A stretch of 64,000 nucleotides of DNA, from the NCBI RefSeq assembly GCF_013694095.1, contig NZ_JACEFB010000008.1, forward strand, positions 124,001-188,000, read 5' to 3'. Below, piece after piece: positions 1 through 64,000 of this stretch. The stretch's first letter is position 1. The number at the start of each line of letters is the position of its first letter. The translations under genes were made by a program, and so were the position numbers. Source of the DNA: Thermogemmata fonticola (GTDB lineage: Bacteria; Planctomycetota; Planctomycetia; Gemmatales; Gemmataceae). The notes beneath the pieces are model-generated. The model worked only from the letters and a program-made list of their open reading frames with translations. It had not been told where the DNA came from and ran no database searches.

Positions 1-912
1 GTCAGCGGAATGAAAGGAGACGGTTTTGGAGGGGGCGAGGCCGGTCACACTTTTTCCGATCAGCCAGCAAGGGAAGTTTGAGGATTGGACATGGCCGTCG
101 GCGTAAAGAATGTTGCAACCGTAGGGATGGCCGATGTAGGGAGAGGACCCACTTCTCGGATTCGAGACCCCGGCAGGACATGGGCGGGGAGCATACCAAT
201 CTTCAAGGGGCTGGCCGTAAAGGGGAGAGAGCCGGCGGACAGCGTCCCTCTGGTCAGGGCGTCCGGCCATGGTCCAGTATGATACGTAAATCGAGGAAAT
301 GTCCGCGGAGTGAATAACGACCGGCTGAAGCGGGAAGGAAGTATTTTCCGGACTGGCGGTCAGAGAACAAAAAACCACAGGCAGGCAGGAGGAGACGGCC
401 TCCGCAGAGGGCCAGGAGGCGTAAGGAAGCGAGGGTTCCGCCAGCGGGCTAAAGGCCGCCAGAGAGGGAACGCTCGACCCATGGGCATTCTGCTGGACGT
501 AGGAGAGGCGAAGCGTGTTCTGGCAGGCGAGCCAGTCATGGCGGGCGCGCAACTTGCCCACAGCAGACAGGAACAGACCGCTAGCCAGGATCAGAATGCA
601 GCCGGCCACGAGGATATCGGGCCGGAAGCGCCCGCCTGTGATGCGCCAATCGGGCAAGGTCCGCGGTGCTCGTGGCAAAGTGCGGGAGGGGTGCGGCCAG
701 AGGTCCTGAAGGCGTGCCAAGGTCCGCTCTGCCAGTCCCTGGCGCGGAAGGACAAGGCGCTGGCGCTCTCGTTCCAGAGGCTGGAGCTTGCGCCGCAGAC
801 GTTCCAGGCGTGCAGCCAAGGCGCCATCCGCCTGCAAACGAGCTTCCAACTGCCGAGCCTCCGCCTCGGAGAGTTGGTGCAACAGGTAATCCAGCAGAAC
901 TTCGTCACGCAT
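1..912 (-). CDS. Anti-sigma-like membrane protein with H-X9-DG motif (partial, runs off left edge)
   Basis: The frame is open for 304 codons from the ATG at 910-912 to base 1 with no stop, so the C-terminus lies outside the window. Residues 1-80 are charged and helical and begin like planctomycete anti-sigma/zinc-finger-type proteins (LLDYLLHQLSEAEARQLEA), but lack the usual H-x3-C-x2-C. A membrane helix spans about 98-117. It is followed by a stretch (C130, QNTLR) that resembles the post-helix segment of DUF1559 pseudopilins. The outer part holds an exact H-X9-DG motif (H262 to D272-G273, in NILYADGHVQ). The gene starts 105 bases after the ECF sigma factor on the same strand, so it is probably that factor's membrane regulator. 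The functional link is inferred from position. Confidence 0.8.
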   Translation of the reverse strand, partial: MRDEVLLDYLLHQLSEAEARQLEARLQADGALAARLERLRRKLQPLERERQRLVLPRQGLAERTLARLQDLWPHPSRTLPRAPRTLPDWRITGGRFRPDILVAGCILILASGLFLSAVGKLRARHDWLACQNTLRLSYVQQNAHGSSVPSLAAFSPLAEPSLPYASWPSAEAVSSCLPVVFCSLTASPENTSFPLQPVVIHSADISSIYVSYWTMAGRPDQRDAVRRLSPLYGQPLEDWYAPRPCPAGVSNPRSGSSPYIGHPYGCNILYADGHVQSSNFPCWLIGKSVTGLAPSKTVSFHSAD

Positions 913-1017
913 AAATGTATCGCAGTTTCCACGGGCGATGCTTGCAGTTACCCTACAATGGCGTGGCGGCGAGGCCTTGTTCTTTGTGCCCTCCGAGCCG
1001 CACAAGGGGAAAGCCTT

Positions 1018-1698
1018 TCACAAGGGGGAAGAGGCGGCAGCAGCGGAGCGGGGGCGCGGCCAGGGCACCCTCAGCGGGTCCGCCGGCTGCTGGGCCGAGT
1101 GCCGGGGCGCATCAAAAGCCGAGCAGGCCTCGAGGAGTTTCTTCAAGGCCGCATGCAAGCGGGATTTCACCGTGCCGATGGGAATGCCGAGCACCTCGGC
1201 AGCTTCGTGGTACTTCAAGCCTTGGAAATACACCAGCAACACGACACTCCGCAGGAGGGGGGGCAGGTTTGCCACCGCTTGGCGGACTAAAGTCCGCTGC
1301 TCCGCGCGCTCCAAAAGGTCCAACGGTCCGTCCGTCTCGTCGGCGGCGACCAGGTCCCAGCCGCAGACCGCCGCTTCGTCGTCTCCCATTCGTTCCTCCC
1401 ACAGCCCGGCGCGATCTCGCCGCCGCTGCAACCGCCGCAAGGCATCGATCGCCTGGTGGGTGGCGATGGCGTAAAGCCAGGGGCGCGCCGCCCGGCCCGG
1501 CTCATACTGGTCGATCTTCAGAAACACTTGCAAGAAGGTGTTCTGAAACACATCCTCCGCCAGCTCATCGTCGTTGAGATAGCGGCAGAGATACCCGAAC
1601 AATTCCCGCTCATAACGGCGCACCAGCAAGTCCAGCGCGGCCGGCTCGCCGCGTTGCAGGCGCAACAACAATTCTTCATCCGACGGTGCCGATTGCAC
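1018..1698 (-). CDS. ECF-family RNA polymerase sigma factor
   Basis: About 226 residues. Region 2 is seen in the first half (RRYERELFGYL, then DDELAEDVFQNTFLQVF, and RPWLYAIATHQAIDALRR). Region 4 lies near the end (LPPLLRSVVLLVYFQGLKYHEAAEVLGI, then GTVKSRLHAALKKL, a typical helix-turn-helix). ECF factors direct RNA polymerase to a small regulon and are usually held by a membrane anti-sigma; the next gene downstream fits that role. Start choice is uncertain: no ATG fits the frame, and GTG codons at 1698, 1710, 1716 and 1725 are possible. I chose 1698 because the homologous part (SDEELLLRLQRGE) begins right after it. The Pro/Ser/Ala-rich tail after region 4 has no visible domain. Confidence 0.9.
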   Translation of the reverse strand: MQSAPSDEELLLRLQRGEPAALDLLVRRYERELFGYLCRYLNDDELAEDVFQNTFLQVFLKIDQYEPGRAARPWLYAIATHQAIDALRRLQRRRDRAGLWEERMGDDEAAVCGWDLVAADETDGPLDLLERAEQRTLVRQAVANLPPLLRSVVLLVYFQGLKYHEAAEVLGIPIGTVKSRLHAALKKLLEACSAFDAPRHSAQQPADPLRVPWPRPRSAAAASSPL

Positions 1699-2179
1699 AA
1701 TCGCCCCCACTCCCACTCTCCACACATGGCTACGCTCAGGGAGCCGCCAGGGTTCGCTCAGTCCAATCCGTTTTCCTCAACTCTGGCGGACTGTTCTTCC
1801 TTCCAGCCCGATCTTTGTTAGGCCATCTTTCCCGTCTCTTCCATGTCAGGAATCAAACCCATAGCTTCTCTCGCTCAAGTCCGCCTTTATCTGCGCTCAA
1901 GCTCGTCTTCTATCCAGCCGCGGTTCCCTGAGCCAATCGGAAAACTCTTGTCGATCGTTCCTTCAGAACTCACCCTCAGACTCATTCTAAAGAGGAAAAG
2001 TATCCTGGGGAGCGCAAGACTTTGCCTCTCTCCCCCCTCCAACATGTGCAGACATCCCGTCCAGGGGTCCAACCCAGCGGTCCCGCCGGGTCAGGAGTCA
2101 GGAAAGCGGGAGACGCAGAGGACCATCAAGAGATCACGTGATTGACGATCAGAGGCCCACTTTTCCGCGGGCCAATGGC
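1699..2179. other. Intergenic region upstream of the sigma factor gene
   Basis: No convincing gene. It is the upstream region of the ECF sigma gene and the downstream region of the FG-GAP gene, both on the minus strand. Relatively T/C-rich on the plus strand. No clear promoter match or terminator hairpin was seen. Confidence 0.5.
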
Positions 2180-3904
2180 CTACTCCGGCCGCACTACGAG
2201 GCGTTGATCGGTGGGCACATTCCGGCGTGTCAGGGTACCCTGGCCATGCGGCAAGAGGATTTCGAGGTCCACCTTTTCCTGCGAGCCGAGGCCAAAATGG
2301 GCGAGCGCGGGTTGGCCGGAAGCATATCCGAAGCCGACAGCGATTTCCCGGCAACCGAGCATGGCGTCCGCCTGTCCCAGTTTGCCGGCGGGGTAGACAT
2401 AGATGCGGCAGCCAATCCCTTGGCGATTGACCGGTCCCTTGGGGAAGTCACACTGCACTTGGAGCCAGTGCCCCCCCGGCGTGGCGTTGCGCAGGAGCAA
2501 GGAGGGAGCTTCCGCCCACCAGTTGGGCAGGAACAGGTCCAAGCGGCCATCGTTGTCAAAGTCCGCCACAGGGCCGGCGGGCATGTAGATGATCTTCTTC
2601 TCCCGGAGGATGCGGGCGAAGAAGGCAGCGGAATTACGCACTTGCCGATCCTGAGGAGTGGGAAAATCGTTGACCCCCAGGGCGTACTGCCGGAAGGAAG
2701 GGACCTCATCGCCACGAACATCACCTCCACCGCGAATACCTAGGCCCTTATAGATCAAAGGATGCGAACGCTGGTCGGCAAACGTGACCAGACTGGCGTA
2801 CAAGTCTGGCCAGCCGTCATTATCGAAGTCCTGGATCTCGACATGGGGAGCCTTCAGCGGCAGAGGGACCAGACCCGCTTTGGTCGTGACATCTTCAAAG
2901 CTTGGCAGGCCGTGGCGGAGGCCGCGGTGCAAATACAAGCGATTGGCGACCGGTTCGACCCAGGGGTGGGCATAATGCTGGCCGAGGTAGAGGTCTAAGA
3001 GTCCATCGCGATTGACATCACCGGCACAGACGCCACAGATCATGTTGTCGCCCCCGGCTCCTCCGGCATCGGGCCAGCCTGCCTGGAAGACCTGGGAGTC
3101 CGCGGCGCGAAACTTGCCCCGGCCATCATTGAGCAAGAGCCGGTTGCCGCCACTGTTGGCCGCAATGAAGATGTCCGGCCAGGTGTCATTGTTGAAGTCA
3201 GCGGCCACGACGCCGTAGCCAGGGATATCCGCAGGAATGCCGGCGGCTTGGGTGGCATCTTCAAACTGAAGCTGCCCCCGGTTGCGGAACAGCCGGGTAC
3301 TCCGTGTCGTCGAGCCGTTGTATCCGCGGATCGGATCTTCGCCGACGAGCAGGTCCAGTAATCCGTCCCCGTCGTAATCAAGCACGGCGACACTGCGGCC
3401 TCCAAACGCCAGCGGGCAGGCCCCGTTGCCCGCCGAGATGTCCGTGAACTTCCCCCCGCCGTCATTGCGGAACAGGCTACATCCCCGGAGCTTGTTCTTC
3501 GGTTGGGGCATACTGCCGATGTACAGATCGAGATCCCCGTCATTGTCCAGATCGGCGAATACCATGCCCGTGGCCCGATTGACCAGGCGCAGGACGGGCT
3601 GTTCATCCAGGCGGAAGCGGCCCTTGTGGTTCAGGAAGAGCAGGTTGGGTTTGTCGCCGGGGCGCCCGCCAAAGGTGCCGACGATCAGATCGAGCCAGCC
3701 ATCGCCGTTGACATCGCCCCACGCCGCCCCGTGCCCCCGAATCCCCTGCAAAGCGGGCCACAAACCCGCGCTCTCCGCCACATCCTCAAAGATGAAAGGA
3801 GTTTTTTCCTCAATTCCCGCAGAAGACTCCCCCGTTAAGGTCAGAACCGGCAGGGCCAAAAAGAGAAGCAGGAGCCAGACCACGAAAGTGAGAGGCATTC
3901 GCAT
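2180..3904 (-). CDS. Exported CRTAC1-like protein: FG-GAP/VCBS beta-propeller with ASPIC/UnbV C-terminal domain
   Basis: 574 residues from the ATG at 3904, which is preceded by GAGGAGG six bases upstream; the frame stays open further 5' but without a better ribosome site. A signal-type hydrophobic stretch (MPLTFVVWLLLLFLALPVL) is at the N-terminus. At least seven calcium-binding-like FG-GAP repeats follow: DVNGDGWLDL, DLDNDGDLDL, DYDGDGLLDL, DFNNDTWPDI, DVNRDGLLDL, DFDNDGWPDL and DFDNDGRLDL. The last ~90 residues match the ASPIC/UnbV pattern (NRQGIGCRIYVYPAG, then HFGLGSQEKVDLEILLPHG). Such proteins are exported and bind metal or protein/glycan partners; the exact ligand is unknown. It starts 62 bases after the upstream propeller gene and is probably co-transcribed with it. 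Confidence 0.88.
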   Translation of the reverse strand: MRMPLTFVVWLLLLFLALPVLTLTGESSAGIEEKTPFIFEDVAESAGLWPALQGIRGHGAAWGDVNGDGWLDLIVGTFGGRPGDKPNLLFLNHKGRFRLDEQPVLRLVNRATGMVFADLDNDGDLDLYIGSMPQPKNKLRGCSLFRNDGGGKFTDISAGNGACPLAFGGRSVAVLDYDGDGLLDLLVGEDPIRGYNGSTTRSTRLFRNRGQLQFEDATQAAGIPADIPGYGVVAADFNNDTWPDIFIAANSGGNRLLLNDGRGKFRAADSQVFQAGWPDAGGAGGDNMICGVCAGDVNRDGLLDLYLGQHYAHPWVEPVANRLYLHRGLRHGLPSFEDVTTKAGLVPLPLKAPHVEIQDFDNDGWPDLYASLVTFADQRSHPLIYKGLGIRGGGDVRGDEVPSFRQYALGVNDFPTPQDRQVRNSAAFFARILREKKIIYMPAGPVADFDNDGRLDLFLPNWWAEAPSLLLRNATPGGHWLQVQCDFPKGPVNRQGIGCRIYVYPAGKLGQADAMLGCREIAVGFGYASGQPALAHFGLGSQEKVDLEILLPHGQGTLTRRNVPTDQRLVVRPE

Positions 3905-3966
3905 GGCGGACCTCCTCGCTGCGGGACGCCGGCGGGCAGCGGCTGCATAACCGCGGCGCAGCTGGC

Positions 3967-5397
3967 CTAGGGACGTTCGCTCGGCGGAATGTGAACGACC
4001 GTCAAAGCACAGCAATCCCATGCCCGGCTGCCCCGACTGGCGTTCCAGGTGATGTACAGCTTCTCGCCTTTCTCATCGATGGCGGAACTGTAGGTGCCCC
4101 GCAGACTCACGCCATACTTGCGCTGATAGAACGGATGCAGGAAAGCAATCACTTTCTTCTGCCGCGTGCGGGTGTCGAATTGGACAATCGGCGTGCCATC
4201 GGCATCGCTGCTGCCGTGAGCGCCGGGAATGTAGTAGAGGTAACGTCCTGTGGGATCTGCATCGAGCGAGGTGATGTACTGTTGGCTGGCGACGGCGGCA
4301 GAACCGAGCGCCTCGACCTGCTCCGTCCGGGTGTCCAAGGCATACAACTGGGCCTGGTGTCCTTTTTGTCCTTGGGAGACCGCATAGACATACCCTTGCG
4401 GCGTTTCCTGGGTAGCCGCCCGGATGCCGAAGGCCGCGGCGATCTTTTCCGGCGCTGTCCCCTTGTCCGGGTCCCAACGCACCACGGTTTGCGGATCGCC
4501 ATCAGGATTGTAGTAAACCCGCCCGGTAGAACTAGCCCAGATCATGGCGCGCGAAGGCCCATGGGGCCCAGAATAAATCAGCTTGCGCTGCCGGACATCG
4601 TAAGCGAAGAAGCGGATGTCCTTCTCCTGTTGGGCAGCCCCGGCTACGGTTCCCCCATAAAAGATCATCCGCTTTGGGTCCAGAACACTACAGGGAATAC
4701 AGTGCTTGGGAACTGGTCCCTGGACAACAACCTCGGCCTGCCCAGTCGCCGGCTGCACGCGAAGGATCCAATCGCCCTTGTAGTGGTAGGTGTCGTTCGT
4801 CACCTGCGTCGAGCCACGATGCGTGGAGAAATAAAGCCAGCCGTCGCTGCCCAGATCGAGGCGGCTGTGGATTTTCCCCGGCGTATAGTGGCCTTCCGGC
4901 AGTTTGAGAAGCTGTCGCACATCGACCAGCAAGCGGAATTGTCGCTTTTCCGGATCGTACTCATAAACAAAGGCATTCCCCTGGGGAGCCAGATGATCGC
5001 CTATCGAAGCGTAATACTTCCCCTGAGCGCAGAGGCTATCGCCCCAGTTCGACCAGGGTTTGCCCTCATAGGTCTGGCCGGGGAAGTACAGGAACTCGAC
5101 CGTCGGCGGCGTGCGTGCAATCCGCACCTCCTTCGCCAAACCCGGAGGCGCCTGGAGAAACTCCTCACTCGTGTCGACCGCCACCGTCTGATCCTGCGGC
5201 AGGCGGGGCGGAAAGCTGATTCCCGGCACCCCCTTTTTCTTCTGCGCGACGACCGGCAGAGACCCTAGAGCGGGACTCGTCACAGCAGCTAGACCCCTCA
5301 CGCCGGGCAAACCCTGGGCCTCCCGCAGCACGCTCCCCACGGCAACCCCCGTCACAGCAGCGGCCAGCACACCTAACACTAGCAGGCGGGACAGCAT
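3967..5397 (-). CDS. Exported beta-propeller-like protein of unknown function
   Basis: 476 residues from the ATG at 5397 (TAGGAG upstream). Residues 1-30 look like a signal peptide (MLSRLLVLGVLAAAVTGVAV). The remainder consists of repeated short beta-type blocks with Tyr/Trp/Asp-rich turns (YEYDPEKRQFRLL, GSDGWLYFSTHRGS, FAYDVRQRKLIYSG, YALDTRTEQVEALG, LDADPTGRYLYYIPG), a 6-7-bladed propeller layout like the SMP-30/YVTN group. No catalytic set could be assigned. It is followed after 62 bases by the FG-GAP/ASPIC gene on the same strand, suggesting a two-gene exported-protein operon. Confidence 0.75.
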   Translation of the reverse strand: MLSRLLVLGVLAAAVTGVAVGSVLREAQGLPGVRGLAAVTSPALGSLPVVAQKKKGVPGISFPPRLPQDQTVAVDTSEEFLQAPPGLAKEVRIARTPPTVEFLYFPGQTYEGKPWSNWGDSLCAQGKYYASIGDHLAPQGNAFVYEYDPEKRQFRLLVDVRQLLKLPEGHYTPGKIHSRLDLGSDGWLYFSTHRGSTQVTNDTYHYKGDWILRVQPATGQAEVVVQGPVPKHCIPCSVLDPKRMIFYGGTVAGAAQQEKDIRFFAYDVRQRKLIYSGPHGPSRAMIWASSTGRVYYNPDGDPQTVVRWDPDKGTAPEKIAAAFGIRAATQETPQGYVYAVSQGQKGHQAQLYALDTRTEQVEALGSAAVASQQYITSLDADPTGRYLYYIPGAHGSSDADGTPIVQFDTRTRQKKVIAFLHPFYQRKYGVSLRGTYSSAIDEKGEKLYITWNASRGSRAWDCCALTVVHIPPSERP

Positions 5398-5829
5398 CGA
5401 TGGGTCTCCTAACAGGACACGGCAGCAAGGCGGTATATTCTTAACACACCTGACACAACTTGCGCCCCGCAAAAGGGCCAAAAAATTACTGCATTTTATA
5501 GCCGCCCCACCAACAGGAAAATGATTCTGGACACAGTGACCTGAATCCCCGTTATCTCCTCGCATCGGCATCACCGCTAGCATTGGCACGATTCGGTCCT
5601 CACGGCCGGGGGAACGACTCCCCCCTCGCCGAATGACATTCCCCCCATCGGAGCCGAAGGGTATAACGCGCCAATGTCAGGAGCGCGATGGAGTATGGAA
5701 AACCCCCTCACCTTGACGGGAATCCTGAGTATCTTTTGGAGGAATTTGACCATCGGAGCGAGAGGGTGACCCCAGCCGGGAGGAAACCGGGAAGATCCGA
5801 GGAAGGTCCGAGAGGGTCGGGAGGAAATC
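5398..5829. other. Divergent intergenic region between the propeller operon and dnaE
   Basis: 432 bases between a minus-strand and a plus-strand start. It must hold promoters for both. A TATAAC box at 5662-5667 faces dnaE but lacks a well-spaced -35. On the minus strand a TATAAA-like box lies in the AT-rich stretch near 5490-5505. No gene with family support; short frames here lack plausible composition. Confidence 0.5.
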
Positions 5830-9393
<3,564 letters not shown>

Positions 9394-9654
9394 ATCATCT
9401 TCAGCGAGGGGTAGACAGACGGCGTCTTCAGGAACAGCAGACTAGCTGCACCATCACCGTCGGCTAGGTGTAACTAGATTCTCTGGGGGTGGGGACTGAA
9501 CCCGCGAGGTGTTTCCCCAGATTAGCAGAGCGGCCCGGCAGGGAACCCCCAGAGAACTTGGTTGCACCCGTTTCCTCGGAGCATCGACTCGACCGTTCAG
9601 CAAGTTCGCCCTTAACCGTGAAAAAATCTCCGGCGAAATTCTTGAAAAATTGTG
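9394..9654. other. Intergenic region after dnaE
   Basis: No gene. It holds a perfect 12-base inverted repeat (9479-9490 and 9545-9556) and leads into the promoter of the large secreted protein gene. Confidence 0.55.
9479..9556. repeat. 12-base perfect inverted repeat, arms 54 bases apart
   Basis: Left arm 9479-9490 (TTCTCTGGGGGT) and right arm 9545-9556 (ACCCCCAGAGAA) are exact reverse complements. The loop is too long for a classic terminator and there is no T-run. It could be a regulator site, a recombination scar, or part of the dnaE 3' end. Confidence 0.6.
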
Positions 9655-9684
9655 TTGACAGCCCGCGCTCGGCATTGGTAGGTT
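9655..9684 (+). promoter_or_regulatory. Sigma70-like promoter of the secreted modular protein gene
   Basis: A consensus -35 TTGACA at 9655-9660, then 18 bases, then TAGGTT at 9679-9684 as -10. The preceding stretch is A/T-rich. Transcription would begin near 9691. That lies downstream of the ATG at 9687, so it supports translation from the ATG at 9739, which has a strong ribosome site (AAAAGGAG). Confidence 0.65.
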
Positions 9685-9738
9685 AAATGTTAGTTGAATC
9701 ATATCAAAAGGATGACACATCCAGAAAAGGAGTCGCAC

Positions 9739-12020
9739 ATGTTCAGACCGTTCGCCTGGGTTCGCATGACATTGAGCGGAATTTTACGCGGGGGGGGCGC
9801 TGCGTACTGACCGCGCATCCGTGTAGCCGGCGACCATCGCCGGCGCGTCGGGGGCCGCGAAGCACGCGCCTAGCCGTCGAACTGCTGGAGGACCGCGTCG
9901 TGCCCAACAGCGCCCCGCTCATCAGCGGCACGTTCTTGACGCCGTCGTCCCTGAAAACCAACGACCTCGCGACCGTCCAGGTGGCCGCGACCGATCCCGA
10001 CAACGACCCGATCACCTTTACCTATGTCTGGAAGGTCAACGGCAACGTCGTCCAGACGACAAGCAACACCTCCGCCACCACCGACACGCTCGACCTGAGC
10101 ATCGCGGGCCACGGCGACAGGGGCGACTACATCGAGGTCGAGGTGACGCCATACGACGGCAGCGACCCCGGCCTGCCGGTGTCCACCGGCACAATCGTCG
10201 TCAACAGCGCGCCACTCGTTACGAGCGTCAGCGATCAACATTCCCTGCGCGGCGATTCGATCTCACTGCAAATCAGCGCGACCGACGTCGACGGCGACAC
10301 GCTCACCTTCGCCGCTGATGGCCTGCCAGCCGGTCTGAGCATCGACGCATCCACGGGGTTGATCAGCGGCACGATCGCTGGCGATGCCGTGCCGGGAACG
10401 TATCAGGTGAACATAAGCGTCAGCGACGGCAGTAGCTACACGGTGCAGTCTTTTGCCTGGACGATCTACCGCACTCCGGCGGAGCTTTACGCCGACTACC
10501 TGGCCGCCGTGGCCGACGCGAATGCCGCTTACCTGGCTGCCATCGCCAACCGCGATGCGGCGATAGCAGCCGCGCGACAGCAGGCGCAGTCGCAGGCGGA
10601 CGCTCTGTATGCGGAATATCTAACCACCGTGACCTCGGCGCAGGCGGTGTATGACGCGGCGATTGCGGCCGCCGAGTCGGCTTACAACGCCGCGCTGGCC
10701 GATGCCGACGCTGCCTGGGAGAGCGCGACGGCCGATGCGCGGGCGGCGTATGAAGCTGCCCTGGCCAACGCGCAGGCCGCCTACGATGCCGCGATTTCCG
10801 CCCTGGACGCCAACTACCAGGCCGCCATCGCCGCGGCCGATGAGGCATATGCCGCATACCTTGCGCCCTATCAACAAGCGCGGGATGATGCCTATGCCGC
10901 CTGGCAAGCCGACCCGCAGAACAGCCAGCTGGAACAGGAGTACAACGATGCTCAGGCCGCGCTCGACGCAGCCATACTCACAGCGACGGCGCAGCGTGAC
11001 GACGCCTACGCTGCCGCCCAGGCGTCACGGGACGCAGGCGCGGCCAATGCTCAGGCCGAGTTGGTCGCGGCTCAGGACGCCGCATTCGCCGAATACCAGA
11101 CCGCCATCGCTCCGGTCAACGCGGAATGGGACGAGGCCGAGGCGGAAGCGTGGTCCGTGTACCTGGCCGCTAAGCAAGCCGCCGACGATCAACTCCTCGC
11201 TACCGAGACCGCCGCCTGGCAGGATTACGTGAACGGCGTCGCAGCCATCGAATCCGAGTTGGCGACGACGGTGGCGAGCATCGCGGCCCAGTACGAGGAG
11301 GAGGTGACAAGCGCGGTAGCCGCGTGGCAAGCTGCCGAGACCCAGGCTTGGGACGCCTACCAGACGGCGCTGGCGGCGATACCGGACGCACCGGCGTTGG
11401 CGGTGCGGGTGGCAGGCCCACCGGCGGCAGAGCCGTTTGTCTGCTGTCAAGTGGGAGACCGACTGGGACCGGTGGTGGCCGTTCAAACAGAGCGTGGGCC
11501 GTTGGTTGACTGGCGAACTGCGCGTCCCACCGACGTGGTTCTGAGAGGAACTCAATTTGGCGATGTACGGCGTTACACTGTCACCATTCGCGGCGGTGAC
11601 ACGATTCCGGTCTATCGCCCTCTCAGTCCCAGCGACCCGCCAGGGCGACTGGACTACAACTGTCACGGATATACCTTCGGAGGGTGGAACGCTCCCGGTG
11701 GACCTTTCATTATCAACAATCCAGACGTTCCGGCGATCCTTCGAGCCGGTTACGAAGAAATTCCCGCTGCGAAGGCCCGCGCGGGTGATATCGTGGTGTG
11801 GTACGATGGTGACAAAACCATCCATTCTGCCGTCTTGAAAGACGTGGTGATTACCGATGGACGGTTGGATCCCATGCGCACAACGTTGCGAACCAAGAAT
11901 GGCAACACCCCGTTCCAGGACGCAATGACGCTCGACGCCCTTTGTAATGGCCCGCTGTTCCCCGGCCAAGATCCACGACGGGGCTACGGCCTCAACTTCC
12001 GTGTCTATCGGGCGCGGTGA
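9739..12020 (+). CDS. Large secreted modular protein: LEDR motif, two Ig/cadherin-like domains, coiled coil, Cys/His peptidase-like C-terminal domain; frame break in a G8 tract
   Basis: AAAAGGAG stands eight bases before the ATG at 9739, but that frame hits TGA at 9808. The long frame is open from an ATG at 9687 that has no ribosome site and lies upstream of the predicted transcript start. One extra G in the run at 9790-9797 would join them, so a frame break is marked here. After a basic stretch comes LAVELLEDRVVPN, the recurrent N-terminal motif of large planctomycete exported proteins. Two Ig/cadherin-like domains follow (about 9906-10205; 10206-10470, with LPAGLSIDASTGLISGT). Next is a coiled coil of about 300 residues built from 11-residue Ala/Tyr units (AAYEAALANAQ, AAYDAAISALD). 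The C-terminal domain after about 11,430 has NCHGYTFGG (Cys codon 11661) and GDIVVWYDGDKTIHS (His codon 11823), like NlpC/P60-type folds. An effector role is inferred. Confidence 0.75.
11037..11434 (+). repeat. Coiled-coil/linker repeat, copy A (in the full-length gene)
   Basis: Bases from about 11037 onward are nearly identical to 13268 onward, with only a few differences up to about 11345, where they diverge (THR-GLN versus ALA-THR at ETQAWDAY). The last part (11269-11434, through ALAVRVAGPPAAE) matches the third copy at 15880-16047. The repeat spans the end of the coiled coil and the start of the linker to the C-terminal domain, exactly where module exchange would need homology. Confidence 0.9.
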
Positions 12021-12054
12021 GTGTGCTGCACTCGCTGTGTCTGAGGGCGACAAA

Positions 12055-12639
12055 TGCGAAAGGAGGGATGGACATGACTCGTTGGTATGCCCGCGGTGTA
12101 TTGCTGTTCTGTTGTTTTGCGGTCGGCTTGAGCGTGCCGGTTTCAGCGGCCGCACAGGAGAAAGATAAGAAGGCGGCGCCGCCTGAGGGTAAGAAAATGC
12201 TCGAACTGCGAATATCATCTTCCAAGAAGGTCGTGGACTACGACGAGGTAGTTGAGTTTTCCTGCGAGTTGAAGAATATCTCCGACAAGCCGATTACCAT
12301 TGTCTATAAGGGAAGCAACGGGTTGCGCGATTACATTACCTATTTTGCGCGGGAACCAGGCAAGGATTGGAATGAAGGACAAAAAGCGAACATTCATCTT
12401 TCGGATCTTGGCATTGAAAGGCGGCCGCAGCTCCTGGAACCCGGAAAATCTCTGGGATACAAGGAACGCGGTGTTCACGCTTCGTCCAGGGAAAACCCGC
12501 GACGTAAGCCTGGGATTTACCAGTATAAAGCGGTGTTTGAGTACCGCGATCCCGACGACGAAAAAGCGCCGCTGCTTCGGGTCGAGTCGAATGTCCTGGA
12601 GATCGAACTGAGGCCGAAGAACAAATGAGGTGATCGTCT
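12055..12639 (+). repeat. Duplicated segment R2, copy 1 (partner at 17924-18504)
   Basis: From the ribosome site GAAAGGAGGGATG to the shared AATGAGGTGATCG after the stop codon, this segment is duplicated at 17924-18504. About 90 bases around 12183-12273 look identical to 18052-18141. Differences cluster in the signal peptide and in the middle of the gene. Confidence 0.88.
12074..12628 (+). CDS. Small exported beta-rich protein R2, copy 1; candidate immunity/inhibitor protein
   Basis: 184 residues from the ATG at 12074, with AGGAGG seven bases upstream. A signal peptide (RGVLLFCCFAVGLSVPVSAAA) is followed by a Lys/Pro linker and one beta-sandwich-like domain (LELRISSSKKVVDYDEVVEF, SCELKNISDKPITIVYKG, PGIYQYKAVFEYRDPDDE). 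The pattern of alternating strands and a late Pro-Gly turn resembles Ig-like or BsuPI-type inhibitor folds; no family was recognised with certainty. It starts 53 bases after the secreted modular protein. A close paralogue (roughly 85 % identical by eye) lies at 17942-18493. Position directly behind a variable C-terminal domain is what an immunity protein would show; this is inference. Confidence 0.72.
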   Translation: MTRWYARGVLLFCCFAVGLSVPVSAAAQEKDKKAAPPEGKKMLELRISSSKKVVDYDEVVEFSCELKNISDKPITIVYKGSNGLRDYITYFAREPGKDWNEGQKANIHLSDLGIERRPQLLEPGKSLGYKERGVHASSRENPRRKPGIYQYKAVFEYRDPDDEKAPLLRVESNVLEIELRPKNK

Positions 12640-13183
12640 TGACTATGTGTGCCACTGCGCACCCAATAGCGGGAGGAACCAATCATGAATGGGACTTTCT
12701 TGTTTGCGATTTTGCTAGGTTGCTATTCTCATTCACAGGATGCCTCTCCTATGCAGCAGAAGAAAAAGGAGTCCGCCTTGGAATGCCGACTCATTGTTGC
12801 GCAAAGGAAAATCAAAATTGGCGAAGTGCCTACGAATACTGCCGTCGAACTCAAGAATACAGGCAAGGAGGACATTCGGATCACCTATAATACGCATCCT
12901 TTTGAACACCTCGACATCGAGGTATGCAGCCCGGATGGGGAAAAGATTTCGGATTCGGAAACGAAATACGGTGGGATATTTTCACCATCCACTCCAAAAC
13001 CGATGCAAACTCTAACGCTTCGCCCAGGCGAGAGTTATCGTTTTACAGTGAGTCTTTTTGCCACAACGCCGGAGGAGAAACGAAAAAGCCCCGGCGATTA
13101 CCGAATCAAGGCGGTGTTCGACGATGGCAACATTCGCAGCGTCTCGTCGGAAATCACCCTGACACTCGTCGCCGAATGAGCGG
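12634..13183 (+). repeat. Duplicated segment R1, copy 1 (partner at 17055-17603)
   Basis: Starts near ATCGTCTT at 12635 and includes the shared leader CACCCAATAGCGGGAGGAAC and the whole downstream gene. The same block recurs at 17055-17603 with scattered substitutions and one lost codon. Copy 1 of R1 directly follows copy 1 of R2 and shares its boundary bases (GGTGATCG), hinting at an ancestral tandem array. Confidence 0.88.
12685..13179 (+). CDS. Small exported beta-rich protein R1, copy 1; candidate immunity/inhibitor protein
   Basis: 164 residues, ATG at 12685 with GGGAGG eight bases upstream. The short hydrophobic N-terminus FLFAILLGC ends in a cysteine that could be a lipobox, although no Lys/Arg precedes it. 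The body is a single predicted beta-sandwich (LECRLIVAQRKIKIGEVP, AVELKNTGKEDIRITYNTHP, LTLRPGESYRFTVSLF, GDYRIKAVFDDGNIRSVSS), the strand order seen in Ig-like/BsuPI-type domains. It is 56 bases after R2. A copy about 89 % identical by eye is at 17109-17600. Function unknown; the context suggests a partner of the neighbouring secreted C-terminal domains. Confidence 0.7.
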   Translation: MNGTFLFAILLGCYSHSQDASPMQQKKKESALECRLIVAQRKIKIGEVPTNTAVELKNTGKEDIRITYNTHPFEHLDIEVCSPDGEKISDSETKYGGIFSPSTPKPMQTLTLRPGESYRFTVSLFATTPEEKRKSPGDYRIKAVFDDGNIRSVSSEITLTLVAE

Positions 13184-13258
13184 TGAGGAGAAGGGCACGC
13201 CCTCAACGAGGAACTCGCGCTTAGCAGGCGGATAACAATTTTCGATCCAGCAGACGCG

Positions 13259-14704
13259 GTGGTCCGGAACGCCGGTGCGGCCAATGCCGCGGCCGAGTTG
13301 GTCGCGGCTCAGGACGCCGCATTCGCCGAATACCAGACCGCCATCGCTCCGGTCAACGCGGAATGGGACGAGGCCGAGGCGGAAGCGTGGTCCGTGTACC
13401 TGGCCGCTAAGCAAGCCGCCGACGATCAACTCCTCGCTACCGAGACCGCCGCCTGGCAGGATTACGTGAACGGCGTCGCAGCCATCGAATCCGAGTTGGC
13501 GACGACGGAGGCGAGCATCGAGGCCCAGTACGAGGAGGAGGTGACGAGTGCGGTAGCCGCCTGGCAAGCCGCCGAGGCTACCGCCTGGGATGCCTACACG
13601 ACAGCGATGGCCTCGCTGCCGGGGACACCGCCGTTGACCGAGCGGATTGTAACGTCGCCGGCGGCAGTCGAGATCCCGGCCCCGCCCACCAATCCGCCGC
13701 AAATGTTGGCCTTGGGGCCGCGCTTGGTTCTGCCTCTCTGGCCGCTGTTCATCGGTCAGCCACAGCCCGAACCGGAATACGGCACCCGTGAGTTTTGGCT
13801 CACTCGGCCGCGCAGAAGCGCCAGGGACGGTGGTCTGAATATCACCGCAGAACAACGACGTGATGTTGTTCAGGATGCAATTGCCGCTCTCGATACGACG
13901 TTCCGATTGGAAACCATCCCCGTGCTGAGGCCGAATGACCCGGCACCGCGATGGATTCAGATCGGTCGCGATCGAGCTGCAACGGGTTTGTTCGAGGGCG
14001 GTCTCGTATTCGGTGGCATCGCAACGCCGGCGCAGCTGGCTCGCATCCACCTGCGGGTGAATCTGATTCACCTCAAACAACACTTGGTCGATAGCTTTTA
14101 CAACATGGTCGTGAACAACCCACCGTCCGGGCGACAGTGGACCGAGGAAGACCGGCGCGATATCGCTAATGCCATGAATCGCACGGCGGATGATCTGATC
14201 CGCATGGTCGACCTGTTTCTTCGCACGCATCCCGGCGCGAAGCCGTCACTCGATAGTCGACACTGGTGGCAGAACCGGTTCAGTGCCCCTTGGTGCGCCG
14301 ATTGGGCCGGGGCCATGCGGGCATGGATTACGGCTGTAATCACTAGCCGGGGTCCCCAACATCCCGCTAACAGATACCTACAATTTGAGTGGGGACAGGC
14401 GAATCACATGGGATATCAACACAATTTCATCATTATCAAGCCGAGCGGGCATACGGTGCAACTGAGCACCCCAGAAAATGACGCTGTTGATCGCAAGATC
14501 CTGTTGTTCGATCCCTGGCGTGATTTGCTGCCTCGGGCCTATCCAGCAACACCTTGGAGCCAGAGGCCCTACGCGACACCAACGAAAGTGCCGCAAGCCA
14601 GGGACATAGAAGAGTACCTGTATTACTTTGATCGACTTGGCGATCCGCGGTTTTCGGATCCGTATCTTGGGCTTGGCGAGTTCTACCGTTATCGAACCCG
14701 GTGA
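13259..14704 (+). CDS. Orphan cassette B: truncated coiled-coil repeat joined to a different Cys-His-Asp C-terminal domain
   Basis: The frame opens after a stop at 13184 with no ATG; GTG at 13259 is the first usable start and has no ribosome site, so the piece may not be translated alone. Residues 4-125 repeat the end of the upstream coiled coil almost exactly (DAAFAEYQTAIAPVNAEWDE). After the linker PPTNPPQ a ~330-residue domain unrelated to the first C-terminus follows. It has PWCADWAG (Cys codon 14294), YQHNFIII (His codon 14420) and LLFDPWRD (Asp codon 14510), the Cys-His-Asp order of papain/transglutaminase-type folds. It has no signal peptide and no LEDR motif. It fits a silent module that could replace the upstream C-terminus by recombination through the repeat. 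Catalysis is inferred, not shown. Confidence 0.75.
   Translation: MVRNAGAANAAAELVAAQDAAFAEYQTAIAPVNAEWDEAEAEAWSVYLAAKQAADDQLLATETAAWQDYVNGVAAIESELATTEASIEAQYEEEVTSAVAAWQAAEATAWDAYTTAMASLPGTPPLTERIVTSPAAVEIPAPPTNPPQMLALGPRLVLPLWPLFIGQPQPEPEYGTREFWLTRPRRSARDGGLNITAEQRRDVVQDAIAALDTTFRLETIPVLRPNDPAPRWIQIGRDRAATGLFEGGLVFGGIATPAQLARIHLRVNLIHLKQHLVDSFYNMVVNNPPSGRQWTEEDRRDIANAMNRTADDLIRMVDLFLRTHPGAKPSLDSRHWWQNRFSAPWCADWAGAMRAWITAVITSRGPQHPANRYLQFEWGQANHMGYQHNFIIIKPSGHTVQLSTPENDAVDRKILLFDPWRDLLPRAYPATPWSQRPYATPTKVPQARDIEEYLYYFDRLGDPRFSDPYLGLGEFYRYRTR
13268..13600 (+). repeat. Coiled-coil repeat, copy B (in orphan cassette)
   Basis: Nearly identical to bases 11037-11369 of the full-length gene, in the same reading frame sense. 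Homology starts abruptly (GGTGCGGCCAATGC) with unrelated sequence before it, as expected for a duplication or recombination breakpoint. Confidence 0.9.
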
Positions 14705-14727
14705 TAGGAATAGGGAGGATTCGATTC

Positions 14728-15789
14728 ATGAAACGCCCAGCCATTATTGTCGTCGTTGGAATGGTGATTGCGCTCACATATTACCAAGTCGAAGCTCAAT
14801 CTCCGCGTAAGATTATCGGGGATGCGGGCATCAACCAGTGGACGCCAGCCGCTTTTTCTCCTGACGGAAAGATGATTCTCGCACGAGGGTTTCGCCCTGA
14901 CAGCAAGCTTGGACCGCCGTATGATCAGGTTCTGAGACTTTGGGATGTTGCATCGGGCAAGGTAATTCGTGAATATCGTTATTCGAATGAAACATCGAAC
15001 CAATATTTTGAACAGGTAGCATTCGCTCCCGATGGAAAGCACGTTTTTGCGTGCGGCCAGGGACTGCCGTTGATCATGTGGGATACGCAGACTGCTAAAG
15101 AAATTCGCACATTCGGAGAGGACCGGTATTGGGTATGCTGCTTTGCCCTGACCCCAGATGGGAAATTCGCCATAACGGCTAGCACAAGTCAAGAACTCGC
15201 AGTGTGGGAACTAGCAAGCGGAAAGTTAGTCAAGAGTGTTTCTGTCCGGGACCATTATGTTCCCGACTCAATAAGCGACATTCTGTTTAGCAAACCGACC
15301 GATCGTTTGATCGTGTGTGACATTGATGCCTTTTCCCTGTGGCGTTACCCATCGCTGGACTTCGTAATCATGGGTACATCGTTGGAACGCGTGGGACCAA
15401 AACAATTTCCACTGCCGTATCCGATTGCTTTGAGGAGCTTCGCGCTGGGTTCAGATGGGAGAACGATTTTCTATTCCGAACCGCGCGGTCCCGTTTACGA
15501 ACTCGATATTGCGACAGCCAAGGTCAAACGCACCATCGACCTCAAAGCCGTGAACCGGATCCACGTTCTGACGGTCAGTCCGAAGGGAGACAAGATCATG
15601 ACAACGGGGTTTCACGGCCAGACAGTGGTTTACTCTTTGCCCGAAGGAAAAGTTCTCAAGCGTATGCCGGGCTACGGCAATGTGCAATTCTCCCCCGACG
15701 GCAAAACAGCGCTGACCTTCACCAAGGACGGCCGCATGATGCTGTGGGACTTGGAAGAGGAAATCGAGAAACGGAGAGAAAAAGAATAG
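14728..15789 (+). CDS. Exported WD40-like beta-propeller protein
   Basis: 353 residues from the ATG at 14728 (GGGAGG nine bases upstream), starting 23 bases after cassette B. An N-terminal hydrophobic stretch (RPAIIVVVGMVIALTYY) is a signal peptide or anchor. At least five WD40-like units are visible by their SPDG/LWD pattern (FSPDGKMILARG, LRLWDVASGKVIREY, FAPDGKHVFACG, IMWDTQTAKEIRTF, LTPDGKFAITAS, LAVWELASGKLVKSV, FSPDGKTALTFTKDGRMMLWD). WD40 propellers are protein-binding scaffolds. GC is clearly lower than in the housekeeping genes around it. Its place directly behind orphan cassette B suggests it belongs to that module. Confidence 0.85.
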   Translation: MKRPAIIVVVGMVIALTYYQVEAQSPRKIIGDAGINQWTPAAFSPDGKMILARGFRPDSKLGPPYDQVLRLWDVASGKVIREYRYSNETSNQYFEQVAFAPDGKHVFACGQGLPLIMWDTQTAKEIRTFGEDRYWVCCFALTPDGKFAITASTSQELAVWELASGKLVKSVSVRDHYVPDSISDILFSKPTDRLIVCDIDAFSLWRYPSLDFVIMGTSLERVGPKQFPLPYPIALRSFALGSDGRTIFYSEPRGPVYELDIATAKVKRTIDLKAVNRIHVLTVSPKGDKIMTTGFHGQTVVYSLPEGKVLKRMPGYGNVQFSPDGKTALTFTKDGRMMLWDLEEEIEKRREKE

Positions 15790-15879
15790 CAACCCGACCT
15801 GGCCACCATAGTCGAGTAAACTTGGAGCCTATGACTCTTCGCAAAGTAGCTTCGGGTCGATGGCGACGCTCCAGCGACG

Positions 15880-16047
15880 ATGACGCAGGCGAGCATCGCG
15901 GCCCAGCATGAGCAGGAGGTGACGAACGCGTTTGCGGCGTGGCAAGCCGCCGAGACCCAGGCTTGGGACGCCTACCAAACGGCGCTGGCCTTGCTGCCGG
16001 GAGGACCGGCGCTGGCAGTGCGGATTGGGGGCCCGCCCGCGGCAGAG
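15880..16047 (+). repeat. Coiled-coil/linker repeat, copy C (partial)
   Basis: Matches the 3' part of copy A: shared bases run from GCGAGCATCGCGGCCCAG through GCCGCCGAGACCCAGGCTTG to the GGCCCGCC-type linker end. More like copy A than copy B beyond the WQAAE codons. Confidence 0.85.
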
Positions 16048-16428
16048 CAAACATGAGCATTGCAACTCCAGCCGCAAGCCCAGGCACAACCTCGTCGGCC
16101 GCGTGGAGTCATTTCGATTAGACCAGGCTCTGGTTCCGGTGCCGAGGGAACCTTGATTGAGGTTACTGTGATACGGGGTTTCGACGCGAACGCTCAATTG
16201 AGGGTAGATTTCAATGGTGACGACGTTGACATCCTCCAGAACGGCAGGGTTGTGAATCCAGGGAATCTCATCACAGATGCCAACGGCCGGGCCACCTTCA
16301 CTAGCTGCGAAAGGACTACCCTATTTTCGGCCGAATCAATCCCCGTGGTGAGCCGGTGGGTTACATCATCCGGGTCAGGAGCGGGACGGGTGAGAATACC
16401 GTATTCGCCTATGGCCATTACATCGTGA
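15880..16428 (+). pseudogene. Orphan cassette C: short coiled-coil/linker repeat, in-frame stop, then a beta-rich domain
   Basis: From the ATG at 15880 the frame reads ASIAAQHEQEVTNAFAAWQ, then ETQAWDAYQTALALLPGG and ALAVRIGGPPAAEQT, a close copy of the coil/linker end in the full-length gene (11269-11434). A TGA at 16054-16056 interrupts it. The same frame then resumes at 16060 with a ~120-residue Gly/Ser-rich and beta-type stretch (GTLIEVTVIRGFDANAQLRV, ITDANGRATFTSCERTT) ending at 16428. The in-frame continuity across one stop suggests a broken third module. The beta part resembles an Ig/IPT-like domain but I could not place it in a family. Confidence 0.65.
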
Positions 16429-16448
16429 CGCGACGATAGGAGGTGAGC

Positions 16449-16916
16449 ATGAGACGGTCGCTCTTTTGCATCGGCAGCGCGCTGGTTGCCCTCCTCGGCG
16501 TTTGGGTGAGCGCCGCCCAGGAAGGTCGGGATGAAAAGACCGAGTTAGAGGGTACGTGGGAGATCGTAGCACTCAGCTTAGAGGGTGATCCCTACGACGA
16601 AGAGGAAATCAAGGCCTTGCCCACTCGGAGGCTCGTCTTCAAGGGCAAAAAGCTGATTTCTCTAGATAGCGGTGGCGAGGTCATTTTCGACACCACCTTC
16701 AAGGTGGACGCGAAGCAAAAACCTCGCACGATTGATACTACGTGCAGGGATTCCGACCATCCTTTCGGCTCGTTGGTGATTTTTGGAATCTATCGGCTGG
16801 ATGGCGATACGCTGACTATAAGCTGGCGATATGATCCCAGCGCAGAACGCCCCAAGGACTTCAACGGCGGAGAGGGTTCGCGGCAGAAGGTACTCACGCT
16901 CAAGCGGGTGAAGTAG
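16449..16916 (+). CDS. Exported TIGR03067-domain protein
   Basis: 155 residues from the ATG at 16449, with AGGAGG five bases upstream. A signal peptide (MRRSLFCIGSALVALLGVWVSAA) precedes a lipocalin-like domain: ELEGTWEIVALSLEGDPYDEEE, then RRLVFKGKKLISLDSGGEV, FGIYRLDGDTLTISW and a C-terminal KVLTLKR strand. This is the pattern of TIGR03067, a family abundant in planctomycetes with no known function. It is followed by a hairpin terminator, so cassette C plus this gene may form one module. Confidence 0.85.
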   Translation: MRRSLFCIGSALVALLGVWVSAAQEGRDEKTELEGTWEIVALSLEGDPYDEEEIKALPTRRLVFKGKKLISLDSGGEVIFDTTFKVDAKQKPRTIDTTCRDSDHPFGSLVIFGIYRLDGDTLTISWRYDPSAERPKDFNGGEGSRQKVLTLKRVK

Positions 16917-16937
16917 AGGCGGAATGAGGCGGAAATG

Positions 16938-16998
16938 GGACGCATCTCATATCATACGCAGCCATCATTTCGTGTGAAATAAGATGCGTCCGCTTTTT
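16938..16998 (+). terminator. Hairpin with T-run after the TIGR03067 gene
   Basis: GGACGCATCT at 16938-16947 pairs exactly with AGATGCGTCC at 16982-16991, and CTTTTTGC follows. The loop is about 34 bases and holds further weak pairing. It fits an intrinsic terminator. Confidence 0.7.
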
Positions 16999-17054
16999 GC
17001 TCGTTCGGGAAGAACTTCACCGTGTACCAACGACGATGATTCTACGCAAAGTTA

Positions 17055-17603
17055 TATATCGTCTTCACTAGGGGTGCCACAGGCACCCAATAGCGGGAGG
17101 AACCAATTATGAATGGGACTTTCTTGTTTGCGATTTTGCTAAGTTGCCATTTTCATTCACAGGATGCCTCGCCTATGCAGCAGAAGAAAAAGGAGTCCGC
17201 CTTGGAATGCCGATTCATCGTTGCGGAAAGAAAAATCAGGATTGGGGAAGTCCCGAATGCCGCCGTCGAACTCAAGAATACAGGCAAGGAGGACATTCGG
17301 ATCACCTCTAATACGCATCCTTTTGAACACCTCGACATCGAGGTACGCAGCCCGGATGGCGAAAAGATTTCGGATTCGGAGACGAAATACGGTGGGATAT
17401 TTTCACCATCCACTCCAAAACCGATGCAAACTCTAACGCTTCGCCCTGGTGAAAGCTATCGCTTTACAGTGTGTCTTTTTGCCATGACCCCAGAGGAGAA
17501 ACGAAAAAAGGCCGGCGATTATCGAATCAAGGCAGTGTTCGACGATGGCAACATTCGCAGCATCTCGCCGGAAATCACCATGACACTCGTCGCCCAATGA
17601 TCA
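17055..17603 (+). repeat. Duplicated segment R1, copy 2
   Basis: Second copy of the block at 12634-13183, including the untranslated leader with CACCCAATAGCGGGAGGAAC. Homology ends just after the stop codon. Confidence 0.88.
17109..17600 (+). CDS. Small exported beta-rich protein R1, copy 2; candidate immunity/inhibitor protein
   Basis: 163 residues, paralogue of 12685-13179 with about 18 differences by eye. The first cysteine after the hydrophobic N-terminus is kept (FLFAILLSC), which favours a lipoprotein or a conserved processing site. Core blocks ALECR, HPFEHLDIEV, SDSETKYGGIFSPSTPKPM and DYRIKAVFDDGNIRS are unchanged. Substitutions are scattered over the exposed-looking parts. It follows the terminator at 16938-16998, so it likely has its own promoter in the 120-base leader. 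Maintained as an intact second copy, it is probably functional. Confidence 0.7.
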   Translation: MNGTFLFAILLSCHFHSQDASPMQQKKKESALECRFIVAERKIRIGEVPNAAVELKNTGKEDIRITSNTHPFEHLDIEVRSPDGEKISDSETKYGGIFSPSTPKPMQTLTLRPGESYRFTVCLFAMTPEEKRKKAGDYRIKAVFDDGNIRSISPEITMTLVAQ

Positions 17604-17941
17604 GCGACAAAAAAAGGCGCGCCATCCAGGAAGAAACTCGAGGTATACAAAATGATCCGGCAAGACTGCTTTCTCCAAATTCCGATGGAAGCCTGAATGG
17701 CGGCCAGTCGCCAGATTTGTTGAATGGTTTCTCGCCGCCTGGCTCACCCCGCGCCGCGGAGTTGCAAAAAGTGTTAAGTATACAAATGTACAAATTCTGT
17801 CCGAGGAAATGCAGGGGCAAAATATGTTTTTAACGAGGAGAATTACGACCTCAAGAAACTCTACCAGAAAAACAAGTAGGATAACAAGTTGAGGTGACAC
17901 CCGAAAAAAGAAACCAAAAATGGCGAAAGGAGGGATGTGAT
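17601..17941 (+). other. Low-GC stretch between R1 copy 2 and R2 copy 2, with a possible gene remnant
   Basis: No family-supported gene. An ATG at 17597 overlaps the R1 stop (ATGA) and opens 78 codons to 17833 (MISDKKRRAIQEETRG and on); the equivalent frame after R1 copy 1 closes after 19 codons, so it is not conserved. A second short frame ending at 17879 (YVFNEENYDLKKLYQKNK then TAG) reads like a protein C-terminus and may be the tail of a lost gene. Confidence 0.4.
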
Positions 17942-18504
17942 ATGACTCGGTGGTATGCCTGGGGCGTGTTGCTGTTCTGTTGTTACGCGGTTGGCCTGAG
18001 CGTACCGCTAGCAGCGGCCACGCAACCTCAAGATCACAAGGCCCCGCCGCCTGAGGGTAAGAAAATGCTCGAACTGCGAATATCATCTTCCAAGAAGGTC
18101 GTGGACTACGACGAGGTAGTTGAGTTTTCCTGCGAGTTGAAAAATGTCTCCGACAAGCCGATTACCATTGTCTATAAGGGAAGCAACGGCTTGCGTGATT
18201 ACATTACCTATTTCTTCCGAAACCCAGGCGAGGATTGGAGTGAAGGACTGAAGGCGAATAGTCATCTTTCGGATCTCGGCATTGAAAGGCTGCCGCAGCT
18301 CGTGGAACCCGGAAAATCTCTGGGATACAAGGTAACTGGCGCTTTTTCGTCCACGGCTAACCCACGACCAAAGCCCGGCATTTACCAGAAAAAAGCCGTG
18401 TTTGAGTACCGCGATCCCGACGACGAAAAAGCCCCGCTGCTTCGGGTCGAGTCGAATGTCCTGGAGATCGAGCTGAGGCCGAAGAACAAATGAGGTGATC
18501 GAGG
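17924..18504 (+). repeat. Duplicated segment R2, copy 2
   Basis: Second copy of 12055-12639, from GGCGAAAGGAGGGATG to AATGAGGTGATCG. In copy 1 the order is R2-R1; here it is R1-R2. Confidence 0.88.
17942..18493 (+). CDS. Small exported beta-rich protein R2, copy 2; candidate immunity/inhibitor protein
   Basis: 183 residues from the ATG at 17942 (AGGAGG eight bases upstream), paralogue of 12074-12628. The signal peptide is WGVLLFCCYAVGLSVPLAA. The segment LELRISSSKKVVDYDEVVEF and the last 30 residues are identical to copy 1. Changes concentrate between residues 95 and 150 (FFRNPGEDWSEGLKANSHL versus FAREPGKDWNEGQKANIHL; VTGAFSSTANPRPKPG versus ERGVHASSRENPRRKPG). A constant frame with a variable central patch is what a specificity-changing binding protein would show; this is inference. 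Confidence 0.72.
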   Translation: MTRWYAWGVLLFCCYAVGLSVPLAAATQPQDHKAPPPEGKKMLELRISSSKKVVDYDEVVEFSCELKNVSDKPITIVYKGSNGLRDYITYFFRNPGEDWSEGLKANSHLSDLGIERLPQLVEPGKSLGYKVTGAFSSTANPRPKPGIYQKKAVFEYRDPDDEKAPLLRVESNVLEIELRPKNK

Positions 18505-18677
18505 AACCGAACGCCGGGGGAATAACAAGGGAAGTAACTATTATTTTGGCGCATCATCATTCGCAATCCCTGGAACCAACATGCGCCGGGCAATCGGTTC
18601 GGCAGCACGTTCAATTCCAGGGAGACTAACACCACCTTTAGCACAAGGAGGATGTATCGCAACGGGGGCAGCCGTCT

Positions 18678-19463
18678 TCACTTCTTTCCGGTCAGTTCGG
18701 CGAGGCGGCGTTCGGCCTGGCGGATGCGGTCCGGATCGGTGTCGTGGGCAATGTGTTCCCGGTACAGTTCGATGGCCTTGGTGCGATCGTTGAGATAGCG
18801 GTCGTAGAGGATGGCAGCGCGAAGGCGGGCGTCGGTCCGGCCTCCTTTCATCCACTGATAGGCGCGTTCAAAGTAGCGGGCGGCACGATCATACTGGCGG
18901 AAGGCCCGGCTTTCATAGATATCGCCGAGTTGATAGGCCACGTCCGCGATTTTGTCGGAGTTGGGGTATTTTTCCAGGATTTCGCGGAGGAGGATTTCGG
19001 CGCGGCGTTGATTGAGGATGTATTCCGTGCCGAAGCCTTTCCCCTTGTACTCCATCGCCGCCCGGTACAATTCGTTGGCCGCGGGGATGTTGACCTCCGC
19101 CTTCAACGTCGCCGGTGGCACATCCTTGACATCCAAGTTGTACGACGGCTTGAAGAGCAGGTGGTAACCGAGAAGTTCCTCTTCGACCCATTTCCAGCGC
19201 TGCCGGTCGCCGACACGGGCATAGTGTTCGTAAAGGGCCTTGAGGCTGTTTTCGTACTCTTTACGGGCGGCATGGAGGCGCTCGACGAGTTCCACATCAG
19301 ACGCCGGAGGAGGAGGCTTCCCGTCGTTAGCGGATTTATCCGGAGATTTGGGACTGCCGGGCGGTGCACTCTGGGCGTGCAGGGTCGAGAACACGCCCTG
19401 CGGCACCACCAGCGGAATCAGTGGAATCCCCACGAGGGGGAAGATCAGAAGCATGCGGGGCAT
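18678..19463 (-). CDS. Exported tetratricopeptide-like protein
   Basis: 261 residues from the ATG at 19463 (GGTGAG ten bases upstream; an ATG at 19493 is an alternative). The N-terminal hydrophobic segment MLLIFPLVGIPLIPLVV looks like a signal peptide or anchor. A Pro/Ser/Lys linker follows, then helical repeats of TPR type (AANELYRAAMEYKGKGF, AEILLREILEKYPNSDK, DVAYQLGDIYESRAFRQYD, AARYFERAYQWM, AAILYDRYLNDRTKAIELY). TPR repeats mediate protein contacts in the cell envelope. It starts 82 bases after the end of the PIN/TRAM gene on the same strand. Confidence 0.82.
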   Translation of the reverse strand: MPRMLLIFPLVGIPLIPLVVPQGVFSTLHAQSAPPGSPKSPDKSANDGKPPPPASDVELVERLHAARKEYENSLKALYEHYARVGDRQRWKWVEEELLGYHLLFKPSYNLDVKDVPPATLKAEVNIPAANELYRAAMEYKGKGFGTEYILNQRRAEILLREILEKYPNSDKIADVAYQLGDIYESRAFRQYDRAARYFERAYQWMKGGRTDARLRAAILYDRYLNDRTKAIELYREHIAHDTDPDRIRQAERRLAELTGKK

Positions 19464-19545
19464 ATCTGCGAAACTCACCGTTATGCCGGACATTATCCCG
19501 GACGGAACCGGCCAGCCCCGCCTCTCGCCGCAAGAAACGGGCCGA

Positions 19546-20796
19546 TCAGCGGCTCTCGTCCGGAGAGCGGGGCGGTTCGCCCGTGCGCGAATCGCCGGGT
19601 TTGTGGCCCAAGCTGGCAGGCGTGCCACTGCCTGTTCCTCCCGAAGCGGCTTCCCCCCCCTTATTCCCCAGGCTCACATGGCTGGCCGTGGAGTCACCGC
19701 TCCGGGTATTGCTAGTGCTGCTGCCGCTGGAGCCGCCGCCGGGGTAAGGCGTGGTGGTGCCGCTGAGCCGCTGATCGGGGCGGCCAAAAATCATCCGCCC
19801 TGCGGGCGTTTGCAGCACGCTGGTGACCACAATGGTCGTTTCCTGACCGATATAGGGCCTCCCCTGCTCCACTACGACCATCGTTCCGTCATCCAGGTAG
19901 CCGACTCCTTGGCCAATCTGATCGCCCGGCTTGACCACCCGGACCGTCATCGTTTCCCCTGGCAAGGCGACCGTTTTCAGGGCGTTGGCCAGTTCATTGA
20001 GATTGATGACATCCACCCCTTGTAACTGGGCGATCTTGTTGAGGTTGAAATCGTTGGTGACCACGCGGGCGTTGAGGGCCTTGGCCAAGATCACCAGGCG
20101 CTCATCCACACGGATCCGCTCCCCCGTGCGCAACTCAGGGACATTGCCGTCGTGCATTTCCAGTTCGATCTTCGGATTGGTCTGCAAGCGCTTGAGGATA
20201 TCCAATCCGCGCCGCCCCCGATTACGCTTGAGGCGGTCCGAACTGTCGGCAATGGCTTGCAACTCCTGCAACACAAACCGCGGCACGATCAGCTTGGTGT
20301 CGATCAACCGCGTATCGCAAATATCGGCAATGCGGCCGTCGATGATGACACTGGTATCGAGCACCAGTGGCCGGCCTCCCTTCACCTGCTTGGAAAATTC
20401 GACATAGGGGATAATGAAGCGAAATTCGTCCTTGGTCTGCAACAGAGTAGAAATCGCAATATAGCAACTGATGACGGTGATAAAAACCTGGCCAATTTGA
20501 ACCATGCGCCGCTCGTTAGGAAAGGCAAATTCAAGCAGCGGAGCCGTGGCGATAGAAATCAGCCAACCCACAAGCAGGCCCAAAAGCAGGCCGAAATAAA
20601 TGGCCGATATCGTGGTGATCTTCTTCTGTTTCTCCCGCAGATCGGTGATGAGGACCAGCGCTCCGGCACCCAAAGTGACCGCGCTAACCAGCAAGGCCAC
20701 TCCGGTCTGCTCACGCTCAATGAACAGGCTGGCGGCATACGCCGTCAGGCCGACGACCAAAATCCCAAAGGTAATGCGAAGCAGGGGAAGTAACAT
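19546..20796 (-). CDS. Membrane PIN/TRAM-domain protein (YacL-like)
   Basis: 416 residues from the ATG at 20796. Four hydrophobic segments fill residues 1-110 (LLRITFGILVVGLTAYA, GVALLVSAVTLGAGALVLI, IYFGLLLGLLVGWLIS, IGQVFITVISCYIAIS). A PIN nuclease-type domain follows with its first acidic residue in LVLDTSVIIDGRIADI and the later VVTNDFNLNKIA, then a TRAM domain (GETMTVRVVKPGDQIGQGVG). This layout matches YacL-like predicted membrane ribonucleases. A Gly/Ser-rich unstructured tail of about 75 residues ends the protein. Confidence 0.9.
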   Translation of the reverse strand: MLLPLLRITFGILVVGLTAYAASLFIEREQTGVALLVSAVTLGAGALVLITDLREKQKKITTISAIYFGLLLGLLVGWLISIATAPLLEFAFPNERRMVQIGQVFITVISCYIAISTLLQTKDEFRFIIPYVEFSKQVKGGRPLVLDTSVIIDGRIADICDTRLIDTKLIVPRFVLQELQAIADSSDRLKRNRGRRGLDILKRLQTNPKIELEMHDGNVPELRTGERIRVDERLVILAKALNARVVTNDFNLNKIAQLQGVDVINLNELANALKTVALPGETMTVRVVKPGDQIGQGVGYLDDGTMVVVEQGRPYIGQETTIVVTSVLQTPAGRMIFGRPDQRLSGTTTPYPGGGSSGSSTSNTRSGDSTASHVSLGNKGGEAASGGTGSGTPASLGHKPGDSRTGEPPRSPDESR

Positions 20797-21062
20797 AGGG
20801 CAACTCGCATCGAGGGTGAAATTCAAGCCACCTGGTGTCAGGTTGTTTTATAGATTCCGCTGTCTGACTCCTCGCGGACCCAAGCTTCAGTCCCCGAAGT
20901 CTCTCCCGATTATACCAGCTTCCCATTGTAACAGAGTGTAACAGGGTGAGTGTATCCGAATGCGTCGGGAGCAGATCGCTAGACGGCCGAAAAGTGCGGT
21001 CAACCCCGTGGTCGAGGCGGCGCCGTCTACAAACGGAAGCCGTGGGAAAATGGAGGCGGGCG

Positions 21063-22292
21063 TCACACCTCCACCGTGGGGAGAAAGAGGCGGCGGTATT
21101 CCATCTGGGCGAAGCGATCGGTCATGCCGGCGAGATAGTCGGCGACCACCCGCTCCAATTGCGGGATGGGCCGGCGATGGTGGGTAATCCAGGAGGGGGG
21201 AGGCGGTCCCCGGCGTTCGGCCGCTCCGCTCCAGCGGCGGAAATGCTTCTCCGGCAGCAGTTCCGGATGCCGCACATACTCGTGGAAGAGAGCTTCCAAA
21301 ATTCGCTGACCATTGTGCGTCATCCGCAGGACGCTGTGATGGGTGTAGACACGGTTGTGGAGGAAGCGTTCCCATTCGGCTTTGTACTTGGCGAGTTGGG
21401 GTGTGAACCCCACGAGGGGCACCGGAGCGTTGCGGACGTCGTCGAGGGAGCGGATGTTGTACTGTTCCAGCCGCCGGGTCGTCTCTTCGAGCAGATCGGT
21501 GACCTGCCACGCGAGCAGTTCGCGGATGACGGCCGTCCGCAGAGGTGGACCGCTCAATCCCGGGTGATGCTGGTGGACCCGTTCCACCGCCTCCGCCCAG
21601 AAGGGAACCTGGCGTAGCTCGTCCAAAGTGAGGAAGCCCAAGCCTAAAGCGTCGTCGATATCGTGGGTATCGTAGGCGATAGCATCGACGACATCGACCA
21701 CCTGGGCTTCGAGCAAGGGCCGGCCGCAATCGCGGAACTCGGCGCATTCCGGCGCCTCCAGCCGGCCGCAGTGCTGGACGAACGCCTCGCGCACCTCAAA
21801 CGAGAGGTTCAGGCCAGGGAAGTCCGGATACCGCTCCTCCAGCTCATCGACCCGGCGCAGGCCGAAGAGGTTATGATTGAAGCCGCCCAGATGCTGCAAG
21901 CAATGATTGAGGGCGTGTTCCCCCGCATGGCCGAACGGTGGATGGCCGATGTCATGCGCTAAGGCAATCGCTTCGGTCAGGTCTTCGTTGAGGCGCAGGC
22001 GGCGGGCGACAGTCCGGGCAATCTGAGCGACTTCCAGGGTATGTGTCAGGCGGGTGCGGTGATGATCGTTGACACTGGCGACCAGGACCTGGGTTTTTCC
22101 CGTCATACGGCGGAAGGCGGTGCAGTGGACGATGCGTTCCCGATCCCGCTGGTAGAGTGTGCGGAAGGGGTGCGAGGGTTCGGGGTAGCGCCGGCCGCGC
22201 GATGCCCGGCAGCGCATGGCATAGGGTGCCAGCCAGGACTCCTCGAATTCCAGCCAGTCGTTCGCGGAAAGGGGGGCCGTGCTCATGTCCAT
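21063..22292 (-). CDS. dGTPase-like HD-domain deoxynucleotide triphosphohydrolase
   Basis: 409 residues, ATG at 22292 with CGGAG upstream. It removes triphosphate from dGTP or related dNTPs. The HD metal site is visible: H84 in RLTHTLEVAQ, H113-D114 in ALAHDIGHPPFGHAGE, and a later aspartate in DAIAYDTHDIDDALG. The N-terminal FRTLYQRDRERIVHCTAFRR is the usual dGTPase signature. It follows the HIT gene by 14 bases on the same strand, so the two are one operon, both acting on nucleotides. Confidence 0.95.
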   Translation of the reverse strand: MDMSTAPLSANDWLEFEESWLAPYAMRCRASRGRRYPEPSHPFRTLYQRDRERIVHCTAFRRMTGKTQVLVASVNDHHRTRLTHTLEVAQIARTVARRLRLNEDLTEAIALAHDIGHPPFGHAGEHALNHCLQHLGGFNHNLFGLRRVDELEERYPDFPGLNLSFEVREAFVQHCGRLEAPECAEFRDCGRPLLEAQVVDVVDAIAYDTHDIDDALGLGFLTLDELRQVPFWAEAVERVHQHHPGLSGPPLRTAVIRELLAWQVTDLLEETTRRLEQYNIRSLDDVRNAPVPLVGFTPQLAKYKAEWERFLHNRVYTHHSVLRMTHNGQRILEALFHEYVRHPELLPEKHFRRWSGAAERRGPPPPSWITHHRRPIPQLERVVADYLAGMTDRFAQMEYRRLFLPTVEV

Positions 22293-22306
22293 TCCGGCTC
22301 CGATAC

Positions 22307-22867
22307 TCAGCGATTGTCGGCACTCTGAACCCCTGCCAGAGAGTGCCCCCCCGTCGTCGGAGAGGCACCGAGTTCTTCCACTAGCAAATCATAAAGAGCG
22401 TCGAGAGATTGTACGAGGACACGGGTGTCCGCCAGGACCGGCATGAAGTTGGTATCGCCATGCCAGCGGGGCACCAGATGCCAATGGAGGTGTCCTGGCA
22501 CTCCCGCTCCCGCCGCCCGGCCCAAATTCAAGCCAATGTTGTAACCATCGGGCCGCATCCGCTTCTGGATGATGGCCATAAAGCGACAGAGCAAATGTTG
22601 CAGATCCAGCAATTCACTATCGCTGAGAAGGTCCAATGTTCCTTTGTGCTGTTGGGGACAAATGAGGAGATGTCCATTGTTATAAGGAAAACGATTCAGA
22701 ATCACGACACTATGAGAGGACCGATGGACCAGCCAGTGCGCCCGCTCCTCCGCCCGATTGCTACTGGCAATAGCACGGCAGATGAAGCAGTCCTCGTCAG
22801 TGGCCGAGGAGGGAGGCTTCGGGGCGGCCACATAAGCCAGGCGCCAGGGTGCCCAGAGACGATCCAC
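22307..22867 (-). CDS. HIT-family nucleotide hydrolase/phosphorylase
   Basis: 186 residues from a GTG at 22867, chosen because AAGGAG stands ahead of it and the protein begins with the family's usual WAPWRLAY. The histidine triad is HLHWHLV near residue 125. CFIC near residue 28 resembles the zinc-binding part of HIT proteins of the Ap4A phosphorylase/GalT-related branch. Substrate is likely a dinucleoside polyphosphate or AMP conjugate. First gene of a pair with the dGTPase. Confidence 0.93.
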   Translation of the reverse strand: MDRLWAPWRLAYVAAPKPPSSATDEDCFICRAIASSNRAEERAHWLVHRSSHSVVILNRFPYNNGHLLICPQQHKGTLDLLSDSELLDLQHLLCRFMAIIQKRMRPDGYNIGLNLGRAAGAGVPGHLHWHLVPRWHGDTNFMPVLADTRVLVQSLDALYDLLVEELGASPTTGGHSLAGVQSADNR

Positions 22868-23272
22868 GACGATCTCCTTCCATCTGAGAGCTAGAGAATC
22901 CTATAGCCACAGGATTACAATAATCGATGTTGAGGAATTCCTAAACAGGGTTCGGGCCAGGAATACGAGGGGACAAGCCAAGAGCGACCCAGGGGGGAAG
23001 ATAGAGGAAGCAGGCTGGTTCACGAAATCCTCCCAGATTCCTCAACAGAACCGGCGGCGAGAAGAGGGAAATAGCTCGTCCTATACCTAGGGACGAAACG
23101 GGAGAGAAGGTGCGGCGGCTTGACCCAAGCGGGTGCGGTTCCTAGGATGACCGCCTTATCCGGTGGAGCAGCAAGATAATGAGCCTCCGGTGGGCCAGGG
23201 GTGCCAGGACCGCTGGGATTCCGGATGGCGTCCGCCGGGAATCTTGCCGTGGATTGTTCGGAGGAACTGATC
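22868..23272. other. Divergent region between the HIT operon and rpmF
   Basis: About 405 bases without a supported gene. It contains the rpmF promoter at 23120-23148 and the unresolved promoter of the HIT-dGTPase pair in the A/T-richer part near 22895-22945. Confidence 0.55.
23120..23148 (+). promoter_or_regulatory. Sigma70-like promoter of rpmF-plsX
   Basis: TTGACC at 23120-23125, 17-base spacer, TAGGAT at 23143-23148. Five of six and four of six consensus bases. Lies about 125 bases before the rpmF start. Confidence 0.6.
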
Positions 23273-23470
23273 ATGGCCGTACCCAAGCGCCGTACCTCGC
23301 GTTCCCGCCGGAATCATCGCCGCAGCCATGATGGCGTTCGTCCGGTGCAGGTGCAGTACTGTCCCCAGTGCAACGAGCCGGTGCTGTCCCATCGGGCCTG
23401 CCCTCATTGTGGCTACTACCAAGGCCGGACGGCCATCCCCATGGCGGCGGAAGAGACGACGCGGAAGTAA
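23273..23470 (+). CDS. rpmF: 50S ribosomal protein L32 (bL32)
   Basis: 65 residues, MAVPKRRTSRSRRNHRRSHD, the classical L32 start. Four cysteines form a zinc ribbon: C30, C33 (CPQC) and C43, C46 (CPHC). It lies three bases before plsX, the usual rpmF-plsX arrangement that ties ribosome and membrane lipid production. Confidence 0.98.
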   Translation: MAVPKRRTSRSRRNHRRSHDGVRPVQVQYCPQCNEPVLSHRACPHCGYYQGRTAIPMAAEETTRK

Positions 23471-23473
23471 CCT

Positions 23474-24487
23474 ATGCGCATCGCGCTTGACGCAGCCGGT
23501 GGCGACTTCGGGGCTGCTCCGAATGTAGCAGGAGCAGTCCGGGCGTTGCAGACTGTACCCGACCTGACGGTGGTCCTGGTCGGCGATCAGGCCCAGTTGG
23601 AACCCTTGCTAGCGGCGCAAGACGGCGTACCCGCCCAGCGTCTGGAAATCGTCCACACCTCGGACGTAGTCGGAATGAAGGACAAACCCACCGAGGCCCT
23701 TCGCCGCAAACCGGACGCTTCCATCTTCCGCTGTTGGCAATTGCTGGCGGAACATAAGGTCGATGGCCTCGTCAGCGCGGGCAACACGGGAGCTGTGGTC
23801 GCCGGTGGCTTGAAAACCCGCCGCTTCCTGCCCTGCGTCCACCGTCCCGGCATCGCCGCCGTGATGCCCAATGCGCGCGGCCACTCGGTGGTGATCGATG
23901 TCGGAGCCAACGTCTTCCCCAAGCCGCGCCACCTCCTGGAATACGCCATCATGGGCAGCGTATTTGCCCAGGAATTGCTCGGAGTGTCCCGCCCCGCCGT
24001 CGGCCTGATGAACGTCGGGGAGGAAGAGGGAAAGGGGCATGAGCTGGTCCAGAAAAGCTACGAGCTACTGCGGCAGGGACCGCTGCGCGATCAGTTCGTG
24101 GGCAATGTCGAAGGACGGGACATTCCCCGCGGCGTGGCCGATGTGATCGTCACAGACGGCTTCACCGGCAATGTGGTCCTCAAACTCAGCGAGGGAGTCT
24201 TCGAGTTCCTTATGAATGTGGTCCGGGAACGCCTCGTGGAATCCTTGCAAGGAGAGAAGGAGCAGGCGGCCTTGGCCTGGCGCGACCTCATCGGGCGATA
24301 CCACTACAGCACGTTCGGCGGTGCCCCTTTGCTGGGAATCGACGGAGTTTGCCTCATCTGCCACGGCGCCTCCAGTGATGTGGCCATTGCCAACGCTTTG
24401 CGGGCGGCGGCCCGATTTGTCCAGCTCCGGCTCAATGCCAGTTTGGTAGCAGCCCTGGAACAGTTGCCCCCCGACGGGGAAGAATAG
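23474..24487 (+). CDS. plsX: Phosphate acyltransferase PlsX
   Basis: 337 residues, normal length. It converts acyl-ACP to acyl-phosphate for phospholipid synthesis. Typical blocks are IALDAAGGDFGAAPNVAGA, VSAGNTGAVVAGG, VIDVGANVFPKP, LMNVGEEEGKGHELV and VTDGFTGNVVLKLSEG. The gene starts three bases after rpmF, probably translated in coupling with it. It is followed after 283 non-coding bases by fabD. Confidence 0.98.
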   Translation: MRIALDAAGGDFGAAPNVAGAVRALQTVPDLTVVLVGDQAQLEPLLAAQDGVPAQRLEIVHTSDVVGMKDKPTEALRRKPDASIFRCWQLLAEHKVDGLVSAGNTGAVVAGGLKTRRFLPCVHRPGIAAVMPNARGHSVVIDVGANVFPKPRHLLEYAIMGSVFAQELLGVSRPAVGLMNVGEEEGKGHELVQKSYELLRQGPLRDQFVGNVEGRDIPRGVADVIVTDGFTGNVVLKLSEGVFEFLMNVVRERLVESLQGEKEQAALAWRDLIGRYHYSTFGGAPLLGIDGVCLICHGASSDVAIANALRAAARFVQLRLNASLVAALEQLPPDGEE

Positions 24488-24770
24488 CCTTTAGCCTCGG
24501 TTTCCCTTCCACTTCCCCCGGTCGGTCCTCTCCTCCGGATAAAAGGATCGCCAGGCGCATCCTTCTCCTCTCCCTGACCCGGCTCACGGCCTAGCAGCCA
24601 CACCACCTAACCCTGGGAAAATTGGGAGGAGAAAGGGGAAAAATGGGAGAGGCACCTCCCTGAATACCAGCGGAACCCACCCAGAACGGATTGCTTTGCA
24701 GGGGTTGAATCGAGTATCGGTGATACACCCTGGACAAAAGGTCGTCCAGACATGGAGGGAGTAACGGGCG

Positions 24771-25670
24771 ATGGTGCAAGCAGCTTTGCTTTTTCCTGGC
24801 CAAGGAGCGCAGTACGTCGGTATGGCGGGGGAATTGGTGCAGCAGTCGGCCGCGGCTCGCGCCCTGTTCGAGCAGGCGCGGGAAGTCCTAGGTTATGACC
24901 TGCTGCGATTGTGCCGGGAAGGACCGGCGGAGCGCCTCAATGCCACGGATGTCAGCCAGCCAGCCATTTACGTGGCCAGCTTGGCGGCGTATGAGCAATG
25001 GCGGCAGGAAGCAAACGAGGCAGCGGTGGCCGCCGTGGCTGGTTTGAGTCTGGGAGAGTACACCGCCTGCACCGTGGCGGGCGTGTGGAGCTTTGCGGAC
25101 GGTTTGCGCCTGGTGCAAGAACGCGGACGAGCCATGCAGGCCGCTGCGGAAGCCGCCCCCTCCGGTATGCTCAGCATCCTCGGCTTGCAGGCCAATGAGG
25201 TCGAAGAGTTGATCGCCGAAGCTCGTGGTCCGGATGTCCTGCAAATCGCCAATTATCTGTGTCCGGGGAATCTCGTCGCCTCCGGCAGCTTGGCAGCGGT
25301 AGAACGCCTGGAGCAGCTCGCACAAACACGGGGCATCCGCACGGTCCGCTTGGCGGTCGCCGGAGCCTTCCACACTCCCCTGATGCAATCAGCCCAGCCC
25401 TGCCTCGCCCAGGCTTTGAACCAGGCCGCCTGGCACAAACCCCGCTTCCCCGTCTGGTCCAATGTCGATGCCCGCCCCCACACGGACCCAGCGGAAATCC
25501 AGAAGCTGCTCGTCCAGCAATTGACAGCGCCGGTCCGCTGGGAGGAAACTATCCGCGCACTGCTGGAAGCGGGTGTCGAACGCTTCTATGAAATCGGGCC
25601 AGGGCGGGTCCTCGCTGGCTTGCTCAAACGCATCCACCGCAAGGCCGAGATCATCAACATCGCGGCGTGA
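24771..25670 (+). CDS. fabD: Malonyl-CoA:ACP transacylase FabD
   Basis: 299 residues. It loads malonyl groups on ACP. The P-loop-like start FPGQGAQYVGMAGEL, the active serine S93 in GLSLGEYTA and the histidine H201 in AGAFHTPLM are all present, as is the C-terminal EIGPGRVLAGLLKR. GGAGG lies about 12 bases before the ATG at 24771. The next gene, acpP, is 712 bases away rather than fabG. Confidence 0.98.
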   Translation: MVQAALLFPGQGAQYVGMAGELVQQSAAARALFEQAREVLGYDLLRLCREGPAERLNATDVSQPAIYVASLAAYEQWRQEANEAAVAAVAGLSLGEYTACTVAGVWSFADGLRLVQERGRAMQAAAEAAPSGMLSILGLQANEVEELIAEARGPDVLQIANYLCPGNLVASGSLAAVERLEQLAQTRGIRTVRLAVAGAFHTPLMQSAQPCLAQALNQAAWHKPRFPVWSNVDARPHTDPAEIQKLLVQQLTAPVRWEETIRALLEAGVERFYEIGPGRVLAGLLKRIHRKAEIINIAA

Positions 25671-26382
25671 AAAAAATACCGGCTCGCTACCAGGAGGAAT
25701 TGTGACATGCCGGGAGTGAAATCTCGACGGTCAAACTCGATAAGCCTGGGCCGGAGAGGTGTGACGCGCGCAGCGTCGGATCGCATCTGAGCCAGTAACG
25801 CCAAGCCCCTGTGATCCGAGCAGGGGGGGGGGCCCCGCGTGAGGTGACGGACCATGCAGCAGCAGCTCCGGCAGCCCTGGTTGTACCCGTCTGCCGGGGT
25901 TGATATGATGCAGATATTGAGGGCGGCAGAGCTTAAGATTTGCTGAGGCAGCGGGTAGCTAGACTTTCTCATGCAGAGCTTTATGGGACAACAGGTTTTG
26001 CGGGGCAGGTAGTCCTTGGAACCGTAAGCGTCTGCACCCCTCGCTTCCAGCGGTTTGCTACGGGAAGTAAAAGGCGGACAGGCGGCGCAGCCCGATGGAG
26101 CAAAGCCCCAAAGCCAGGTCCTGCTCGCTTGCAGTTTGGGATTCAGGAGTTCGTACGGGACAGATGCGGGGATGAGGTTGCGGAAAATTGGCCTGTTGGC
26201 TAAGAATGCCTTTCCACACCCCGCCTGGATCGCTACATTTTGGGCGAAGGGTTGGTGTGGCATAGCAGAGTCTGCCGCTATCGGACCAGAAGGTGGGAAA
26301 AGCCACGATTTGCGCCCTGAGTTTCCTGAGGCGCCGGCGGGGACTGAAAATGGACAACGGCAGCCACCCGGAGGGTTGTAAC
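25671..26382 (+). other. 712-base non-coding gap between fabD and acpP
   Basis: No reading frame here has family-like composition on either strand. It contains a run of nine or more G followed by CCCC near 25825-25840 and a promoter-like pair at 25881-25909. fabG, which usually sits between fabD and acpP, is absent. If the promoter is real, acpP has a leader of roughly 465 bases, or a separate small RNA is made. Confidence 0.55.
25881..25909 (+). promoter_or_regulatory. Sigma70-like promoter in the fabD-acpP gap
   Basis: TTGTAC at 25881-25886, 17-base spacer, TATGAT at 25904-25909 (five of six -10 consensus bases). Expected start of transcription near 25916. Confidence 0.5.
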
Positions 26383-26670
26383 GTGATCGACAAGCAGGCC
26401 ATCGAAACGCGCGTGATTGAACTGATCAGCGAGCATTTCAATACCCCTAAAGACAATATCAAACGCAGCACCACATTCCAGGGAGGTGGTCAGGCCGGCG
26501 CGGATGACATCGGTGCGGATTCCCTCGATGTCGTGGAATTTATCATGGAGCTGGAAGACGAATTTGACATCCAAATCCCTGATACGGATGCGGAAAAAAT
26601 CCGCACCGTGGGCGATGTGATTGATTACATCATAGGCAAACTCGAAGAACGGAAAAACCAGGAACAATAG
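26383..26670 (+). CDS. acpP: Acyl carrier protein
   Basis: 95 residues from a GTG at 26383, chosen because GGAGGG stands seven bases ahead and the protein then begins like other ACPs (IDKQAIETRVIELIS). The phosphopantetheine serine is in GADSLDVVEFIMELEDEF. Helix 4 is TVGDVIDYIIGKL. The loop before the DSL motif is longer than usual: FQGGGQAGADDIGADSL instead of the common FVEDLGADSL. It is five bases ahead of fabF. Confidence 0.96.
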   Translation: MIDKQAIETRVIELISEHFNTPKDNIKRSTTFQGGGQAGADDIGADSLDVVEFIMELEDEFDIQIPDTDAEKIRTVGDVIDYIIGKLEERKNQEQ

Positions 26671-26675
26671 ACGTG

Positions 26676-27926
26676 ATGGCTACACCGCGGCGTCGGGTCG
26701 TGATTACAGGTTTAGGCACGGTCAATCCCCTGGGGTTGTCCTGTGAAGAGTATTGGCGTGGGCTGGTCAATGGCCAAAGCGGTATCGCCCTGCTCACCAG
26801 CTTCGACACCAGTCAATTCAAGGTCAAATTTGGGGGCGAAGTCAAGAATTTCAACCCGGAAGCCTATTTTGACAAGGTGTCCGTCCGGAAGGTGGACCGC
26901 TTCACCCAGTTTGCCCTCGTCGCAGCCGAGGAAGCGATCCGGGACAGCGGCATCGATTTCGGGCGGGAGGACCCTTTTCGCTGCGGCTGCATCCTCGGCA
27001 GCGGCATCGGCGGCCTCAAAGAATTTGAACTCGGGCACGAAACGTTACTCTCGAAGGGGCCGACCCGCGTCAATCCGTTCGTGATCCCGAAAATGATCGT
27101 CAATTCCGCCGCGGGGAACATCTCCATCCGTTACGGGCTGCGTGGGCCGAATACTACCGTCTCGACCGCCTGCTCCTCCGCAGCTCATGCCATCGCGGAC
27201 GCCTGTACTGCCATCCGTTGCGGCTATGCCGACGTCATGATCACGGGTGGAAGCGAAGCGGCGGTCACCCCCATGGGTTTGGCCGGCTTCATCGCCTGCC
27301 GGGCACTCTCGGAACGCAACGAGGACCCCGCCGGTGCTAGCCGCCCCTTCGATAAAGACCGCGATGGCTTCGTCCTGAGCGAAGGCGCCGGTATCCTGGT
27401 CCTGGAAGAATACGAACATGCCAAGGCGCGCAACGCCAATATCTACGCCGAAATCTGCGGCATAGGGAACACCGCGGACGCCTACCACATCACCCAACCG
27501 CATGAAGAAGGCTTGGGGGCAGCCGAAGCCATGCGGGCCGCCATCCGCGACGCCGGCTGGAATCCCGACGAGGTTCAGTACATCAATGCCCACGGAACTA
27601 GCACTCCGCTGGGGGATGTGGCCGAAACCAAAGCTATCAAGATCGTCTTTGGCGATCATGCCCGCAAACTGATGATCTCCAGCACCAAGAGCATGATCGG
27701 CCATCTCCTGGGGGCCAGCGGAGGCGCAGAAGCGGTAGCTTGTGCCCTGAGTATCCGCCACGGCGTGCTCCATCCCACCATCAATCTCCATCGCCCGGAC
27801 ATCGAATGCGGCTGCGATCTCGACTACATTCCCAACGTCGCTCGCGAAGTCCGAGTCAAAAAGGTGTTGTCGAACAGTTTCGGCTTCGGCGGCCATAACT
27901 GCTGCCTCGCCCTGGGAGCTGTCTGA
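26676..27926 (+). CDS. fabF: 3-oxoacyl-[acyl-carrier-protein] synthase II
   Basis: 416 residues from the ATG at 26676 (a GTG at 26673 is an equally close alternative). Condensing enzyme that elongates acyl-ACP with malonyl-ACP. Catalytic triad: C166 in STACSSAAHAI, H306 in NAHGTSTPLGD and H343 in GHLLGASGG. Directly downstream of acpP and surely in the same transcript. Confidence 0.98.
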   Translation: MATPRRRVVITGLGTVNPLGLSCEEYWRGLVNGQSGIALLTSFDTSQFKVKFGGEVKNFNPEAYFDKVSVRKVDRFTQFALVAAEEAIRDSGIDFGREDPFRCGCILGSGIGGLKEFELGHETLLSKGPTRVNPFVIPKMIVNSAAGNISIRYGLRGPNTTVSTACSSAAHAIADACTAIRCGYADVMITGGSEAAVTPMGLAGFIACRALSERNEDPAGASRPFDKDRDGFVLSEGAGILVLEEYEHAKARNANIYAEICGIGNTADAYHITQPHEEGLGAAEAMRAAIRDAGWNPDEVQYINAHGTSTPLGDVAETKAIKIVFGDHARKLMISSTKSMIGHLLGASGGAEAVACALSIRHGVLHPTINLHRPDIECGCDLDYIPNVAREVRVKKVLSNSFGFGGHNCCLALGAV

Positions 27927-28289
27927 GCACCGTTACCTTTCTCTGGCCACCAGTGACTTCCAGCTAGTGATCCAATCCGCCGCCGCTGCTCGCCCTCAGC
28001 GAATTCCTCCTGCTTCCTCCTCCCGGAATCTGACAATACCAACCGGTCGAAGGGGCGAGAATGCCCAGCAGTCAATACGCCATATCTCCTCCCGAATACT
28101 TTTTCAGGAATCTGGTCAGCTTGAAATCTCCCAGGAAAACTGCTTGAGACATCTCACCTTCCGAAAACATTGATCCACAGGAGAATGTTGCAGAATTGAT
28201 TTGCTTTTGGCGATGAGAGTGGCTAATGTATAACTTGCCGCGGTAATAGACCAGCGGTGTTTCCACGACCCCCAAGAAGGAGAGTGGCC
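27927..28289 (+). other. Intergenic region after fabF
   Basis: No gene seen. TTGCTT at 28201-28206 with TAATGT 17 bases later (28224-28229) is a weak candidate promoter for the small exported protein that follows. Confidence 0.4.
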
Positions 28290-28619
28290 ATGTTACGGGT
28301 ATTGCTAATGGGTGTGTGCATCGTCGGTTTGCTCGGCGTCAGCCACGTTCTAGCCGATGACAAAGCCGAGACGAAGACCCTCAAGGGAACCCTCACCTGC
28401 ACCAAGTGTGCCTTGAAGGAAACCAAGGCCTGCGGTCACGCCCTGATCGTCAAGCAGGACGGCAAAGAGATCAAGTACTACCTGGTCGACAAGGGAGGCA
28501 AGGAGCCGTATCATGGTGCTGTGTGCACGGAAGACAAGCCGGCGACCGTAACCGGAAAAGTTGTCGAGAAGAACAACAAGCGCTATATCGAGGCGCCTAA
28601 GGTGGAAGTGCAGAAGTAA
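28290..28619 (+). CDS. Small exported Cys-containing protein (DUF6370-like)
   Basis: 109 residues from the ATG at 28290 (AAGGAG upstream). Signal peptide MLRVLLMGVCIVGLLGVSHVLA, then a compact domain with LTCTKCALKETKACGHALIV: a C-x2-C followed by a third cysteine and histidine, suitable for a metal site. The strand pattern KYYLVDKGGKEPYHGAVC and ATVTGKVVEKNNKRYIEA follows. It resembles the small planctomycete family with CxKC-x-LKE cores, which I recall as DUF6370; function unknown. Monocistronic, with a hairpin downstream. Confidence 0.78.
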   Translation: MLRVLLMGVCIVGLLGVSHVLADDKAETKTLKGTLTCTKCALKETKACGHALIVKQDGKEIKYYLVDKGGKEPYHGAVCTEDKPATVTGKVVEKNNKRYIEAPKVEVQK

Positions 28620-28656
28620 GCCGGTTGGACCAGCAGGCAGATCTGGCTATCCTGCC

Positions 28657-28685
28657 AACGCCGCTCGGATGGTTCGGGCGGCGTT
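28657..28685 (+). terminator. Hairpin after the small exported protein
   Basis: AACGCCGC at 28657-28664 pairs exactly with GCGGCGTT at 28678-28685, loop 13 bases, followed by TTCGCATTATTTA. The T-run is broken, so efficiency is uncertain. Confidence 0.55.
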
Positions 28686-28965
28686 TCGCATTATTTACTT
28701 CGCATAAGGACGAGGGAAATATCGCACAAGGACGAGGGAATACTGGGCGCACCTGCTCGGCTTGACCTGTGCTCTGGTGAATCTTCAGCGGCGGGAGGAG
28801 AAAAATTGTAGCGGGTAAAAGGTCCAGGAGCAGTAGAGCCAAGGGGCATTCCGCCTCGGGGAACCTGAGTCATGACCAATCCCGCGGTGATGGCCTCGCC
28901 GAAGCTTGCGGTTGGCAAAGAGAAGGGTCAGGGCGTAGCATAGCGGCAGAGGAGGTGCCTGGGCA

Positions 28966-29904
28966 ATGAAGATCATTCTGGCGAATCCCCGCGGCTTCTG
29001 CGCGGGCGTCAACATGGCCATAGCCACCTTGGAGGAGGCGTTGCGCCGCTTTGGCCCGCCGATTTACGTCTATCACGAGATTGTGCACAATCGCCCGATC
29101 GTGGAGCGGTTCCGGGCGCAGGGAGTGGTTTTTGTCAATGATGTGGCCGAGGTCCCGGAGGGAGCGGTGCTCCTGTTTAGCGCGCATGGCGTCGCCCCCG
29201 AAGTCCGGCGGCAAGCGGCAGCCCGGCGGCTCCTGGCCATTGATGCCACCTGCCCCCTGGTCACCAAGGTCCACCTTGAAGCCATCCGTTTTGCACGGGA
29301 AGGTTACACCATCATTCTGATCGGCCACGCCGGACATGACGAAGTCGTCGGAACGATGGGCGAAGTGCCGGACCATATCGTCCTGGTTGAGGATCTCGAG
29401 GATGTCCAGGCTTTGCCCTTTCCTCCAGAGGCCCGCCTGGCCTACCTGACGCAAACGACTCTGAGCGTGGACGAAGCCAAGGTGATCATCGACGCCCTCA
29501 AGCAGCGTTATCCGCAGATTGTGGGTCCGAACAAGGACGATATTTGCTATGCGACGCAGAATCGGCAGGAAGCGGTGCGGGAATTGGCCCATGAGGCAGA
29601 TGTGGTGCTGGTTCTGGGCAGCCAGAACAGCTCGAACAGCCAGCGCCTGGCGGAACTGGCCCGCGCCTTGGGGAAACCGGCGTATCTGATCGATCGCGTG
29701 ACGGAATTGCAACCGGACTGGTTCCGGCCTGAGGATACGGTCCTGATCACCGCAGGGGCCAGCGCGCCGGAAGAAAATGTCCAGGACTGCGTGGCCTACT
29801 TGCGCTCCCGCTTCGGTGCCAAGGTCGAAAATCGCACGGTCCGTGAAGAGCATGTCAGTTTTCCCCTGCCGCGGGAATTGCGCGTGCTCACCACCGCCTC
29901 CTGA
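28966..29904 (+). CDS. ispH: 4-hydroxy-3-methylbut-2-enyl diphosphate reductase
   Basis: 312 residues, complete. Last enzyme of the MEP isoprenoid pathway, making IPP and DMAPP with an iron-sulfur cluster. The three cluster cysteines are C12 (RGFCAGV), C96 (DATCPLV) and C194 (DDICYAT). The active-site block HAGHDEVVGT (E126) and SSNSQRL are present. The following genes on the same strand are of other pathways. Confidence 0.98.
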   Translation: MKIILANPRGFCAGVNMAIATLEEALRRFGPPIYVYHEIVHNRPIVERFRAQGVVFVNDVAEVPEGAVLLFSAHGVAPEVRRQAAARRLLAIDATCPLVTKVHLEAIRFAREGYTIILIGHAGHDEVVGTMGEVPDHIVLVEDLEDVQALPFPPEARLAYLTQTTLSVDEAKVIIDALKQRYPQIVGPNKDDICYATQNRQEAVRELAHEADVVLVLGSQNSSNSQRLAELARALGKPAYLIDRVTELQPDWFRPEDTVLITAGASAPEENVQDCVAYLRSRFGAKVENRTVREEHVSFPLPRELRVLTTAS

Positions 29905-29991
29905 AGGGAATCGGGAGAGGCCAGCGGGACCGAAGCAAGCAAGCCGCAGGCTCTCGGACATGGATGCTCTCGAACAGCCGGGGGACACGCC

Positions 29992-31116
29992 ATGACCCAG
30001 ACGTTGTGCTCCGAATTGGCCCTGCGTTATCTGCCGGAATTGCCCCGGCGGTCGGACTGGCGGATCGGTTGCATCGGGGCCGGATTCATCATGCGGGACT
30101 GCCACCTCGTGGCGTATCAGCAGGCGGGATGGCAACCCCTGGCGATCGCCTCCCGGCGTACGGAGTCTGCCGCGGCGGTTGCTCAGCGCTTTGGCATCCC
30201 AACCGTTCACGAGCAGATCAGCGACTTGCTCCACGATCCGCGCCTGGAGGTGCTGGACATTGCGGTACCGCCGGATGTGCAGCCAGAGATCATCCGGCAG
30301 GCCGTCGAGGCGGGACGGGGACGCTTGCGCGGCATTCTGGCCCAAAAACCGCTCGCCCTGAGCCTGGCCGACGCTCAGGACCTGGTCCAACGGTGCGCCG
30401 CTGCCGGCATCACACTGGCCGTCAATCAGAACATGCGTTTCGATCAGTCGGTGCGAGCGGCGAAAGACTTGATCGCCCGCGGCTGGCTAGGAGAGATCGT
30501 CCTCGCCACCATCGACATGCGCGCCGTGCCTCACTGGATGCCCTGGGCCCAGCACCTGCCGAGTCTGACGACCTTCGTGATGAGTATTCACCATCTCGAC
30601 ACGTTTCGCTACTGGTTGGGAACACCGGATCGTGTTCTGGCTTCGACCCGCCCCGATCCGCGAACTCGCTTCCCTCATCGTGATGGCATCAATCTGTACA
30701 TCCTGGAGTACGATGCTGGACCGCGAGCCGCCGCCTGGGATGATGTCTGGGCTGGTCCGGGCCGGGCGGAGGGGGCCGCCCCTGATCATGCGATCCGCTG
30801 GCGCATCGAAGGTACCGACGGAGTCGCTCAAGGGACGATTGGCTGGCCCAAATATCCCGCCCACGAACCCAGCACCCTGGAGTTCTGCACGCGACGGCAA
30901 GGGAATTACTGGTTTCGGCCACGCTGGGAACAAGCCTGGTTTCCGGAGGCTTTCATCGGCACAATGGCCCAACTGCTGGTCGCCCTGGAACAGGGAACGG
31001 AACCGGAAATCTCCGGGCGCGACAACCTCGAAACGATTGCCCTCTGCACAGCGGTTTACCGATCAAGCACGGAGCATCGCGCCGTGGCTCTGCGAGAGAT
31101 TCTCACCCCGAAATGA
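29992..31116 (+). CDS. Gfo/Idh/MocA-family oxidoreductase
   Basis: 374 residues. The N-terminal Rossmann fold shows WRIGCIGAGFIMRDCHLVAY for NAD(P), then EVLDIAVPPDVQPEII and GILAQKPLALSLADAQDLV, with the Q-K-P variant of the family's E-K-P lysine motif. The C-terminal half has the usual beta-sheet segment (ISIHHLDTFRYWLG-like: VMSIHHLDTFRYW). Substrate is likely a sugar or cyclitol, not determinable here. No signal peptide is seen, so it should be cytoplasmic. Confidence 0.9.
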   Translation: MTQTLCSELALRYLPELPRRSDWRIGCIGAGFIMRDCHLVAYQQAGWQPLAIASRRTESAAAVAQRFGIPTVHEQISDLLHDPRLEVLDIAVPPDVQPEIIRQAVEAGRGRLRGILAQKPLALSLADAQDLVQRCAAAGITLAVNQNMRFDQSVRAAKDLIARGWLGEIVLATIDMRAVPHWMPWAQHLPSLTTFVMSIHHLDTFRYWLGTPDRVLASTRPDPRTRFPHRDGINLYILEYDAGPRAAAWDDVWAGPGRAEGAAPDHAIRWRIEGTDGVAQGTIGWPKYPAHEPSTLEFCTRRQGNYWFRPRWEQAWFPEAFIGTMAQLLVALEQGTEPEISGRDNLETIALCTAVYRSSTEHRAVALREILTPK

Positions 31117-31164
31117 CCCCCATCCCTCGGGCCAGTGGGAAGGCGCAGTCCATCGAGAGCAGGT

Positions 31165-32019
31165 ATGAATCTGTCCCTGGAAATCGAACAAGCGTATCTG
31201 CTGGCGGACAGCCGGGGTGTCCGAGTGGCAGCAGCATCGCCGGGATTCGACACGGCCGAGGGAGAGCGACTCGCCGTGCTCTTTGGAGAGCGACCAGCGG
31301 GCGTGGCCTGCCCTCTGGCCCACTTTGCCTGCCCCTTCGGCAAGCACCACGTTTGCGTGGTCCGAGTCGCCGATGTGCCGGGAGCCGGAGAACGCCTGGG
31401 CTTCCATTTTCTGGTCCTGCACCGGCAGTTGTACCGCCACCTGGGGGACCCCTTTGCCATTGCGGATCGATTCCCCAGCGACTGGAGCCTGCGCGGCAGT
31501 TTGCCCACCCTGGCCTGGCCTGCCGAACCCCTAGCGGAACGAACCCTGGAACAATTGGATGCCATCCTGCGCGAAGGCGACGGCCCTTTGCTGCTCGGCG
31601 CCACGCAAGCCCTCGTCGATGGCAATCGTGTGGTCGTCGCGCGTTCCGCACCGGATGAGGCCCTGGTGCGCGGTTTGTGGTCGCTGTTGCCCCAACGCAG
31701 TCGGGTGGACCTCTGGCCGGCCACTTTTGCCTTCAGTGATGAGTTGCGTTTCCATTTTCGGGTGGCGCCGCCCCAACAGCTTGCTGCCGAAACAGCGGCT
31801 CGCGGGGAGCAGCCCTGCTATGATCTGCTCAACGAAGAAGCCGTCCGGAATTATCCTGCCGGCAGCTACGAGTTGAATCTCCAGATCGCCGTGGAAAGCG
31901 GGGATCGGACCGCCCTGCGGCAGTTGCTCCACCGCCGCACGCCCGACGAAACCCTCCGCTTGGCTTTCTATCTGCTGCTCTGCACCATCGCCGCCGTTCT
32001 GATCTCGCGCCTGTGGTAA
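31165..32019 (+). CDS. Tail-anchored protein of unknown function (possible GAP1-N-like domain)
   Basis: 284 residues from the ATG at 31165, 48 bases after the oxidoreductase. The soluble part begins LEIEQAYLLADSRGVRVAAA and contains GERLGFHFLVLHRQLYRHLGDPFAI and SLLPQRSRVDLWPATFAFSD. This pattern reminds me of GTPase-associated GAP1-N-type domains, but I am not certain. The only membrane segment is at the very end (FYLLLCTIAAVLISRLW), leaving practically nothing outside, so the protein would be cytoplasmic and held by its tail. Confidence 0.6.
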   Translation: MNLSLEIEQAYLLADSRGVRVAAASPGFDTAEGERLAVLFGERPAGVACPLAHFACPFGKHHVCVVRVADVPGAGERLGFHFLVLHRQLYRHLGDPFAIADRFPSDWSLRGSLPTLAWPAEPLAERTLEQLDAILREGDGPLLLGATQALVDGNRVVVARSAPDEALVRGLWSLLPQRSRVDLWPATFAFSDELRFHFRVAPPQQLAAETAARGEQPCYDLLNEEAVRNYPAGSYELNLQIAVESGDRTALRQLLHRRTPDETLRLAFYLLLCTIAAVLISRLW

Positions 32020-32150
32020 TGCCGCCGGCCAAGTTTCATCCAAGAGACCACGGGAGAGGGATAAGGTGGGAAGAACAAGCCGGAGCAATCCCGCTAGGCG
32101 ATTCAACTGGCTGGCCGACACCCGGTTACTCTGGTTGGCCCACGCACTTC

Positions 32151-32178
32151 TTGACGCAGTTGGAATACCGTGTATCAC
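32151..32178 (+). promoter_or_regulatory. Sigma70-like promoter of the trehalose synthase-maltokinase gene
   Basis: TTGACG at 32151-32156, 16-base spacer, TATCAC at 32173-32178. About 70 bases before the ATG at 32250. Confidence 0.55.
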
Positions 32179-32249
32179 GCTCCTGAGGAAGACTGCGGAA
32201 TGCGCAATGCCTGTGTTCGGAAGGGATTGATCCTATCTTCCAGGCGAGG

Positions 32250-35630
<3,381 letters not shown>

Positions 35631-35698
35631 ATCTCCGGGAGCCACTACTCTTTGTTGTCGGCCTGCTTCACGAGCAGCCATTCTTCGGGGCGTTACTG

Positions 35699-38377
35699 TC
35701 ACGGCGGAACGGCGGGGAGAGTGGAGTCTGGTTTTTCTGCACGAGGGCCCGCTCGTTCCAAAGGCGGACTGCCGTGAGGGTTCATGCCACAGCCCTCGGA
35801 GGAGGGCAGGACTGCCTCAGTCCGGGGCGGTACAGACTCTGCGGCACGCTGACGCGCCGTCAAGACCGCACGGGATAGGTCGGAGGGAGTGAACGGTTTG
35901 GGCAAGAAGACGGCATCGGTGAAAGTATCGAGCTGAACTTCCTCAGGAACATAGCCAGACATAAACACGATGGCCAAGCGGGGATAGCGGCAGAGCAAGC
36001 GTTCGGCCAATTCCTGGCCATCCATACCGGGCATGACCAAGTCGGTGACCAAAACGTCGAACCCCTTCTCGGTCTGCATTTCGATCTGGTGCAAGGCCGC
36101 CTCGCCATCGGGAGCTTCCAGCACTTCGTATCCCTGATTCTCCAGAGTCAGACGGGCAAGTTTGCGGAGCGAATCCTCATCTTCGACCAGGAGCAGCCGC
36201 CCACTTTGGCGGGGATGTTGGCGGACCAGGGCCGGCGGCAGCGGAGTACGGCTCTCCTGGACCGTCTGTCCTTTCGCCCAGGGTAAGGTCAGGGTAAACG
36301 TCGTTCCGCATCCTGGCGCGGTATCGACGTGAATCTGGCCGCCTAACCGCTGAACAATGCCAAAGGCGGTGGTCAGACCCAATCCTGTCCCTTTGTCCGG
36401 TCCTTTCGTCGTAAAGAATGGCTCAAAGATGCGTTCCTTGACGGCGTCGTCCATGCCGACTCCGGTGTCGCTGACGCGCAATTGGACCCAGCGCTGCGGC
36501 CCCTCGATGTCCGCGGATGGCAGCAAGCGCGTGCTCAGGGTCAGTACCCCTCCATCCGGCATGGCATCGCGGGCATTGACCGCCAGATTCATGATGACCT
36601 GTTCCAAGTGGCTATAGTCGGCCAAGACTGTCGCGGGTTCCGCCGACAAATCGACTACCAGCCGGATGCGCTCTCCCAAGAGGCGATCGAGCATGCTGGC
36701 CAGACCGCGAATGACACTGTTGACATCCACAATTTCCACTTGGCCGCTGGACTGGCGGCTGAACATGAGGAGCTGACGGACCAGGGCCGCGGCCCGATCG
36801 GCGGCCAGGCGCAAATCGTCCAGGTACTCCAGAGCCGCGTCCGCACTGTCGCCGAATTGCGAACGGAGCAGATCGGCGTTCCCGCGGATGATGGTCAGCA
36901 GATTGTTGAAGTCATGGGCGATCCCGCCGGCGAGCCGGCCGATTGCCTCCATCTTCTGGGCCTGGAGCAGTTGCTGTTCCAGACGCTTGCGTTCGGTGAT
37001 GTCCTGATAGACGCCGATGACGCCGACGATCTGGCCGTGAGCGTCGCGCCAGGGCACTTTGCTGGTCAGCAGAGTGCGCAGGGTGCCATCGCGGCGCGTG
37101 AGGTTTTCCTCGACATGCATGAGCGGCTGGCCGGTACTCAGCACTTGCTGATCGCAGGAACGAAAGAAGTCCGCCTCGGAACGCGAAGCGGCGATCTGGT
37201 AGTCATCCTTGCCGATCAACTCGGCGGGGTCGCGGAAGCCGTGATCGTGGGCGACCTGTTCATTACAGCCCCGGTAGCGGAGCTGGCGGTCCTTCCAGAA
37301 TACGCCGCAGGGAATGGCGGACAGGATGTTGCGGAGCAACTCCTCGCGTTCCCGCAGGGCCTGTTCGGCCTGACGGCGGCGGGTCACATCGCGGATGAGA
37401 GCCATGCGCAGGCGCCGGCCGTTGGACTCAATCCAGGCATAGCGCACTTCCGCCGGGAAGACGGTTCCGTCCTGGCGCCGGTAAAAGCACTCGCTGGTCA
37501 AGCTGTTGTCATCGGCGGCTTCTGAGCGTAAGCAGCCGATCTCCAGGTGGGAAAAATGGCGGCCGCGGAATTGTTCCCGGCTGTAGCCGAAGTTCTGGCA
37601 GGCGCGCGGGTTGGCATCCACAACCTGGCCTTGGCTATCGAGCAGGACGATCGCATCGGCAGCATGTTCAAACAGGCTGCGGAAGCGGGCCTCGCTTTCC
37701 CGCAATTCCTGCTCCATCTGCCGACGCTGCGTGGTGTCGCGAATGATAGCGACGGTGTGGGTGAACTCCCCCTGCTCATTGGCCACTGGCACAATTTGCC
37801 ATTCCGTCCAGATGCGGCTGCCATCCTTACGGCGGCTGGGAACTTACAGGCGGGTCATTTCCGTTCCCCGCAGGGCGTGGCGCACCGCCTCCAGAGCCGT
37901 CGGTTCCTCTTCGTCAGCCAAAACGCTGGGACTCATCCCCACCGCTTCACTTTCCGCATAGCCCATCAAGCGATCAAAGGCAGGGTTGGAGTAGACGATG
38001 CGCAGGGGTGCTCCCGGCGTGCGCCCGCCTTCTGCGACCATGACACCATCGCATGAAGCGGCTAGAGAGTGGGCTAACAACCGCAGGCGGCGCAGATCGT
38101 CGGTTTGCACTTGGCGGACGCGCCGGCGCCACTCCCGCCACCCCAGCCGGACCAGGGCACCGCACAACCCCAACGCGATCAGGAAGAGCACCGCGTGCAC
38201 CAGCCATCTTCCATCGCCGCGAAGATGGCGCGCAGCCAGCCACCACAACCCTACCACACCGATCGCACCACCCGCGACTCGCAGGAAGTCGCCTTCGCTT
38301 CCCCCGCGCCGCAAACCTTGCCGCAAGAGGAGGAAAGCGGACACTCCGCAGACCGCCACTATCCAGACAGAATCCAT
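35699..38377 (-). pseudogene. PAS-containing hybrid histidine kinase split by an in-frame TAA
   Basis: A single frame of 893 codons runs from the ATG at 38377 (GGGAGGGGGG upstream) to 35699, with one stop at 37844-37846 (codon 178). The stop falls inside the first PAS/PAC domain: before it IVYSNPAFDRLMGYAES and RGTEMTRL, after it VPSRRKDGSRIWTEW and IIRDTTQRRQMEQ. Three membrane segments start the protein. After the stop follow two more PAS domains (FRSLFEHAADAIVLLDS; ILSAIPCGVFWKDR), the phospho-acceptor histidine in GGIAHDFNN (codon 488), an ATPase domain (NLAVNARDAMPDGG) and a receiver (VTDLVMPGMDG). The rest is undamaged, so the stop is recent, suppressed, or an assembly error. A shorter soluble kinase could start at a GTG near 37792. 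Confidence 0.88.
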
Positions 38378-38784
38378 CCCCCCTCCCTGAACAACGTTAG
38401 CCCATCGCACCAGCAGATCCACTGTCCCGATGACATGCCACGGCATCGCCAATCGTGGAACAGGGCGGCATGGCAGGATTGCTTGACTTTTTGCCGTTAG
38501 CCTGACGTCACGGCCATCCCCAGGGACGGCGTATCCGTGACACTGCACAAGCATAGCACATCCCCAGCGAGCTGGTCTTCGCTCCGCCATATTTTCATGC
38601 GGGACCAGAAGATTAAAGGGAAAACCTTGCGGAACCCATTCCACTTAGGGAAAGGGGACGCCTTGGGGAGGAAAACCGGTCTGGAAAAGCCGGTCTGGGA
38701 AAACCGGCCCCTGAAGGCGATCCCGGCCCAACGCACGGGTTTTGGGCAGGCGCTGCTTTCCGGCACGAGCCAGCCGAGGGGAGA
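38378..38784. other. Intergenic region between the radical SAM gene and the kinase
   Basis: No supported gene. It contains three near-identical tandem units of about 14 bases at 38671-38711 (GAAAACCGGTCTG, GAAAAGCCGGTCTG, GGAAAACCGGCCCCTG). Confidence 0.5.
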
Positions 38785-40635
38785 TCAGCCGCCGCAGGAA
38801 GGGGAGGAATTGGGAGCGACAGCCTGGGCGAGCACTTGCAATTGCAGCACGCTCCGCTCCTGTTCCTTTTGCAGGTAAGCCCGCCCTTTTTTGACCTGGA
38901 TATGGTCCCAGGGAAGCCGTTCGGTCAGAGGCCGGGGCCGCGAACGGTAGAATTCGACATCGATCCCCAAGTCGGCGAAGGTCTGGTGCCAGAGATGGGG
39001 GCGGAAGCATTCGCGCCAGCCATCGAAGCGGGCGCCCCGCTGCCAAGCCTTGTACAGGGCAGGAGCAATCCGGCGATCCCCCCGTGTGAGAATCCCTTCC
39101 AGCAGGCTGGTTTCGATGTCATGCTGCTTGATAGTGACAAAGCGATTGCGCTTGCGACGGCGGAGATACTCCCCGACCCAGAGAAAATACTCACGGGATT
39201 GCATCCCGTTCCATTGGTACGGCGTATGCGGTTTGGGAACGAAGTTCGACACGCTGGCCGTCACTTCCTTGTACCGGCCCGTTACTTCCTTGCCGATGGC
39301 ACTGATGGTTTCCGCCAGTTCGACAATGCCGTGCAGGTCCACCGTCCTTTCCCCCGGCAAACCGCAGAGGAAGTAGAGCTTGACGTGTTGGATGCCTTCG
39401 CGGAAGGCCGCCCGACAGCCTTCGATCAGGTCTTCGTTCTTGATCTTCTTGCGGATTTGTTCCCGCATGTCATCGCGGGCCACTTCGGGAGCCAGAGTCA
39501 GGCCGGCCTGCCGCCACCCTTTCATCAGCCGAGGCACATGCCGCAGTTGGTGGTTGACCCGCAAACTGGGGAGCGACACATTGACGCCCAAGGGGGCGAA
39601 AACCTCGTGCATGCGCTGGACCAGTTCCTCGAAGTAGGGATAATCGCTGCTGGAAAGCGACAGGAGGCTGATCTCGTTGAGGCCGGTGTTGCGATAGCTT
39701 TCCAAGGCGGCCTGGACGATCGTTTCGACACTGCGCACCCGCAAGGGCCGCTTGATGACCGTCGATTGACAGAAGCGGCACTGGTGAGGGCATCCTCGCA
39801 TGATCTCGATGGCAATGCGGTCGTGGGGCGTCTGGACGAAAGGTACCACCGGGCGAGTGGGCAAGGGAATGTCGTCCAGATCGCGGCTATTGACGAAGCT
39901 GACGATCTCCAGCGGCACATCGGAGCGGAGGCGGTGGAAGGCGGCGATCGTGCCGTCCGCATGGTAGTCAAATTCGTAGAAGGCGGGAACATAGACCCAA
40001 TTAGCTTGGACAGCCAGGCTGGCCAACATCTCTAAGCGCCGGGCATGGGAAAGATCGCCGTCCCGCAGGGCCTGTTCCTTGAGCGTCATCCACTGGTCCA
40101 TCACCCAGGGCAACGACTCCTCGCCATCGCCGATGACGAACAGGTCGATGAAGGGAGCGAGGACTTCCGGGTTCTGCGCGCCGGGTCCGCCGGCAATGAT
40201 CAGCGGATCGCAAACACTCCGCTGCTCGCTGAAATGGGGGATGCCTCCCAGGTCCAACATCGTCAGGATGTTCGTGTAGCAAACCTCGTATTGGAGGCTG
40301 AAGCCGATGAGGTCGAATTCCCGCAGCGGCGTGAACGTCTCCAGCGAATAGAGAGGCAGCCGGTGGCGCCGCAACTCCGCCTCGAAGTCCACCCAGGGAG
40401 TGAAGACCCGCTCGCAGGCCCATTGCGGATCGTTGTTCATGATGGAATAAAGGACCTGCAAGCCATGATGGCTCATGCCGATGCTGTAGGCATCCGGGAA
40501 GGCCAAGCAGAGTTTGCCGCGGACCTGGCGGTGATCCTTGACCACGATGTTGCGCTCGCCGCCGATGTACTGGGCGGGGGTCTGCACACGGGTCAGGATC
40601 GCCGCTAGCGCATCACGCAAGGCAGTGTTGATCAT
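38785..40635 (-). CDS. B12-binding-like radical SAM protein (TIGR03960 type)
   Basis: 616 residues from the ATG at 40635. The N-terminal part resembles a degenerate cobalamin-binding fold (KLCLAFPDAYSIGMSHHGL, DPLIIAGGPGAQNPEVLAPF, IDLFVIGDGEES). The 4Fe-4S site is C-x3-C-x2-C at C282, C286, C289 in RGCPHQCRFCQST. Then a TIM-barrel segment (ISLLSLSSSDYPYF, LTLAPEVARDDMREQI, KLYFLCGLPGERTVDLHGI). This is the layout of the TIGR03960 family, whose reaction is unknown; in other bacteria it is often paired with a TIGR03936 protein, which is not adjacent here. Confidence 0.9.
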   Translation of the reverse strand: MINTALRDALAAILTRVQTPAQYIGGERNIVVKDHRQVRGKLCLAFPDAYSIGMSHHGLQVLYSIMNNDPQWACERVFTPWVDFEAELRRHRLPLYSLETFTPLREFDLIGFSLQYEVCYTNILTMLDLGGIPHFSEQRSVCDPLIIAGGPGAQNPEVLAPFIDLFVIGDGEESLPWVMDQWMTLKEQALRDGDLSHARRLEMLASLAVQANWVYVPAFYEFDYHADGTIAAFHRLRSDVPLEIVSFVNSRDLDDIPLPTRPVVPFVQTPHDRIAIEIMRGCPHQCRFCQSTVIKRPLRVRSVETIVQAALESYRNTGLNEISLLSLSSSDYPYFEELVQRMHEVFAPLGVNVSLPSLRVNHQLRHVPRLMKGWRQAGLTLAPEVARDDMREQIRKKIKNEDLIEGCRAAFREGIQHVKLYFLCGLPGERTVDLHGIVELAETISAIGKEVTGRYKEVTASVSNFVPKPHTPYQWNGMQSREYFLWVGEYLRRRKRNRFVTIKQHDIETSLLEGILTRGDRRIAPALYKAWQRGARFDGWRECFRPHLWHQTFADLGIDVEFYRSRPRPLTERLPWDHIQVKKGRAYLQKEQERSVLQLQVLAQAVAPNSSPSCGG

Positions 40636-41051
40636 ATCCTTGGGCCACTCCTTTCTCCGACTCTTCCTCCCAGGCACGCCCCAGCTCACTGTAGGATACC
40701 GGGACGAGGACAGCCTATGCCGTCACGAGCATGCCTCCCGCATCTCCCCAGAAGATTATAACAATTCCCACCATGCAGGGATTGCAGCGGCAGGGACGCC
40801 TCCCACCTCTCTTTCATTCCAAACTCACAAGCGGAGGCAGCCCGACTCTATCCCGAACTCACGGACGGGTCACGAGCAGGACTGGGCACGGGGGTATCGA
40901 ATGGCAGCATCCGCGAATAGGACGAAGAGATGGCATCCGAGGCGGCGGCTTCCTTGAATATGGCGGCGGCCTCTCCGACCGGCTAGGGGCGAAAATCCCG
41001 CCCCCTCTCGCCAGCGGCGGGTATACGGGTCATCAGAGGCCACGGGGTGTT
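40636..41051. other. Intergenic region upstream of the radical SAM gene
   Basis: About 416 bases without a supported gene; lies downstream of DUF1501 and upstream of the radical SAM gene, both on the minus strand. No clear promoter or terminator found. Confidence 0.45.
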
Positions 41052-42533
41052 CTAAGCCAGAATCTCCCGCACGACGTGGCCGTGGACATCGGTGAGACGG
41101 TAATCGCGCCCCTGGAAGCGGAACGTCAGGCGGGTATGGTCCAGACCCAGGCAGTGCAGCAGGGTAGCTTGCAGATCGTGGACGTGGACCTTATCGCGGG
41201 CGACACGGAATCCCAAATCATCACTGGCCCCGTGGACATAGCCGGCTTTGATCCCCCCGCCGCAGAGGAGCAGGGAGAAGCAATCGGGGTAGTGGTCCCG
41301 CCCCAGCAAGGCGCTTTGGGACGTGCGGCCTTCGCGGAACGGCGTCCGCCCGAATTCGCCACCCCAGATGACGAGGGTCTCGTCGAGCATGCCGCGGGCT
41401 TTGAGGTCGCGGATGAGGGCGGCCACCGCTTTGGCGGTGACGGTCCCCTTGCGGATCAAGCCGTCGCGGATTTCTTCGTTGGGATTGGTACCGTGGAAGT
41501 CCCAACCCCAATCGAAAAGCTGGATGAAGCGCACGCCCCGCTCTGCCAGGCGTCGCGCCAGCAGGCAGTTGTTGGCGAAGCTGCCCGATCCCGGCACCGC
41601 ACCGTAGGCTTCCAGGACTTTGGCCGGCTCGCGCGAAATATCCATCGCTTCGGTCGCCGCCATTTGCATGCGAAAGGCCAGCTCATACTGGGCAATGCGG
41701 GTGGCCGTTTCCGGATGCCCCAGCTCTTCGTGCTGCAAGGCGTTGAGGTCCCGCAGGGCATCCAGGCCCAAGCGGCGCGTCTGCCGGTCCATGCCGGGCG
41801 GGTCGGAGAGATACAGCACCGGCTCCCCCTTGCTCCGGCATTGCACCCCCTGGAAGACACTGGGAAGAAAGCCGCTGCCCCAGCAGCCCTGCCCGCCGCT
41901 CGGTTGCGTCCCGCTGGAAATGAGGACCACGAACCCCGGCAGATTCTGGGACTCGCTCCCCAACCCATAGCAGACCCACGACCCGAAGCTGGGGCGACCC
42001 TGACGCGCGAAACCGGTGAAAAGCAATAGCTCCGCCGGAGCGTGATTGAACTCGTCCGTCGTCATCGAATTGATGACGGTCACTTCATCGGCGATCGCGT
42101 GCATCGGCCGAATGGCATCGGACATCCAGATGCCGGCCCGGCCCGCCCGCCGGAAGGTTTGCCGTGTCCCCAGCAGCTTGGGAATCCCGGAAGTGAAAGC
42201 GAAGCGCTTGCCGCGGATAAACTCCTCCGGGCAGTCCTTGCCGTCGTATTTGACCAACTCCGGCTTGTAGTCGAGCAGGTCCAGATGCGGCGGCGCACCG
42301 GACATGTGCAAGTAGATGACCCGTTTCGCTTTCGCCGGGAAATGCGGCGGCTTGGGGGAGAGAGGTTGCACTGCTGGCAGTGACGCTCCGCTCCCCACCG
42401 AGCGAGCGGTTTCCGCCGCGGCTCCCCAACTCCCGCTGATCTCCGCCAGGGCCAAAGCTCCCAATCCGAGCGAACCCTGGCCGAGAAAGTGGCGCCGCGT
42501 CACCCATTGCAAGCGTTCCCATCGCGGATGCAT
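41052..42533 (-). CDS. DUF1501 protein with Tat signal
   Basis: 493 residues from the ATG at 42533 (AAGGAG eight bases upstream). A twin-arginine signal is seen at R13-R14 (VTRRHFLGQGSLGLGALALAE), so it should be exported folded. The body is a sulfatase/alkaline-phosphatase-like fold as in DUF1501: VIYLHMSGAPPHLDLLDYKP, ELLLFTGFARQGRPSFGSW, VIWGGEFGRTPF and GRDHYPDCFSLLL. In planctomycetes DUF1501 nearly always accompanies a PSD1/DUF1549 partner, as here (164 bases upstream). The shared role is unknown; polysaccharide breakdown is often supposed. Confidence 0.95.
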   Translation of the reverse strand: MHPRWERLQWVTRRHFLGQGSLGLGALALAEISGSWGAAAETARSVGSGASLPAVQPLSPKPPHFPAKAKRVIYLHMSGAPPHLDLLDYKPELVKYDGKDCPEEFIRGKRFAFTSGIPKLLGTRQTFRRAGRAGIWMSDAIRPMHAIADEVTVINSMTTDEFNHAPAELLLFTGFARQGRPSFGSWVCYGLGSESQNLPGFVVLISSGTQPSGGQGCWGSGFLPSVFQGVQCRSKGEPVLYLSDPPGMDRQTRRLGLDALRDLNALQHEELGHPETATRIAQYELAFRMQMAATEAMDISREPAKVLEAYGAVPGSGSFANNCLLARRLAERGVRFIQLFDWGWDFHGTNPNEEIRDGLIRKGTVTAKAVAALIRDLKARGMLDETLVIWGGEFGRTPFREGRTSQSALLGRDHYPDCFSLLLCGGGIKAGYVHGASDDLGFRVARDKVHVHDLQATLLHCLGLDHTRLTFRFQGRDYRLTDVHGHVVREILA

Positions 42534-42697
42534 CGTCGCTTCTCCTTCAGGGGATATTGATCTTGCTGCTGGGATTCAGGCTCCTCCCAACTCGCCGGGC
42601 ACATCTGAGCACATGCTCTGACACATCTCTGAGTCCATTCTCTTCAGGGGAACGATCCGCACTGTCTCTCGATGCTGTGCCGGCAACGCGTCCCAAG

Positions 42698-45178
42698 TCA
42701 ACGCTTGAGGAACATCTCGTCGAGGTTGAGCAGGACGTTGGCCACGGTGGTCCAGGCAGCGGCTTCCACCGGATCGATCCCCGGCGGCAGAGGTCCCAAG
42801 GGGTCGGTGGCCAGCCGGGCAGCACGGGAGGGGTCTTTAGCAAAACCCTCACGGGCCTGCTGGTACAGCGTCACCAGGCGTTGCACTTCCGCATCCGTGG
42901 GCGGGCGAATGAGGCAGCGGCGGAAAGCATAAACCGCCTTCGCTTGGGGAGTAATCCCACCTTCCTGAATTGTCCGACGGGCCAGAGCTTGGGCCGCTTC
43001 GACATACACCGGATCATTCATAGTGACCAGCGCCTGCAACGGCGTATTTGTCTGTCCCCGGCGCACGGTGCAAACTTCCCGGTTGGGAGCATCGAACATC
43101 ACCATGGACGGATAGGGATTGCTCCGCCTCCAGGTGGTGTATACCCCGCGGCGGTAGCGATCCTCTCCCGTGCTGGTTTCCCAATCGATACGTCCTCCGA
43201 AGGCAGCGGTAACGCCCAGGTTTGGCTGGGGCGGCTTGACCGACGGCCCGAACATCTTGGAGCTGAGCAGTCCTGCGGCAAAGAGGGCCTGATCCCGCAC
43301 CATCTCCGCGGTCAGGCGCACCCGTGGTCCACGGGCGAGCAGGCGATTGTCCGGGTCCCGTTCATACAACTCCGGCGTCACCCGAACTGCCTGGCGATAG
43401 GTGCTGGAGGTCACCAGCAGCTTCAGGAAGCGCTTGATGTTCCAGTCCTTTTGCAACTCCAGGGCCAGCCAGTCCAGCAACTCCGGATGTACCGGCAATT
43501 CTCCCTGGATACCGAACTCCTCGCTGGTGCGGACAATCCCCACGCCAAAGATCTGCTCCCAGAACCGATTGGCGATGACGCGGGCCGTCAGGGGGTTGTC
43601 GGGGCTAAGGAGCCAGCGAGCGAAACCGAGGCGGTTTTTGGGCCACTGCGGGGAGAAGGGATGAAACACTGCCGGTGTCCCTTCGCTGACCGCTTCGCCG
43701 AGGTCCTGAAAATTACCTCGATGCTGGATGCGCGTGGTCCGCCGCCGGGAACCCTGCAACTCCTGGAGGATCGGCACCGTGGTCACCGGCCGGATTGCGT
43801 TGGCTTGCTTCTTGAGCGCTTCCAAGCGTTGCCGCTCGGCGGGAAGTTCGTCCGGCTTCTTCCCGCGCAACTGCTCCTCCAGCTTGCGGATCTGCTCCTG
43901 GAGGCTCCGCTTCTTCTGGAGCAACTCCTCAGTCCAGAACGGCAGAACTGGACTTTCGTCAGAACGGTCGGCATCAGCGGTGTTGTTGAAAAAGGCGAAA
44001 ACCTGGAAGTATTCCTTTTGACTGATGGGGTCATACTTGTGCGTGTGGCATTGAGCGCAGCCGATGGACGTCGCCATCCAGACGGTGAAGGTCGTATTGA
44101 CGCGATCCACCACGGCGACATTACGGAACTCTTCGTCGTTGGTCCCCCCTTCGTTGTTCGTCATCGTGTTGCGGTGGAAGGCGGTGGCCACCAGCATCTC
44201 CAGGGCCGGCGGAGGCAAGCGCCAGGCCTCGTCCAGATTCAGCGGCTGGCCTTTGGGAACATAACCTTCCTCTTCCAAAAGCAGGTCGCCGGCCAGTTGT
44301 TCCAGGGTGAAGCGGTCGAAGGGCTTGTTGGCGTTGAAACTGGCGATCACATAATCGCGGTATTTCCAGATGGTGCGGGGCGGATCATCGGCGTAACCGG
44401 CGCTGTCGGCGTAGCGGGCCAGGTCGAGCCAAAAGCGTGCCCAGTGTTCGCCATAGGCCGGCTTGGCCAGCAAGCGATCGACGTACCGCTCGTAAGCATC
44501 CGGGGCCGGATCACGCACGAAGGCCTCCGCCTCCTCCACACTCGGCGGCAGACCCGTCAGGTCCAGGGCCACCCGGCGGGCCAAGGCATAGCGGTCCGCC
44601 TCCGGCTGGGGAGTCAAACCTTCCTGTTGGAGGCGATACAGGATGAAGGCGTCAATCGGATTGCGAATCGGGAAGTGCGGCGGGGCTTGGACAGCGGGAA
44701 GGGGCGGCAGGACCGGCTTGCGATAGGCCCAATGCGGAGCGTAAGGGGCGCCTTGAGCAATCCACTGCCGCAAGATGTCGATCTCGCGCGGGCTGAGGCG
44801 CCGGCCCGTTTTGACCGGCGGCATCACCTCGTCCCCCTCCGAGCTGCTCACCCGCCGTAACAACTCGCTCTCCTGAGGCTTGCCCGGACTGAGCACCGCA
44901 ACGGCTTCGTCCCGCAGGTCTAGCCGCAACCCGCCCTTGCGTGTCTTGTCGTCGGGACCATGACAGGCAAAACAGTTATTTGACAGAATGGGACGGACAT
45001 CACGGATGTAATCCACCGCCGCCCCTCCAGAAGTCCGGCCCGCGGCGGATGCGGAAGAGGCAGGCGGATCACCGCCGGCTCGGCCAAGACCGCCTCCTGC
45101 CGCCAGGAGCCAACTGACCGCCGCAAGCACAACGCCATTCCTGAACCTGCGATTGACCGGAAGCCGTCGGGCTGTCAT
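42698..45178 (-). CDS. PSD1 and planctomycete cytochrome C domain protein (DUF1549/DUF1553)
   Basis: 826 residues from the ATG at 45178 (GCGAGG upstream). After a signal peptide ([17 protein letters not shown]) a planctomycete cytochrome-type heme motif C69-x2-C72-H73 ([18 protein letters not shown]) is seen. DUF1549 follows ([57 protein letters not shown]), a coiled region ([19 protein letters not shown]), and C-terminal DUF1553 ([39 protein letters not shown]). Cofactor binding is inferred from the motif. Operon with DUF1501 downstream. Confidence 0.96.
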
Positions 45179-46046
45179 AGCTGCCTCGCTTTGAGTCGAT
45201 CCGCGACTTCGATGATCCCGTCGCGGTCTTACCAGTGTGTCGAGGATACGCTGATTGCGATACTAGGGGGGAACATAAATGGCCGGCTCTGAGGCAACCG
45301 TGCCGGATCCGAGAGCCTTTGCCGTTCGGCGGATACTGTATATATAGCCGATGCCGTTGCTTCCTGGAAGCCGGAGGAATGGAAAACGCGAACCGCGGAA
45401 TCACTCCGCCTCTCGCTGCGCCTTCTAGCGCGGTATGAGGCCGGAACATTCTGGCCAGCCCCTCGCTTGCGGAATGAAAGGTTGAGGATGGGTCAAGGTA
45501 AAGGAGAAGGGAAAGGAGTTGCGAGAAAAATACCCGCGTGTGTGAAAAGGAAAGAGAAGCCATGAGGAGAAGGAGACGAGTTTTTTCCAGGGTTCCAGGA
45601 AAATGTGCTTGACGCAGGCCGAGATGAGGGATAAGATTGGAACAAGGAAAGTCGCCCACAAACACATTCTGGCGTTGTCCCCCTGTGGGAGTAACGCATC
45701 TTGACTTCCCCACCGCAGTTGTGGCAAAGTGGCGTGCAGGACGAGGAGTGATGGGAAAAGGCCCTGTTCCGTTTGGCCTGAGCAGGTCCGCCCAACTCAC
45801 GACGGTGAGGCAGGAGTCACACAAGTAGCCGTTCCGGGGCGGTTCCTCGGAAGCCCAAGACCGTGAGAACAGAGAGATCGCGTGACAAGCAACGTCGGAC
45901 TCGGGGGCGGTTCCCCGAGCCTCCCTGTGGGGGAAGGGAAGGGAGAAGTCCCCCGTCCAGAGTGATGATGGACCGGTGTCCGTCATCATAACCAATCCCT
46001 GGATGATAGGTCTTTTGGTACCCCAACCTGAATGAGGAGTCTGATC
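45179..46046. other. 868-base divergent region between the PSD1 gene and rho
   Basis: No supported gene. It contains the predicted rho promoter at 45609-45637, giving rho a leader of about 400 bases. A minus-strand frame (45069-45995) has implausible composition and overlaps PSD1. The A/T-rich block near 45335-45350 (TATATATAG) may belong to the PSD1 promoter. Confidence 0.55.
45609..45637 (+). promoter_or_regulatory. Sigma70-like promoter of rho
   Basis: TTGACG at 45609-45614, 17-base spacer, TAAGAT at 45632-45637. The transcript would begin near 45644, about 400 bases before the start codon. Confidence 0.6.
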
Positions 46047-47600
46047 ATGCCCGACGCCAAAGGCGTCGAAGGGACGCCACCGCGCCCCTCTCTTTTGCGT
46101 GCTGCTGCTGCACGGCGTTTAGTTCGGAAGACGGCCGCTGCGGGCGAGTCCGCCCCGGCGGGGAGCACTCCAGCGCCGGCCCCGCCGCCTCCGACCCCGG
46201 CTGCCTTGGGAGCGCCTGCCACTCCGGCAACCGAAGCACGGACGGAGTCGGCGGCTGAGGCCCGCCCCACCAGCGACGCCCGCATTCCGGCGGAACCCCG
46301 TTCCCTGGAGCGGCCCGTCCGCGCCCCTTCCGGAGTGCCCTGCCGCCTGGATGACCTCTACCGCATGCCCATGCCCCAACTGTTCAAACTGGCGGAAAAA
46401 GAGGGCATCCACGAGCACTCCGGTATGAACCGGGCGCAGCTCATCGTCGCCATCGTCCGCCGGCAGATCGAACGAGGCGAGATCGTCCGCGGTTCCGGCA
46501 CCTTGGAAGTCCTCCCGGACGGCTATGGCTTCCTCCGCTCTCAAGCCCACAACTACCTCGCCAGCCCGGAGGACATCTACGTTTCCCCCTCGCAGATCCG
46601 CCGCATGAGCCTGCGCACCGGCCTGGTCGTCGAAGGGCCGATCCGCCTGCCCATCGAAAACCAGGACAACTTCGCCATCATGCAGATCGAGCGGGTCAAT
46701 GGTCGCAACCCCGATGAGATCGCCACCCTCACCAACTTTGAGGACCTCACCCCCCTCCACCCCAACCAGCGCCTGCGGCTGGAAACCACGCCCGACGAGC
46801 TGTCCATGCGCATCGTGGACCTCATCACCCCGATCGGCAAAGGACAGCGCGGCCTGATCGTGGCTCCGCCCCGCACCGGCAAAACCATCCTGCTCTCCAA
46901 GATGGCCAATGCCATCCTGAAAAATCACCCCGAATGCTACGTCTTCGTCCTGCTCGTGGATGAGCGGCCGGAGGAAGTCACCGAAATGCAACGCATGGTG
47001 CAAGGCACTAATGCGGAGGTGGTGGCCAGCACCTTCGACGAACCCGCCGAAGAACATATCCACGTCTCGGAAATCGTCCTCGAAAAAGCCAAGCGCATGG
47101 TGGAAATGAAGCAGGACGTCGTCATCCTGCTCGACTCGATCACCCGCTTGGCCCGTGCCCACAACACGGAAGCCGGACCCGGAGGCAAACTCCTCTCCGG
47201 CGGTCTGGACTCCAACGCCATGCAGAAGCCGAAACGCTTCTTCGGTGCCGCTCGCAACATCGAAGAAGGCGGCAGCCTGACCATTCTGGCCACCGCCCTC
47301 ATCGACACCGGCTCCCGCATGGATGAAGTCATCTTCGAGGAGTTCAAAGGAACCGGAAACATGGAGTTGCACCTGGACCGCCGCCTCGTGGAAAAACGGG
47401 TCTATCCCGCCATCGATGTCAATCGGTCCGGCACCCGCAAGGAAGAACTCCTCCTCCACCCCGACGAACTGGAGAAAATCCGCATCCTCCGCCGCGTCCT
47501 TGCTGACATGCACCCCGTGGAGGCTATGGAACTCCTTGTCAACCGGGCCAAGAAAACCAAGTCTAACGCCGAGTTCCTTCTCTCGATGAATCTCGGCTGA
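46047..47600 (+). CDS. rho: Transcription termination factor Rho
   Basis: 517 residues from the ATG at 46047, seven bases behind GAGGAG (an upstream ATG at 46032 lacks a site). Hexameric RNA helicase that ends transcription. Residues 1-100 are an Ala/Pro-rich extension absent from the 419-residue E. coli protein. Then Rho-N ([17 protein letters not shown]), the cold-shock-like RNA-binding domain ([17 protein letters not shown]), Walker A near residue 273 (APPRTGKTI), Walker B ([16 protein letters not shown]) and the R-loop region follow. The extension is similar in kind to disordered N-terminal inserts of other high-GC bacteria. Confidence 0.97.
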
Positions 47601-47809
47601 CCGGCCTGCTTCCGCCTCCACCGGTCGCCGGAGAACTGACCTTGGCTCCGGTGGCAATCGCTGTCTCCTCGCAGTCCCCCGTAGTAGTTGACGCTTCCGG
47701 CCGGCTCAGGGAACGCAACCCGACCGGCCCTATCGTCCATCTCCGTCCTATCGTTCGGGAAAAATCAGAACGGCCCCAGATCAGAGAGAGGAGGACGGGA
47801 AAAAGAAAT

Positions 47810-47834
47810 GGCCCGGTGCAAAGGGCACCGAGCC
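47810..47834. terminator. Possible hairpin between convergent rho and the small exported protein
   Basis: CGGTGC at 47814-47819 pairs with GCACCG at 47825-47830, plus three outer pairs beyond one mismatch. No T-run follows on either side, so it may only assist Rho-dependent or no termination. Confidence 0.35.
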
Positions 47835-47888
47835 GAAGGGGGACTAACCTATGCGCGTTTCAGGATGGCCTGATCCGAGGCGCCTCCC

Positions 47889-48230
47889 CTAGTTTCCTCC
47901 CTTCCCCTTCTTGCCGAAGGCGGGGAGCGTCACTTCGGTGATCGTCCCATCCTTGACCGTGACATCCAGCTTCGGGCCGCCCGCTTTTCCTTTGCCGGCC
48001 AGCTTCAAACGGCCTTCCAGGATTTTGAACGACCCCTCCTTGGTGTTTCCTTCTTTGTCCTTGAGGATCACCTTGACGTTCTCGGCGATCTTGTAGGTCA
48101 CCTCCTTGTCCCCTTCCTTGACGACCACTTCCTTGGTTTCGGCATTGTAGCGGAGGACGATGACATCCACCGCATACGCCAGACCCGCCATCAGAAACAC
48201 GCTCGCCGTCGCCAGAAACAACTTACGCAT
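47889..48230 (-). CDS. Small exported protein of unknown function
   Basis: 113 residues from the ATG at 48230 (AAGGAG nine bases upstream). Signal peptide MRKLFLATASVFLMAGLAYA. The mature part is short, Lys/Gly-rich and of repeated beta type (VIVLRYNAETKEVVVKEGDK, VTYKIAENVKVILKDKEGN, LDVTVKDGTITEVTLPAF) and ends in a Lys-Gly tail. Such small exported proteins are common in this group; no family assignment. Convergent with rho. Confidence 0.75.
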   Translation of the reverse strand: MRKLFLATASVFLMAGLAYAVDVIVLRYNAETKEVVVKEGDKEVTYKIAENVKVILKDKEGNTKEGSFKILEGRLKLAGKGKAGGPKLDVTVKDGTITEVTLPAFGKKGKGGN

Positions 48231-48370
48231 AGCCGCAAACTCCTTGGACAGGGGGGGGGCAGACAAACCGGAGGCGGAAACCTAACCGTCTCCGGGGTGG
48301 TCAATTTCTGACCTGCCGTGTTATCTAACCCGATCCGATGGCAGTGGAAACGGGTGAGTTGCTGTCTTCA

Positions 48371-49801
48371 TCATTTTTTCATCATTGGGGGAACCTCGGA
48401 GACGGAGGTGATCGCCTCGGAGGCGGAGACGCTCGTGGCCGCGGCTGGAACGGATTGAGGCCGGAGCCAACCCGACGTCCGCAGGGGGGCTTCCCATTCC
48501 GTGCCGCGAGCCAGCAGGAGCACGAGCGGAGTCGTCAAAAGGGTCATGATCTCCGCCATGAGCACGAGGAGTGCGAAGAGACCGGGGGAGAGCGCCCCGA
48601 CATCCCGCCCCATGCTGGCGACAACCAGTCCCATCAGGCCGCGGGTATTCATCAGCGACCCCATGAGGGCGGCTTCACGCCAGGATAAGCCCTGCCAGCG
48701 AGCGGCCAAGGTACAGGGAACCCACTTGACCAGGGCGGCGGCGGCCAACACTCCCAGGCACACCGGCCCACTCCAGACATCCAGCATCACGAAAACATCG
48801 GTTCGCAGCCCCGCATAAGCGAAAAAGATCGGCAGGAAAAAGCCTTGCGTCAGGGTGCGCAAACGGGCAGCGGCTTCCGCTGGGAAGCCGGGCACGCCGG
48901 CCAAAGCCACCCCCAGCGCAAACGCCCCAAACCAAGCATGGATGCCCATCCCACTCGCAGTGTAAGCGCTCAGCAACAGTAGAAGCAGCAGTACGGTCCA
49001 AACTGGCAGACTCAGCCGCCCTTCGCCGCGCTGCAACGCCCGACGCAGATATTTCCCTCCCCACGGACGAATGACGAACGCCATCACCAAGACGAAGGTT
49101 GCCAGGAATAGGAGCGATTGCCCGAAACCCATCCCGACTTCGCGGCGGTTGACCCAAGCCGTGATGCCCGCCAGGAGGCACCACATGGCTCCATCGGTGA
49201 TCGCCGCGGACGCCAGCGCCAGGCGAGCTAGATGGGTCCCCAAAACCCCCAAGTCGATCAGTATGCGGGCGAGCACGGGCAGGGCGGTGATGGCAAATGC
49301 CGCCGCCACAAAGAGCACGGCGGGTGAAAGAAGCCCCTCTTCACCGATTGCCCCTTCTTCCCAAGCCAGGCCATAACCCACGGGAAGGCCCACCAACAGT
49401 GGTAGCAGAAGTCCGACCCCGGCAATGGCCACCGGCTGGCCCCAACCCCGGCGGAAATACCGGCCATCTACCTCTAAACCCACCAGAAACAGCAGAAAGA
49501 TCAAACCCAAATGGGCGGTGAAGCCCAACACCTGCTCCACCAGTAGGGCCGATTGCTCCGGCGTCATCCCCGCCAAAGGGGGGCGAAACAAGGCGGCGAA
49601 CAACTCCGGCTGCCAGCGTCCCAAAAGCGACGGACCCAAGGCCAAACCCGCCAGGAATTCCCCCACAACCGCGGGTTGCCCCAGCCGCCGTACCACCACC
49701 GCCGCTGCACGAGCTGCTACCAGAATCACCACAATCTGGAGCAGAACGGCCCGAACCAAGACTTCCCCATCCCCCACGGCGAACAGAGCCGCACCTCCCA
49801 T
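48371..49801 (-). CDS. Cation/proton antiporter (CPA2, KefB-like)
   Basis: 476 residues from the ATG at 49801. About 12 membrane helices; the start VLLQIVVILVAARAAAVVVRRLGQP and the block VVGEFLAGLALGPSLLG are the CPA2 signature. FAITALPVLARILIDLGVL holds the helix with the transport-type residues, and MNTRGLMGLVV the late conserved arginine. No TrkA-N/RCK domain follows, so it is the short form. Exchanges Na+ or K+ for protons at the inner membrane. Confidence 0.92.
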   Translation of the reverse strand: MGGAALFAVGDGEVLVRAVLLQIVVILVAARAAAVVVRRLGQPAVVGEFLAGLALGPSLLGRWQPELFAALFRPPLAGMTPEQSALLVEQVLGFTAHLGLIFLLFLVGLEVDGRYFRRGWGQPVAIAGVGLLLPLLVGLPVGYGLAWEEGAIGEEGLLSPAVLFVAAAFAITALPVLARILIDLGVLGTHLARLALASAAITDGAMWCLLAGITAWVNRREVGMGFGQSLLFLATFVLVMAFVIRPWGGKYLRRALQRGEGRLSLPVWTVLLLLLLLSAYTASGMGIHAWFGAFALGVALAGVPGFPAEAAARLRTLTQGFFLPIFFAYAGLRTDVFVMLDVWSGPVCLGVLAAAALVKWVPCTLAARWQGLSWREAALMGSLMNTRGLMGLVVASMGRDVGALSPGLFALLVLMAEIMTLLTTPLVLLLARGTEWEAPLRTSGWLRPQSVPAAATSVSASEAITSVSEVPPMMKK

Positions 49802-50307
49802 CGAACCTCTCTCCCCTCCTGATTCCCGGACGATCAAACCCCTCAGAAACCTTATTCTCCAACAGACTGTAAGCCATCCCTAGAGAGCATCCCTGCCCCT
49901 GCCCAACGTTTCCCATCCCAACACGCTTCCAAACTTGTTTACCACTTCGGCACGACTGGCATTACGATCCCCAGCCCCTGTTCGATCTCCAGCCAGCGAC
50001 ACTATCCCTTCCTGGAGTCCGGAATCCCACCTTGCCTGGAGTAAGCCCCGAAGGAAATCCCTCCGTAAAAACCAGCTCATCCCGACCAGGGAATAGCCTT
50101 ATCCCGGTGATGAGGGGACGAGATAGGCGCCGCCGTCATCGCACTGCCAGCAATAACGTCGGGGAATCAACAGGAAGGGACAGGCCTCTCCTCCGCCATC
50201 AGACACGTTTCCTCTTCCCCAAGGGAAAGAGGTACGGCATGAGGCATGGTGAACGCAGAATCTTGCGAGAAGGATTGTCCTGCGCAGTGCCATGCGTCGG
50301 AGATGGC
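49802..50307. other. Intergenic region upstream of the antiporter gene
   Basis: About 506 bases between two minus-strand genes. No supported gene, promoter or hairpin was found. Confidence 0.45.
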
Positions 50308-50742
50308 TCACCGCCGGTGTCTTGAGGGGTCTTTGGATGATGCACGCTTCGCGGAGGCTTTCGAAGATTCATAAACCTGCTGCAAGTCTTCGAGATTGGC
50401 CTGACAGTAGGGACAACCGATGACCTCCAGATGGAAGCGGACATAATCGAGCAGCCGGGGGTCTCCTGTGTTTAGCAGGTAGCTACTTAAAACATCACGA
50501 TCTGGGCAACTGACGCGGTAGCGCCGCCAGATGGCTCCCACGGTGTGCTCGCCGTTGTCCCGCCGCTGCATAATCTGCTGTAACTGCTGCCGCAAGCTCT
50601 CGGATTCCCGCAAAGCATTCTCCACCAGAATCATGTCCTTTTGGGGAAGTGCTTCGTCCAGATAGTCCCACAACATTTGCAAGGTGATATTCGGTGTCGT
50701 CCCACCTTGGGGGGAATCTGGCACGGGAGTGGAGGACATCAT
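50308..50742 (-). CDS. Small cytoplasmic protein with C-x2-C, planctomycete type
   Basis: 144 residues from the ATG at 50742 (GAGGG upstream). Helical and charged: LQMLWDYLDEALPQKDMILVE, ALRESESLRQQLQQIMQRRD, then SCPDRDVLSSYLLNTGD and VRFHLEVIGCPYCQANLEDL. The latter resembles the anti-sigma/zinc-finger-like small proteins of planctomycetes (residues in the order D-x-L-x-x-Y and H-x6-C-x2-C). No sigma factor is next to it. Function unknown. Confidence 0.65.
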   Translation of the reverse strand: MMSSTPVPDSPQGGTTPNITLQMLWDYLDEALPQKDMILVENALRESESLRQQLQQIMQRRDNGEHTVGAIWRRYRVSCPDRDVLSSYLLNTGDPRLLDYVRFHLEVIGCPYCQANLEDLQQVYESSKASAKRASSKDPSRHRR

Positions 50743-51024
50743 CCGCTTTCCCTCGTGGATGCCACAGCCATAGAGACCGGCGTAGCGTAGTTGATCCCAA
50801 TATAATCCAACGACCAATTCCAGGGAATGGAAAGACTGCTTCAGAACGTCCGGTTCCCTCTCGGTTGAAATGATCGTCCTATCTGCTGGGGATGACAGCC
50901 TTGCGCGGTGGGAATGACAGCCCGCTCTGCCGCCGAGGAGCAAGGCCCTGGGCACTTCTAGGACCGGCGGTTGCATGGGAAAGGAAGAGGCGGCGGTTTC
51001 CTGGTTCGGAGGTCCCGGCCAGGT

Positions 51025-52446
51025 TCAGAGGATGTATTTGCTCAGGTCTTCTCGCTGGAGGATGTCAGCGAGGCGGCGGTGGACGAAGGCGGCGTCGATC
51101 ACCACCTGTTTATCCGGCAGGTCGGGCGCTTCAAAGCTGATGTCTTCGACGACTTTTTCGAGCACGGTGTGGAGCCGCCGGGCACCGATATTCTGGTGGG
51201 TCCGGTTGACCTGATAAGCGATGTCGGCCAAGGCTTCAATGCCGTCCGGGGTGAAGGTCAGGTCCACGCCCTCGGTGCGGAGCAACTCAGCATACTGGCG
51301 GGTCAGGGCATGCTTCGGTTCGGTCAGGATGCGGACAAAGTCCTCCCGGCTCAGATCGCTCAATTCGACTCGGATGGGAAAGCGGCCTTGCAACTCCGGC
51401 ATCAGATCGGAAGGTTTGGCCGTGTGGAAGGCCCCCGCGGCGACGAACAGGATATGGTCGGTGCGGATAGGACCATATTTGCTGTTGACTGTGGTGCCTT
51501 CGACGATCGGCAAGAGGTCTCGCTGGACTCCCTGGCGGGACACATCCGGCCCATGACTGCTTTGCGGACCGCAAATCTTGTCGATCTCGTCCAGAAAGAC
51601 GATGCCGTGATTTTCGACGAGTTCCACGGTGCGTTCCGCGAGGGCGGCCCGATCAATGAGGGCTTCGGTTTCCTGTTCCAGGAGCACTTTGCGGGCCTCG
51701 CGGATCGGCATATCTTGGCTCACGGTATTGCGGGGCAGGACCTGCTCGAAGAGGTGGCGCAGGTCCGAGTCGAGATTGTCGATTCCCACGGCGGCGAAGA
51801 TGGGCATCTCGGCTTTCTTGGGCACTTCTACCGTGACGATCCGATCCTCCAGCAAGCCGGCATCCAATTGGGCCGCCAGTTTTTCTCGGCTGCGGCTGAT
51901 GCGCCGGCGCGGGGTAGTCTCCTCTGCTTCCTCCGGGTATTCCTCGCGGCGGCTGCTGGGCAGAAGCAGGTCCAAGAGTTTTTCGCGGACGCGCTTCTGA
52001 GCCTGTTCGCGTACCTGAGCATGCATCTGCTGCCGGACGATCACCGCACCTGCCTCGGCCAGGTCCCGGATGATGCTTTCCACGTCCCGCCCCACATATC
52101 CCACTTCGGTGAAGCGGGTGGCTTCCACTTTGACAAAGGGCGCTCCCACCAGTTGCGCCAGGCGGCGGGCGATCTCCGTCTTACCCACCCCGGTCGGACC
52201 GATGAGGATGATGTTTTTGGGAGTCACATCCTTGCGCAGGTCCGGCGGCAGTTGCTGCCGACGCCAGCGATTGCGAATGGCAATGGCGACCGCCCGCTTG
52301 GCAGCGTGCTGCCCGACAATGTACTTGTCCAACTCCGTGACGATCTGCCGGGGTGTCCAGGCCGGCGGCGCGAGCATTTCCCCTGCCTCGGTCTTACCAG
52401 AAGCAGGGAGATCAGCAGCAGACGGGGAAGAACTCAAAGTCGACAT
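51025..52446 (-). CDS. hslU: ATP-dependent protease ATPase subunit HslU
   Basis: 473 residues from the ATG at 52446, AGGGA eight bases upstream; the frame extends further 5' but without homology. AAA+ unfoldase partner of HslV. Walker A is GPTGVGKTE at 83-91, the pore loop block is FTEVGYVGRDVES, Walker B is IVFLDEIDKI, and the C-terminus DLSKYIL is the HslV-docking tail. The I-domain in the middle (about 140-240) is shorter and Arg/Glu-rich. About 30 Ser/Pro-rich residues precede the homologous start. It follows hslV by 140 bases. Confidence 0.97.
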   Translation of the reverse strand: MSTLSSSPSAADLPASGKTEAGEMLAPPAWTPRQIVTELDKYIVGQHAAKRAVAIAIRNRWRRQQLPPDLRKDVTPKNIILIGPTGVGKTEIARRLAQLVGAPFVKVEATRFTEVGYVGRDVESIIRDLAEAGAVIVRQQMHAQVREQAQKRVREKLLDLLLPSSRREEYPEEAEETTPRRRISRSREKLAAQLDAGLLEDRIVTVEVPKKAEMPIFAAVGIDNLDSDLRHLFEQVLPRNTVSQDMPIREARKVLLEQETEALIDRAALAERTVELVENHGIVFLDEIDKICGPQSSHGPDVSRQGVQRDLLPIVEGTTVNSKYGPIRTDHILFVAAGAFHTAKPSDLMPELQGRFPIRVELSDLSREDFVRILTEPKHALTRQYAELLRTEGVDLTFTPDGIEALADIAYQVNRTHQNIGARRLHTVLEKVVEDISFEAPDLPDKQVVIDAAFVHRRLADILQREDLSKYIL

Positions 52447-52586
52447 ATCGATTTCCCTGGGCCATGCACGTGTGAAACGAATTCCCGATGGCAAGCACCT
52501 GTCAGGATCAAAGAGGCCGCGGCGGCTTTCTCTTCCTGATCCCCTGCGAGCGCTCGACCCTCCTCGATCCAAGCGCCGGGGAGCTG

Positions 52587-53144
52587 TCAGGTCAATTCCG
52601 CGACTTCGATCTGGCGGTTTGTATAGATACACAAATCGGCGGCAATTTCCAAGGAGCGGCGGACGATATCCACCGGCGGCAAGGAGGTATGGGCCAGCAA
52701 GGCGCGGGCGGCGGCCAGAGCATAGGGACCGCCGGAACCAATGGCCAAAACGTGGTCCGAGGGTTGGATCACATCGCCGGTGCCGCTGATCAGGAGCAGG
52801 TGCTCGCGGTCCATGACGATGAGCATCGCCTCCAGTCGGCGGAGGATGCGATCGGTCCGCCAATCGCGGGCCAGCTCCGTGGCCGCCCGCGGCACAGACC
52901 CCTGATGATCGCGCAGCTTGCTTTCAAAGCGTTCGAGGAGGGCGAATGCATCAGCCGCCGCGCCCGCGAAGCCGGCCAGCACCTTCCCGTCGTAAAGCCG
53001 TCGGACCTTCCGGGCATCCGCCTTCATCACCACATTCCCCAGCGTGACCTGCCCATCTCCCCCCAGCGCGGCACCCTGAGCTGTGCGCACCGCGAGGATG
53101 GTCGTCCCATGAAACCGCGGACTCCTCGATCTCCTCGCCCTCAT
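52587..53144 (-). CDS. hslV: ATP-dependent protease peptidase subunit HslV
   Basis: 185 residues from the ATG at 53144 (AAAGGA upstream). Threonine peptidase; the mature enzyme should begin at T14 in HGTTILAVR after removal of a 13-residue Arg-rich propeptide. Typical blocks are [36 protein letters not shown] and [15 protein letters not shown]. Upstream of hslU on the same strand, the normal order. Confidence 0.97.
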
Positions 53145-53608
53145 GGCTTGTGTCCTTTCAACACGATCGATGAAACACTCCCAGCATGGCGACCCTGGAC
53201 CGTTGATCGAGAGAACACTCCTCGCGTAGCGACCCCTTAGATTGTTCCTTCCGCAAGACCCGCCATGCGGATGCGTAACTGATCCTATTCCTCCCGTATC
53301 ACCAGCTCCGGGGTACGCCCAGTTGACCCAGTTGCGGCTTTCGGAGTTCCCCGAAGTTATGTTACCAGAAACCACCCTAGAGAGATGACACCTTCAAGGC
53401 TCTTTCTCGCTGGCTCTGGCTCGTTTTCTTCCCTCTCCGCCTCAGACACAACCCCGGCCTCCAGACCAGGACAAGTCCACACGAGGAACAACGCCTGGAG
53501 GAAGCGGAAGGGAAGAACCAGGGAGTCGATCCAACATCAGGTAGGCTGCAATCTGGCCGCATCGAGAAAGGACGAGCCGCTGAAAGCTGCTGAACCGACG
53601 CCCTCCTC
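53145..53608. other. Region between hslV and the frameshifted sulfotransferase gene
   Basis: About 460 bases. The out-of-frame continuation of the sulfotransferase reading frame runs to 53377 but has no family-like content, so I treat it as non-coding. Nothing else was found. Confidence 0.5.
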
Positions 53609-55851
53609 TCAGTTATCGGGCCGTTGTGAGACAGGGGGTGCGGAGTTAATCTGCTTCCCTTTTGAATTGCTCCAGCTTGCCTGGCCCAGGCGCAGGAGAA
53701 ATTCGCCCAAGGAGGTATCCCGGTAATGCATCCAGCGCTGGCAGGAGTGTCGATAGACCGGTTGGCGGACTTGGACCAGGCTCGCGGTGCGGACGGGACG
53801 TTGATTGTCGTGGAAAGCCAAGCATTGGGGATGCCAATCGAGGCCGAGAAATCGAGCAGCCGTCGGGTAGCGCTTTCCAGGTCCTCTACCACCGCTTCGT
53901 AGTCGATTTCGAGAAGGGGGACGGGGAGCACGGCCCGCCAATGGTCCATAAGCCGGTGATGATCGCGAATGCGGGCGGCGATGTCCTCCAGATCGCACGC
54001 CCAGCGGATTTGCTTGAAATTGGTCAGCCAGCAGGAGAGGGCCACATCGCGGTCATCGCGGCGGACGTGGATAAAGCGGGCCTTGGGAAAGAGGGTGGCC
54101 AGCCAGCCGAGCCAGAGATAGTTGTCGGGCATTTTATCCACGAGGCGTTCCGCCGAAGGATGCAAGCGGCGCAAGCGGGCCAGATGCTCCTTAGCAGCCT
54201 GCAAGGCCGCAGCCCGTGTCAGATGGGGCAGGCCCATGAGCGGGGCTTCCGACCGCCCCAGCCACTGCGGCAGCAGGTCGATGACTTCCTTGGTAATCGT
54301 CAATTCCCCCCCGCCGTAGACCTGCGGATGGCTCGCCAGAATCTGCTCGATGAGTGTCGTGCCGGAGCGGGGCAGCCCGATGATGAAGACAGGCACGGGC
54401 GTCTCCAATCCCCATCCTTGAGTGCAGGCGAACCATTCGGGGGAAAAACAACGGATCAGGAAATCGACGAAGGCGGAATGTTCTTCCCGCTGATAGGTTT
54501 TTCCTTGGCGCGTCCAGACGAGTCGGCGGCAGGCATTGCCCCGCGCTGCATGCTCCGCCGCCCGGACATATTCCCCGCGTGCATCGTACACGTGGGCCAG
54601 GCCATGATGGAGCAAAGCGCGCCGCCAGTCCGAAAGGTGTTCGCGGGCCAAGAGGGCTTCCATAGCCGCCACATCTTCCGGCGGGAGGCGATCCCGTAAT
54701 AGCGTGGCCAGGACGCTCCAGGCACCGGCATGTTCCGGATCGTGCTGAAGGGCGGCGCGGTAGTCGGCCCGTGCTCGTTCGAGTTGGCCCAACTCGGCGT
54801 ACGCCGCCGCCCGGCTGACCAGCGTTTCGGCGTCAGTAGGCCGCAACCGCAAGGCGGCATCGAAATGCTCCAGCGCGTCGGCGAAATCGCCTTGTTCCAG
54901 GAGCACAGACCCCAAACCCTGCAAGGCTTCGACATGGTCCGGTTTGAGGGCCAGGGCTTTGCGATAATGCTCGGCAGCAGCGGCGTAGTTCTCCTGTTCC
55001 GCCAGGGCGCTCGCCCAGAAGGTCTCAAAGCGGGGGGAGGTGGGGTCCAACTCCACAGCGCGGGCATAACAGGCGATGGCCTGGGCCAGATGGCCTTGCT
55101 GTTGCAGGGCCTGGCCGAGATTGCCGTGAATCATAGCCACATCCGGCCGCAGAGCCAGGGCCTGGCGGTAGCAGTGGATTGCTTCCTCCAGCTTATCCTG
55201 GGCACGCAGGGCATTGCCGAGGTTGCTCCACGCTTCGGCCAGTTGGGGGTTGGCCTCCACCGCCTGGCGGAGATAGTGTTCCGCCTCCTCTTTGGCTCCC
55301 GCCTCCAGCAAGGCCTGGCCAAGATTGCTCAGGGCCAAGGGCAGGCGCGGGTCCGCCTCCACCGCCCGGCGGAAGGCCTCCAGGGCTTCTGGGGTACGCC
55401 CTTGTTCGCGCAGCACCGTGCCCAGATTGTTCCAGGCCAGGGCGAAGTCCGGCCGCACTTCCAGAGCGCGGCGGAAGGCCGCTTCCGCTTCGGTCCTGTT
55501 GCCCGCGGCTTGCCAGGCTAAGCCAAGATGGTTGTACCCTTCCGCCAGGGTGGGATCGAGATGCACCGCCCGCTGGGCTGCTTGCAATGCTGTGGTCAGA
55601 TCGCCGCCGAGACGCGCTGCTTCCGACCAGTTGCTGAACACAACGGCCGATTGGGGCCGGCATTCGGCAGCGCGGGCCAGCCAGCGCATGGCTTGGCTGT
55701 AATCCCCCCGCTGATAGGCCAGCACGCCTAAGAGATGCAGAGCCTCCCCCTGCGCCGGCTCCTCGTCTAGGATGCGCCGGTAGAGCAGCTCCGCTTCATC
55801 CCACTGTCCTTGACGATGCAATGTCAGGGCACGATCCAGCAGTGTGTTCAT
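53609..55851 (-). pseudogene. TPR-repeat sulfotransferase with a single-base frame break
   Basis: From the ATG at 55851 about 12 TPR units fill the first ~430 residues (NTLLDRALTLHRQGQWDEAE, LHLLGVLAYQRGDYSQAMRW and so on). A sulfotransferase domain follows with its PAPS-binding loop VFIIGLPRSGTTLIEQIL and KARFIHVRRDDRDVALSCW. Near 53850 the frame shifts: codons read RRLLDFSASIG, but one inserted base gives RRLLDFLGLDWHPQC and the normal family end (YRDTSLGEFLLRLGQ), with a stop at 53609. The uncorrected frame continues to 53377 with unrelated residues. Either the gene is broken or a base is missing from the assembly. The neighbour 7 bases upstream is the giant Gly-rich protein. Confidence 0.88.
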
Positions 55852-55858
55852 CCTGATC

Positions 55859-58800
55859 TCACACCCCGGCGACGGAAATGCCATTGAGGACGAGAACGAA
55901 GGTATTGAACCCATCCTGCAGCGTGCCCGTCAAGGGATCGAGGATGCGGAGCTGTAAGCCGGGGCTAGCCGTCTGGATTCCGAGCAACAGGCGGTCATGG
56001 CCATCGAGGTTGACATCCACGCTGCCCACGCCGAAGGTTTGCACCCCCGTGGCAGCGGTGTAGCTAGCGATGACTGTACCGGCCGAATCATAGACCCGGA
56101 CCTGGACGGTGTTCCCCACCTGGTAAGCCGCGCCGAACTCCTTGATCCCGTTGCCATCCGTGTCCACCGTGAAGACCTGCGTCGCTTGCGGCGGCGTGGT
56201 GAAGGGGACCAGGGTCGAGCCAAACTGGACAAGGTTCCCCGCGACGAACTGGTACACTTTGATCCGGCCCGCTCCGGAACCTCGGCCGACCACGATCTCG
56301 GCGGCGGCACTTCCGGTGATATTTCCCGCTGCGACGGTCACGCCTCCTGCATAATTATTCCCAAACGGGCGGATGATGGGAGCCAATAGAGCACCGGTGC
56401 GATCATACACTCCGACACGGGCTACGGCTCCCGGAAGGATCACCGGCGGTCCACTGGGGCTGCCCGTTGTGTTGCGGCCGATCGTCGCACCGGGCAAGGT
56501 CGAACCGGCTGTAGTGCCCACGATGATGTCCGCGAAACCGTCATTGTTGACGTCACCCGCCGCCACCGTCAGGCCCCCTTTGTAGCTGCCCAGGACCTTG
56601 ATGTTGGCAATCGCAGGATTGGTCAAGCCCGTGGCTGGCGTGAGGAAGGTCGGCCAGGTACTGGGATCATTGAAATTGACCCCTGGCGTGATGACCGCCC
56701 CGCCGTCATAGACCCGGACACGGCCGTTGAAGGGACCCCGTGTCGCCACGATGACATCCTTGAGACCGTCCCCATTCACATCCGCCACCGCCACGCTGTA
56801 AACTCCGCGGTAGCCAGCTCCAAACGGCCGGAAATACTGGAGCACCGTACGCGTGCTGGGATTAATGATCCGGACAAACCCATTACCTGTGGAGGTCACC
56901 ACAAACGGGACAGGAAGCAGTCCGCCCGGACTGGCCCCTTCGATCGCCCCAATGTCCGGCGCACCTCCAAAGGCCCGCGGGAAGCCGACACCCCGTTGAT
57001 CCGTCCCTAGACTATCGGGGTTGGAACCCGCATTGTAGGCCACACTGCTGCCGAGGAAGGGATAGTATTTCGTACCATTGCTCGCTGTGGTCAAGGTCGC
57101 CCCTTGATTGATGGCCAGACTGCTGACTCCCACAATGTTGAAATTCACGCCATTGATGAAGGGGTGTCCCGCGTTCGTCTGGATCAGGTTGTGATTGCCA
57201 GCAATAGCCACACCAGCGTGGGTCAGATCGGCCTGTGGCGTCAGTGTGCTGCTGTTATTGGAGATCAAGGTGCTGATCAGTTGCAGGTCGCCGGCGTTGT
57301 AGATGCCGCCGCCTTCATCGAAGGCGATGTTGAAGGAAACCGTGGTATTGTGGACGTCGGCCACCGCCGTGGAGGCGATGTAAACTCCGCCGCCGTGAGA
57401 GGCGCCGACGATGGTGCTGGAGGAACCGCCAGCCCGTGCGACGTTGCCCCCCACGGTCGAGTTGGACAGGAGGGTATAGTCATTGGCCAGGTACACGCCG
57501 CCGCCGAGGACATCACCGCCTGTTCCCGGCAATCCTCCGCCCGTACCGCCGGTGCCACCGGCTCCGCCGCCGTTGAAGGCCAGGGTGTTCTGAGTAATGC
57601 TACTGCTGCGGATCAGGACATTGGCGGTACCCGCTGCGACGTAGAGGCCGCCGCCAGCTCGCACTCCACCAGCGCCGCCGTTGCCACCGATTCCTCCTGT
57701 CCCCGCTCCTGGGGCCCCGCCGCCTCCCCCAGCTCCCGAGCCAGCACTATTGCCGGCGCTGTTTCCCTCAATGCTGACGGTCTGCAAGGTGATGTCCCCG
57801 TCGAGGGTATACAATCCGCCGCCCTGGGCATTCCCGCCGCTGCCGCCCTGGCCGCCATTGCCCGGATTGGTCGTTGCTCCACCGGCTCCGCCGACTCCAC
57901 CCGCTCCACCATTGCCGGAGTTCACGGCGTTGCTCCGGAGGGTCGCGGATTGAATGAGCAGGGTTCCGCCTTCAAAGTACACGCCGCCGCCTTGGCCATC
58001 GCCCCCTGCTCCGCCCGCTCCGCCGTTGCCGGAGTTCGAACCAGCGGTGCCCCCGGCGCTGCCGTTCCCGCCGTTGCCGCCTGTAGCGGTGTTATTCTGA
58101 ATCAAAGCCTGACCGGTGATGGTTTGAGTAACCGCAGACGAGCTGAGGAAAACTCCTCCGCCAGCCGCCCAGCCACCGCCGCCGCCATCCCCACCTATCC
58201 CACCGAAACTGAGAGGACCAGAGGCCGTTCCTCCGGTGCCGCCATTGCCTCCCGTACCAGCGGTTGCCCTGTTGTTTTCAACCCGACTGCTGCCTTGCAG
58301 GACCAGAGACACTCCGCCGTCCAAGTAAAGGCCAGCGCCCAAAGCCCATCCACCCGTTCCTCCTGCACCTCCCGCGCCCCCATTAGCATTAGCGACCGTG
58401 CCGTTGCCTCCCGCTCCGCCATTCCCGCCATTGCCGGCTTGCACCTGGTTGTCGCTGATGACGGCGCTGCGGTCGAGCGTCATCGTTACCGATCCAGCCG
58501 CCACGTAGATGCCGCCGCCGTAGGCATGGCCGCCATCGCCCCCAGCACCACCGGTCCCAGCGGTGAGGCCGCTCGTTGCCGCCGTGGAACCAACGGCCCC
58601 ATTCCCGCCACTGCCAGCGCGAGCCGTGTTGTTGTTGATGCGCGAGGAACGATCCACGGTCACGCTGCCATTGCCAGCGTAGATACCCCCTCCGAAGGCA
58701 TCGCCTCCCGCGCCGCCTGATCCGCCGGTCCCTGTCGCATTGCCGCCGCGTCCCGCTTCCGCCAGGTTGTTGTTCACCCCCGAGTTGTCATCCACCGTTA

Positions 58801-60925
58801 CGTTGCCGGCGCCAACATAAATACCGCCGCCGCGGGCCTCACCCCCCGCCGGACCATTCGGACCATTGGGGCTGTCCTGGCCGATAGCTTGATTGTCGAT
58901 CACAAACGAACGGGCACGGACAGTCACATCCCCTGCGCTGACGTAGATGCCCCCGCCGTAGGCGTTGCTGCCGGAGGCGCTCAGTCCGCCGCTTCCCCCA
59001 CCGGCTGCCCCGGTATTGCCCGTCGCCACGTTGCTTTGCACATACCCGCCGTTGTCGATCAATACATCCCCGTTGCTCACATAGATTCCGCCGCCGCGAG
59101 CATCGCCCGAAAAGCCAGCATTACTTCCTGTTCCGCCAATGCCACCCCGATCGGCAAACGCTATGTTGCTCACAATCCGCGAAGTAATGCCGATCAAAGT
59201 GCTAGTGCTGCCAACCACCGTGACATTCCCTGTGCCGACATACACGCCGCCGCCGTAGGCAACTCCGCCGATTCCTCCGGCCCCACCCGTTGCACCCGTT
59301 CCGCCCGGATTCCCTCCATTGCCCCCCGGTCCAGCATTGGCTTCGTTGTTCCGCACAATCGTATTGTTCCGGATCGTCACACTCCCCGCCGGCACATATA
59401 GTCCGCCGCCATAAGCACTCCCGCCATTGCCACCGGCACCACCATCACCCGATGATCCCCCACTGCCGGCGTTTCCGTTTCCGCCGCGGCCGCCAGAGCC
59501 GCCACGAGCGGCATTGCTCACGACCAAAGCGGAGCTTTCCAGCAAAATACTACCACTGGCGGTAAAGAGGCCGCCGCCCCGGGCCACGCCGGCATTTCCC
59601 CCCGCTCCACCCGCCCCGCCAGTACCCGAAGATGCTCCTCCTGCATTCCCGCCAGCTCCACCATTTCCCGCGGAGGCGACGTTAGTATTCGCATAAGCCG
59701 TTCCGCTCAAGGTAATGTCGCCGCTCGCCCAAATGGCACCGCCTCCGGCATTTCCTCCGATTCCGCCTACCCCACCGGCTCCGCCAGCTCCCAGCAGCGT
59801 GCCGCCGCCATTGCCGCCGTTGCCACCCGCTGCCGCAAAGGCACCATTGTTCTCCACCGAGGAAAACGACTCCACCCGCACACTTCCCGCTGCCGCATAA
59901 ATCCCACCACCGGCTGCGGAACCGCCGTTGCCTCCCGCCCCCCCGTGGCCGCCACTTCCTGGAACTGAGACACTTCCCCCCGCTCCGCCATTCCCTCCCA
60001 GCCCCGCCGTCGCGGCATTGCTCAAGACCAAAGAAAATTGCCGGACAATGACATCCCCGGAAGCCGCATAGATGCCTCCCCCAAACGCCGAACCGCCATT
60101 ACCTCCCGCCCCGCCATTGCCCGCCGTGCTGCCCGTATATCCCGCTCCACCATTTCCCCCCGCACCGCCCACAGCCCGGTTGTTCAAGATCTGCGAACTG
60201 TGAATGAGCACCGTGCCCGCCGACGAATAGATACCGCCTCCCAAAGCATTGCGGCCATTCCCTCCCGCTTGGCCATTCGGCGACGCCGACGTTCCCGCTG
60301 TGCCTGCTGCTCCTGCCGCCCCAAGGGCACTATTGCTGGCCACTACAGCATTCGTAAACGACACCGTTCCCCCATCATTGAGCACCCCTCCGCCCCAAGC
60401 ATCGGTATCTCCCGGACTTACCGCCGCCGTGCCGTTATCAACCGCCCTTCCCCCGATGATCTCAACATTGTTGAAACGCACGATCACATTAGGACCCAAG
60501 ATATGAAAAACCCGGTCTTGAACGGTTTGCTGAATCGTCGCTCGAACCGGTCCCAGCCCAATGATGGTGATCGTCTTCGTACCCGCCAGAAATCCCACAT
60601 TCCGAATGTCCAGATCGCCATCGATGTTATCGTTGTCCTGACCCGTGGTATTTGCCCGTGTCAGTTGATAGAGTGCCCCGATTTGCAACTGAATCGTGTC
60701 CGTCGGGTCCGAACTGGTGTTAGCTTGCTGAATCGCCCAGCGCAAGCTGTTGACCGTGCCGTCCGATGCGGAAGGATCAGCGGTGAACACCGCAGGGGCC
60801 TGTCGGGATTCCAGCCATTCCAAACGGAGCACGCTTTCGAGCGCTGGGCTGCGGCGAATGGGGCGAACCGGTTGCATCCAACGTGTGACGGACTTCAGCC
60901 AACGGGACGGGATACGTCGGGTCAT
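55859..60925 (-). CDS. Giant exported Gly-rich beta-helix protein with FG-GAP C-terminus
   Basis: 1688 residues from the ATG at 60925 (GAGGAG upstream). The N-terminus is Arg-rich and has LEWLESRQAP at 35-44, the same type of motif as LELLEDRVVP in the 9.7-kb protein. Residues ~45-170 resemble the entry of polymorphic outer-membrane/parallel beta-helix proteins (VNSLRWAIQQANTSSDPTDT). Then comes about 1100 residues of repeats with GGNGGAGG runs and a recurring GGGIY-x-A-x-G-x-V strand, then FG-GAP-like units (ADVNGDGLKDVIVA, AAGDVNNDGFADIIVGT, DVNLDGHDRLLLG). Cell-surface structural or adhesive role is inferred. It precedes the sulfotransferase with a gap of seven bases. Confidence 0.85.
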   Translation of the reverse strand: MTRRIPSRWLKSVTRWMQPVRPIRRSPALESVLRLEWLESRQAPAVFTADPSASDGTVNSLRWAIQQANTSSDPTDTIQLQIGALYQLTRANTTGQDNDNIDGDLDIRNVGFLAGTKTITIIGLGPVRATIQQTVQDRVFHILGPNVIVRFNNVEIIGGRAVDNGTAAVSPGDTDAWGGGVLNDGGTVSFTNAVVASNSALGAAGAAGTAGTSASPNGQAGGNGRNALGGGIYSSAGTVLIHSSQILNNRAVGGAGGNGGAGYTGSTAGNGGAGGNGGSAFGGGIYAASGDVIVRQFSLVLSNAATAGLGGNGGAGGSVSVPGSGGHGGAGGNGGSAAGGGIYAAAGSVRVESFSSVENNGAFAAAGGNGGNGGGTLLGAGGAGGVGGIGGNAGGGAIWASGDITLSGTAYANTNVASAGNGGAGGNAGGASSGTGGAGGAGGNAGVARGGGLFTASGSILLESSALVVSNAARGGSGGRGGNGNAGSGGSSGDGGAGGNGGSAYGGGLYVPAGSVTIRNNTIVRNNEANAGPGGNGGNPGGTGATGGAGGIGGVAYGGGVYVGTGNVTVVGSTSTLIGITSRIVSNIAFADRGGIGGTGSNAGFSGDARGGGIYVSNGDVLIDNGGYVQSNVATGNTGAAGGGSGGLSASGSNAYGGGIYVSAGDVTVRARSFVIDNQAIGQDSPNGPNGPAGGEARGGGIYVGAGNVTVDDNSGVNNNLAEAGRGGNATGTGGSGGAGGDAFGGGIYAGNGSVTVDRSSRINNNTARAGSGGNGAVGSTAATSGLTAGTGGAGGDGGHAYGGGIYVAAGSVTMTLDRSAVISDNQVQAGNGGNGGAGGNGTVANANGGAGGAGGTGGWALGAGLYLDGGVSLVLQGSSRVENNRATAGTGGNGGTGGTASGPLSFGGIGGDGGGGGWAAGGGVFLSSSAVTQTITGQALIQNNTATGGNGGNGSAGGTAGSNSGNGGAGGAGGDGQGGGVYFEGGTLLIQSATLRSNAVNSGNGGAGGVGGAGGATTNPGNGGQGGSGGNAQGGGLYTLDGDITLQTVSIEGNSAGNSAGSGAGGGGGAPGAGTGGIGGNGGAGGVRAGGGLYVAAGTANVLIRSSSITQNTLAFNGGGAGGTGGTGGGLPGTGGDVLGGGVYLANDYTLLSNSTVGGNVARAGGSSSTIVGASHGGGVYIASTAVADVHNTTVSFNIAFDEGGGIYNAGDLQLISTLISNNSSTLTPQADLTHAGVAIAGNHNLIQTNAGHPFINGVNFNIVGVSSLAINQGATLTTASNGTKYYPFLGSSVAYNAGSNPDSLGTDQRGVGFPRAFGGAPDIGAIEGASPGGLLPVPFVVTSTGNGFVRIINPSTRTVLQYFRPFGAGYRGVYSVAVADVNGDGLKDVIVATRGPFNGRVRVYDGGAVITPGVNFNDPSTWPTFLTPATGLTNPAIANIKVLGSYKGGLTVAAGDVNNDGFADIIVGTTAGSTLPGATIGRNTTGSPSGPPVILPGAVARVGVYDRTGALLAPIIRPFGNNYAGGVTVAAGNITGSAAAEIVVGRGSGAGRIKVYQFVAGNLVQFGSTLVPFTTPPQATQVFTVDTDGNGIKEFGAAYQVGNTVQVRVYDSAGTVIASYTAATGVQTFGVGSVDVNLDGHDRLLLGIQTASPGLQLRILDPLTGTLQDGFNTFVLVLNGISVAGV

Positions 60926-60960
60926 GGTGCCAACTCCTCGGTGTGTCACTAACGTTGTTG

Positions 60961-60991
60961 AGGGGGTAGAGTTTCCCAACTGCAACCCCCT
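60961..60991 (-). promoter_or_regulatory. Hairpin in the leader of the giant Gly-rich gene
   Basis: AGGGGGT at 60961-60967 pairs with ACCCCCT at 60985-60991, with an inner AGTT/AACT stem. It lies about 35 bases before the start codon and could affect translation or RNA stability. Confidence 0.4.
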
Positions 60992-61047
60992 AGTCCCCGT
61001 CACATCCCAAACGAGACCAGAGGGAAAGCACAGAACTCCATTTGTGA

Positions 61048-61076
61048 AGTATAACCCCTGTTGATCCTGATGAAAG
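61048..61076 (-). promoter_or_regulatory. Possible promoter of the giant Gly-rich gene
   Basis: On the minus strand, TATACT (plus bases 61048-61053) lies 17 bases after CTTTCA (plus bases 61071-61076). The -10 is good, the -35 weak. Confidence 0.4.
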
Positions 61077-61194
61077 AGGAAATCTAGAAAAAATAGATCG
61101 GCCAATCTGACCCCTCAACTTGACTTATCCTTATCCCTGCTTTCCTCTGAATTCTCCCTATCGGAATAACACTCTGGACTGGAGGCGGTTTCCA

Positions 61195-61228
61195 TAAAAA
61201 AATAACAGGGGTTGCACGTCCACCCCTG
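61195..61228 (-). terminator. Intrinsic terminator of the BBP7 gene
   Basis: Read on the minus strand, CAGGGGT and ACCCCTG (plus 61206-61212 and 61222-61228) form a seven-pair stem with a nine-base loop, followed by TTATTTTTTT. It stands about 40 bases after the BBP7 stop codon. Confidence 0.82.
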
Positions 61229-61270
61229 CCTGGCTTCTCACCGAAACTCCATCCTTCATTCCAAATCCAT

Positions 61271-62707
61271 TCAGTAATACAATTCCAGAGCAAAGTTAAT
61301 CCCTTGCAGCCACACGCTTTCGCTCTTGAAGGTCACTGCCGGGAAAGCCCCGGGATTGCTGATGCCAAAGTTGGTATCCGTCGGCACCAAAGCGGGATTG
61401 ACACGCCGGTCGATGCTGCTCGTGGGGCGGATGACATTATTCCAGTAGAGGGCGGAATACCCTGCGTGCAGCCGCACATACCGGGTGGGCAGGAAGACCA
61501 TGCTCACCCCCAACTCCGGGATGACGCCGAACTCCGAGCGCTTGTGCACACCGATGTTCGAGGATTGGGCCAGAATACCACCCACCTCCGCGAAGCGCCC
61601 GACGGTGGTGTCCGCCACCGATATGCCTTCAATCTTCAAAGTTTGCTGGGTGACGCCCAACGCTACCTTGTAGTAACCCTGGAACGCCAGCCAATCATAC
61701 CCCGACTGCCAGCGGAAGCGCCCCCCCAAATTCACACCGTTGAACTGGTTCATCGTCTTGAAGCGATCGAAATCGGTCACCGTATCGGGAGCACTAATCG
61801 TGGCACCGGCGAAGGTAATACTGCCTCCCGTCGGTTGCAAAAAGTCGAAGATCCGCAAGTCTTCCTCCAACTGCATCCGGCGATAACCCAGCAACCAATC
61901 CACATCCAAATACGGCGTTAACTTGACATTATAACGGGCATGGGTCTCATAACCGAATAATTGCTGCCGAGCATCAATCCTTGTATATCCGACAATATCG
62001 TTGGGTGTCGAAGTCCGGTAAGACCCCTCGGAATTGGTGAGGGTATCGAAGACAGGCCGGGCGATGAACGGCGCACCGTTGGCATCGGAAGATACCGTAT
62101 AGCGTGTGTGTTGCGGCCAGAAGACAAATCCGCGGAACTCTACATACAAGCGATCATTGAGATTCACACCCAACTCAGCCGTCATACCATGGAGATTGCC
62201 AAAGCGGAACTGTTCATCCCCATAGAGAATGCGGGTGCCCGGCTGCCCCAAGGCTCCCGGTCGCAAGTCCGCTACGTCTCCTTGCGTCACCAGGGGAGTG
62301 GCCAGCTTCGGCCGCGTCAGCCAGCCCATCAGATAGCCCCCCGATATCCACACCGTCTCGGTCCCGAACGAGGACGGCGGATCCATCACTGCGGAGGACA
62401 GAGTCGCAAATGGTGACGCCATCATGCCACCATAGACGCCGTTGGGTAGCATTCCTGGAGCCGGTGCTGGCGCTGTGTCTTTGGCTCCGTTGACAGCCGG
62501 TTGTCCCACGGGAGCATCCCCCGCCATCCGCAGGGGTGCTGGCTCCGGCACCGCCGCTGTCGGAGTCACGGCGCTTGGAGCGACACCGCCTATCCCGCCT
62601 CCAGGCCGTACCACTGCATACCCAGGCTGGCCCGGCTGTGCGTACACCCATCCCCCACACGCCAGCATCGCCAGCCCCCACCCCATGGCTAAGACTTTGC
62701 GCATCAT
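61271..62707 (-). CDS. BBP7-family outer-membrane beta-barrel protein
   Basis: 478 residues from the ATG at 62707 (a second ATG at 62704). Signal peptide RKVLAMGWGLAMLACGGWVYA. A Pro/Gly/Ala-rich linker of ~90 residues precedes the barrel, which opens with ETVWISGGYLMGWLTRPKLA and PLVTQG, the signature of BBP7 proteins. Aromatic strand ends recur (LYVEFRGFVFWPQHTRY, AFQGYYKVALGVTQQTLKI, YVRLHAGYSALYWNNVIRP) and the last residue pair is aromatic (LELYY), as in barrel proteins. Terminated by the hairpin at 61195-61228. Confidence 0.9.
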   Translation of the reverse strand: MMRKVLAMGWGLAMLACGGWVYAQPGQPGYAVVRPGGGIGGVAPSAVTPTAAVPEPAPLRMAGDAPVGQPAVNGAKDTAPAPAPGMLPNGVYGGMMASPFATLSSAVMDPPSSFGTETVWISGGYLMGWLTRPKLATPLVTQGDVADLRPGALGQPGTRILYGDEQFRFGNLHGMTAELGVNLNDRLYVEFRGFVFWPQHTRYTVSSDANGAPFIARPVFDTLTNSEGSYRTSTPNDIVGYTRIDARQQLFGYETHARYNVKLTPYLDVDWLLGYRRMQLEEDLRIFDFLQPTGGSITFAGATISAPDTVTDFDRFKTMNQFNGVNLGGRFRWQSGYDWLAFQGYYKVALGVTQQTLKIEGISVADTTVGRFAEVGGILAQSSNIGVHKRSEFGVIPELGVSMVFLPTRYVRLHAGYSALYWNNVIRPTSSIDRRVNPALVPTDTNFGISNPGAFPAVTFKSESVWLQGINFALELYY

Positions 62708-63119
62708 CGTCCCACCTGCTGGTCCGAGTTTCCCCATAAGGACTACGCTTCCGGGCAGTCTCTACCCTCTTATCGGCACGAAATGCCTCAAAATGGAGCG
62801 ATTTTAGCGAAAAATACTGCTTCAACGACTATGCCGCTCGACTCGCCTGCCCTGACTGTTCGCTAATTTCCCCTTCCTCGGCACCCTATCCACTTCCCGA
62901 ACTCGACACACTCTCCGCCGCTGACCCTAAACTCTGACCTCAACTCCGAGCGTGCATTGATCCTCTCTACAATCCTGTCACTGGTTCTGGAAATAGAATC
63001 CATGACACATAGCAGATGGCTCATAACTTTTCCTCTGGAATGGGAAAAGCTATGAGCCATCGAAGAGACGATGTTGGAGAATCTAGAGAACGGATATGAA
63101 CCCCGTCACATAACAGATA
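62708..63119. other. Intergenic region between the Ig-repeat gene and BBP7
   Basis: About 410 bases without a gene. It holds a 19-pair hairpin at 63015-63061. The T/A-rich stretch near 62790-62820 may contain the BBP7 promoter. Confidence 0.5.
63015..63061 (-). terminator. Long hairpin after the Ig-repeat gene
   Basis: Plus bases 63015-63033 (GATGGCTCATAACTTTTCC) pair with 63043-63061 with one mismatch; the loop is nine bases. It is about 60 bases after the Ig-gene stop. There is no T-run after it, so it could equally stabilise the 3' end. Confidence 0.6.
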
Positions 63120-64000
63120 TCACGTATTTCTTCCGATGGTGAAGTCCCAGGTGACCGTCGTCGCACTCCCCAAATAATTCCCATCCCCATCATACACCGC
63201 CCGCACCACATGACGACCCACCGGCAAACCCCGCACCAACACCAAACGCGCCACCCCACGACTGTCCAACAAACCCACACCACGCTCCACACCATCCACT
63301 ATAAACCGCACCACCCCCCCAGGCACGCCACCTCCCGGCGCCAACGCCACCACCCGCGCCACCAACTCCAAACGACGACCACCCACCCCCGTCGAACGAC
63401 TCAACTCCACACCCGTCCGACACCGCAACACCACCTGATCATACTCCCCAACACTCCCCAACACATTCCCATCCCCCAAATACTCCGCCTCGATCCGATG
63501 TACCCCCACCCCCAAACCACGTACCCGCAACACCGCCACCCCACTACCATCCAACACCGCACTCCCCAACACCACACCCGCCCCAACATCCCGAAACACC
63601 ACCTGACCCGTCGCCACTCCCACCGACGGACTCAACGCCCGCACCACCGCACGCAACTCCACCTCCCCACCATACCGCGACGGATTCCCCACACCACTCA
63701 CCTCCACCTCACTCCCCACCGCATTCACCTCATGCAACACCACACCACTCCATACACCCCCCGCAAAATCCACATCCCCCAAATACTCCGCCTCCAACTG
63801 ATGTACACCCACCCCCAAACTCGTCACCGTCACCACCGCACGCGATACACCCGCCCCCACCCCCACCAACACCCCACGACCCACCTCCACCCCATCCGAC
63901 ACAAAACGCACCACCCCCGTCGGCGTCAACACCGGCGCCGAACCACCATCCACCACCTCCGCCGTCAACGCCAACGGCTCACCATACACCGTCGGACTCC
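63120..64000 (-). CDS. Ig-like repeat surface protein, C-terminal part (runs off right edge)
   Basis: 293 codons are visible without a start; the frame is open to the right edge (SPTVYGEPLALTAEV). Three Ig-like domains of about 95 residues are seen, each ending in a similar strand pair: LGVGVHQLEAEYLGDVDFAG, LGVGVHRIEAEYLGDGNVLG and LPVGRHVVRAVYDGDGNYLG. This is the Big_3/Big_5-type repeat of exported surface proteins. The coding strand is strongly G+T-rich (GTG and GGG codons dominate) and the plus strand almost only A and C. Start, signal and further repeats lie outside. Confidence 0.85.
   Translation of the reverse strand, partial: SPTVYGEPLALTAEVVDGGSAPVLTPTGVVRFVSDGVEVGRGVLVGVGAGVSRAVVTVTSLGVGVHQLEAEYLGDVDFAGGVWSGVVLHEVNAVGSEVEVSGVGNPSRYGGEVELRAVVRALSPSVGVATGQVVFRDVGAGVVLGSAVLDGSGVAVLRVRGLGVGVHRIEAEYLGDGNVLGSVGEYDQVVLRCRTGVELSRSTGVGGRRLELVARVVALAPGGGVPGGVVRFIVDGVERGVGLLDSRGVARLVLVRGLPVGRHVVRAVYDGDGNYLGSATTVTWDFTIGRNT

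What the first reader, a model, noticed from the sequence alone, without database searches (positions are those of the whole stretch)
1..1725. ECF sigma factor coupled to an anti-sigma-like protein fused to a pseudopilin-type H-X9-DG domain
The partner protein joins a helical cytoplasmic part, one membrane helix and an outer part with exact H-X9-DG spacing and a QNTLR segment like DUF1559 pseudopilins. This suggests an envelope or pseudopilus-related signal sensed by a sigma factor, a combination I do not know as described. The frame is complete for 304 codons but runs off the edge.
Basis: partly seen in the sequence, partly recalled or inferred. Interest (0 to 1): 0.55.

Follow-up and report, generated by a model that had tools for sequence, protein, structure and literature searches.

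The report
Pilin-shaped anti-sigma factor in Planctomycetota
A bacterial gene switch is held at the membrane by a protein that is, from its membrane helix outward, built like a type IV pilin, so it may let these bacteria sense their pilus-like machinery or envelope.

Summary
Window 1725-1018 (-) is an ECF sigma factor; 912-1 (-) is its anti-sigma partner. That protein is complete at 304 aa: its stop codon lies just outside the window. It matches anti-sigma models and, just over cut-off, the H-X9-DG model. A profile of the family matches 82 of 95 genomes of the family and 200 of 297 sampled from the class. The ECF gene lies just upstream in 66 of 68 clear fusions. The resemblance exceeds what was claimed: the membrane helix itself is a pilin alpha1, with an acidic residue at pilin position 5 (74 of 85) and proline at position 22 (71 of 85). 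Profile comparison with shuffled controls and fold comparison agree. The prepilin cleavage site is generally missing, so it is a pilin whose leader was replaced by an anti-sigma domain. The family motif is mostly H-X10-DG; the window copy is a divergent member with a poorly modelled head. The operon carries a conserved promoter GAACC-N16-CGTA (window 1755-1731), which recurs upstream of acylphosphatase genes in 8 of 10 relatives. What it senses is unproven. New variant of a known kind.

The parts
1731..1755 (-). Predicted ECF-type autoregulatory promoter, GAACC-N16-CGTA (GAACCCTGGCGGCTCCCTGAGCGTA)
   Evidence: Found; the dyad GAAC-N17-CGTA came first in an open dyad search of 51 orthologous ECF upstreams: 29 of 51 against 0.2 expected from shuffles
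1018..1725 (-). ECF sigma factor; the frame opens at GTG 1725, but the promoter position argues for a later start (GTG 1716, 1710 or 1698)
   Evidence: Pfam and NCBIfam; start inferred from the promoter position
1..912 (-). Anti-sigma factor with pilin module, 304 aa; stop codon lies in the three bases left of the window
703..912 (-). N-terminal cytoplasmic anti-sigma domain, residues 1 to about 70, no Cys/His zinc motif
   Evidence: NF052375 match; helices 3-71 modelled; the same domain of relative L099 matches RslA, MucA, RsiW and RskA structures
556..618 (-). Transmembrane helix equivalent to pilin alpha1-N; D99 at pilin position 5, S116 at position 22 (proline in most relatives)
508..525 (-). 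C130-Q-N-T-L-R, the C-x-N-N-L motif of DUF1559 pseudopilins, 31 residues after D99
   Evidence: invariant Cys in alignments A1, A2, A4, A5
94..129 (-). H-X9-DG motif, H262 to G273
   Evidence: TIGR04294 20.3 bits, cut-off 19; profile-profile match of this motif region between 25 anti-sigma relatives and 26 own-genome DUF1559 proteins, E 1e-6

Best explanation
[quoted passage not shown] The anti-sigma factor is a type IV pseudopilin whose cleavable leader has been replaced by a cytoplasmic anti-sigma domain. Shown by computation: architecture, homology, conservation, gene pair, promoter motif. Inferred: the N-terminal domain binds and silences the sigma factor; the pilin part sits in the inner membrane with its head in the periplasm; it is not processed and has no free Phe1 to donate, but its acidic residue 5 could accept the N-terminus of a real pseudopilin, so it may associate with the pool of DUF1559-type pseudopilins or their filament. 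A change in that contact (or proteolysis that follows it) frees the sigma factor, which transcribes its own operon and, in related Gemmataceae, an acylphosphatase gene followed by an ABC-2 permease gene. I put the architecture at about 0.95, autoregulation at about 0.85, acylphosphatase as a target of this very ECF factor at about 0.6, and pseudopilin contact as the signal at about 0.35.
For: 66 of 68 ORFs with both parts (67 after removing an identical copy) have an ECF gene just upstream on the same strand (open frames 450 bases apart to 620 overlapping); of 19 pilin-domain hits without an anti-sigma-domain hit 5 do (by eye those 5 have a divergent N-terminal part; redundancy). Acidic residue 17 before the proline column in 74 of 85, none at the 20 following positions; proline 71 of 85; cysteine 83 of 85 at its profile column; acidic residue and cysteine exactly 31 apart in 66 of 85. 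Own-genome pseudopilins: E to C 31 in 26 of 26, E to P 17 in 25 of 26. hhalign E 9e-19 over helix and following part; helix alone 21.4 against a shuffled maximum of 14.1; head motif alone E 1e-6. Relative L099 folds at mean pLDDT 90.1; the 12 PDB entries listed by VIA-align are anti-sigma domains (5) or type IV pilins/pseudopilins (7). Promoter dyad 29 of 51 against 0.2. Acylphosphatase site in 8 of 10 genomes. The own genome has prepilin peptidase, assembly-ATPase and many DUF1559 hits.
Against: No motif upstream of the 26 own-genome DUF1559 genes examined; no genome-wide excess of the motif (29 sites against 44 in the reversed control; 149 against 194 in ten relatives). 30 of 71 ECF upstreams lack the looser motif, among them 16 of the 19 from loci L152-L178. 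No gene other than the ECF gene recurs widely beside the anti-sigma gene. The window copy has Ser at position 22 and a head modelled at low confidence; its congener G001 lacks H-X9-DG. 11 of 85 lack the acidic residue. PDB Z scores are modest (2.5 to 6.2), one pilin row (8tum) aligns in another register than FimA, and Foldseek alone gave no match with E under 1. No acylphosphatase gene was seen at the 29 own-genome sites.
Confidence: 0.6

Rival explanations
1. The pilin module is only a co-opted sensor head and membrane anchor. It senses an envelope ligand or stress directly, the sigma factor is freed by regulated proteolysis, and no contact with pseudopilins takes place.
For: Anti-sigma factors commonly carry unrelated outer domains (general knowledge). 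The head keeps an invariant second Cys and a nearly invariant motif region in the aligned members. No DUF1559 gene among the 26 examined is a visible target in the own genome and no pilus gene is a conserved neighbour.
Against: A sensor head alone would not require the pilin helix register: acidic residue, proline and cysteine are kept together in most members.
Confidence: 0.4
2. The acidic residue is kept for topology only: it caps the helix next to a basic stretch and orients the protein, with no pilin-like role.
For: A basic residue occurs in the five positions before it in 73 of 85; Asp (61) outnumbers Glu (13), whereas the 26 own-genome pseudopilins all have Glu.
Against: Exact distance to Pro and Cys as in pilins. 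Of 11 members without the acidic residue 8 also lack the proline, of 74 with it 6 do, which fits loss of one function, though several of the 8 are close relatives.
Confidence: 0.2
3. In the window's own genus the module is decaying: only the anti-sigma domain and anchor still matter.
For: Window head pLDDT 39-69 by blocks of ten, apart from one block of 80 at the motif; G001 matches only over residues 1-160, at 59% identity, and lacks the motif.
Against: The window copy keeps both Cys and an above-cut-off H-X9-DG match.
Confidence: 0.35
4. The acylphosphatase promoter sites belong to a different ECF factor with the same core motif.
For: GAAC/CGTA is a common ECF promoter core (recalled); spacer letters differ between the two site sets.
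Against: Apart from the ECF gene, acylphosphatase is the most recurrent gene family downstream of the strict motif (8 genomes; the next has 3).
Confidence: 0.35

Closest known systems
Class I anti-sigma factors (ASDI; RseA, RsiW, RskA, MucA)
   Same: N-terminal helical anti-sigma domain, encoded directly after an ECF gene, one membrane helix; the L099 model matches RslA, MucA, RsiW and RskA structures; non-zinc and membrane-bound forms are common (PMC7406223, passages)
   Different: Membrane helix and outer domain are a type IV pilin module; no such case was seen in the listings and passages examined
DUF1559 / SBP_bac_10 pseudopilins (PF07596, TIGR04294) of Planctomycetota
   Same: Helix register (acidic 5, Pro22, Cys 31 after the acidic residue), two invariant Cys, H-X9/10-DG motif near the C-terminus. 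The family is expanded to 41 or more genes per Planctomycetales genome (PMC8567305, passages)
   Different: Gly at the cleavage position in only 6 of 85; Asp more often than Glu at position 5; an anti-sigma domain in place of the leader; ECF neighbour
PilS-PilR sensing of pilin levels in Pseudomonas
   Same: Possible functional parallel: a regulator that responds to pilin levels in the inner membrane (PMC6058289, passages; the primary paper was not held)
   Different: PilS is a sensor kinase; here the regulator would itself be pilin-like and control an ECF factor. Only an analogy

Membership tests
ECF sigma / class I anti-sigma pair | Sigma-70 regions 2 and 4 in the partner | tested here: met
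ECF sigma / class I anti-sigma pair | N-terminal anti-sigma domain homologous to known ones | tested here: met
   NF052375 matches 25 of 25 aligned members at E up to 0.1, but the two whose scores I saw are under its whole-protein cut-off (35.6 and 44.5 against 100); fold rows RslA, MucA, RsiW, RskA, Z 4.9 to 6.2, for relative L099
ECF sigma / class I anti-sigma pair | Conserved gene adjacency with the ECF factor | tested here: met
   66 of 68
ECF sigma / class I anti-sigma pair | Binds and inhibits the sigma factor | not testable with these tools
   needs a binding assay
Type IV pilin / DUF1559 pseudopilin | Class III signal peptide: short leader ending in Gly, then Phe or Met | tested here: not met
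   window: Gly but then Arg, and a 90-residue N-terminal part; in the family Gly at that position in 6 of 85, and Gly followed by Met or Leu in 2 of 85 (L151, L088)
Type IV pilin / DUF1559 pseudopilin | Acidic residue at position 5 of the hydrophobic helix | tested here: met
   74 of 85, Asp 61 and Glu 13; D99 in the window
Type IV pilin / DUF1559 pseudopilin | Pro22 (class IVa pilins and pseudopilins) | tested here: inconclusive
   71 of 85, but Ser in the window protein; one own-genome pseudopilin (L059) also has no Pro there
Type IV pilin / DUF1559 pseudopilin | H-X9-DG motif | tested here: met
   window 20.3 bits, cut-off 19; family mostly H-X10, and TIGR04294 matches only 6 of 25 members
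Type IV pilin / DUF1559 pseudopilin | Long alpha1 plus beta-sheet head | tested here: inconclusive
   present in the L099 model, with modest Z; the window head is modelled at low confidence
Type IV pilin / DUF1559 pseudopilin | Assembles into a filament | not testable with these tools
   needs microscopy or crosslinking

The most novel reading that the evidence does not exclude
A transcriptional reader of the pseudopilus: an anti-sigma factor that is itself a non-cleavable pilin, docks through its acidic residue 5 onto pseudopilins in the membrane or at the base of the pseudopilus, and releases its sigma factor when pilin supply or filament state changes. This would be signalling by subunit mimicry, widespread in the phylum.
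Probability: 0.3. Interest if true: 0.85.

Novelty: new variant of a known kind. Interest (0 to 1): 0.62.

Why it matters
Planctomycetota carry dozens of DUF1559 pseudopilins of unknown function. An ECF system whose sensor is itself pilin-like, usually found once per genome and in two thirds of the sampled class, gives a concrete handle on what that machinery does, a defined promoter for a reporter, and candidate target genes. It would also be an unusual way to build a membrane sensor: replace a pilin's leader by a regulatory domain.

Tried and rejected
Chance resemblance: rejected by shuffled-column controls and the separate head-motif match. Sigma factor controls the DUF1559 genes: no support in the own genome (0 of 26 upstreams, 400 bases each except L050 with 139; the 26 come from 30 loci read, out of 59 match rows). 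In ten relatives two sites precede a DUF1559 gene (L311, L221), which I estimate by hand at about 0.25 expected, so weak. Conserved neighbours other than the ECF gene: the next clusters reach 11 of 68 loci or fewer, at scattered positions for the largest (the ECF gene itself was clustered in 51 of 68 because the ORF picker was crude). Alignment A1 kept 24 of the 29 relative loci (dropped: L017 cut by its contig, L025 and L032 true pilins, L028 unrelated, L030 no ORF), plus the window protein. A4 used 61 and A5 44 of the 68 fusion ORFs, plus the window protein. The global alignment of the heads is weak (hhalign -glob, probability 39). Foldseek alone found no PDB match with E under 1. A regular expression for the ECF gene found 19 of 24 before the profile-based count. 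The upstream scan also gave sigma70-like boxes (15 of 51, 0.4 expected), perhaps a second promoter in some lineages; not pursued. The phylum count (120 of 294) mixes fusions with plain pilins and is not used as a count of fusions. In one search, 24 of 34 sites were labelled as lying at the ECF gene; I assign 7 more by their distance (660-730 bases) from the anti-sigma start, leaving 3. The 51 upstreams and the 85 proteins include close relatives, so counts are not independent events.

Literature: ten searches in an open-access subset. I saw listings and passages, no whole paper. The ECF reclassification paper did not appear in the listings, and Wiegand 2020 and Jogler 2012 are not held, so prior mention there is not excluded.

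Full report
Observation. The window is contig C8:124001-188000 of a 4.8 Mb genome, probably of Gemmatales (inferred from the named relatives). On the minus strand an ECF sigma factor (1725-1018) is followed after 105 bases by a 304-residue protein (912-1). The protein matches anti-sigma models at its N-terminus and TIGR04294 (H-X9-DG) near its C-terminus, the latter by only 1.3 bits over cut-off.

Relatives. A protein search found matches in 29 of 41 genomes, some of them plain pseudopilins. 24 of the 29 loci read, plus the window protein, were aligned. Four columns are invariant in all 25: a Tyr and a Leu in the anti-sigma domain, an Asp at the start of the membrane helix, and a Cys 31 residues later (34 in members with a three-residue insertion). 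NF052375 matches 25 of 25 members, DUF1559 (PF07596) 10 of 25 and TIGR04294 6 of 25, all at E up to 0.1. A scan of the collection of species genomes confirmed 82 places and kept 80, among them Singulisphaera acidiphila, Tautonia sociabilis and Aquisphaera insulae, many MAGs, and distant forms in Phycisphaerae. In these, 68 ORFs carry both parts (67 after removing an identical copy), and 66 of the 68 have an ECF gene just upstream; of the two others one starts at the edge of its locus (L138) and one (L158) has no ECF hit at the threshold. With a 62-member profile at E 1e-25, 82 of 95 family genomes and 200 of 297 class genomes match, nearly always once, though only the best 7 to 23 candidates per genome were scored; no f4 genome is among the matches. 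In the own genome plain pseudopilins reach only 7e-16 with this profile, but some outside the class reached 1.7e-25 with the earlier profile.

The membrane helix is a pilin helix. In 26 own-genome DUF1559 pseudopilins the distance from Glu5 to Pro22 is 17 (25 of 26) and to the conserved Cys 31 (26 of 26). In 85 fusions (window copy included) the residue 17 before the proline column is acidic in 74 (61 Asp, 13 Glu), the proline is present in 71, and the spacing from proline column to cysteine column is 14 in 73. No acidic residue occurs in the 20 positions that follow. hhalign aligns Asp with Glu5 at E 9e-19. With columns shuffled inside segments, the real score of 90.8 compares with a maximum of 20.9 in 100 shuffles; helix alone 21.4 against 14.1, post-helix part 53.0 against 17.3. 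The head motif matches by itself at E 1e-6, with one residue inserted: 63 of 85 members read H-X10 before DG or a variant such as GG, 19 gave no match to the expression; H-X10-DG is also found in 20 of 50 true pilins examined, so the window's H-X9-DG is the exception in its family. A second Cys is invariant in both families, which suggests a shared disulphide (inference). All 86 anti-sigma pilin domains (the window copy counted twice) fall on one side of one split of a tree, with 50 true pilins from the loci fetched on the other (support 0.85), consistent with a single origin.

Structure. A typical relative (L099) folds with mean pLDDT 90.1: anti-sigma helices, helices 88-117 and 121-146 in line with one kinked pilin alpha1, then a beta head. 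Of 371 chains aligned in the PDB second look, 16 reach Z 2; the 12 entries listed are five anti-sigma domains over residues 1-69 and seven type IV pilins or pseudopilins over residues 85-304, Z 6.2 down to 2.5. The full-length pilin FimA starts at model residue 90, which would put Asp94 at pilin position 5; the 8tum chain aligns in another register. This is support, not proof. The window protein itself gives a good anti-sigma domain and long helix (98-143) but a poor head (mean pLDDT 66.7), and the congener G001 has no H-X9-DG: this genus is a divergent branch.

Regulation. Upstream of the ECF gene the dyad GAAC-N17-CGTA, the top hit of an open dyad search, occurs in 29 of 51 sequences from loci L099-L151 against 0.2 in shuffles; a looser form occurs in 41 of 71, but in only 3 of the 19 from the more distant loci L152-L178. 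In 685 kb of loci L099-L151 there are 34 sites, 7 in the reversed control, and by my count 31 of the 34 lie at the ECF gene. The window has it at 1755-1731, which places the ECF start codon later than GTG 1725. This is the signature of autoregulation (inference from general ECF biology). In the own genome there is no excess of sites (29 against 44 control) and none upstream of 26 DUF1559 genes. In ten relatives (149 sites, 194 in the control; 142 read) nine genomes have the site at the ECF operon by position. Among the sites read, the family that recurs most is an acylphosphatase gene: 8 of 10 genomes, site end 8 to 83 bases before the start. Acylphosphatase was confirmed by Pfam for one (L227) and the following ABC-2 permease for two (L227, L230); the rest by sequence similarity or by eye. 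An ArsP-type permease family recurs in 3 genomes (one checked by Pfam) and a DUF4349 family in 2 (one checked). Random placement would give 8 of 10 with a probability near 1e-30 for a named gene, but which ECF factor uses the acylphosphatase site is inferred.

Mechanism. In type IV pilins Glu5 pairs with the N-terminal amine of the neighbouring subunit and is needed for efficient assembly, and Pro22 lies where the helix melts in the filament (PMC5059446, passages); Glu5 mutants can still join wild-type filaments (PMC4471445, passages). A pilin without a free N-terminus could accept, but not donate, that contact. I therefore give a sensor that associates with pseudopilins about 0.35, with a plain ligand or stress sensor as the main rival. 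The genome has the machinery: 59 DUF1559 match rows, 8 assembly-ATPase rows and prepilin peptidase at 3 places.

Novelty. Anti-sigma factors with diverse outer domains are known; a whole pilin in that role was not seen in the searches made (open-access subset only, key classification papers not held). I call it a new variant of a known kind.

Noticed in passing
L227:1500-3024, L230, L254, L259, L284, L299, L314, L337: GAACC-N16-CGTA promoter before an acylphosphatase gene, followed by an ABC-2 permease gene, in 8 of 10 Gemmataceae genomes.
   Followed up: partly
L075, L087, L088, L024: Fusions with a seemingly duplicated N-terminal helical domain (about 400-530 aa open frames), three in distant Planctomycetota and one in the window's family; seen by eye.
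   Followed up: no
L074, L076, L077, L164, L165: Distant members with another N-terminal sequence type; L074, L076 and L077 have Glu rather than Asp at pilin position 5. L164 and L165 lie next to an ECF gene.
   Followed up: partly
L156, L161, L162, L166, L174: Distant members (most named Phycisphaerales) that have lost both the acidic residue and the proline while keeping the ECF neighbour.
   Followed up: partly
L111, L113, L123, L125, L142 and others upstream of the ECF gene: TTGAC-type sigma70-like boxes in 15 of 51 ECF upstreams (0.4 expected), possibly a second promoter.
   Followed up: no
L275, L226, L297; L306, L342: The same promoter motif before ArsP-type permease genes in 3 of 10 genomes and before DUF4349-type genes in 2 of 10.
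   Followed up: partly
L002:8001-9593 (left of the window): The next gene downstream of the pair looks like an FHA plus HD-GYP protein by its sequence (recalled motifs, not searched).
   Followed up: no
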